The translations under genes were made by a program, and so were the position numbers. Below, one piece after another: positions 1-35,663 of a stretch of DNA of 35,663 bases. This DNA is from Prosthecobacter debontii (GTDB lineage Bacteria > Verrucomicrobiota > Verrucomicrobiia > Verrucomicrobiales > Verrucomicrobiaceae). The notes beneath the pieces are model-generated. The model was given only the letters and a program-made list of their open reading frames with translations. It had not been told where the DNA came from and searched no databases. The DNA lies in assembly GCA_945860295.1 (NCBI GenBank), contig CAMAQH010000040.1, forward strand, positions 1 through 35,663. The letters run 5' to 3'. Numbering within the stretch: the stretch's first letter is position 1; every line of letters begins with the position of its first letter.

Positions 1-132
1 AACTCTTCGAATACATCGAAGGCTACTACAATCATCAACGCAAACACTCCGCTCTCGGATACCTCACCCCAAATCAGTTTGAAACCCAAACCCATAACCA
101 ACCCCTAAATTAAGGGAGTCTTTGGTCCAATA
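1..132 (+). mobile_element. IS3-family insertion sequence, right end (partial)
   Basis: The window opens inside an IS3-family element. The transposase reading frame ends at 113. The sequence at 123-132 (TGGTCCAATA) is the reverse complement, with one mismatch in ten, of the sequence at 35531-35540 (TGTTGGACCA). That second sequence lies just upstream of an IS3 orfA at the other end of the window, so the two read as the right and left terminal inverted repeats of the same element type. The right end is therefore placed at about 132. The target duplication cannot be confirmed because the matching left end of this copy is outside the window. Confidence 0.75.
3..113 (+). CDS. IS3-family transposase OrfB, C-terminal fragment
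   Basis: The frame is open from the window edge and gives 36 residues ending in TAA. It contains the block YYNHQRKHSALGYLTPNQF. This matches the C-terminal tail of IS3-family (IS2/IS150-like) DDE integrases, where a Y-x-x-x-R-x-H-S-x-L-G-Y-x-x-P pattern follows the last catalytic glutamate. The catalytic residues lie upstream of the window, so activity cannot be judged. The enzyme would cut and join the ends of its own element. An orfA start of the same family lies at 35563 in the same orientation. Confidence 0.85.
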   Translation, partial: LFEYIEGYYNHQRKHSALGYLTPNQFETQTHNQPLN

Positions 133-348
133 ATCCGTTGCACCTCAAAACTCATCCAGGAAGGCAAAGTCATCGTCATCGACGTCCGCACCTCCGATGA
201 GTTCAACGAAGGGCACCTCAAGGATGTTAAGAACATCGACATCATGTCCAAAGAATTCGCCGCCAAGCTCAGCGAGTTGGACAAAACCAAGCCCGTCCTC
301 GTCCACTGCCAGGCCGGTGGACGCAGCACCCGTTTACTTGCAATCTAG
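133..348 (+). pseudogene. Rhodanese-like domain fragment, truncated at both ends
   Basis: The frame that ends with TAG at 346-348 encodes a clear central rhodanese segment: VIVIDVRTSDEFNEGHL, then VLVHCQAGGRST, which carries the active-site cysteine loop (CQAGGRS). Rhodaneses move sulfane sulfur through that cysteine. No start codon or N-terminal strand is present because the coding sequence emerges directly from the right end of the IS3 element. After GGRST the frame runs only five more residues (RLLAI) before the stop, so the last third of a normal domain of about 100 residues is missing. This fits IS disruption on one side and a deletion on the other. Expression from an outward-facing IS promoter is possible, but a folded domain is unlikely. 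Confidence 0.75.
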
Positions 349-1238
349 CGGACAAATGCGCTACCGCCCCAGGCTTGCTCACGGCGCTGCTGCTCGAGCA
401 GCGAGATGATCTCGGCGCGGGCTTCTTCAAAGTTAGGCAGACGTGACTCGCGACGCTCGGAGACGAGGAGGATGTGCCAGCCGAGTTGGGTTTCGACGGG
501 CGCGCTGATCTCTCCGACGCGGGCTTTTTCGACGGCATTCATGAAGTCGGCGGGCATTCGGGTGGCGCTGATCCAAGCGAGGTCGCCACCTTGATTCTGG
601 GTGCGGCTGTCTTCGGAGTATTTGGACACGAGACTCTCAAACTTCATGGCTCCGCTGATGAGCTTTTGATGCAGGGCGCGGATCTCTGCAATGCGATCAG
701 GTTTTTTGGGGTGGTGACGTGAAAGAAAGAGATGCGCGACTCGATACACGGCCGGGAGGCAAAGGGACTTGGCGTGCTGTGAGAACCAGGCTTTGGCTTC
801 AGCCTCGGTCACGGGCGGTGCATTCTCTCGGAGCTGATGCTCCAACCAGGCTTGATCGAGCTGAAGCTCCTGAATGTTTCGGCGCATGTCGGTTTCGCTT
901 TGTTGCTGAAGGTCGAGACGCTGAGCGCGCTCGGCATCGCCTAACGGAAACTGTTTCTGCCAGGTGGCGCACTCGGACGTGCTGGCGGCGCTCACATCTG
1001 CGATGATGGGGGTGGCGAGACGATGCTGGCGGAGGTTCTCCAAATCCTTCAGAGATTGGCGGGCGGTGTCTGCGGTGATGGTGGGATCTCGGAACTGAAG
1101 ATCACGCAGGGCTTGGCTGAGGTCTCGATCCTTGCTTTGCCAAACTAATGATCCGACAACGATGAGGCTGATCACGATGATGAAAGTCATCATGAGCCAG
1201 ACACGGCTTCGGCTCATCTTTAGGCGGGGGGCATCCAT
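345..1238 (-). CDS. Membrane-anchored parvulin-type peptidyl-prolyl cis-trans isomerase (SurA/PpiC-like)
   Basis: The 297-residue product has a short basic N-terminus, one membrane segment at about residues 13-33, a helical chaperone-like region, and a parvulin domain at about 165-262 (start VAHLFLSRH, then YSEDSRTQNQGGDLAWIS, end LGWHILLVSERRE). This layout is that of periplasmic SurA/PrsA/PpiC foldases, which isomerise prolyl bonds in exported proteins. The ATG at 1238 is preceded by AGGA at a good distance. It overlaps the end of the upstream rluD-type gene by 19 nt, so the two are probably co-transcribed. An ATG at 1217 lies 2 nt after the rluD stop but has no clear ribosome site. The C-terminus ends abruptly as EQAWGGSAFVR at the junction with the broken rhodanese, and the usual final helix may have been lost. 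Confidence 0.85.
   Translation of the reverse strand: MDAPRLKMSRSRVWLMMTFIIVISLIVVGSLVWQSKDRDLSQALRDLQFRDPTITADTARQSLKDLENLRQHRLATPIIADVSAASTSECATWQKQFPLGDAERAQRLDLQQQSETDMRRNIQELQLDQAWLEHQLRENAPPVTEAEAKAWFSQHAKSLCLPAVYRVAHLFLSRHHPKKPDRIAEIRALHQKLISGAMKFESLVSKYSEDSRTQNQGGDLAWISATRMPADFMNAVEKARVGEISAPVETQLGWHILLVSERRESRLPNFEEARAEIISLLEQQRREQAWGGSAFVR
346..363. repeat. Short inverted repeat at the rhodanese/PPIase junction
   Basis: TAGCG (346-350) and CGCTA (359-363) form a perfect 5-bp inverted repeat around GACAAATG. It sits exactly where the rhodanese frame and the opposing PPIase frame both stop. Its left arm provides the stop codons of both reading frames. It is not followed by a T-run, so it does not look like a terminator. 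It may be chance or the trace of an element end or deletion joint. Confidence 0.35.
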
Positions 1239-2128
1239 GGCTGGAATTCCTCGGGCACGGTAGCCTCAAAGTTCATGGGCTGGTCGTGGATGGGGTGCTG
1301 AAAGCTGAGTTTCCAGGCGTGCAACATAAGCCGGGTTACAGGGATGATTTGGCGCTTGGGATTGCCGTAAATGGGATCACCTAGGATAGGCTGACCCACG
1401 CTTTCGCGCATGTGGACGCGGATCTGATGGGTGCGCCCGGTAAGGAGCTTGCAGCGGATGAGAGCGCTACCCTGATGGGTGCTGATCTGTTCCCACTCGG
1501 TGACGGCTTCTTTGCCGGAGCCGTCCAAGAGGTTGGCCATGCGTTTGCGATCCACGGGGTGGCGGCCAAGCATGGTCTGGATGCGACCTTTGGTTTCTTT
1601 TGGCAGGCCGTTGATGGCGGCAAGGTAAATTTTACTGAGGCGGCGCTCGGCAAAGGCTTCACTCAAGCGCCGATGGGCGATATCGTTTTTAGCGACGACC
1701 ATGCAGCCGGAGGTGTCTTTATCCAGCCGATGGACGATGCCGGGACGCATCTCACCGCCGATGCCGCTGAGGTCGTCACAATGATGGAGGAGGGCATTGA
1801 CGAGGGTGCCGTCTGGATTCCCGGCTGCAGGGTGGACGACTAATCCGGGCGGCTTATTGAGCACGAGGATGTCTTTGTCCTGAAAGAGGATCTCCAAAGG
1901 GATGTCCTGGGCGATGACGCCGACATGTGCTACCTCAGGAATGGTGACGGAAAGGGCATCTCCTGCGCGCACGGTGGCACTGGCTTTGGCAGAGCGACCG
2001 TTGAGCGTGATGTGTCCGAACCGCAGGAGATCCTGAATCCTAGCCCTGGAGAGGTCGGGCAGGCGCCCGGTGAGGTGCTTGTCGAGCCGTTGCCCGGATT
2101 CTTGCTGTTCAGTGATGGTCCAATCCAC
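1220..2128 (-). CDS. rluD: RluA-family 23S rRNA pseudouridine synthase (RluD-type)
   Basis: The 302-residue product has an S4 RNA-binding domain (about residues 12-70, RLDKHLTGRLPDLSRARIQ) followed by the catalytic domain. The family signature HRLDKDTSG is at 133-141, with the catalytic aspartate at D136. Further family blocks are VLNKPPGLVVHP, TGRTHQIRVHM and GDPIYG. Enzymes of this type convert uridines of 23S rRNA (helix 69 for RluD itself) to pseudouridine. The start is GTG at 2128; no in-frame ATG lies just upstream. It is divergent from the kinase gene across 217 nt and overlaps the downstream PPIase start. The family is certain. RluD rather than RluC is inferred from the N-terminal S4 domain and motif context. 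Confidence 0.9.
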   Translation of the reverse strand: MDWTITEQQESGQRLDKHLTGRLPDLSRARIQDLLRFGHITLNGRSAKASATVRAGDALSVTIPEVAHVGVIAQDIPLEILFQDKDILVLNKPPGLVVHPAAGNPDGTLVNALLHHCDDLSGIGGEMRPGIVHRLDKDTSGCMVVAKNDIAHRRLSEAFAERRLSKIYLAAINGLPKETKGRIQTMLGRHPVDRKRMANLLDGSGKEAVTEWEQISTHQGSALIRCKLLTGRTHQIRVHMRESVGQPILGDPIYGNPKRQIIPVTRLMLHAWKLSFQHPIHDQPMNFEATVPEEFQPWMPPA

Positions 2129-2345
2129 GACACATAGTCATTATTCAAAGTAATTAGGCAATCTGTAATTTCTGGCATTTAAACTGAGGTCAGATATAGA
2201 GTAGATAGAAATTGGAAATCATGGGATGAACCTCGTTTCCAGACTCTTCCTTCATTTTCCTCACCCTATTGTTTCAGCCTAGATTCCTGTCAAGCCGTCT
2301 CTTCATTCCCGCCGCCCCATAGCTCAAACTACCCACATCCCTGTT

Positions 2346-4745
2346 TTGATCTCCGTCCGTGAACAAGCCTATCTGAGCACCTGCCCTGCCTGTCAGAGCC
2401 AGATTGATGTGACATCGCTTGAGCCATTCACGAAATTAAAGTGCCCTTTCTGCGGACAAATGGTACGCGTGCGGCGAAAGTTTGATCACTTCATGATTGT
2501 CCGCCAGATCGGTGAAGGCGGCATGAGTCGTGTGTTCGAGGCGGAGGATGAAACTCTGGGCCGTCGAGTGGCATTGAAGATTCTGAACCGTAACTATGGT
2601 CGTGATGAAACCCGCGTGGAGCAGTTTCGTCAGGAAGCTCTGATCACGGCCAATGTGAATCACCCAAACGTGATCAAGCTTTACTCCGTAGGCAATGATC
2701 AGGGCTATTTTTACATTGCCATGGAGCTGGCCGCTGGCGGCACTCTGGAACACAAAATCCGGCAACTGGGCGTGATCCCAGAACACGATGCACTGACAAT
2801 TGGCCGCGAAGTCGCAGAAGGATTACGCGCGGCCCAGCAACTGGGTCTGATCCACCGTGATGTGAAGCCCGCAAACATTCTCTTTACCGAAACAGGTGCG
2901 GCCAAGGTGGTGGACTTTGGGCTGGCTCTTTTTGTCGAACGCGGGCCGGATTCGTCAGGTGAGATCTGGGCGACGCCCTACTATGTGGCACCGGAAAAGG
3001 TGCTGGATAATCGTGAGGATTACCGCAGTGACATTTTCAGCCTGGGAGCCACGCTTTACCATGCGCTGACGGGTCAGCCGCCGCACAAGGCCGACACGAA
3101 CAACATTGAGCAACTGCGCATGATCAAATGCCGCCGTGTGGCACTCGAAGACAGTGGCAAACGATTCGCTCCACGCACGATTCATGTGGTGAATCGCATG
3201 GTGGCTTTCCGCCCGCAGGAGCGTTGCGCGAACTACGATGAAACGGTGGATGAGCTGCGCCTTGCAGAGGGTTTGTTGAGCCAAGGTTATTCGGCCCGGT
3301 TAAACAGTCGGCGAATGCGCTGGGGCATCGGCGTAGCGGCGGCGCTTCTCATCGCCTTCAGTGTTGGTTGGCTGATCCAGTTCGTGAGTGGCAAAAAGGC
3401 AGCGGATATCACCGCGAATGCCGAGACGAGCCGCAGTGATTTAGCCGGCGATGGCGTAACGTTGCAGGCTGGTGGCAAGCGCACGGTGGCTGAGCGCTTC
3501 CTCGCGGCGCGTGAGATCATGCTCAAGGAGCGTCAATTTTCCGAAGGCAGGCACCAGTTCGAAAGACTAATCGAGACGGATGATGTCCGCCAGCCGACGC
3601 TGAACTGGGCGCGCTTCAATGCCGCCGTGTGCGCGATTATCACTGGCAAAAAAGACGATGCCGCCAAGCATCTGCGTGCCATGGGCGGAGATACTGGAAG
3701 TGGCAGCAGCTTGGTCACGGCAGAGTTAGCTGGTTTCTTCAAAAAAATCGGTACGCTAATGGGCATTGGGCTTGGACTTGGGAAAGCTTTGGATGAACTA
3801 GGCTATGCGACAAATGACGAAGCTATCCTTGGTTATCTCATCCACGGTCTGGCCGAGTGGCACCATGGAAATGCGCTGCTCGGTGCACGTGAGATGAGCT
3901 TCTTTAAAGAACATGTCAGTGAGGTGCGCTCACTATCCACAACCGCCTCACTGGACTGGGTTTCACTCTATTCACGCATCGTCGAAATGTATGAAAAGGA
4001 GATGGCTCTAGCCATGACCTTGGAAGAGCCAGGAAGGCAGACGACTCTTACGGAATGCCGTGAGACACTCACACGTCTGAGGCAGACACGGGATAAGTTA
4101 ACCAACTCTACCAGTCTGAAAAAAACGTTAGAAAAATGGGAAATTCAGGTCAAACGAGACATGACTCGGCTCTTCATGGAGCAGAAGCAGCAGGACATGG
4201 TCTTGGATAAAGAACGCCTTCAGCGTGAACTAAGCCAGTGGACAGAAATCATTGCCACGCTGCCCGCATTAATAGACGGCTATGACTACAGCCGCATCAC
4301 CGAGATGCTCAAGGACATGCGCTTTGAGTCGGCTGAAGTTCAATCGGCACTGGATGGAAAACGCTACCTGTATGCACAGACGCAAGCCTTTCTGGCACAG
4401 CTTTTCAATGACATTTTGAGCACTGGTTACGAGGGGCGCTTCATCCGCAGAGAAGGCAGCTCAATGGAAGGTAAAATGACGGCGGCTAGTCTGGAAAACG
4501 TCGAGATCACCACGGAGCGTGGAGTCGTGAAGCTGCCGCTAGACAGCATGTCACCTCAAAGCCTGCTCGATGCGGCGCAGTCCTTTGCCAGCCAATCCAC
4601 CGACAGCCAAGACTACTACCAAAGGCAAGAACGCATGGCTGCCTTCGCCCGCGTTGCAGGCTTGGGTAGCTTCTCAGCGACCGTGGCCGCACAGCTCATG
4701 GAGGAGAACCGCTCCTTCCGCTCCCGCTGGATGAAGGTGCAGTAA
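2346..4745 (+). CDS. Transmembrane Ser/Thr protein kinase with N-terminal zinc ribbon
   Basis: The 799-residue product begins with a zinc-ribbon pair (CPAC at 13-16, CPFC at 33-36). A complete Hanks-type kinase domain follows at about 50-315. It has the glycine loop GEGGMS (56-61), the ATP-binding lysine in VALKIL (K78), the catalytic HRDVKPAN (D172), the metal-binding DFG (D190) and YYVAPE in the activation segment. A single membrane helix lies at about 328-346. The remaining 450 residues are helical with charged, coiled-coil-like stretches (about 550-640), and no domain could be named. The start is TTG at 2346; the next in-frame ATG would remove both cysteine pairs, so TTG is preferred. The kinase would phosphorylate Ser/Thr of unknown targets, with the C-terminal half outside the cytoplasm. 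It converges on the PEP carboxylase gene 15 nt away. Confidence 0.9.
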   Translation: MISVREQAYLSTCPACQSQIDVTSLEPFTKLKCPFCGQMVRVRRKFDHFMIVRQIGEGGMSRVFEAEDETLGRRVALKILNRNYGRDETRVEQFRQEALITANVNHPNVIKLYSVGNDQGYFYIAMELAAGGTLEHKIRQLGVIPEHDALTIGREVAEGLRAAQQLGLIHRDVKPANILFTETGAAKVVDFGLALFVERGPDSSGEIWATPYYVAPEKVLDNREDYRSDIFSLGATLYHALTGQPPHKADTNNIEQLRMIKCRRVALEDSGKRFAPRTIHVVNRMVAFRPQERCANYDETVDELRLAEGLLSQGYSARLNSRRMRWGIGVAAALLIAFSVGWLIQFVSGKKAADITANAETSRSDLAGDGVTLQAGGKRTVAERFLAAREIMLKERQFSEGRHQFERLIETDDVRQPTLNWARFNAAVCAIITGKKDDAAKHLRAMGGDTGSGSSLVTAELAGFFKKIGTLMGIGLGLGKALDELGYATNDEAILGYLIHGLAEWHHGNALLGAREMSFFKEHVSEVRSLSTTASLDWVSLYSRIVEMYEKEMALAMTLEEPGRQTTLTECRETLTRLRQTRDKLTNSTSLKKTLEKWEIQVKRDMTRLFMEQKQQDMVLDKERLQRELSQWTEIIATLPALIDGYDYSRITEMLKDMRFESAEVQSALDGKRYLYAQTQAFLAQLFNDILSTGYEGRFIRREGSSMEGKMTAASLENVEITTERGVVKLPLDSMSPQSLLDAAQSFASQSTDSQDYYQRQERMAAFARVAGLGSFSATVAAQLMEENRSFRSRWMKVQ

Positions 4746-4760
4746 ACTCACATTTTAGGC

Positions 4761-7499
4761 TTAGCCCGTGGTCCTCAACCCAGAAGCCAAGGCATTAATC
4801 GAGATGAGAAGATCTGGCAGCATGCCTTCCGCAGACTCGACTTCACCCGCCTGCATACGGGCACGCCAATCACGGAGAAGATTCACCTGCTGAGCATGAA
4901 GCACCCGCAGTGGCTCCTCACGAATTTCCAGTGTGTAAGCCAAACGCGGGCGGCGGGAGGCAAAGGTGCCTTGGAATAGCTCCTCCAAAATGCTCATGGT
5001 GCGCTGATACTCGGCTACGATGATCTGCATGAAGCGCTCCCGCACTAACTCGTCAGGCACGAGACCGGCGTAAAGCCGCATCAGCTCCACATTCACACTA
5101 ACGAGTGAGCTTTCGATATTCGTGAGCACATAACGCAGAAACGGAGAAGATTTTAACCCATCCTTCAAAGCGCGATAGCCGGCTTCATCCTCGACTCGTA
5201 GTTTCTCAAATGCCGAGCCTGCTCCGAACCAACCGGGGAGATAAAAGCGCGACTGAGTCCACGAGAAAACCCAGGGGATAGCGCGCAGATCATCCAGCGA
5301 GGCCTGGCCTGTGCGGCGTGATGGACGCGAACCAATACGCGCGTTCTCCAAGGCATCAATGGGTGTGGCACTGCGATAAAAGTGCATGAAGTCAGGCTCC
5401 GTTAGTAGAGCGCGGTAAGCATCACGGCTCCAGGCAGCGAGCTTGTCGAGTATTGGATGGAGACTGATTGACTCCACTGGACCATGCCGATGTCTAGTCG
5501 TCGCCGCAGCCGCAGAGGCCATGAGAAGCTCGGTATTATAAACGGCCGAGCCAAGATGAGCGTACTTCTGCGCGATCGTTTCTCCCTGCTCAGTCATCCG
5601 CAGGCAGCCGCCTAACGAACCCTGTGGCAGTGCTTCCATAAACCAATGCGTCGGTCCGGCCCCACGCCCAACGGTGCCGCCACGACCGTGGAAGAAGATG
5701 GCTCTGACACCATGCTTCAGAGTCGTCGCCGCAAGCGCTGTCTGGGCGCGATGCAGTTCCCATTGGCTGGCCAAAATACCGCAGTCTTTATTTGAGTCTG
5801 AGTAAGCGACCATCATTTGCAGGGTTGGCCTTTCAGCCTTCAGACTGCGGCGCGTGATCGGGTGCTGGAGAAATTCATCTACGATGCCCGGTCCTGATTC
5901 GAGGTCATTCATGGTCTCAAACAATGGCGTCACAGGCAGCGGGCAGCGCAGACCGCCATCGTCCCAAGTCATCAGACCCGCCTCACGAGCCAGGATATAA
6001 ACGGTCAGTAAATCTTCCACATTCCGAGTCATCGAGACAATCATCGCCCCCAAGCCAGCGGTGCCGTGCTTAGCGATATGTGCAGCCAACACGCGATGGC
6101 AGTCAAGCACCGTATCTGCCTCAGGCCCCGCAGACATTCCTGCTGCTAAGAAAGGCCGTGGTGAAAGCAGCTCCCTCTCCAATAGGATTCGCTTCTCTGG
6201 CAGTGACCATTCAGAAAGTGGGCGCTCATCCAGCAATCCTGCTGCGCGCAAAAGCTGATCCAGCGCCTTCTCATGAAACGCTGAATTTTGTCTAACATCG
6301 AGCGTGGCCGAGTGAAACCCAAAGGCCTCAAGTCGCAGGCGAAAAGGCACGATGAATTCTGTCACCAGTGCCCCTGCCCCGACTGACTCCAATGTCTGAG
6401 CATAGGAATCCAAATCAGCGCGAAGTTCAGCAGGCTTGGCGTAGCCATTTGGACTGTTTGGCTTCTCCAGAGCGAGCATCACTTTGGCGCGCATCAGGTA
6501 AGCAGCATGACGCCAAGGCTCCTCTTGATTGCGCTCCAAGATGTAGCCCATGTCCACTGAGCTTTCAGTTGTGAGAGATTCCTTAAGTCTTGTGATCAGC
6601 GACTCCAGCACAGGCGGTGTTTTTTGAAAAAGCGAGCTCAGCGGTGAATGTGAGGCCAGTGATTCCAAGGCCCGCCGATGCACACGCAACGCATTTAACC
6701 GCAGCGCGCGCAAAGCTTTCGCAGTCACATCCGCAGTGACAAAAGGGTGGCCGTCCCGATCACCACCGATCCAAGTGCCAAAGCGAATCAGGGGCGGCAA
6801 ACCATCTACACTAGTCGGATCATATCCCGCTGCGATCCAAGCTTCACGCAGGTGAATGTGAGCGCGTGTCAGAGCCTCAGGGAAAACCTCCCGCAAGTAG
6901 TGCAGGGCATTTTGCAACTCGGCATCAATTGTGGGCCGAGTGACGTGGATCTCACCCGAGCGCCACAGATTTTCGAGCTGCGTCTGGAGCTGCGTCTGGA
7001 TACGGTCCTGCTCACGCGGCGTGTAGTCCTTGTTCTCGTGACGGTTCATCAGCCCATAGATTTCCAGATGCAGTTCGCGCACGCTTTCCCGCTTCGCCTC
7101 TGTCGGGTGAGCGGTCAAAACAGGCTCAACGAGCACCTCTTGCAGCACCTCTATCAACTGCTTTTCGCTCAAGCCGAGAGCTTTCATCTGACGCAGATTG
7201 TCTGGCCACATACCGGGTTCAGCCTCGGGTCCACGATCCTTTTCTCGCAAGCGCCGAATCTGGGAAGCGGCGCGTTCTTCGACGATATTTAGGAGTTGAA
7301 AAGCGATCGATAATGCCTGCCCAAGCGCGCGATTTGGCTCCGGGGTGATGGCCGCGCATTGGCCAATCCATGGCAACTTATCAGCAAGCCCCCCCTCGCC
7401 GATCCGCCTGAGCACGGCGGCAAAAGCATTCATGAGGAATTTCAGGTCGTCTTCGAGAAGTCGGAAGCCATGCTCCCGTAGGGGGGTGGTGGAGATCAT
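4761..7499 (-). CDS. ppc: Phosphoenolpyruvate carboxylase
   Basis: The product, about 912 residues, is of normal bacterial PEPC length. It carries the signature blocks VLTAHPTEAKR (catalytic His), FHSATLDVRQNS, VAYSDSNKDCG (catalytic Lys), FHGRGGTVGRGAGPTH (arginines of the active-site loop) and GSLGGCLRMTEQGETI. The enzyme adds bicarbonate to phosphoenolpyruvate to make oxaloacetate, refilling the TCA cycle in the cytoplasm. The frame stays open to an ATG at 7577. The first 26 residues from there (rich in Ala/Leu/Arg) do not look like PEPC, and family similarity begins at STTPLREHGFRLLEDD, so the ATG at 7499 is chosen. It is single-gene, divergent from the LEPR-XLL remnant and convergent with the kinase. 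Confidence 0.95.
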   Translation of the reverse strand: MISTTPLREHGFRLLEDDLKFLMNAFAAVLRRIGEGGLADKLPWIGQCAAITPEPNRALGQALSIAFQLLNIVEERAASQIRRLREKDRGPEAEPGMWPDNLRQMKALGLSEKQLIEVLQEVLVEPVLTAHPTEAKRESVRELHLEIYGLMNRHENKDYTPREQDRIQTQLQTQLENLWRSGEIHVTRPTIDAELQNALHYLREVFPEALTRAHIHLREAWIAAGYDPTSVDGLPPLIRFGTWIGGDRDGHPFVTADVTAKALRALRLNALRVHRRALESLASHSPLSSLFQKTPPVLESLITRLKESLTTESSVDMGYILERNQEEPWRHAAYLMRAKVMLALEKPNSPNGYAKPAELRADLDSYAQTLESVGAGALVTEFIVPFRLRLEAFGFHSATLDVRQNSAFHEKALDQLLRAAGLLDERPLSEWSLPEKRILLERELLSPRPFLAAGMSAGPEADTVLDCHRVLAAHIAKHGTAGLGAMIVSMTRNVEDLLTVYILAREAGLMTWDDGGLRCPLPVTPLFETMNDLESGPGIVDEFLQHPITRRSLKAERPTLQMMVAYSDSNKDCGILASQWELHRAQTALAATTLKHGVRAIFFHGRGGTVGRGAGPTHWFMEALPQGSLGGCLRMTEQGETIAQKYAHLGSAVYNTELLMASAAAATTRHRHGPVESISLHPILDKLAAWSRDAYRALLTEPDFMHFYRSATPIDALENARIGSRPSRRTGQASLDDLRAIPWVFSWTQSRFYLPGWFGAGSAFEKLRVEDEAGYRALKDGLKSSPFLRYVLTNIESSLVSVNVELMRLYAGLVPDELVRERFMQIIVAEYQRTMSILEELFQGTFASRRPRLAYTLEIREEPLRVLHAQQVNLLRDWRARMQAGEVESAEGMLPDLLISINALASGLRTTG

Positions 7500-7616
7500 C
7501 ACCCCACCCATAAGCAGGAACAATGCCGCTGCACGCGCCCGAGGAATATTTCTCCACAAGGCACTCGATAAAACCATTCCCAGAGAATGTCCGGCCTAAT
7601 GGAAAACTGCTAAGCT

Positions 7617-8788
7617 ATGAAAAATCAAAACGCCCCCACCCACTCCTGCATTGAATCTCTAGAGCCACGCTCAGCGCCAGCAGGCATCGTCACCTTGATC
7701 ACGGCAGGAGGTGTGCTCACGCTGACGGGTGACGGCCTTGATAACACGGACGAGATCGTTTCATTTTAAGTCGAGATGTAAGCATCAGTGGTCTTCTCGC
7801 CATCAATGCTGGTAACGTAACAAACCAACTTCTCAATGGAGTCGTCGATCCACAGGTGATGAATAGTCCATCAATCTTGAGGAATCTTGAGATCGGTAGT
7901 GTTAACTACAATGGCGGCACTAGGAATGATCTGATCGGGCTTAAACTTCAAAATTTGAGCATCGCAGGAAATGCAGTCATCAATGGTGGAGCCGGAACCA
8001 TTGATCTGCATCTTAATGCTACTAGTTCTGCGCTTATCGGCGGACTGCTTGGCTTTAGGGGAGGGGTTGGAGATGACAAAGTCACTCTGCTCGGCCAAAG
8101 CCTTCGGATTGGAGGCGTTTTTTCTATGATCGGCTCAAGTGGTGCCTACATAGCCTTCATCGTTCCAGTTTCAGGTGTCCTGGGCTATGTCAATTTCGTC
8201 GGCACCACGGGCAGTGACCTTATGTATCTGGGTGCACCAGATAGCACCGGCACCACTCAGATCACGGTTTTGGGAAAAGTCGCCAGCAACCTGGGCACAG
8301 GCACATCTGAAGTTCGCATGATGGATACCACGGTGCTTGGTGCCGTGACCCACAGCAGCACTGCCGCAGCAGGCGGTGATCTCTTTGTTGTCGAAGACAG
8401 CTTCATTAAGTGAATATCAGCCATCTCGATGAGCGGTGCGGCTCAAGCAAATGTATACATCAATGATAGCGCTCTTGTCGGTGCTCTCACGATAGTCACT
8501 GGCGCTGGCAATGATTTCGTTGCATTCGATACTGATACGAATAGCAGCACATCAAAAAGCAGCTTCTATGGCATTGTCATTGTAAATCTGGGTCTTGGAG
8601 ATGACGCGTGGGTTTCAGATGCCGATCCATCATTGGCGAACCTCGGAAATTACTTCAACACCTCCGTTAAAATTGATGGTGGCGGCGGCACTGACGAAGT
8701 TCAGAACATCTACACTACTGGAGGCAATAGCAGCAATTTCTTAGCTAGCTCAGCACCAGTGCTGGTCTCCATAGAGAAAGAGTTTTAA
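7617..8788 (+). pseudogene. LEPR-XLL surface protein, broken by one frameshift and one internal stop
   Basis: Three open pieces join into one gene of about 390 codons. Piece one (7617-7769) starts MKNQ and carries IESLEPRSAPAG, the LEPR-XLL motif found at the N-terminus of large secreted proteins in PVC bacteria. It stops at TAA right after the run TTTT at 7764-7767. Adding one T there would continue it as SFLSRDVSISGLLAINAGN into the frame of piece two (to 8413). Piece two ends at TGA (8411-8413), but the same frame resumes at once and runs to 8788. The body is rich in Gly, Asp, Asn, Thr and Ser, with repeated GGxGDD/GTGxS motifs like those of beta-solenoid surface proteins. At least two mutations make an intact product unlikely. 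Sequencing error could explain the homopolymer shift but less easily the TGA. Confidence 0.75.
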
Positions 8789-8815
8789 ACAGCCAGTAAG
8801 CACTTTTGGTTCCAT

Positions 8816-8846
8816 AAAAAAGGCGGTCACCGCAATAGTGCCCGCC
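8816..8846 (-). terminator. Rho-independent terminator of the HMA-protein gene
   Basis: Read on the minus strand, GGCGG-G-CAC, a 7-nt loop and GTG-A-CCGCC form an 8-bp stem with one internal mismatch, followed directly by six T. It lies 24 nt beyond the stop of the double-HMA gene. It also faces the end of the LEPR-XLL remnant. Confidence 0.85.
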
Positions 8847-8869
8847 CTTGTATTTGTTGGGACTGAAAT

Positions 8870-9376
8870 TTATTTCACTTCACCGGTGAATCCGGCCTTA
8901 TTCATCGCCGCGAGTAGGTCGCCTTCGGTGAAGTTACCCTTCACGGTAAAGGTGCTCTCTTTAGAGACGATGTTTGTCTCTGTCACGCCAGCTACCGACT
9001 TTACTGCATCAGTCATGGCTTTGACACACTTGCCACAGCAGAGATGCGCGCCGCTGACGGTAGCTTCCGTCAGTTTCTTTGCAGGCTTGGTAGCAGCGCT
9101 GGTGATGCCAGACTCCTCTGCATCGCTAGTGCCGAAATAGCCCGCCGCATTCAGAGCCTCTACAGCCTTGTTCGCATTAGCCTTGGATTTAGCAGTGACT
9201 TTAACGGTGCTGCCTTCAGCTGTAACGGTCACATCTTTCACAGATGTCGCCGCTTTGGTGATTCCGTTGGTGCAACCCTTGCAGCAATTATGCACGCCTT
9301 TAAGCGTGACGGTAGTGTCTGCTGCGTCGGCCAAACCAGCGACAAAGATGAGGGATAGGATTAGAGTGAGCTTCAT
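8870..9376 (-). CDS. Secreted protein with two HMA-like domains (CCxxC motifs)
   Basis: The 168-residue product has a signal peptide (MKLTLILSLIFVAGLADA) and two tandem ferredoxin-fold heavy-metal-associated-like units. Unit one carries HNCCKGC and unit two carries HLCCGKC. Each has the beta-alpha-beta pattern of HMA domains, with VTVTAEGSTVKVTAKS and a following AVEALNAAGYFG helix in unit one. HMA domains bind Cu(I), Zn or Hg through paired cysteines. The extra cysteine (CCxxC instead of CxxC) is seen in related PVC secreted proteins, and metal specificity is unknown. The ATG at 9376 is preceded by GGAG at a 6-nt spacing. A TTG at 9388 is in frame but would absorb that site. The gene stands alone with its own terminator, so it is probably an envelope metal-binding protein. 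Confidence 0.8.
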   Translation of the reverse strand: MKLTLILSLIFVAGLADAADTTVTLKGVHNCCKGCTNGITKAATSVKDVTVTAEGSTVKVTAKSKANANKAVEALNAAGYFGTSDAEESGITSAATKPAKKLTEATVSGAHLCCGKCVKAMTDAVKSVAGVTETNIVSKESTFTVKGNFTEGDLLAAMNKAGFTGEVK

Positions 9377-9517
9377 AGCAATCTCCAAGACGTTCCTGCG
9401 GTTGCCATTCTTTGCTAAACTTTTCGGAGACCTTCATCATCGACACTATTTTTCATTTGAGAGCTGTGATTTGGAAAAAGGCCTCGCACCCATGCAGGCT
9501 GGCTTTAGACTCCGAAC

Positions 9518-10492
9518 ATGATGTCCATCTATGATCGTGACTACATGCGCGACGAGGCTCCCAGCTTTGGCGAACGACTGCGCCGTGTGTCGGCCTTCCA
9601 TTGGTTCTTTTGGGCAAACATCGCCGTCTTTGTTGCTCAGTGGGTCTTTCGCATCGGATTAGATCAAGATCCACTCACAGGCCAGTATTTACCCGCTGGC
9701 TCGGTCAGCATCGAAGCCCTTAGGAGTGGCCGCGTCTGGACACCCTTCACCTACATGTTCGTGCATGGCAGTGCTGGCCACATTTTAGTGAACATGATCA
9801 TGCTCTGGTTCGCTGGAAAGCGCGTGCAGGATCTCTATGGACCGCGCCACTTCGTGCTCATTTATGTTCTCTCGGGCATCATCGGTGCGGCCCTGCAAAT
9901 CGTGCTCAGTGCGTATGTCATGCATGAATCACAGACTACGCTGATCGGAGCCTCCGCCTCAGTCATGGGCCTTCTTTTAGCCTATGCTGTCGCCATGCCT
10001 GAGGAGGAGATCACGCTGCTGCTTGCCTTCATTATTCCAGTGCGGGCGCGGTTGTGGAGCATGGCCAAGTTTCTTCTTTTCATCAATCTGCTCTTTGGTG
10101 TGATGGATATGCTCAATGCACTCCCTGATTGGCTCTCTGGCAGCAGTGGTCATGTCGCCTATTTTGCCCATGTCGGCGGGGCTGTGATGGGTTGGTATTA
10201 TACTCGTTCACTTGGCTATGGAAGCCTGCCATTTGGACTGATCCAGCCGCAGCAAAATGGAAATCTCCGCCGCCGCCCAGCCATGGCAAGAGCACGCCGT
10301 CCCGAAGTCGAAGTCGATATGGAAGCAGTGCGCAGACAAAACCCACGCAATGATCCTGTCGTCGATCTCATGCGTGATGAGGTGGACCCTATTCTTGATA
10401 AAATCAGCGACTTCGGCATCACGAGCCTCACTGAAGAAGAACGCGGCGTCTTGGAACGCGCCAGCCACCACATTTCAAAGGTCAAGCCATAA
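9518..10492 (+). CDS. Rhomboid-family intramembrane serine protease
   Basis: The 324-residue product has about six membrane segments between residues 27 and 230, then a hydrophilic C-terminal tail of about 90 residues. The catalytic dyad is visible. The GxSx motif GASAS is at 144-148 (nucleophile S146). The histidine sits in AHVGGAVMGW (H218) in the last membrane helix. The HGSAGHILVNMIMLW segment (83-97) is the conserved H-x-x-x-H-x-x-x-N helix that helps form the oxyanion hole. Such enzymes cut transmembrane substrates within the bilayer; the substrate here is unknown. The tail contains an Arg-rich stretch and ends with TSLTEEERGVLERASHH, seen in other PVC rhomboids as a C-terminal conserved patch. 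Start: two consecutive ATGs at 9518 and 9521. Confidence 0.9.
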   Translation: MMSIYDRDYMRDEAPSFGERLRRVSAFHWFFWANIAVFVAQWVFRIGLDQDPLTGQYLPAGSVSIEALRSGRVWTPFTYMFVHGSAGHILVNMIMLWFAGKRVQDLYGPRHFVLIYVLSGIIGAALQIVLSAYVMHESQTTLIGASASVMGLLLAYAVAMPEEEITLLLAFIIPVRARLWSMAKFLLFINLLFGVMDMLNALPDWLSGSSGHVAYFAHVGGAVMGWYYTRSLGYGSLPFGLIQPQQNGNLRRRPAMARARRPEVEVDMEAVRRQNPRNDPVVDLMRDEVDPILDKISDFGITSLTEEERGVLERASHHISKVKP

Positions 10493-10626
10493 GACTCCAA
10501 GATCGAGACAACGTTCACGAAAGCGTGCTTGCCTCTATTTATGCATTGCCTAGCATGAAACCGTAATTTAGGGAGAATTGCTGCGTTAATCTCGACTCCA
10601 AACCTCAACCAAACATCACACACCAC

Positions 10627-12114
10627 ATGGGTCTCAACATCATCTCACGTCGCCACTTTCTAGGCCGCACCGCCAGCCTAACCGCAGGAGCGTTCACGGG
10701 TCCAAACCTGCTTCTGCGTGGTCAGGAAAAAGCTGGCAAGCGTCTCAATATCGCCATCATCGGCGCCAATGGCAAAGGCCAGTCCGACACTCAAGGCGTG
10801 ACTCTTAATCACAACATCGTCGCCCTCGTCGATGTCGATTCAAAGCGCCTCGATGAAGCTGCCAAGAAGCGTGAAAAGCACCACCTTGATTCCGGTAAAG
10901 AGGCTCCGCCTGCACCGAAGCTGTATCAGGATTTTCGCAAGATGCTCGACGAGTGCGCCAACGACATCGACGGCGTCATCGTCTCCACGCCTGACCACAC
11001 GCATTACGTCGCCGCGATGCATGCCATTAAGCGCAAGAAGCACGTCTGCGTTCAAAAGCCCCTTTGCAACCGCATCTCTGAAGTGCGTGACATGCACGCC
11101 GCCGCCAAGGCCGCCAATCTCGTCACCAACATGGGCAATCAAGGCCGCACCATGGAGGGGCAGCGCCTAGCCAAAGAATGGATCGAGCAGGGCGCCATCG
11201 GAACGCTCAAAGAAATCCGCCTGTGGACGAATCGCCCGATCTGGCCGCAAGGACCACTCGTGAAAAAGGCCGCTGAATGTCCGCCAGAACTCAACTGGGA
11301 TCTCTGGCTCTCCAGCGAGGCCAGCGAGCCTTACTTTGAGTTTGAACTCCCAGCCGGAATGGACCCGAAAAAGAACAAGCGCGGCATGGACCCAAAAAAG
11401 AATAAGCCCGGCAATAGCGTGCACCCATTCACCTGGCGCGGTTGGTGGCAGTTCGGCTCCGGTGCTCTCGGCGACATGGGTTGCCACATCATGGACGCCA
11501 CCTTCAGCATCCTTGGTCAGCTCATCCCTGAGCAGATCGATGTCACTAGCAGCCCCATCTCCGACACCTGCGCTCCTGTGTGGTCCGACCTCACCTATCA
11601 CATGCCTGCAGGCAAGCACGCAGCACTCAAGGTTTCGTGGAAAGACGGCTCCAAGAACGGTGTGGCCAACAAGCCAGAAATCTCTCCGCACATGACCAGC
11701 GAACTCGCCAAAAAGGCGTTCGAAAAGGCCAGCAGCGGCATGATGTTCATCGGCACTGAAGGCACCATCTTTGAAGGTGAAGCCTATTGCAGCAGTCCGG
11801 TCATCTACAATGAGGAACGCTACACCGAGGTGCGCATCGACATGAAGGCAGGCAAGATCGTCAAGACCGAAACCCGCAGCGCCATGCCGAACAATCCGCA
11901 GGGTGAGTGGGCGCACCACATCGTCAACGGGGGCCAACCAGCCTCCAACTTCGACTACAGCGCCCCGCTGACCGAATTCGTTCTTCTCGGTAACCTAGCC
12001 GTCCGCGCCCAGCAAAGCGTGCAGTGGGACAAGCAGAACATGAAAGTCACCAACGCCGAAGCTCCGAACAAATTCATCTCCCGCCCCGCCTATCGCGACG
12101 GCTGGAAAGCCTAG
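10627..12114 (+). CDS. Tat-exported Gfo/Idh/MocA-family oxidoreductase
   Basis: The 495-residue product begins with a twin-arginine signal (SRRHFLG at residues 8-14, then a hydrophobic stretch). A Rossmann fold follows (LNIAIIGANGKG), then TPDHTHYVAAMHAI and the VCVQKPLCN block, where QKP replaces the usual EKP lysine motif. GNQGRTMEGQRLAKEWI and WRGWWQFGSGALGDMGCHIMD are typical of the expanded, secreted PVC branch of this NAD(P)-dependent sugar-oxidoreductase family. It probably acts on a sugar or inositol-like substrate in the periplasm with a bound cofactor. A 9-residue segment is duplicated in tandem (GMDPKKNKR / GMDPKKNKP). The gene is followed by a strong terminator. The substrate cannot be told from sequence. 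Confidence 0.88.
   Translation: MGLNIISRRHFLGRTASLTAGAFTGPNLLLRGQEKAGKRLNIAIIGANGKGQSDTQGVTLNHNIVALVDVDSKRLDEAAKKREKHHLDSGKEAPPAPKLYQDFRKMLDECANDIDGVIVSTPDHTHYVAAMHAIKRKKHVCVQKPLCNRISEVRDMHAAAKAANLVTNMGNQGRTMEGQRLAKEWIEQGAIGTLKEIRLWTNRPIWPQGPLVKKAAECPPELNWDLWLSSEASEPYFEFELPAGMDPKKNKRGMDPKKNKPGNSVHPFTWRGWWQFGSGALGDMGCHIMDATFSILGQLIPEQIDVTSSPISDTCAPVWSDLTYHMPAGKHAALKVSWKDGSKNGVANKPEISPHMTSELAKKAFEKASSGMMFIGTEGTIFEGEAYCSSPVIYNEERYTEVRIDMKAGKIVKTETRSAMPNNPQGEWAHHIVNGGQPASNFDYSAPLTEFVLLGNLAVRAQQSVQWDKQNMKVTNAEAPNKFISRPAYRDGWKA
11356..11409 (+). repeat. In-frame tandem duplication (2 x 27 nt) inside the oxidoreductase gene
   Basis: Codons 11356-11382 and 11383-11409 encode GMDPKKNKR and GMDPKKNKP. 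The two units differ at four bases, three of them synonymous third positions, so the duplication is not brand new. It lengthens a surface loop before the conserved WRGWW block by nine residues. Confidence 0.8.
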
Positions 12115-12151
12115 TGGTACGGCAGGCAGAGTGCCTGTATCACATCTCACG

Positions 12152-12190
12152 CCCCAGTCTGGCTCCGCCCAGGCTGGGGTTTTGATTTTT
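12152..12190 (+). terminator. Rho-independent terminator after the Tat oxidoreductase
   Basis: CCCCAG-T-CTGG, loop CTCCGC, CCAG-G-CTGGGG forms a 10-bp stem with one internal mismatch, followed by TTTTGATTTTT. It begins 37 nt after the oxidoreductase stop. A smaller perfect hairpin (CAGGCA-GAG-TGCCTG, 12123-12137) lies between the stop and the terminator. Confidence 0.88.
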
Positions 12191-12210
12191 ATACCAGCTT
12201 GCTGGAAACT

Positions 12211-12852
12211 TTACTGACCAGTCTGCTGCTTCTTGATCTCGTCATTGGACCATTTGTCCCATGAATTGAAATCCTGGCCAAAGTCTTGGCCTGCGAGGAT
12301 GGTCATGACATTGCGCACCTGCTCGTTCTGAGGGTGTTGAGGATTACGCAGGATGTTCATGAAAAGTGGTAGCTGAAGCTCGCGCTTACGGTTCATGAGA
12401 TCGGAGAAGAGCACTTCCACCACATCGGGGTTCATTTTGGCATCGACGAGATAGCCTGCGATGAGGCCGTAATCCTCGTCACTGGTGAGATTTACGAGGT
12501 GGCGACTGGCATTGACCTGGGCTTCACTGTTGAGCTTCTTCACGAGTTCATGGAGATCACGCGCCATGGCGGGAATCTCTTTTCCAGAGCGCAGGATCTC
12601 GTCAATCTTCAGATCGCCATCTTCAACGGTAGTGAGCTGATTGACTGCACCCGCCATGGGTGGGGAAAGTATCCGTGAAGCCGGTCCAGGTGGGGGGATT
12701 GGCTCTTCCTTGTTCGTGACTGTTTCTTTTTTCGGAGTCGCGGGGAGGCTGCTATCCTGACCTGCCCATTGCCAGCCGAAATAAAGAGCGATGATGAGGA
12801 TGAGACTGGAACCGATAAGGCGCAGCTTCTCACGTAAAGAGGGAGTAATCAT
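12211..12852 (-). CDS. Membrane-anchored protein of unknown function
   Basis: This 213-residue product was not recognised. It has a short basic N-terminus, one membrane helix (about residues 13-30, LIGSSLILIIALYFGWQWAG) and a Pro/Lys/Glu-rich linker. A soluble helical part follows at about 70-213, with no cysteines and no obvious catalytic motif. The pattern ASRHLVNLTSDEDYGLIAGYLVDAKMNPDVVEVLFSD is compatible with HEAT/ARM-like or TPR-like helical repeats. It lies 106 nt downstream of rng in the same direction, so it may be the last gene of the mre cluster or a separate unit. An envelope scaffold role is possible from context only. Confidence 0.65.
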   Translation of the reverse strand: MITPSLREKLRLIGSSLILIIALYFGWQWAGQDSSLPATPKKETVTNKEEPIPPPGPASRILSPPMAGAVNQLTTVEDGDLKIDEILRSGKEIPAMARDLHELVKKLNSEAQVNASRHLVNLTSDEDYGLIAGYLVDAKMNPDVVEVLFSDLMNRKRELQLPLFMNILRNPQHPQNEQVRNVMTILAGQDFGQDFNSWDKWSNDEIKKQQTGQ

Positions 12853-12958
12853 GGGTGGTTAAGACAAGACGTGTGCAGGGATGCGTTCAAACGAGCACGA
12901 AAGATTTCAAGAGATCCGACTGGTGCTGGTCATAGACACAGCACCCGTCGTAGCGCGA

Positions 12959-14551
12959 TCATGGGCGGACTTCCTCGCCAGTCTGAGTGCTGCTGATCTT
13001 GATCTCTTCACGATGCAGGGTGGGATCACTACGGAAGGTGAGACGCGCTTCATATTTACGCTCCAGAGCGACAAGCAATTCACCGTCCTCTGTCTTGAGA
13101 CGCTGCATGACTTCAGGATGGACGACGACGACGAGACTTTTTTGCTCCACCTTACCACGACCAAGGATGGAACTGAGACTGCGCTGAAGCTCGACACTCA
13201 TCGTTGTGGTGGTCTTCACCTGACCATGACCTTTGCAATACGGGCATGGCTCATAGAGGGCGCTGCTGAGGCTCTCGTGCAGACGTTGGCGCGTCATTTC
13301 CATGAGACCAAACTGGCTGATCGGTAGGATCTGCGTTTTGGCCTTATCACGCTTCAAGTGATCCTGCATGACCTTTGAAACAGCCTGCTGATCACGGCGA
13401 TGTTTCATGTCGATAAAGTCCACAACGATAAGTCCACCCATGTTGCGCAGGCGGAGTTGACGGGCGACTTCCTGAGCGGCTTCGATGTTCGTTTCGACGA
13501 TGACTCGATCCTGATCTTTGGAGCCTTTGTTGCGACCTGTATTAACGTCGATAGAGACGAGTGCTTCTGTTTGGTCGATGACAATGTAGCCACCGCATGG
13601 CAGCCACACTTGGCGGTAAAAGGCATTGTCGATCTGCTTCTGAATACCGTAGTGCTCAAAGAGCGCCACTTGCCCCTGGTAAAAGGTAATGCGGCTTTTA
13701 GCGCGGCGAGATATTTGCATGGCCAGCTTCTGCATACGCTCGACCGTTTCTGCGTCATCGCAGGCGACTTCATCAATGTCTTCAGTTAGAAAATCACGAA
13801 CGGTGCGCTCGATAAGCTCTGGCTCTTGGAAACAAGATACAGGTGCTTTTTGAGCGTCGCGCTTCTCCACGATTCCGTTCCACTCTTCGATGAGAAGACT
13901 TAGGTCACGAATGATGTGACGAGCACGTTTACCTGAGGCTTCAGTGCGCATGATGAGTCCCATGCCTTCGGGCAGATTGACCTTTTCGATAATCTTACGT
14001 AGGCGAGCACGCTCTTTCGGATCCTCGACTTTGCGTGAGATACCGAACTGATCGTTTTGCGGCATGAGCACGAGAAGACGACCAGCCAAGGAAATGTTGG
14101 TGGTGACGCGCGGGCCTTTGTTGCCAATAGGGCCTTTGGTCACCTGCACCATGATTTCAGAGCCGACGGGATAGAGGCTGGGAATATCCTCAGCCTTGAT
14201 TCGCTTGTGTTTCTTCGGCGGGCCACCACGACTGACTTCTTCCATGCCCTGATTGGACAGCGCCTCAGGAATGGCGTCCCAAAAATGCAGGAACGCATTC
14301 TTATCGAGACCCACATCAATGAACATGGCCTTCAACCCTTGCTCGATGTTCTTCACGCGTCCCTTATAGATCGAACCGACAATGGTGCTCGTGCCGACTC
14401 GTTCGACGGTGTACTCTTCGAGAACGCCGTTGTCGAGAAGGGCGACGCGGTTTTCAAGTTTTTCGCAGTTGATGACTAAACGTGTGCCGGTTTTGATGTC
14501 CTTTTTTCCGGTGATGAATTCTTTGATACGTTGGACGATGCCGAGTGCCAT
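12959..14551 (-). CDS. rng: Ribonuclease E/G family endoribonuclease
   Basis: The 530-residue product has an S1 RNA-binding domain (about 39-160, with an insertion typical of the family) and the DNase I-like catalytic domain. Catalytic aspartates are in LVSIDVNTGR (D335) and VVDFIDM (D378/D381). The zinc-link CPYC at 436-439 holds the dimer pairs together. It cuts single-stranded A/U-rich RNA with preference for 5'-monophosphates, in rRNA maturation and mRNA decay. The length is close to RNase G, with no long disordered C-terminal scaffold of RNase E. It follows the PBP2 gene by 39 nt in the mre cluster, the neighbourhood also seen for E. coli rng. Confidence 0.92.
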   Translation of the reverse strand: MALGIVQRIKEFITGKKDIKTGTRLVINCEKLENRVALLDNGVLEEYTVERVGTSTIVGSIYKGRVKNIEQGLKAMFIDVGLDKNAFLHFWDAIPEALSNQGMEEVSRGGPPKKHKRIKAEDIPSLYPVGSEIMVQVTKGPIGNKGPRVTTNISLAGRLLVLMPQNDQFGISRKVEDPKERARLRKIIEKVNLPEGMGLIMRTEASGKRARHIIRDLSLLIEEWNGIVEKRDAQKAPVSCFQEPELIERTVRDFLTEDIDEVACDDAETVERMQKLAMQISRRAKSRITFYQGQVALFEHYGIQKQIDNAFYRQVWLPCGGYIVIDQTEALVSIDVNTGRNKGSKDQDRVIVETNIEAAQEVARQLRLRNMGGLIVVDFIDMKHRRDQQAVSKVMQDHLKRDKAKTQILPISQFGLMEMTRQRLHESLSSALYEPCPYCKGHGQVKTTTTMSVELQRSLSSILGRGKVEQKSLVVVVHPEVMQRLKTEDGELLVALERKYEARLTFRSDPTLHREEIKISSTQTGEEVRP

Positions 14552-14590
14552 AAAGTTAGTTTGGGTAGTTGGGTGATTGGTTGAAAACGG

Positions 14591-16864
14591 TTATTGCGAG
14601 GAACGAAAAAGCTTGCGGAAAAAACCTCCGCTGGGCGGTGCTGGCGGTGCTGGCGGCGTTGAACGTTCGGGTGAACGTTCAACGCGGCTGAAGATACCAG
14701 ACCTACGGGTGGAAGTCTTGGAGGCTCCGCCCTGCGAGTCGGCCTCTTTACGAATGTTTGGCGCACTGCGAGGACGGGGCGCTGATTCAGTTGCTTCGCG
14801 CTCAGGTGCGCTTGTGCCAGTGTCTCCGTCTTCATCAGTAGCAGCAAGAGCTGGCAGTGGATTGTCTATATAGCTGACAGACTCAACTCTATTAAAGTTC
14901 CCAAGCACCTCTCCCAGCGGCTGGATGTGTGGGTCGTAACCGTTGTCCAAAGCAAGCGCCTGCTCCAACACTCGCTGAGCCACAGGAGCTGCACAGCCAC
15001 CGCCGGACTTGCCTCCTTGGACAAGGATACACACAGAGAATTTGGCATTCAGATACGGGGCGAAGCTAATGAAAAGCGTGTGATTATCTTCAACACGCGC
15101 GCCATGTTCATTACGACGCCAGTTCTGCGCAGTGCCGGTTTTACCAGCGACCTCAACACCTTTAATGCGGGCCGCCTTAGCAGTGCCACTCGCGTCATTG
15201 ACTACCTTCCACATGCCTTTGCGCACAAGATCGAGTTCTTTATCTGAGAAATACTGACTGAGGTCAGCACGCAGAACCGGCTTGTGCGGCTCCACCACTT
15301 CGACACCATCTTTGACCTCATAGAGCAGATGCGGCTTATAGGCTTTCCCTGAAGCAACAGTTCCCGCGACACTGGCCATTTGGAGAGGTGATGCAAGCAC
15401 GTCACCCTGACCAATTGAGGTGTTTGCGGTGTATCCATCGCTCCAACGCTCAACAGGACTGTGAATGCGCAGCCATTGGGGGTTAGGCAGATTACCAGCA
15501 TCCTCTTCATCAAGTTCGATACCAGTCTTCTCTCCCAGCCCCAGAAGTTTACCCGCCTTGGTGATATTGTCGATCCCAGCGGCATTTCCATATCGATAAA
15601 AAAAGCAATTGCATGAGCGCATGAGCGCATCACTCAAACTCAGCGTGCCATGGGAACCACCGCTCTGACGCTGAATCCAGCATTGCATGGGCTTGGTACC
15701 ATAAGTGACACTGCCACTGCAATTGAAACTCTGCCCCTGGATGTGCGCCAAACAACCTGCGAGCGCGATGGGCACTTTATAGGTCGAGCCTGGAATGAAG
15801 CCGCGCGTCGCACGGTTAAGCAGTGGCCAGGTCTTATCATTCTTTGTGAGGGCATCCCAATCGGCCTGTTTGATACTCGGAATGAAACGATTGGGGTCGT
15901 AGCTGGGGATCGAGGCCATTGCCAGAACCTCTCCAGTCTGAGGATTCAGGACAACCACAGAACCGCGTCCAATGTTACCTTCCCTGAGCGCCTTCTCCGC
16001 GATGTATTGAATGCGTGCATCGAGCGTTAAATAAACATCATTACCTTTGCGTGGTGGTTCGAAGCTGCCCTTAACCTCACCGACAATACGACCACGTTCG
16101 TTCTTCTGAATCGTACGCACACCAGGCCGACCACGCAGATACTTATCGAAACTCTTTTCTACACCAGCACCGCCAAAGTCGTCCGGCATGTAATAGTCCC
16201 AGCCTCTGCGTTCCTCCTCAGAAGCACGCTGATCATCTGGCAAGCGAACATAACCAAGGATATGGCAGGCAAGTGCGCCTAGCGGGTACACACGGCTACC
16301 ACGCTCAGCCACAATCACTCCAGGCAGGGAAAGATTGTGCTCAGCAAAGCGACTGAATTCAGAAAACGTGAGATTGTCCCGATAGACCCAGGGAATGACT
16401 CCGCCGAAGCTGCGATAATGAACTCGTAAATCTTGTTCAGCATTGAACTCCGCAGAGAGTCCCATCTCAGCGAGTCGTGATTCGATGAGATCTTTGAACA
16501 TCATCACGATATCAGGCTCATCCTTCTGGCGAATAATGCCTTTGTCTCTGAACATGACCTTGATGGTCGGAACTGAAGTGTTTTTGATACGACATTGGCG
16601 GATGGACTCATCGAGCACCTCACGCAAATTGACTCGGACCTCAAACGTAGCGCGACTCGTGGCTAGGACGATACCATTCCTATCTTTGATTTCACCACGA
16701 ACGCCAGGAATGCGTGCACGCTCACGCTTTGCCTCCGGCACCTTATTCACGAACTCCTCATGGTGCTCGATCTGTAGCCACCAAAGCCGGTATACAAGCA
16801 TCCCAAACCCACACAACATCGTGAGAGTGAATAAGTAGAGTCGGAAGCGATATTTAACGACCAT
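14591..16864 (-). CDS. mrdA: Penicillin-binding protein 2 (elongation transpeptidase)
   Basis: The product, about 757 residues, has an N-terminal membrane helix (about 8-28), the PBP dimerisation/pedestal region, and a class B transpeptidase domain. Using numbering from the TTG at 16867, the active-site motifs are STYK (361-364, nucleophile Ser), SCN (418-420) and KTGT (576-579). It cross-links peptidoglycan during rod elongation at the periplasmic face. After the domain there is a disordered tail of about 80 residues rich in Ser, Arg, Glu and Pro, ending GGFFRKLFRSSQ. This tail is unusual for PBP2. The ATG at 16864 is preferred over the TTG one codon upstream. Its start overlaps the mreD end by 11 nt. 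A 13-bp inverted repeat lies in the tail-coding part. Confidence 0.93.
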   Translation of the reverse strand: MVVKYRFRLYLFTLTMLCGFGMLVYRLWWLQIEHHEEFVNKVPEAKRERARIPGVRGEIKDRNGIVLATSRATFEVRVNLREVLDESIRQCRIKNTSVPTIKVMFRDKGIIRQKDEPDIVMMFKDLIESRLAEMGLSAEFNAEQDLRVHYRSFGGVIPWVYRDNLTFSEFSRFAEHNLSLPGVIVAERGSRVYPLGALACHILGYVRLPDDQRASEEERRGWDYYMPDDFGGAGVEKSFDKYLRGRPGVRTIQKNERGRIVGEVKGSFEPPRKGNDVYLTLDARIQYIAEKALREGNIGRGSVVVLNPQTGEVLAMASIPSYDPNRFIPSIKQADWDALTKNDKTWPLLNRATRGFIPGSTYKVPIALAGCLAHIQGQSFNCSGSVTYGTKPMQCWIQRQSGGSHGTLSLSDALMRSCNCFFYRYGNAAGIDNITKAGKLLGLGEKTGIELDEEDAGNLPNPQWLRIHSPVERWSDGYTANTSIGQGDVLASPLQMASVAGTVASGKAYKPHLLYEVKDGVEVVEPHKPVLRADLSQYFSDKELDLVRKGMWKVVNDASGTAKAARIKGVEVAGKTGTAQNWRRNEHGARVEDNHTLFISFAPYLNAKFSVCILVQGGKSGGGCAAPVAQRVLEQALALDNGYDPHIQPLGEVLGNFNRVESVSYIDNPLPALAATDEDGDTGTSAPEREATESAPRPRSAPNIRKEADSQGGASKTSTRRSGIFSRVERSPERSTPPAPPAPPSGGFFRKLFRSSQ
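14656..14685. repeat. Perfect 13-bp inverted repeat inside the 3' part of the PBP2 gene
   Basis: GCGTTGAACGTTC (14656-14668), loop GGGT and GAACGTTCAACGC (14673-14685) are perfectly complementary. The unit GAACGTTC is itself palindromic and is present twice, so a tandem duplication in codons for VERSPERS also creates the inverted repeat. It lies about 65 nt before the mrdA stop and about 105 nt before the rng start, with no T-run after it. Confidence 0.85.
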
Positions 16865-17471
16865 CAAATGAGTACCTCAGTCCATCGTATTTGATTTCAT
16901 AACGAGACAATCCAGCCAGCGAATACAGCAAAAGAAAAATCAACGGAGACGCCAGCATCGCCAACAAAGTGTCAGTGATCATCTTTGAACACACAGCAGT
17001 CGAAAAAATAAAACTTCCCCGCAAAAAGGTCATCATGAGGTACTCCAGCAGCAGCCACAAAAAAGTGGTGACGCCTACCAGCAGGACAGGGAGCTCTAGA
17101 CGCCCTCTCTTAAACAAGGGACGCACCCCCTGCAAGAAAGTCCCCATAAGTCCAAACACAAGGATGGAGACACCGAATCCAAATCCACCCACGGAAAGCA
17201 GTTCTGGCTGGGCGAGAGGGCCGGTGATCAAACTTTCTGAAGCACTTTTCATCGTCTCAGAGGCACCCGGCAAATAACGTGCATCCCATAGAAAACCAGT
17301 AATGAAGGCCATAAGGAGCATCATCGGAAATGGAACGGCTACAGCTGCAGTAAAGAAAAAAACCGGCGGTAACAGCAAGGTCGCATAGTGCGCCATGGAC
17401 AATCCAGGAATGAACTCCTGGACCACAAAAGCGAGCAGCAGTAAGAGGAGTGTGACGGGGTAAAAAATCAT
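16854..17471 (-). CDS. mreD: Rod shape-determining protein MreD-like
   Basis: The 205-residue product is very hydrophobic, with about five to six membrane segments from residue 1 to 190. Sequence identity within MreD is always low, so the call rests on topology, length (slightly longer than the usual 160-180) and position between mreC and the PBP2 gene. MreD is an inner-membrane part of the elongasome that binds MreC. It starts 13 nt after the mreC stop and overlaps the next gene, so translation is probably coupled. Confidence 0.8.
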   Translation of the reverse strand: MIFYPVTLLLLLLAFVVQEFIPGLSMAHYATLLLPPVFFFTAAVAVPFPMMLLMAFITGFLWDARYLPGASETMKSASESLITGPLAQPELLSVGGFGFGVSILVFGLMGTFLQGVRPLFKRGRLELPVLLVGVTTFLWLLLEYLMMTFLRGSFIFSTAVCSKMITDTLLAMLASPLIFLLLYSLAGLSRYEIKYDGLRYSFDGR

Positions 17472-17484
17472 TTGAAGATCACCG

Positions 17485-18306
17485 TTACTTCTTCACCTCA
17501 ATCTCAGGTTGCATATCGAGCACAAACACGTACTCGAGCATCGAAAAATCCACAGCAGGCTCCACGACCGCTTCACCTGTGATGTCTTTGTTTTCAAACC
17601 GCTTCACTCGCCCGATCAATAGCCCTGGCGGAAAGACGCCACCTTCACCCGTTGAGATCACATTACTACCTGGATTGATCAAAGCATTCCGACTCAGGAA
17701 ACGCAGCCGGAGATCGGGTCGCATGTCCAGACCAGCACGCTCACCTGCGATGATCCCCTGCTCGAGAGTGCCCTCAACCTTGGAAGAAACACGACACATC
17801 TCATCTGTCAGTAAAATGACTTCCGCCATGTGCGGTGCCATCTTGCCAGTCTTACCGATCAGTCCATTGGCACTGATAACAGGCGTGTCTGTTGCCAATC
17901 CGTCCAGCAGACCTTTGTCAATGATCATCGTATTCCACCATGAGGTCGAAATACGCTTGATAACTCGTGCTGCACTCATCTTAAAGGGTGAAACCTTTTT
18001 AAAGGCGACAAGTTCACGTAGATAGTTATTCTCATCCAACGTCCTAGAGTACTTCTGAGAGATGATTTGAAGTCGCTCATTATCAATCTGCAACCGATCC
18101 TTCTCGCGCTTCAGTTCACGCGGATCATCAGAGGATGAGAGCGCCTCTGACATGCCCTGCTCGACTGCGGCACTGGAATGAATGAAGGGTGAGAGTACGG
18201 CCATCACCTTACCTTGAATCATACGAGTCGTCGGCGTGTGCAGCATGAAAACTGAAACGACTGCCGCGACGAATATTAGCAACGCGAGGATGTTGAGCTT
18301 TTTCAT
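17485..18306 (-). CDS. mreC: Rod shape-determining protein MreC
   Basis: The 273-residue product has an N-terminal membrane helix (about 5-22) and a coiled coil (about 60-95, rich in Arg/Glu/Leu: DDPRELKREKDRLQIDNERLQ). The MreC beta-barrel region follows, with STSWWNTMIIDKGLLDGL and the TGEGGVFPPGLLIGRV block characteristic of the family. MreC links MreB filaments to periplasmic PBP2. It lies 78 nt after mreB. That gap holds a short hairpin (CAGAGA-CT-TCTCTG, 18335-18348 on the plus strand), which could tune expression relative to mreB. Confidence 0.9.
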   Translation of the reverse strand: MKKLNILALLIFVAAVVSVFMLHTPTTRMIQGKVMAVLSPFIHSSAAVEQGMSEALSSSDDPRELKREKDRLQIDNERLQIISQKYSRTLDENNYLRELVAFKKVSPFKMSAARVIKRISTSWWNTMIIDKGLLDGLATDTPVISANGLIGKTGKMAPHMAEVILLTDEMCRVSSKVEGTLEQGIIAGERAGLDMRPDLRLRFLSRNALINPGSNVISTGEGGVFPPGLLIGRVKRFENKDITGEAVVEPAVDFSMLEYVFVLDMQPEIEVKK

Positions 18307-18384
18307 GGATGCTTGGTCTCCAATTTCATCAGTTCAGAGACTTCTCTGTCCCGATAGGGGAGGATGATCACATCAACCGTTAGG

Positions 18385-19416
18385 TCAAACTTCGGTGGTA
18401 CTGACCTTCTTGAGAAACTCCAGTTCGTTCAACACACGACCGGTACCTTCACCCACCGCGCTCAGTGGGTCTTCAGCGATATGCACAGGCAGCGCCGTCT
18501 CCTCTTGAAGCAACTTATCAAGACCGCGCAACAAAGCACCGCCACCAGCCAACATAATACCACGATCCACTAAGTCGGCTGCAAGTTCTGGCGGGCAGCG
18601 CTCGAGCGTCGTGCGCACAGCGTCAATGATCGCGTTTAATGGCTCCAGCATTGCCTCACGCACTTCCTGACTCGTGATGGTGATGGTTTTCGGCAAACCC
18701 GCCACCATGTCGCGTCCCTTTACTTCCATCGTCGTTTCTTTACCGAGAGGGAAAGCCGATCCGATACGCAATTTAATCTCTTCTGCGGTGCGCTCACCGA
18801 TCATAAGATTGTAGGCGCGCTTCATGTAATTAATGATCGACTCATCAAGCTCATCACCTGCCACTCTTACGCTACGACTGTAGACTATGCCGCTGAGAGA
18901 AATGATAGCGACCTCAGTGGTTCCACCGCCAATGTCCACAATCATATTGCCCGCAGCTTCTTGCACCGGCAGACCTACACCAATCGCAGCAGCCATCGGC
19001 TCCTCGATCAGATAAACTTCACGAGCACCCGCTTGCTCGGCGCTTTCTTTGACCGCACGCTTCTCGACCTCAGTAATGCCAGAGGGCACAGCGATCACCA
19101 CACGCGGACCACGCATGGCGCGACGGTTGTTATTAACCTTGCGAATGAAGTGACGAAGCATCGCTTCTGTGACACGGAAATCAGCGATCACGCCATCTCT
19201 CAGCGGTCGGATAGCAGTGATGCCACCCGGAGTTCGTCCGAGCATCCGTTTTGCATCGTCACCGACGGCGAGAACTTCATTGGTACCTGTTTTGACCGCC
19301 ACGACGGACGGTTCACGGAGGACGATGCCGTGATCTTTGACGTAGACGAGGGTGTTGGCTGTGCCGAGATCTATACCAATGTCTTTGGCAACGAAGCCGA
19401 AAAATTTTCCGAACAT
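18385..19416 (-). CDS. mreB: Rod shape-determining actin homologue MreB
   Basis: The 343-residue product has the actin-fold ATP motifs [16 protein letters not shown] (phosphate 1), [19 protein letters not shown] (phosphate 2) and [15 protein letters not shown] (adenosine). The length and the FGKFF amphipathic start are typical. MreB polymerises on the inner membrane and directs lateral cell-wall synthesis. The frame extends to 19479, but the first 21 residues form a hydrophobic stretch not found in MreB, so ATG at 19416 is chosen. It is the first gene of the mreB-mreC-mreD-mrdA-rng cluster, with a promoter-like sequence about 120 nt upstream. Confidence 0.96.
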
Positions 19417-19536
19417 GTGATGAGCTAAAAAAAGAATTAAAAATGAAAATGACAGGAATTTAAGATGGCGACAGAACATTCCGTCTCTAAAACAGTCGCA
19501 AAAAGCAGCGCCATTCCCAAGCTTCCAGCAATTGAA

Positions 19537-19565
19537 ATCCTACGGGAGACCGTTTTTAGGGTCAA
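19537..19565 (-). promoter_or_regulatory. Sigma70-type promoter upstream of mreB
   Basis: On the minus strand TTGACC (-35, 19565-19560) is separated by exactly 17 nt from TAGGAT (-10, 19542-19537). That matches the vegetative consensus at 5 of 6 and 4 of 6 positions. Transcription would start near 19530, leaving a leader of about 110 nt before the mreB ATG. Confidence 0.65.
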
Positions 19566-19585
19566 GAGAGAGTTTTACCTCTCTC
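19566..19585. promoter_or_regulatory. Inverted repeat abutting the mreB -35 box
   Basis: GAGAGAG (19566-19572) and CTCTCTC (19579-19585) form a perfect 7-bp inverted repeat with a 6-nt spacer. It ends one base from the -35 hexamer. The place and symmetry suit a regulator site, but no regulator is identified. Confidence 0.4.
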
Positions 19586-19649
19586 GAAACCGTGATCCTG
19601 AGCAAAAATATCCAATTTGACGCCAACCCGGCTGATTGCACGAATTGCT

Positions 19650-20819
19650 TCAGAGTGTGCTATGCACGCGACTTAAGGCCATAAGCATGTAGGCCGTGGT
19701 CAAAGTCGTGTCACTTTCCATCCAGCGCCCAGCACCGTTAGCCCATGATCCGTCGCCTTGTTGGAGATTTAGAAGTTTCTTGGCTAGGTCAGCACGCCAA
19801 TCGATAACTTTGCCGTCTTTGGTCTTCAGAAAATCCACACCAGCTATCGAGAGGCCTTTAGCCATGGTGTGATAGTAATAGTAGAGCCCCTCTGCCCCGA
19901 GACCTGGGTTTTCATCGAGAGTGTAGTTTTCGGTGATCCACTGGATGACGGCTTTCACTCGAGGGTCATTTTTGTCGAGTCCAGCATATATGAAACTAAG
20001 CATACCCGCATAGCTGATGCTGCCGTAGCTGCGCAATGCAGTGCGACCATCTTTGGTCTTCACTTCACCGCCCCGAGTCTCGCCTGGACTGTAGATGAAA
20101 CCTCCAGCGTCTTTGGCGTCAGTGCTGACCCAGCTTGCTTTATTTGTCTCAGAGCGGTTCTGGCAGTTCTGAATGAATTCAATGGCCGCACCATAGTTGA
20201 GTTGCGGTTCATTCTTGCCGGCATCGCCTTTATCAGCTAACAAACTCTGCGCGTAGTAGAGTGCTTCGAGGGCAAAGTGAGTATTAGAGAGATCGGCGTG
20301 TGCGGGAATGTTCGGCTTCGGTGTGCCATAACCAACTCCACCATCGAATCGGTTATCCTGCTTGCCATTTTCATCGAAGTCATTCTGCTGACCGATAATG
20401 AAACGGCGGGCAGCGAGCAAAGTTTGTTCACTCACAGCGCTTGGTGCAAGAAGCATGGCCGTGAGGGCCAGCGAGGTATTATAGTTAGCACGAGCCTTCA
20501 CGTAGATGCCGCCATCGGGCTGCACATTCTTCATGAGAAAGGCGATGCCCTTTTCGACTTCAGCAGGCAAGGCATCGGCAGGCTTGCGATCTGGCGCGAG
20601 CAGCAGGCTGGTGATCGCGAGTCCAGTGAAAGCCACGGGTTCGACATCGCCCCACTGGCCCGTTTCGGCATCTTGTTTGGCTTTGAGAAAGGTGAGTCCT
20701 CGATCATAAGCGAGTCGGATCTCCTGCTTCAGTGACTCATGACGCGAAGCCTGAGTGGCTAACTGAGCGAAGATGAACTGAGGTGCTGCGAGGAGCAGGG
20801 TGAGAGTGATTTTTTTCAT
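19650..20819 (-). CDS. Secreted prenyltransferase/squalene-oxidase-repeat (alpha/alpha toroid) protein
   Basis: The 389-residue product has a signal peptide (MKKITLTLLLAAPQFIFA) and repeated helical-hairpin units. Each has a Gly-x-Trp/aromatic turn followed by a hydrophobic helix: TGQWGDVEPVAFTGLAITSLL, GGIYVKARANYNTSLALTAMLL, SYGSISYAGMLSFIYAGL and GDGSWANGAGRW...TTAYMLMAL. This is the toroid fold of squalene cyclases and prenyltransferases. No cyclase DxDD acid motif is seen, and the protein is exported, so terpene cyclisation is unlikely. Related secreted PVC proteins are of unknown function. The start overlaps the stop of the upstream YdjY-like gene (ATGA), so the two are translationally coupled. 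Confidence 0.8.
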   Translation of the reverse strand: MKKITLTLLLAAPQFIFAQLATQASRHESLKQEIRLAYDRGLTFLKAKQDAETGQWGDVEPVAFTGLAITSLLLAPDRKPADALPAEVEKGIAFLMKNVQPDGGIYVKARANYNTSLALTAMLLAPSAVSEQTLLAARRFIIGQQNDFDENGKQDNRFDGGVGYGTPKPNIPAHADLSNTHFALEALYYAQSLLADKGDAGKNEPQLNYGAAIEFIQNCQNRSETNKASWVSTDAKDAGGFIYSPGETRGGEVKTKDGRTALRSYGSISYAGMLSFIYAGLDKNDPRVKAVIQWITENYTLDENPGLGAEGLYYYYHTMAKGLSIAGVDFLKTKDGKVIDWRADLAKKLLNLQQGDGSWANGAGRWMESDTTLTTAYMLMALSRVHSTL

Positions 20820-21544
20820 GGCTTTTCGGGTGTGATGATCAGTGTGACGGGCGTGCCTTCATCGGGAATGTTGGCGGGAAGAGAAATCCAAAGATCGTCA
20901 CGCCAGTTGCCCTCGGCGGGTGAATTAAAAATGGCGCCGCGATCAAGCCAGATGCCAATGATGGAGCCTTCATGCTGAGCTATGAAGCCACGCTCATCAA
21001 TGGAGGAGCCATTGAAGATCCATGTATCGAGATCAGGTGGTGGTTGGCGCACATCTGCATTCTGCACCCATTGAGAAAGCGATGCATTCTTGGTCTCCGT
21101 GCCCACTTTCCACTCGGCTCGGATCTTTACACGATTCGCACCCTTGTCTTTGGGCGATTCATCTTTCCAGACTTTCGGGCGTTCATCAGCAGGCACTTTG
21201 ACAAGCAGGCCCTCCGTCGCGGGCTGATAATTCACCAGGAGCATGGCCACTTGAACGGCAGTAGGTGATAAGGTCGTGGTCAAAACAGTCTCGTGCGTCT
21301 TGCCCGTGTCCGTGGTGAGCATGAACTCAATGGGTGCCTTCTTCAGACGAACCTCCGTAGGGATGCGCACCTCCCGTGTCGCGGCATTGATCTTGATACC
21401 ATCGAGATCGTATTCCGTGGCTGAGATTTTTTTGATACGCTGCTGAGCTGCGGCCATGTCCTTGGCGGGATTCGAGACCACCGTCTCCTGAGAGTGGAGA
21501 CTCAGACAACTCAGGAGAAGGGCGGGTAGAAAGTGGCGCAGCAT
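20816..21544 (-). CDS. Secreted YdjY-domain-like protein
   Basis: The 242-residue product starts with a signal peptide (MLRHFLPALLLSCLSLHS). Its core, about residues 45-115 (GIKINAATREVRIPTEVRLKK, then GKTHETVLTTTLSPTAVQVAMLL), matches the pattern I associate with YdjY-domain proteins of PVC bacteria. That pattern is a small beta-rich unit with a K-x-H-E-x-x-L motif. The second half (FNGSSIDERGFIAQHEGSIIGIWLD) looks like a repeat of the same style. The ATG at 21544 is chosen because an upstream ATG (21592) would bury the signal peptide. It is coupled to the toroid gene, so the two may act together outside the cytoplasm. No catalytic role can be given. Confidence 0.65.
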   Translation of the reverse strand: MLRHFLPALLLSCLSLHSQETVVSNPAKDMAAAQQRIKKISATEYDLDGIKINAATREVRIPTEVRLKKAPIEFMLTTDTGKTHETVLTTTLSPTAVQVAMLLVNYQPATEGLLVKVPADERPKVWKDESPKDKGANRVKIRAEWKVGTETKNASLSQWVQNADVRQPPPDLDTWIFNGSSIDERGFIAQHEGSIIGIWLDRGAIFNSPAEGNWRDDLWISLPANIPDEGTPVTLIITPEKP

Positions 21545-21668
21545 AGGCTTAGCATATCGCGGTTGGAGTTTCATCATTGCATGAAAACTCAATTTTCAAC
21601 CAGCGCAACCCCCAGCCGGACAGGAAATGCACCACTATCATGACTGGCGGACAAAGATTGCTCGAGCA

Positions 21669-22349
21669 TCACTCCTCGTCATCGCGACGCCCCATGATCA
21701 GCATGGCATAGTGCAGAAAGCTGGCCAGGGCACTCAGAAAGGCAGCCACATAGGTCAGAGCCGCCGCATCCAACACTTTGCTCATGGCATTAAACTCGGC
21801 CCCCTGAGTCACCGCGCCTGTACTCAGGAGTATTTTCTTAGCCCGCGCCGTGGCATCAAATTCCACAGGCAGGGTGACAAGTTGGAAAAGCATGACAATG
21901 CCAAAAGCCACCGCCAAGACAGGAAGCACGATCTTGAAACTCAGGAAAAACATGCCGCCTATTGCGACGATAGGGATGATGTTCCCCGCCATCGTCGTGA
22001 TACCCACCGCTGCCATGCGCCATTGCAGGGGCGCGTAGAGTTGATTGTGCTGAATGGCATGACCACACTCATGTGCTGCGATACCGAGCGCAGCCACCGA
22101 TTGACCGTGGTAATTCTCCTCAGAGAGTACGAGACGACGATTCGAGGGGTCGTAATGATCCGTCAGATGTCCAGGTGCCGCGTGAATGGTCACATCACGG
22201 ATCTCATTCAGAGATAAAATACGCTGCGCCACCTCAGCACCAGTCATACCAGAAGAGGCGAGCACTTGAGAGTATTTGCGGTAATTGCTACTCACCTTCC
22301 AGGAGGCGTACACTGAGAGCAGCATGGCGAGAATGATGATGAAGAACAT
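21669..22349 (-). CDS. YugP-family membrane zinc metallopeptidase
   Basis: The 226-residue product has an N-terminal membrane helix (1-17), the zinc-binding motif HECGH at 93-97 within AALGIAAHECGHAIQH, and two to three further membrane segments (about 115-165 and 200-220). Length and layout match the neutral zinc metallopeptidase family of B. subtilis YugP (Zn_peptidase_2). The motif chemistry predicts peptide-bond hydrolysis at the membrane. Substrates are unknown. It ends RRDDEE. It stands alone, with the YdjY/toroid pair downstream in the same direction after about 125 nt. Confidence 0.88.
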   Translation of the reverse strand: MFFIIILAMLLSVYASWKVSSNYRKYSQVLASSGMTGAEVAQRILSLNEIRDVTIHAAPGHLTDHYDPSNRRLVLSEENYHGQSVAALGIAAHECGHAIQHNQLYAPLQWRMAAVGITTMAGNIIPIVAIGGMFFLSFKIVLPVLAVAFGIVMLFQLVTLPVEFDATARAKKILLSTGAVTQGAEFNAMSKVLDAAALTYVAAFLSALASFLHYAMLIMGRRDDEE

Positions 22350-22558
22350 AGATTTTTAGGGGGATGTTATGATGAATTACGAGCGTGCTCAGAAAGCAGA
22401 AGCAAAGAGAATGTTCAGTGGAGAAACGACCGCATTTTCCAGCAGGCACGGCACTGGAGCGCGATTATGGAGCAGCCTACTCGCCATTCATTATTGGAGG
22501 GCATGCGCCTCACCAAAGAAACGCCCCACCAACCAAGCCACCTACGAGGGGCAGTGTG

Positions 22559-23992
22559 CTACTTGGATAATCGCTGCAAAACATTCTTGGTGATGCGCAT
22601 CACGGCGGGATCATTGCCCTGCAAGCCGTGCACCCAGTCGGTGGTAGCGGCGGTGAAGACGGTGCCAGTGTTGGTGTAAAAGCCGAGGCAGGCGGCACCG
22701 GTGCGGCCGATTTCCCATTTCTCATACCACTCGGCATCATCGGGATGCCAGCGGGCGTGACAGGTGCCGAGGACTTCAAAGGTCTTGGGCGTGCCGTCTT
22801 TGTGCGTGGCAAAGGGTAAGCCGTCGCGCCATTCGAGTTCGCAGCCGTCGCATTCATAACCAACGATGGTGTCTTTTCCGCCAAACTTGTCTCCACGCTT
22901 GAGGCCCGTGCCCTCGTAGATCCAGTGCTCGGGGCGGTGCACTTCGTATTCAGATGGTTCCTCCATGAATTGGCCGTGGCTTTTACGATACCCACCCCAG
23001 AGGAAGCCGACGCCGGTGAGTTGATTTTCAGGACGCTGGAGGAGGTGATGACTCCAGAGTGTACTGAGCGTTTTGAAGTCGCGTGTCGCGAAGACGGGAT
23101 CGAGAAGGTAGTTCTGCTTGTAGCAGGTGAAGGCGCGCCCGTTATCCTCACTGCGGACCTGCCAGCAGCAGGTATTGCCGCTAAAGAAAGCTACGTTGCC
23201 GCCTTTGGCGATCCATGCCTCCAGGTTGTCGCGCATCGGTGTGCTCCAGTACTCATCATGGCCGACGCTGAGGACAAGCTTGTAGTTAGCCAGAATCTCG
23301 GGGCGGAATTCGAGATCGTCATTGGCGGCGAACTCAAGCGCATAGCCGCTCTTCTCCGCCCAGATGACGAAGGGCAGTTCCCAAAGGCTGAATTGCGGCG
23401 AGCCAGGCCGCTCGAAGCTTGCGCGATGGCCCTGGTTATTTGACACGCTATTGTAGGCATAGATGGAGAAACCGCCCCAGTTGTTGTAGGCGTTGTAAGT
23501 GTTCGTGCAAAGTTGAAGGAGGATCTTCGAGGTCGTGCCCGGATTCGCCTGACGCACGATGAAGAACGAACTACTCGTCGCGGTGCGCGCGCCACGATGC
23601 GTCCATTTGCCTCCGCCATCAGCCGCACGGAAGACGATTTCATAATAGCCCGACTTCCACTCAGCACCCACCGGCACGCGCACGCTCTCCGGCCAATGAC
23701 AGCCATTCGCACTGGCATCCTCCGGCACCGGCTGCACCTGACCGGGGACATCGGATTTCTTCCACACGATCTCACGCGCGGCACCGAGCCTCGCGACCTC
23801 GATCTCAAATTTCGCCGCCGTGGTGCTGACGTGGATGGGGATTTCTTCACCCTGAGCGACACTGCGCTGGCCGGCATAACCTTCGATGAAGAGCGAGACG
23901 GGATCAGCGCCGTGAAGCGCTGAGGCGACGAGAAGAAGTGCGAGTGAACCGAGCATGAGATGGCTACGGCAAACTTGCGCAGTGGCTTTCAT
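22559..23992 (-). CDS. Secreted protein with N,N-dimethylformamidase beta-subunit-like domain
   Basis: The 477-residue product has a signal peptide (LGSLALLLVASALHGA), an N-terminal beta-sandwich (about 25-135) and a large domain. The large domain has LCTNTYNAYNNWGGFSIYAYNS, SVGHDEYWSTPMRDNLEAWIAKGGNVAFFSGN and WKSGYYEI. These are characteristic of the C-terminal half of the dimethylformamidase large subunit (DMFA2_C-type, a glutamine-amidotransferase-like fold). Known members split amides. A true formamidase also needs a small subunit, which is not here, so this is a relative of unknown substrate. The frame runs to 24160, but ATG at 23992 puts the signal peptide at the N-terminus. It is divergent from the chimeric pseudogene 52 nt away. 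Confidence 0.75.
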   Translation of the reverse strand: MKATAQVCRSHLMLGSLALLLVASALHGADPVSLFIEGYAGQRSVAQGEEIPIHVSTTAAKFEIEVARLGAAREIVWKKSDVPGQVQPVPEDASANGCHWPESVRVPVGAEWKSGYYEIVFRAADGGGKWTHRGARTATSSSFFIVRQANPGTTSKILLQLCTNTYNAYNNWGGFSIYAYNSVSNNQGHRASFERPGSPQFSLWELPFVIWAEKSGYALEFAANDDLEFRPEILANYKLVLSVGHDEYWSTPMRDNLEAWIAKGGNVAFFSGNTCCWQVRSEDNGRAFTCYKQNYLLDPVFATRDFKTLSTLWSHHLLQRPENQLTGVGFLWGGYRKSHGQFMEEPSEYEVHRPEHWIYEGTGLKRGDKFGGKDTIVGYECDGCELEWRDGLPFATHKDGTPKTFEVLGTCHARWHPDDAEWYEKWEIGRTGAACLGFYTNTGTVFTAATTDWVHGLQGNDPAVMRITKNVLQRLSK

Positions 23993-24044
23993 GAACCGCA
24001 GACCAAGGCAAACCCAGCCGACACGAAGCGCATGAGTCTCCACC

Positions 24045-25091
24045 ATGAACAAGCTCACACGCAGCCAGTTTGCCCTCGCCACATTCACTGCACCCGCCAT
24101 TCTCAAAGCCTCTGGTGCGGTTGATAAAATCAACCTCGCCTTTATCGGCCCTGGCAGCATGGGAAGGAATCACGTCAAGACAATGTGTTCGCGCAGTGAT
24201 GTCATCTTCTCCTTGTCTGTGCTGCTGACTTCAAGCGCGCAGCAGCAGCGACGCAGACCATCAACGAACTCACCGGCCAGACGCCGAAGATTATCAGCGA
24301 CATGCGCAAGGTGTTTGATGACAAAGCGACACAGGCGGTCGTGATGCCCCCCGGATCACCGGCATACGCCAGGAGCAATCATGGCAGCAAACTCAGGCAT
24401 GCATGTCGAGAAGACCTTCTGTCACAATCCACGTGAAGCTAGGCTCATGATCGAGGCGGGGGCGAAGAACAAGATCGTCATGCAAGTCGGCACGCAGAGT
24501 CACAGCACGGCGCACGTCATGGGCATCGTCAAGAAACTGCGTAGCGCTATCATCGGCAATGTCTCGGTAGCGCAGGTCATCGTCGCGTATGAGCGCAATT
24601 TGATGACACCAGATTCACCGTTTGATCGCTTCATCCGCAGCGACAAGAGCACGATAACGCCGAACCAACAACGCGGTATGGAGGTGTTTTAGAAAGCTCA
24701 ATGCTCGTTCTGCCACAATGTCCCCATGCTCTCCGACTACAACCTTCACGCCATCGGCGTCACTGACTCCAGCACCACGCGGCGCGAGTTACGCACACCG
24801 ACACTGAAAAACTTGAAACACACCGCGCCCTACATGCATCACGGCAGCATCAAGTCAGTGGCTGAGGTACTAATGTTCGATGATCAACTTATGGATCATG
24901 TCAGCGAGTCGCTCAAAGGTGGTGCTGCTACCTCACTGCCGCCGCTTGATCCCCTGCTCCGCAAGATGAACCTGCTGCCTGAATATCACGAGCTACTCGC
25001 CACGTTTCTTGATGCAATGAACAGTAACGACTACGACAAGACCGTGGCAAAGCATGTGCCCTGTGACCTGCCAGTGGCAGGCATCTATTAA
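24045..25091 (+). pseudogene. Chimeric pseudogene: Gfo/Idh/MocA N-terminus joined to di-haem cytochrome c peroxidase C-terminus
   Basis: 24045-24210 encodes a short export-like N-terminus and the Rossmann start INLAFIGPGSMGRNHV. A one-base loss near 24210-24217 moves the frame (ADFKRAAAATQTINELTGQTP). A one-base gain in the C-run 24347-24352 restores it at PDHRHTPGAIMAANSGMHVEKTF. Near 24550-24575 the protein changes family: VIVAYERNLMTPDSPFDRF onward is the C-terminal half of a MauG/cytochrome c peroxidase protein. In it a TAG (24690-24692) replaces a codon just before the haem site CSFCH. The frame then continues without a break through TPTLKNLKHTAPYMHHGSIK to 25091. With two frameshifts, one stop and a mid-gene fusion, it is non-functional. 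It probably arose by deletion between an oxidoreductase gene and a peroxidase gene. Confidence 0.85.
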
Positions 25092-25106
25092 GCATTCATC
25101 ACGATA

Positions 25107-25140
25107 CAAAAACAGCACAGCCGCAAGTGGCTGTGCTGTT
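25107..25140 (-). terminator. Rho-independent terminator, strong 12-bp stem
   Basis: AACAGCACAGCC (25111-25122), loop GCAAGT and GGCTGTGCTGTT (25129-25140) are a perfect 12-bp inverted repeat. On the minus strand the stem is followed by TTTTT. It lies about 40 nt beyond the stop of the lysine-rich small ORF and also ends leftward transcripts from the esterase. On the plus strand it follows the chimeric pseudogene but has no T-run there. Confidence 0.88.
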
Positions 25141-25147
25141 GAATCGA

Positions 25148-25168
25148 ATGACCGAACGGTGCGGTCAT
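25148..25168. repeat. Perfect 7-bp hairpin between small ORF and terminator
   Basis: ATGACCG (25148-25154) and CGGTCAT (25162-25168) pair around AACGGTG. With the terminator it makes two adjacent stem-loops in the 3' part of the small transcript. Confidence 0.5.
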
Positions 25169-25179
25169 CAAGTGGAAGG

Positions 25180-25278
25180 CTATTTCTTGGCCTTCTTCTC
25201 CTGCTTCTCGAGCTTCTTCTCCTTGGCGGTCTTCAGAGGCGCTTTCTTTTTCTCTTTTTTGGCGTCTTGGGCTTTCAT
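25180..25278 (-). CDS. 32-residue lysine-rich microprotein
   Basis: ATG at 25278 to TAG gives MKAQDAKKEKKKAPLKTAKE followed by a Lys/Glu-rich end: 15 lysines and 4 glutamates in 32 residues. No membrane segment or cysteine is present. A basic, probably disordered peptide like this could bind nucleic acid or the ribosome; no function is known to me. Support for a real gene: it is a clean short frame isolated from larger genes, it is followed by a hairpin and a strong terminator in the right orientation, and its strand matches the flanking esterase. Against: no clear ribosome-binding site, and A/G-rich DNA can give Lys-rich frames by chance. It lies about 95 nt downstream of the esterase stop. 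Confidence 0.5.
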   Translation of the reverse strand: MKAQDAKKEKKKAPLKTAKEKKLEKQEKKAKK

Positions 25279-25373
25279 GATCAGATGGCGTTGTTGGGTT
25301 CACCGTCGTCGGATGGACGGTATGGCAATTGGTTTAGCGTGGGATTGAAAAAAGGGCAATCGCAATGATCGGC

Positions 25374-26945
25374 TTACCACTCATCCGTGCGGAAAGGCTG
25401 CGCGGGCAGACCGTCCTGGTTGAACAAGTTCGCCCACTGGAAGGCATTGCTCCATGCATAGCGTGCAGCTGCGGGTTGCGGCACGTCCTTGCTGGAAACC
25501 ACCACGCTGCCACCCTCAATGACAGCATCCGCCCAGACGAATTTCTTGTCCGCACCGGCGATCATGAAGCCTTGAAGTTTGTCGCCATTCTTGAAGGCCA
25601 GTCCTTTGCCTGTGTGCTTTAACTTCAGCGTCACCTTGCCGCCAGCGATGCTGTGGGAAGCAAGCTGCGGCCCGAGGTATTCCTTGCCTTTGTTATAAGC
25701 CACCGCCTGCGCCACCTGCACGGCACGTGCACCATAGCCAGACTTATTCGGCGGATGAATGCCGTTGCCTAGATCACTGCTGATGACCATGTGCGTGTTT
25801 GTATACTTCATGAACTGCTCAAAGGCCTCGTGCGAGTACTCCCGGTCAGGGGCGTTCGGCATCTCCTTCGGCAGCGCAGCGAACTTCTCAGCCAGACGAT
25901 TCATCGGCTGCGAATAATCAAAGGCACAACCGCCACCACTGGGCTTCTGCACATAAAGAAACGGGAAATCGCCCTGCCCCCAGGCCTTGCGCCAACCGCC
26001 GATGAGTGCGCCCATGAGCGTCACTTGATCGACACCGACGATGTTTGTGCGGCTCTCACCCTGATCCCACAGCACGCCTTTGATGCCATAGCCGACATAG
26101 GGGCGAACATAAGCCTCGAAGAGTTGTCCCACTTTGCCCGTGTTCGTTTCACCGGCCTTGCCCACGGGTTGCGGACCGCGCAGTCCGCGTGGTGCCTCTT
26201 TGCCTTCCTTCTTCGCAACTTCGACGGCGACTTTCCACTTGGCAAATTCCACATCAAACTTCGCCTTATCCACGGCATACTTCGCCACCAGTTCGTCATA
26301 CTTGTAAGTGGGCGCAAATTTCTTCACCGCCTCCGCACACGCGGCATCGCTGCGGTACATTTCCTCGCTCAGCCAGAAGCCGGAAGGCGTGCCGCCCACC
26401 GCACCGACCATGAGGCCCACGGGCACGTTAATCTCCTTCTGCAAAGCGAAACCAAAGGAAAAGAGCAGCGCGCTGAATTTGGGAATCGTTTCCGGCGTAG
26501 AGAGCTCCCAAGCCGCACCTGCGTCTTTGCGCAGCAGACGAAGCTGCGGGTAACTCTTTTGCGCTGCTTCCGCCAGCACCGGATCACCAGCCATGTAGCT
26601 GGCGACGACCATGTCCATGTTAGACTGCCCGGAGCCGACCCACACGTCCCCAACCAGCACATCATCGATCTTCTGACTGCCAATCGTCAGCGTATGCGGT
26701 TCTGCGCTGAACTGCATCGGGTCCAGCTTTACCTGCCAGGCCCCTTTGTTATCCGCAGTGACCGACTTTGACTGCCCAGCAAAGGAAACATCCACCTTCT
26801 CGCCCGGAGCGGCCGTGCCCCACACCGGCACAGCCATGCCACGTTGCAGCACCATGTGGGGTGTAAAGACCTTGGATAACTTCACCTCGGCATGGAGAGC
26901 CGAAGTCAGCAGAAGGAGCGTAAGAAGTGAGAGAGACGGTTTCAT
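25374..26945 (-). CDS. Sialate O-acetylesterase-like secreted esterase (SGNH/SASA)
   Basis: The 523-residue product has a signal peptide (MKPSLSLLTLLLLTSALHA), a beta-sandwich jelly-roll part (LSKVFTPHMVLQRGMAVPVWGTAAPGE) and an SGNH hydrolase domain. The domain opens with VWVGSGQSNM (nucleophile Ser about residue 108), then WDQGESRT. Near the end, SSDLGNGIHPPNKSGYG supplies the Asp-His of the triad. Family members remove acetyl groups from sialic acids or plant polysaccharides outside the cell. For a Verrucomicrobiota-like host, a role in glycan breakdown is likely. The ATG at 26945 is chosen because it begins the signal peptide; an in-frame codon at 26966 only adds seven residues. It ends before the small lysine-rich ORF. 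Confidence 0.88.
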   Translation of the reverse strand: MKPSLSLLTLLLLTSALHAEVKLSKVFTPHMVLQRGMAVPVWGTAAPGEKVDVSFAGQSKSVTADNKGAWQVKLDPMQFSAEPHTLTIGSQKIDDVLVGDVWVGSGQSNMDMVVASYMAGDPVLAEAAQKSYPQLRLLRKDAGAAWELSTPETIPKFSALLFSFGFALQKEINVPVGLMVGAVGGTPSGFWLSEEMYRSDAACAEAVKKFAPTYKYDELVAKYAVDKAKFDVEFAKWKVAVEVAKKEGKEAPRGLRGPQPVGKAGETNTGKVGQLFEAYVRPYVGYGIKGVLWDQGESRTNIVGVDQVTLMGALIGGWRKAWGQGDFPFLYVQKPSGGGCAFDYSQPMNRLAEKFAALPKEMPNAPDREYSHEAFEQFMKYTNTHMVISSDLGNGIHPPNKSGYGARAVQVAQAVAYNKGKEYLGPQLASHSIAGGKVTLKLKHTGKGLAFKNGDKLQGFMIAGADKKFVWADAVIEGGSVVVSSKDVPQPAAARYAWSNAFQWANLFNQDGLPAQPFRTDEW

Positions 26946-26987
26946 TTGGAAAGCCAATACGACCACTCCAGCCTGATCTTCCCGCCC

Positions 26988-27875
26988 TCAACGGCCTGAA
27001 TCAAATCGCCACGCCAAAATACGGCTCTTCTTCTGCCCCTGCGCCATGTCGATGATCTTCATATCCGAAGCCTTCACCTGACGCAAAGCTCGCTCCAGTT
27101 TCGGAAGATGCACACTTTTGGAAACCAGTGTCGTGAACCAGCCGCAGCTTTCCGCTAAGGCGGTGCTCTGCGTGATCATGCGTTGGATGAAAGCCAGCTC
27201 GCCACCCGCGCACCAGAGTTCACCCGCTTTGCCGCCGAAGTTAAGTCCAGCCTTCTTCACACCGAGGTTGCGCAACTTCCGCTGCGTTCCCCCTGCCGCT
27301 TCTGCTGCAGATTCGTGGAAAGGTGGGTTGCACATCGTCAGATCAAAGCGCTCACCACTTTTGATGATCCCCTTGAAGCACTCCAACGCTGAACTTTGCA
27401 GCCGACACTCGATCAAGCCCGCCACGCTAGGATTCGACTCGACGAGTTTTTTGGCCCAGCGAAACGCGATCGGATCAATCTCTGAACCGACGAAAGACCA
27501 GCCATACTCACTGGCTCCGATCAGTGGGTAAATGCAGTTGGCTCCGGTGCCGATGTCCAGCACACGCAGCTCTGGCCCACGCCGCATCGAAATCAGATCG
27601 GCGAGATGATGAATGTAATCACTGCGCCCAGGAATCGGCGGGCAAAGATAACCGGGCGGAATATCCCAGTGCTGCAAACCATACGCTTGCTTCAGCAGCG
27701 CCTGATTCAGCGCCTTCACCGCCTGCGGATTCGCGTAGTCGATGCTGTCGTCGCCATACGCATTCGGCTTCACAAACACGCCCATCACAGGACAGCACAT
27801 CACGAGTTGGGGAAAGTCATAGCCTCTGCGAAAACGATTCCGTGAATGCAGACTGACTTTGATGAGTTCGCTCAC
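26988..27875 (-). CDS. rlmF: 23S rRNA (adenine-N6)-methyltransferase RlmF
   Basis: The 295-residue product shows the family N-terminal block HSRNRFRRGYDFPQLV, IPPGYLCPPIPGRSDYIHHLADL, the SAM-binding VLDIGTGANCIYPLIG and the catalytic NPPF motif in LTMCNPPFHES. These identify RlmF (YbiN), which methylates N6 of A1618 in 23S rRNA. The length is near that of E. coli RlmF. Its start codon overlaps the stop of the small upstream gene (ATGA), so the two are translationally coupled. Confidence 0.92.
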   Translation of the reverse strand: MSELIKVSLHSRNRFRRGYDFPQLVMCCPVMGVFVKPNAYGDDSIDYANPQAVKALNQALLKQAYGLQHWDIPPGYLCPPIPGRSDYIHHLADLISMRRGPELRVLDIGTGANCIYPLIGASEYGWSFVGSEIDPIAFRWAKKLVESNPSVAGLIECRLQSSALECFKGIIKSGERFDLTMCNPPFHESAAEAAGGTQRKLRNLGVKKAGLNFGGKAGELWCAGGELAFIQRMITQSTALAESCGWFTTLVSKSVHLPKLERALRQVKASDMKIIDMAQGQKKSRILAWRFDSGR

Positions 27876-28144
27876 CGCTTCCCCTCTCCTGGCGGCGTGC
27901 GGTCATCGCCAAAATATTTCTCGCTCCTGTAACGCAGCCACACGCGCAGCACCTGAGGCACTTTCCCACGCTCGGCCTCGCTCAGCGAATCATAGAGCGT
28001 CATCGCCTTCTCACGTTCGCCCCGGCAGGCACGGTTATTGTGCGCCTCCCAGTAGCTCCGCGCCACACGGATGCGGCGGACCGTCTCTTTGATCAAAGCA
28101 GCACCGGCGAGCGGCTTGGCATTGGCTTTTTTCTTGGCGGGCAT
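27872..28144 (-). CDS. Small basic protein of unknown function
   Basis: The 90-residue product (MPAKKKANAKPLAGAALIKE at its start) is basic and mainly helical. It has a central segment RRIRVARSYWEAHNNRACRGEREKAM and a Pro-Gly-Glu-Gly tail. No family was recognised. It overlaps the rlmF start by 4 nt, which supports it as a true gene and links it to rRNA modification or its regulation only by position. It begins 60 nt downstream of the end of the large cytochrome/WD40 gene, read leftward. Confidence 0.65.
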   Translation of the reverse strand: MPAKKKANAKPLAGAALIKETVRRIRVARSYWEAHNNRACRGEREKAMTLYDSLSEAERGKVPQVLRVWLRYRSEKYFGDDRTPPGEGKR

Positions 28145-28204
28145 GGATGTCGGATTGAGCTTCGAGACTCAGACATCCAGCCACAAGTTTCAACCTCTGA
28201 TCAA

Positions 28205-31200
28205 TTACTTCGGCAGCATGGTGAAGTACTGCGCCTCAAGCTGCTTCACCTTGGCACGCAGCGGTTCAAGCTGCGGCTGGAGCTTGGTGAGTTCGGCATT
28301 GATCTCGACCAGGTTTTTGTCACGCACAGGTCCGTCCTTCAAAGTGGCGGCAATGCTGGTTTCAGCAGCGACCTTCTGCTTCTTGGAGTTCTCCAGCGCC
28401 TCAGTCGCCTTGGTGACTTCGGCCTTCTTGGCATCGACGATTTTGATTTCGCCTTCGAGCTTGGCACGCGCATCAGCAAAGGTTTTGTCCAAAGGTGGCT
28501 GGGCCGCTTTGAGCTGAGCGATCACGTCTGCCACGGGTTTTGATTTGGCAGCAAACTCAGCAACAAGTGCGGCAGGCACGGCCAGCTTATCAGCGCGCGC
28601 CTTGTCCTGTGCGGCGATCTCTTTGCTGATGCTCTCATGCTGACCGCGCAGAGGTGCGGCGACCTTGTCTGCGGCGGCAAATTCAGCCTTGGCCTGCGTG
28701 AGTTTCTTCTCCACCTGAGCGGCGGCATTGGTGGCTGCGGCGAGCTCAGACTTGGCTTTGCCATGAGCCTGACGGGCATCATTCAAAGCCTTATCACCAG
28801 CAGTCTTGGCTGCGCGACGGGCATCGAGTTCTGTCTGAGCTTTGGCGACTAGATCGGCAGGCTTGTCTTTGGCGCTCTTCGCGTCTGCCAGGGCTTTCTC
28901 TGCCGCCTTGGTATCAGCAATCAGTTTCGGTAGAACAGCCTCAGCATCCTTGATGGCCTTTTCTTTGGCTGGCAAGGATGGAGCAAGGTCAGTCACTGCC
29001 TTCTTTGAGGCTGCGGCATTCGGCTCGATGGCGGTGACATTGGCCTGCTTGCTCTTCACCTGCTCGGTTGGGCCTTTCAGTTTGGCAGCGACTTCAGCGA
29101 GCGTTTTTTTGCGGCCATCGATGACCTTCGTGATGTCTTCAACGGCTTTCTTTGCGGCGGCGGTTCCGTCATCGCGTGTCTTGGTGAGTGCAGCGAGTTC
29201 AGCCTCACGAGTGCCGACTTTTTTCTTGTGTTCTTCCAGCATCGCAGAAGCGGCAAGGTCAGCTGCTTTGGTCGGCGTCACGGCTTGCTCGATGCCGTTG
29301 AGCTCAGCCTTCAGCTTGTTGAGCGTGGCCTCGTTCTGTGGGATGGCGTTGGTCATCTCGGCCACTACTTTCTTGGCGGACTCAATGCGCGCGGCGTTGT
29401 TGATCTTGGCGTCTTCGTTCTCTTTCTTCGCGGCGGTGTAATCGTTGAAACTGCCATCGAGTTTAGCGAGACTCTCTTTCTCGGTAAGCACACCGACATT
29501 GAACTGCGCGGCTTTGAGCGTGGTGGGCAGTTTCTGGAAGATGTTAATATCAATGCTGGCTGACATGGCTGTGGCTTGTGCGTCGACCAGGACACCCTTG
29601 TCCTGTGCGAGCGCGGCTTCGCTGCCTTTGATCCGATCCGGGCCTGCTTTGACCAAAGCGGGCAGCTTGGGCAGCTCCGCCTTTTTCGCGGCGATACTCT
29701 CACCGGTGGCCTTCACCTTGGCGGTGTTATCGGTGATCAGTTTGTCCAAATCAGCCACAGGAGCCGGTGCAGCTCCGAGGGCGGCCTTTGCTCTCTCGAC
29801 TGCGGCGGCGAGTTGATCCGCCTTGGCTTTAATGGGGGCGATCTTTTGCTGCTGGGCTTTCGCGGCAGTGAGTTTGCCTTCCACATCTTTCATCCTCGCG
29901 GTGAGAGCGGCATCTCCAGTCTTGGCTGCAAGTTCCTTCCTGGCTGCCTCAAGCGCGGCAGTCGCATCGACGACGCCCTTATCAGCAGCAGGCAGTTTGG
30001 CGGCCTCAGTGGCGATGTTAGCCAGCTCTTTCTGCTGCGCTGCCAGCTGGGCGGACTTGTCGGCATAGACCTTGATGGCAGCTGTGCGGGCTAACTTATC
30101 AGCCGTGGCTTTAGCGAGCGCGGCCTTGGCCTCAGCGCGGACTTTCTCTTCCGCTGCGATCTCGCCAGGGTAGCTCTTGGTGCGTCTCTCAAATTCAGCG
30201 ACATCGGCACGGACTTTAGCCAGCGTCTCCCCGCGAGCTTTCACTAAGGCCTCGGCTTTCTTGATGGCCTCCTGGAGTGAAGGCAGCTTAGCCACAAGTT
30301 CAGTAGCACTCTTCTCAGACTCGACGATGCGCTGGGCGATCAGCGGCGGGTTGCTGGAAAGCGCGCCCCGGTCCGCCATCTTAGCATCGAGAGTCAGCAG
30401 CTTCACCTCACCACGCCAGTTGGCGCTCACGCAGTTTTTTGAATCATAGAGCGCCACCACTTTGGTCACGATGTCACCCTGGTTCACAGCTTCAGATTTC
30501 TTATTGCCATTGATGTCCCAGACGCGGACGAGGCCATCATTGCCAGCAGAAACGAGGTTACCATCCGGCGTGAAAGACACCGACTGCACGCCACCACTGT
30601 GAGCGGCCCAGCCTTTGACCAGCTTACCTTCATTCATCTCATGGACGTTGATGACACCGTCTGCGGAGCATGAGGCCAGGATATTGGAGTCAGCACGCCA
30701 GGCGAGATCGGTGCAGGCTGCTTTGTGCTGAGTCAGTCCATAAAACTCACCACCACTCGCCGCTTCCCAGACGAGCACATTGCCATTGCGGTCACTCGTC
30801 GCTAGCAGCACGCCATCGGGGCTAAAAGACGTGCCCATCACCCATTCCGTGTGCTTGCTGATCACATACATCTCCTCACCCGTCGCCGAGTCATACACCT
30901 TCACTTTTTTCGATGGGCTACCGATCACCACCATCTTGTGATTGGGGCTGATGTCTGCGCTCATCACCTGATCAAATTCCTTGCCGACTTCGATGATGCG
31001 TTTCCCCGTCTTCACATCCCAGACCACCGCGTGGCCCACCTTACCACCGCGGCCGCCACCCATCACGAGCAGGGAGCCATTGCGGCTGAAATTCAGGCTG
31101 CGTGCATAGCCCTCGGTGTAGGGGAAAATGCCGGCGAGCTGGCGCGTGTCCGTGTCGTAGAGCAGGATCTGCTTCGGTGCGGCAAAAGCGACCAACGAGG

Positions 31201-31732
31201 TCCACGGGCTCGCGGCCATCGCCGTCACCGCCGTTGTCCGTGGCGTCACCACCACTGGCTGTAGCAGCACGTGCTCAGGCTTAGCGATCGGCCCCGCAGG
31301 CTTGCCGCTCGTCACCGCCACCGCCATGTCCACCTTCGGCTTGTTCGACTTCTTGGCGATGCTGGATTTTGTCTCCAGCATACCGCCCGTGATCCACTTG
31401 GAGAGCATTTCCAGATCCTTGGCACTCAGTGCCGTGCCTTCTGGCGGCATGAAAGGCTCCTCTTTCTTCGCGCAGAGCGACCAGAGACGGCTGGCACTCG
31501 GATTCCCCGCATCCACGATGGCACCACCACCGCCGCCAGTCATCAGAGCGCCCATACTGGTCAGGTCGAGATCACCCTTTTTCTTGTCCGGGTTATGGCA
31601 GGAGAAGCATTTGTTCTCCAGCAGCGGTCGGATCTGGTCTTCATAGGTGATCTTCTCTCCATCCTGGGCAAAAGCAGGCGCAGAAAGCAGGGTGAGACAG
31701 GTCAGTGAGGCGAGGGCGTGACGACGGTACAT
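28205..31732 (-). CDS. PSCyt1 cytochrome c / WD40 / long coiled-coil protein
   Basis: The 1175-residue product has a signal peptide (about 1-22), then a planctomycete-type cytochrome c domain (about 28-120). Its haem site CFSCH is at 42-46 and a probable axial Met is in EEPFMPPEGT (M95). A WD40 propeller follows at about 150-480 (for example GEEMYVISKHTEWVMGTSFSPDG, KGWAAHSGGVQSVSFTPDG), with about six to seven blades. From about 490 to 1170 it is a long Ala/Lys/Glu-rich coiled coil with few Gly/Pro breaks. PSCyt1-WD40 proteins are typical of PVC bacteria and are thought to link a periplasmic haem to protein-protein contacts; the partner is unknown. The very long coiled coil suggests a rod or spacer reaching out from the membrane. 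No membrane anchor is seen at the C-terminus. Confidence 0.88.
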   Translation of the reverse strand: MYRRHALASLTCLTLLSAPAFAQDGEKITYEDQIRPLLENKCFSCHNPDKKKGDLDLTSMGALMTGGGGGAIVDAGNPSASRLWSLCAKKEEPFMPPEGTALSAKDLEMLSKWITGGMLETKSSIAKKSNKPKVDMAVAVTSGKPAGPIAKPEHVLLQPVVVTPRTTAVTAMAASPWTSLVAFAAPKQILLYDTDTRQLAGIFPYTEGYARSLNFSRNGSLLVMGGGRGGKVGHAVVWDVKTGKRIIEVGKEFDQVMSADISPNHKMVVIGSPSKKVKVYDSATGEEMYVISKHTEWVMGTSFSPDGVLLATSDRNGNVLVWEAASGGEFYGLTQHKAACTDLAWRADSNILASCSADGVINVHEMNEGKLVKGWAAHSGGVQSVSFTPDGNLVSAGNDGLVRVWDINGNKKSEAVNQGDIVTKVVALYDSKNCVSANWRGEVKLLTLDAKMADRGALSSNPPLIAQRIVESEKSATELVAKLPSLQEAIKKAEALVKARGETLAKVRADVAEFERRTKSYPGEIAAEEKVRAEAKAALAKATADKLARTAAIKVYADKSAQLAAQQKELANIATEAAKLPAADKGVVDATAALEAARKELAAKTGDAALTARMKDVEGKLTAAKAQQQKIAPIKAKADQLAAAVERAKAALGAAPAPVADLDKLITDNTAKVKATGESIAAKKAELPKLPALVKAGPDRIKGSEAALAQDKGVLVDAQATAMSASIDINIFQKLPTTLKAAQFNVGVLTEKESLAKLDGSFNDYTAAKKENEDAKINNAARIESAKKVVAEMTNAIPQNEATLNKLKAELNGIEQAVTPTKAADLAASAMLEEHKKKVGTREAELAALTKTRDDGTAAAKKAVEDITKVIDGRKKTLAEVAAKLKGPTEQVKSKQANVTAIEPNAAASKKAVTDLAPSLPAKEKAIKDAEAVLPKLIADTKAAEKALADAKSAKDKPADLVAKAQTELDARRAAKTAGDKALNDARQAHGKAKSELAAATNAAAQVEKKLTQAKAEFAAADKVAAPLRGQHESISKEIAAQDKARADKLAVPAALVAEFAAKSKPVADVIAQLKAAQPPLDKTFADARAKLEGEIKIVDAKKAEVTKATEALENSKKQKVAAETSIAATLKDGPVRDKNLVEINAELTKLQPQLEPLRAKVKQLEAQYFTMLPK

Positions 31733-31790
31733 GGCAGGTGGAGGAGTTACGAATCTACGCCGCGCCTAGCTCAACCCTTTCGCTCATTAT

Positions 31791-31849
31791 TTGAATCACC
31801 GTAATGTCTGGTATATCCAGACAGCCCAAGGCTCGGAAGCCTGATTCAA
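31791..31849. other. Three-way-junction fold in the gap after the HAD gene
   Basis: An outer stem TTGAATC/GATTCAA (31791-31797 with 31843-31849) encloses two perfect hairpins. These are GTCTGG-TATAT-CCAGAC (31806-31822) and AGGCT-CGGA-AGCCT (31829-31842). The outer right arm overlaps the HAD stop codon. There is no T-run on either strand, so it is not a normal terminator. It could be a REP-like or mobile palindromic element or a structured 3' end of the HAD mRNA. Confidence 0.5.
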
Positions 31850-32460
31850 GACAGCCCCACTTCAGCCAGCCAACCGCTGAGCGCCAGTTCAAGAGCCGAG
31901 TGGTTTTTCAGGTCGTAAAGATGAGTGCAAAAACCAAAGCGCTCCGCCGTGGCGATGTTGGCCGGGAGATCGTCGATGTAAAAAGTCTGCAGCGGATCGA
32001 GCTCCAGCTTTTGGATCGTGTGATGAAAGATGTCTTCGCCCGGCTTACTGCACCGTGCCGAGTAGGAGTACACTCCGTCTTGAAAATGGCTAAAGATGCC
32101 AAACGTGCGCAGCAGATAGTCCTTATGTAGCCCGCTCGTGTTTGAGAGCAGATGCATCGGCAGCTTACCGGACAAAGAACCCAGCGTAGCCGCCATCGCC
32201 ACATTCTCGGTGAATATCTCACACCAGATCTGCTCAAACTCCGCCGCCGTGCCACTGAATTCCAGAGCCGACATCGCCTCACGCACAAAGGTCGCATCAT
32301 CCATAGCCCCATCCTCATAGGGTAGCTTGATCCCATCCAGCCGGTGCAGCAGCGCCTCCGCCGGAAAAGGCGAGCGCTCAGCGCAGCGCTGAGCAGCGAC
32401 AGTGAAATCAAAGGCAACAAGGACATTACCGATATCAGAAAGGATCACGGGTTGAGGCAT
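31846..32460 (-). CDS. HAD-superfamily (subfamily IA) hydrolase, YihX-like
   Basis: The 204-residue product has HAD motif I in VILSDIGNVLVAFDF (nucleophile Asp, with Gly in place of the second Asp, as in YihX-type enzymes). Motif II is in LLSNTSGLH and the final acidic motif is in FYIDDLPANI. The helical cap between motifs I and II is of the C1 type. YihX of E. coli removes phosphate from alpha-D-glucose-1-phosphate; a sugar-phosphate substrate here is inferred from that likeness. The frame extends to 32559, but that extension runs into low-complexity sequence and does not look like HAD, so ATG at 32460 is used. It is monocistronic. Confidence 0.85.
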   Translation of the reverse strand: MPQPVILSDIGNVLVAFDFTVAAQRCAERSPFPAEALLHRLDGIKLPYEDGAMDDATFVREAMSALEFSGTAAEFEQIWCEIFTENVAMAATLGSLSGKLPMHLLSNTSGLHKDYLLRTFGIFSHFQDGVYSYSARCSKPGEDIFHHTIQKLELDPLQTFYIDDLPANIATAERFGFCTHLYDLKNHSALELALSGWLAEVGLS

Positions 32461-32554
32461 GGCCTCTTCTTGCCGCGCTCTGAACGCAAATGCAACCGCG
32501 TCTTCCCGGTGACACAGACACCCCAGTGAAAACAGAGATCTTTGCCAGCAAGTT

Positions 32555-32690
32555 TTCACCCTTCACCCTTCACCCTTCACCCTTCACCCTTCACCCTTCA
32601 CCCTTCACCCTTCACCCTTCATCCTTCACCCTTCATCCTTTTCACCGTCCCTCCTCCTTCATCCTTTTCACCATCCTCCATCCTTCCTCG
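32555..32690. repeat. Heptanucleotide tandem repeat (TTCACCC)n with degenerate flank
   Basis: From 32555 to 32638 there are twelve head-to-tail heptamers: nine TTCACCC in a row, then TTCATCC, TTCACCC, TTCATCC. The tract decays into TTCATCC/TCCTCC-rich sequence up to about 32690. It lies in the 270-nt gap between the HAD start and the PEP-CTERM stop. It would be prone to slippage. Any reading frame through it gives a repeating SPFTLHP-like peptide, so the frame seen there is an artefact of the repeat. Confidence 0.92.
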
Positions 32691-32729
32691 ATGAAGGAGA
32701 TGGGTCTTCAATGTCAGTCTGAGAAATCT

Positions 32730-33431
32730 TTAAGCGACCTTCCGACGATACGCCAAGACCAGAAATGCTCCGAGTCCGAAGAGGGCACAGGTAGAGGGTT
32801 CGGGGACAGAGACGACGCGAAAGCCGAGGTTGTCCTTGCCTAGCGTGACCGAGCCACCCTCCAAAGCCGAGTAGTTGATGCTGATATTATCGACGGAACC
32901 CCAGTTGAAGGTTGAGTCGATTGAGCCTAGGCTGGAGCTGATAAGACCGCTGCTGTTGCTCCCGCGACTAAAAGACCAGTAAGCGTGGTCGTTGCTGCTG
33001 GAGAACCCGACGTAGCCATCCATAGATGGGGTCGTTTCGATATGCAGTCTCATGATCATCTCAGTCGCACTCGCCCCTCCCAGCAAGAGGTTGAGGGGCG
33101 TGGAGGCACTGTAGTTGATTTTAAGCTGTCTGTTTGAGGTTGAGGTCGAGGATCCGGTCGATGGGTTGAACGAAGTCGAGGTGACCCACCCACCATTCAC
33201 ACCGAGGCTGACAATGGCCGAGGGAAAGCCATGGATGGACAGTTCGCGCTGGATGCCGCCGGGTAACGCAGTTCCATTTCCATAGGCTGGCGTCGTGCTG
33301 CCTGGACCTGCGACAGTGTTGTCATAATCCATGAAGCTGTCGATGGTCAGCGTCGACGCGTTGGCAGCGGCGGCAAGCAAACCAGTTCCTACAACCAAAA
33401 AATATTTTTTCAGAGGGGTTTTAATTACCAT
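32730..33431 (-). CDS. PEP-CTERM sorting-domain protein
   Basis: The 233-residue product has a signal peptide (MVIKTPLKKYFLVVGTGLLAA, then ANAS), a Ser/Gly/Thr/Asn-rich beta-sandwich body and a C-terminal PEP-CTERM sorting signal. The sorting signal is VPEPSTCALFGLGAFLVLAYRRKVA: the VPEP motif, a hydrophobic helix and a basic end. Exosortase cuts such signals and passes the protein to the cell surface or exopolysaccharide. No exosortase gene is in the window. The body suggests a lectin-like or beta-barrel fold; function is unknown. Confidence 0.88.
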   Translation of the reverse strand: MVIKTPLKKYFLVVGTGLLAAAANASTLTIDSFMDYDNTVAGPGSTTPAYGNGTALPGGIQRELSIHGFPSAIVSLGVNGGWVTSTSFNPSTGSSTSTSNRQLKINYSASTPLNLLLGGASATEMIMRLHIETTPSMDGYVGFSSSNDHAYWSFSRGSNSSGLISSSLGSIDSTFNWGSVDNISINYSALEGGSVTLGKDNLGFRVVSVPEPSTCALFGLGAFLVLAYRRKVA

Positions 33432-33532
33432 CCCTTTTTCCTATCCACCTTTGCCAAAATAGAAAGGTATTATTTTAAAAAACTGATTCCGTCGCTCTTT
33501 GGAAAACCCAAGAATCCATTCGCAGCCTCCAA

Positions 33533-33865
33533 TCAGGGCAGGCCCGTGATCGCCTGCTCCAACTCTGGCAGCGCCGTCTGCACCACGTTCCAGACCAATT
33601 CCATATCTACCCCGGCATAGTCATGGACAATGCGGTTGCGCATCCCCGCCATCAGCGCCCACGGCACTTGCGGCTGCGCCGCTTTAAACTCTCCAGTCAG
33701 TTGCTTCGCTGCCTCACCAATGATCTCGATATTCCGCACCACCGCGTCCGTCGTCTTCTCATCGGCCAGGAAAGCCGTCACATCCATCCCCGCCGTGTAG
33801 CGGGCGATTCTCTGCATCGCCTCCCGCATGTCTTGCAGGAGCAGGCTGGCATCACGCTTCGACAT
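33533..33865 (-). CDS. hepT: HepT-family toxin (HEPN RNase)
   Basis: The 110-residue, all-helical HEPN protein has the active-site motif R-x4-H-x-Y at RNRIVHDY (R76, H81, Y83). HepT toxins are RNases. In the HepT/MntA system the partner nucleotidyltransferase adds AMP to the motif tyrosine and so switches the toxin off. Both the catalytic R/H pair and the target tyrosine are intact here. It lies downstream of and overlaps its antitoxin by 14 nt, the usual order. Confidence 0.9.
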   Translation of the reverse strand: MSKRDASLLLQDMREAMQRIARYTAGMDVTAFLADEKTTDAVVRNIEIIGEAAKQLTGEFKAAQPQVPWALMAGMRNRIVHDYAGVDMELVWNVVQTALPELEQAITGLP

Positions 33866-34154
33866 CGATCAGCTCCCGTTGAATGCTCGCCAACATCGCA
33901 GGTTTCAGACCACGCCGGGACACCAGATCCACCTTCCTGCCCAGCTCCGCCTCCAGCCGCTCCGCCAGCGTCACAAAGCCTAGGCCGATGCTTGGGTCCA
34001 CATCCACCAAAATGTCGATGTCACTCTCCGGCCCCGCATCTCCGCGTGCCACAGAACCAAACAGCGCCATGTGGCGGATCGGGAACTGCTGGCGAAGCGT
34101 CGGCAGTAGGGCGCTCAACCGTTGGACCAAGGGTAACATAGGCGGGCTAATCAT
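33852..34154 (-). CDS. mntA: MntA-family nucleotidyltransferase antitoxin
   Basis: The 100-residue minimal nucleotidyltransferase has the GSx10DxD motif intact in FGSVARGDAGPESDIDILVD (G33, S34, D45, D47). In characterised pairs it transfers AMP to the HepT tyrosine and neutralises it. The ATG at 34154 is used; an ATG five codons later (34139) is also possible. It overlaps the hepT start, so the two are coupled. The pair sits between a PEP-CTERM gene and an outer-membrane gene, near an IS end, a common location for toxin-antitoxin modules. Confidence 0.9.
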   Translation of the reverse strand: MISPPMLPLVQRLSALLPTLRQQFPIRHMALFGSVARGDAGPESDIDILVDVDPSIGLGFVTLAERLEAELGRKVDLVSRRGLKPAMLASIQRELIDVEA

Positions 34155-34425
34155 AATTAAGAGAATAACAGGTGGCAGAGATTCTGTCCAGTCAACGGAT
34201 CAAGAGGCAGCGCCGCCATAGGTTAAATCCAAAATCGTCCTAACTGCTTTGAGCCAAGTGTTCACGATCACCTCCACTCCACCACTCCGTCCTTCAAAAT
34301 CGAGGCAGTTCCGGTGAATCTGCTGGAGGTCGTTAAATCAGGTGGTTTTTAATATTTGTTTTTTGGGCGCATTCAATTTGGTGATTGATTGTTGGCACGG
34401 AACTCACTAATAAGATGGCCCTCCC

Positions 34426-35265
34426 ATGAAATCCCAAATTCATTCCAAACTACTTGCTTGCACCACCACGGCGGTGCTCTCCATCAGCTCCGCCTTCGCC
34501 GGCGAATCTGCTAAAAGTATCCAAGCAGCCGCCAATCAATCCGTCATCGAGCCAGCCGTTTCAGGCATCAATGGCAAGATTGATGTGAACTACGGCGCTG
34601 TGAACAATAGCTACACACGCGGCACTGCTGGCAGTGTTTCTCTGCCTCTCGGTCAGAGTTACGGCCTCCAACTCGATGCCCTCTATCAGCATGGGATGGA
34701 GACTGACATCTACGGTCTCGGTGGCCACATCTTCACCCGTCGTCCTGATAAAGGAATGCTCGGCTTGGCTTTTGGCGGCAACGAGAGCACTGACTTCACC
34801 GATCTTCTCGTCGGCGTGGAAGGTGAATATTACTTCAGCAAGATCACGCTGGGTGGTTTCGTGGGTTATAACAACTTCGATTCCCATATCATTCCGACCT
34901 TTAGCGCAAGTCTGGCGACCAAGACCAACTTTGTGGCCGGTCGCATCTATGCAGCCATCTACCCCATGGATAACCTGATGCTGCGCCTGGAGTATCAGAA
35001 CCGCTTCGAACGTAATTTCTTCGTCGCCCATTTGGAATACCAGACTCCAGTGCGTGGTGTGGCTCTCTTCTTGGACGGTGGCCTCGGCGACAATAGCTAC
35101 AGCCACCTCATGGGTGGTGTGCGCATCTACTTCGGTGGCAACAAGTCCCTCAAAGACCGCCATCGCAAAGACGATCCAAGCAATATCAACAGCGCTATTA
35201 TTAACTCTGCCACGGGTGCTATCTCAAATCCTGGCAGTGTGGTTAAGACAAATCCGCCATTATAA
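34426..35265 (+). CDS. Outer-membrane beta-barrel-like protein of unknown function
   Basis: The 279-residue product has a signal peptide (cleavage after SSAFA) and a body of alternating amphipathic strands with aromatic girdles. Examples are GKIDVNYGAVNNSY, YGLQLDALYQHG, DIYGLGGHIFTRR, LLVGVEGEYYF and LMLRLEYQNRF. A strand RIYFGG precedes a charged, Ser/Asn-rich tail. This suggests an 8- to 12-strand outer-membrane barrel, but the usual final aromatic residue is not at the very C-terminus because a tail of about 45 residues follows. No family was recognised. It is monocistronic with a strong terminator. A TTGATT/TAATAA pair 17 nt apart lies about 20-50 nt upstream, but the match is weak. Confidence 0.7.
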   Translation: MKSQIHSKLLACTTTAVLSISSAFAGESAKSIQAAANQSVIEPAVSGINGKIDVNYGAVNNSYTRGTAGSVSLPLGQSYGLQLDALYQHGMETDIYGLGGHIFTRRPDKGMLGLAFGGNESTDFTDLLVGVEGEYYFSKITLGGFVGYNNFDSHIIPTFSASLATKTNFVAGRIYAAIYPMDNLMLRLEYQNRFERNFFVAHLEYQTPVRGVALFLDGGLGDNSYSHLMGGVRIYFGGNKSLKDRHRKDDPSNINSAIINSATGAISNPGSVVKTNPPL

Positions 35266-35293
35266 TCGTTCCTCTAACTCTTCACTTTTTCTT

Positions 35294-35324
35294 ATCCCGG
35301 CATGGTGACATGCCGGGATTTTTT
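35294..35324 (+). terminator. Rho-independent terminator after the barrel gene
   Basis: ATCCCGGCATG (35294-35304), loop GTGA and CATGCCGGGAT (35309-35319) form a perfect 11-bp stem followed by TTTTTT. It begins 28 nt after the stop of the barrel-like protein. Confidence 0.93.
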
Positions 35325-35448
35325 GTCGCTCACTCACCAGCCCGAGCGGCGCTTACGCATGAAATGAGCAACTCATGATGGCTGTTCAATCAATGTTAAT
35401 GGTTAATAGGGACAGGTGATTCATATTGCGGAATTCTAGAAATTCAGA

Positions 35449-35515
35449 ATCTCCTCTTTCCTCCCTTCATTCCTCCACCAGTCCGTCTTCACTCTTCATC
35501 CTTCACTCCGCTCAC
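35449..35515. repeat. Pyrimidine-rich low-complexity tract beside the IS left end
   Basis: This stretch is almost pure C/T with repeated TTCATCC / TTCACT / CCTCC words, the same words that make up the decayed end of the heptamer array at 32640-32690. It ends about 15 nt before the IS3 left end. No gene is seen here. Confidence 0.5.
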
Positions 35516-35530
35516 TGAGGTGCGCTAGAA

Positions 35531-35663
35531 TGTTGGACCAGGAGATAAGGGAATAAGCAGCATGAAAACAACCCTCCGAAAACGTTACAGCAGTGATTTC
35601 AAAGCGCAGATCATTGATCTCTTCAATCTTGGTAAAACGGTGCCCCAGCTCGCAGAAGAGTTC
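35531..35663 (+). mobile_element. IS3-family insertion sequence, left end (partial)
   Basis: TGTTGGACCA at 35531-35540 begins with TG as IS3-family ends do. It matches, inverted and with one mismatch, the right end at 123-132. An orfA start follows 22 nt later. The element runs off the window, so its far end and target duplication are unseen. Confidence 0.75.
35563..35663 (+). CDS. IS3-family transposase OrfA, N-terminal fragment
   Basis: ATG at 35563 opens MKTTLRKRYSSDFKAQIIDL and continues as FNLGKTVPQLAEEF to the window edge. This is the helix-turn-helix start of IS3-family OrfA proteins (HTH_Tnp_1 type), which bind the element ends. In full elements orfA overlaps orfB, and a -1 frameshift yields the active transposase. 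Orientation matches the orfB fragment at the window start. Confidence 0.88.

Follow-up and report, generated by a model that had tools for sequence, protein, structure and literature searches.

A coil-bearing haem and WD40 propeller protein and its candidate redox partners in Verrucomicrobiota

Genes that combine PSCyt cytochrome domains with WD40 repeats have been described in Verrucomicrobia (He et al. 2017, PMC5615132), where a legend (Fig. 8) gives WD40 as a protein–protein interaction domain and a link to carbohydrates is suggested for PSCyt genes in general. The function of PSCyt proteins, including those combined with WD40, and of DUF1501 proteins is stated to be unknown in the sources on each (PMC5615132, PMC4452313). 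According to papers that cite it, the DUF1501 genomic module of PVC bacteria (Kamneva et al. 2012) comprises DUF1501-containing clusters with signal peptides on several members (PMC4452313), and belongs preferentially to compartmentalised PVC species, being absent from Akkermansia muciniphila (PMC4960237). DUF1501 is, moreover, a frequent annotation among the neighbours of WD40 genes in Planctomycetes (PMC5587647) and is also found beside chitin synthase genes in other bacteria (PMC5122149).

Here we analysed the window, a 35,663-nucleotide stretch of Prosthecobacter debontii DNA, for a gene whose product joins a PSCyt1 haem domain, a WD40 propeller and a long coiled coil. We call this focal protein c0, and three further proteins c1 (a DUF1549/DUF1553 cytochrome), c2 (a PPC-domain protein) and c3 (a DUF1501 protein). 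With the PSCyt–WD40 genes of PMC5615132, c0 shares both the domain family and the combination with WD40; with the PVC module, compared via the citing papers, the c0–c3 set shares its DUF1501-containing clusters; and proximity of WD40 and DUF1501 genes is common to the planctomycete loci and the relatives of c0. The main text of PMC5615132 never uses the word 'coiled' and its PSCyt section gives no four-protein set and no co-occurrence test, and the main text of PMC5587647 is without 'Cytochrome', 'coiled' and 'Verrucomicrobia'. Across the open-licence literature, no title or abstract opening dealt with a coil-bearing c0 or its four-gene set. We consider c0 most likely to be a coil-extended variant of the known PSCyt/DUF1501 modules.

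Layout and conservation of c0

The open reading frame at 28205..31732 on which the original prediction was built is real, but it lies on the minus strand, read from 31732 to 28205; the plus-strand reading of the same interval runs into 13 stops. Its features are as follows.

28205..31732, minus strand: c0, PSCyt1-WD40-coil protein, 1175 aa, ATG start, stop included (ORF and Pfam)
31667..31732, minus strand: signal-peptide-like start, residues 1–22 (judged by eye)
31436..31609, minus strand: PSCyt1 haem domain (PF07635), residues 42–99 (Pfam, E 5.9e-14, 52.8 bits, above the gathering cut-off of 22)
31595..31609, minus strand: CFSCH haem attachment motif, residues 42–46 (identical in 69 of 69 sequences)
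31436..31450, minus strand: MPPEG, residues 95–99, with a putative Met haem ligand (identical in 69 of 69)
30356..31219, minus strand: seven-bladed WD40 propeller, residues 172–459 (Pfam, AlphaFold2, Foldseek)
29777..30340, minus strand: coil stretch 1, residues 465–652 (periodicity and AlphaFold2)
28877..29755, minus strand: coil stretch 2, residues 660–952 (periodicity and AlphaFold2)
29468..29518, minus strand: conserved island in the coil, residues 739–755; L739, A741, A742, F744, N745 and L755 invariant in 54 (alignment)
28217..28858, minus strand: coil stretch 3, residues 959–1172 (periodicity and AlphaFold2)
28208..28282, minus strand: conserved C-terminal tail, residues 1151–1175; Y1169, L1173 and P1174 invariant in 54 (alignment)

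Going by its start, c0 is probably exported. The haem domain and the propeller are strongly conserved across 69 full-length sequences (69 of 80 loci, after ten open-ended ORFs and one short ORF were dropped), and C42, C45, H46, M95, P96 and P97 are each present in 69 of 69, a count that takes in the window's own sequence and near-identical ones. Degeneration of the haem site across homologues, which had been named as a finding that would speak against the protein's proposed role, is not what we see: the CxxCH motif and the putative Met ligand are invariant. The WD40 repeats reach 91.8 bits against a Pfam cut-off of 27 (PF00400), and in an AlphaFold2 model built from 54 sequences (mean pLDDT 80.4, pTM 0.48) the propeller strands occupy residues 172–459, with a seven-bladed symmetric propeller (7bie_A) as their best Foldseek match (TM 0.92 on the target). 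The haem domain was modelled at low confidence, with pLDDT below 50 at residues 34–71, and matched no related solved structure at E up to 1.

The C-terminal part is a coiled coil, as had been claimed. Residues 465–1172 are predicted to be helical, with longer breaks at 653–659 and 953–958 and several of 1–4 residues, and hydrophobic periodicity peaks at 3.50 residues with a power of 0.64, as compared with a mean of 0.14 and a maximum of 0.22 at that period for 100 shuffled versions. The 69 c0 sequences likewise have a median peak of 3.50. The '680-residue coiled coil' of the original prediction is, however, closer to 700 residues and is not one rod but three long stretches of 188, 293 and 214 residues, which at a rise of 0.15 nm for each residue would measure about 28, 44 and 32 nm. 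From residue 456 onward, c0 has 29 prolines. Searched alone against Pfam, the coil matched no family at E up to 0.01. Membership in the SMC or Rad50 families was rejected, the NCBIfam matches being confined to the coil and scoring 53.4 bits against 567 for SMC and 23 against 1087 for Rad50. We also considered an antiparallel hairpin, an idea prompted by the breaks in the AlphaFold2 model. Arm lengths correlated with a Spearman coefficient of 0.54 over 69 sequences before thinning, where a Pearson coefficient of 0.23 was also obtained; in the 27 sequences left after thinning the correlation was not significant (Spearman 0.34, p 0.08). The strongest Pro/Gly window fell near the coil midpoint in 2 of 51 sequences, and in the helix-propensity profile the midpoint was no sharper than other anchors (L052, L097 and L114 were excluded from both analyses and from the tree described below, L078 also from the profile).

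Together with the signal-peptide-like start, the coil is the most variable part of the 69 aligned sequences and is interrupted by long indels, the exceptions being the island at about residues 739–755 and the last 25 residues (invariant columns from 54 sequences). Its length varies as well: across 74 matches to c0, the open frames are between 419 and 1383 residues long, and in four genomes (G257, G414, G426 and G280) a c0 of 454–463 residues directly follows c1 and ends just past the propeller. Unrelated genes lie beyond it in the three of these with sequence available, and the contig of G280 ends soon after. The short forms of G257 and G426 share 42–44% identity with the query, as coil-bearing relatives do, and those of G280 and G414—the sole evidence for c0 in these two genomes—share 34–36% and may be paralogues. 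Since the coil is the least conserved part and is missing from some relatives encoded beside the same partner, we regard it, on these alignments, as an accessory part of c0, and its absence there points to the haem domain and propeller as the conserved working part.

Finding haem, propeller and coil on one chain had been called an unusual layout. The combination is real but not a one-off, as full-length relatives occur across Verrucomicrobiaceae and Opitutae (best 79 loci) and the PSCyt–WD40 combination is published (PMC5615132). A phylum search detected c0 in 26 of 377 genomes, five of them outside the class. When twelve candidates per genome were scored, several relatives proved to have extra coil-less PSCyt1-WD40 genes of 33–40% identity; 'one per genome' would thus be true for the closer form of c0 only.

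Partner genes and their co-occurrence with c0

Within the window, c0 has as its neighbours an ORF of 90 aa and genes for a HAD hydrolase and an RNA methyltransferase (Pfam Methyltransf_10), and neither a DUF1501 nor a DUF1549/DUF1553 gene lies beside it. The earlier remark that no partner genes are adjacent is accordingly true of this locus, as it is in some other lineages, but misleading for the family, and the accompanying advice to look for conserved neighbours proved fruitful: among 74 scored loci, c1 (family median 937 residues) lies directly upstream of c0 in 33, c2 (median 824 residues) two genes upstream in 31, and c3 upstream in 20. In this scoring a locus whose upstream flank was short counted as a miss, and six of the 80 loci (L049, L060, L085, L098, L110 and L112) dropped out because the focal gene gave way to a longer ORF overlapping it. 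Where c1 is directly upstream (33 loci), the gap to c0, measured to the first possible start codon, ranges from −40 to 171 nt. Four genomes of the window's own genus, Prosthecobacter (G017, G033, G168 and G187), carry c1 directly before c0. A further neighbour cluster (cluster 6) probably consists of antisense ORFs over c1 and c2.

By Pfam, c1 comprises PSCyt1, DUF1549 (PSCyt2) and DUF1553 (PSD1), joined in locus L069 by an Ig-like Big_2 domain, while c2 carries a PPC domain and c3 belongs to the DUF1501 family and has a start that looks twin-arginine-like by eye. None of the three obtained a curated NCBIfam name above cut-off. Two CxxCH motifs are present in c1 from 37 of 42 loci and from the window's own genome, with one in the other five, and an alignment of 31 c1 proteins shows an invariant third motif, CX4CH. 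Of the 70 c1 matches from the class-wide search, 35 start past the PSCyt1 domain, and the haem count of c1, as read from its motifs, is not fixed. Matches to c0, by contrast, start at or before query residue 24 in all 69 genomes, indicating that its haem domain is always kept. An enzyme fold could not be assigned to c1, as its AlphaFold2 model was poor (mean pLDDT 58.4) and structure matches under E 1e-3 were mainly to Ig-like and S-layer domains. Haem domains occur together with propeller domains or subunits in hydrazine synthase and quinohaemoprotein amine dehydrogenase. Neither likeness to c1 was significant, with hydrazine synthase alpha as a weak sequence match (E 0.069) and amine dehydrogenase as a structure match at rank 16 on the poor model.

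Co-occurrence was scored over 384 genomes of the class, with two candidates per genome and E thresholds of 1e-60 for c0 and c2, 1e-200 for c1 (set after seeing the orthologue at 1456 bits and the best paralogue at 537) and 1e-170 for a control, a different DUF1549/DUF1553 protein encoded in the window's genome. We detected c0 in 69 genomes, c2 in exactly these 69, and c1 in 68 of them, the one exception (G078) being a draft of about 590 contigs. The Fisher p-value of 1.7e-75 for c0 with c1 treats genomes as independent, without correction for phylogeny, and overstates the evidence because the genomes are related. Of the 53 genomes in which the control was present, 33 had c0 and 20 lacked it, giving a Jaccard index with the c0 profile of 0.37 as opposed to 0.99 for c1. 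In 50 of the 69 genomes, c0 and c1 lie less than 1 kb apart on one strand, in two they are separated by 1–5 kb, and in 17 they are apart; c1 is nonetheless present in 16 of these 17, which we take to be a stronger point than the Fisher p-value. Distances between c1 and c2 are at most 1 kb in 39 of 69 genomes and not so in 30. With loci labelled as adjacent (a c1 match of more than 45% identity in the same locus) or apart, a tree of 63 c0 proteins required four changes of label; L039, L056 and L065, whose neighbourhood is unknown, were excluded.

The genome to which the window belongs keeps its orthologues of c1 and c2 in one place on contig C54, at 67% and 59% identity to the Verrucomicrobium proteins, with a gene other than c0 following c1; a c3 orthologue of 83% identity lies on C6, the next of 70 matches reaching 43%. 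The four-gene set is thus intact, though scattered over three contigs. The same genome has paralogous sets on C7 and C6, made up of DUF1549/DUF1553 genes, large proteins without a Pfam match (c2-like by search on C7), PSCyt1-starting WD40 genes and DUF1501 genes. Elsewhere, single ORFs unite such domains: one of 1727 aa on C9 joins PSCyt1, WD40, DUF1549 and DUF1553, and one of 1221 aa on C3 joins PSCyt1, WD40 and PPC. Fusions of this kind among the paralogues are an argument that the separate proteins associate physically.

A proposed redox complex and its alternatives

That c0, c1 and c2 occur almost always together, and often side by side, points to one redox machine, and a functional association of c0 with c1 and c2 is, from comparative genomics, well supported. 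We propose, with a probability of roughly 0.6, that c0, c1, c2 and c3 together form a redox complex located outside the cytoplasm, with c0 as its haem-bearing propeller subunit; the link to c3 comes from its upstream position in 20 loci and from one genome. Complex formation, action on a substrate, electron transfer and the role of the coil are what we infer beyond the association itself. The four proteins would reside in one assembly, with the propeller of c0 docking c1, c2 or both. Acting on a substrate would fall to c1, perhaps with c3, and electrons would travel via the haems of c1 to c0, which has one haem, and from there into the respiratory chain. As for the coil, it may serve as a spacer or anchor that varies between lineages, and its conserved island and C-terminal tail could bind something else in the envelope. 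The original suggestion that the protein carries electrons to, or holds together, a large envelope assembly comes close to this best-supported reading, with both roles still conjectural.

Alternatively, c0 might be mainly a structural envelope tether: its coil, spanning the envelope or lining it, would hold the propeller in place, and its haem would be a structural feature or a relic. The strong heptad signal would suit such a tether, the conserved island and tail suggest specific contacts, no other Pfam domain is found in the coil, and the best 25 of 49 Pfam matches for the whole protein include no enzyme family. Yet the haem motif never varies, and the coil is conserved least of all parts of the chain and is missing altogether from some relatives beside the same partner; we hold this explanation to be unlikely. 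A haem domain adjoining a propeller and long helices would also be compatible with a relay, with the haem sensing redox state or a ligand and propeller and coil passing the signal on. No signalling family was seen in Pfam and NCBIfam scans (for the whole protein, among the best 25 of 49 Pfam matches), however, and the genes conserved beside c0 encode DUF1501, PPC and cytochrome proteins rather than regulators, making a sensor the least probable of the explanations considered.

The arrangement in the window, with c0 flanked by genes other than c1, could alternatively mean that in this lineage c0 has become detached from the module and works alone. We think this very improbable: all three partner orthologues are retained in this genome, as c1 is in nearly all genomes with c0 apart, the haem motif is unchanged in separated lineages too, and the adjacent/apart label changes repeatedly on the tree. 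Within the preferred reading of c0 as a subunit of a redox complex, a bolder version—tentative, and in our judgement somewhat more likely wrong than right—is that free-living Verrucomicrobiota possess, in c0–c1–c2–c3, a discrete enzyme complex with multiple haems and an undescribed chemistry, distinct from the dozens of PSCyt/DUF1501 paralogues that these genomes also carry, and that the coil, anywhere from absent to about 700 residues long, is a spacer tuned by lineage that fixes the place of the complex in the envelope.

PSCyt and DUF1501 proteins fill PVC genomes, and most are too redundant for study. Owing to its near-perfect shared profile and clear orthologues, the c0–c3 set is one in which single knockouts and one pull-down could reveal what such modules do. 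The 4.7 Mb genome analysed here itself yields 56 matches to c0, mostly to its PSCyt1 part, and 70 to one DUF1501 protein, some of them pieces of one gene in either case.

Fused reading frames in the P. debontii genome

The genome of P. debontii itself holds two single open reading frames (ORFs) in which PSCyt1 and WD40 domains like those of the focal coiled-coil protein (c0) are joined to domains like those of its proposed partners, the DUF1549/DUF1553 cytochrome (c1) and the PPC-domain protein (c2):

L130:3064-8244 (contig C9), minus strand: PSCyt1, WD40, DUF1549 and DUF1553, 1727 residues
L129:2053-5715 (contig C3), minus strand: PSCyt1, WD40 and PPC, 1221 residues

The former is a natural fusion of a c0-like and a c1-like part. 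The latter is adjoined by DUF1549/DUF1553 and DUF1501 genes. Within this 4.68-Mb genome (G000), c0 returned 56 matches, chiefly via its PSCyt1 part, and one DUF1501 protein used as query returned 70, with some of the matches being fragments of the same gene.

Locus and coil variants in relatives

Genome G137 carries two c1-c0 pairs (contigs C8 and C69), with an open c0 frame of 1067 aa in one and 505 aa in the other. In one genome only (G426), a c2-c1-c0 operon whose c0 lacks the long C-terminal coil lies ~1.2 kb upstream of a putative complex I gene (L139:7538-8500, plus strand), labeled NuoD-like by eye from the gene's start; a single opposite-strand ORF separates the two.

Opitutae-type c0 (e.g., at L100) has a conserved aromatic motif (like FGAVFSFSYFSRKKQT) at the center of the coil's second half, mid-way between the conserved island (residues 739-755 of the focal protein) and the C-terminus; at this position, Verrucomicrobiaceae c0 often has Pro or Gly. 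This site may represent a coil tip. Opitutae c0 is also often followed by a gene of the polysaccharide pyruvyl transferase family (cluster 4, with products of about 410 aa; e.g., L100:9366-10592), located at +1 relative to c0 in 11 loci and at +3 in three.

Other genes of the window

Three further minus-strand genes were annotated:

22559-24160, minus strand: protein whose C-terminal domain resembles the N,N-dimethylformamidase beta subunit (PF20254)
32730-33431, minus strand: PEP-CTERM motif protein (PF07589)
33533-33865, minus strand: HepT-like ribonuclease (PF01934, 106.6 bits)
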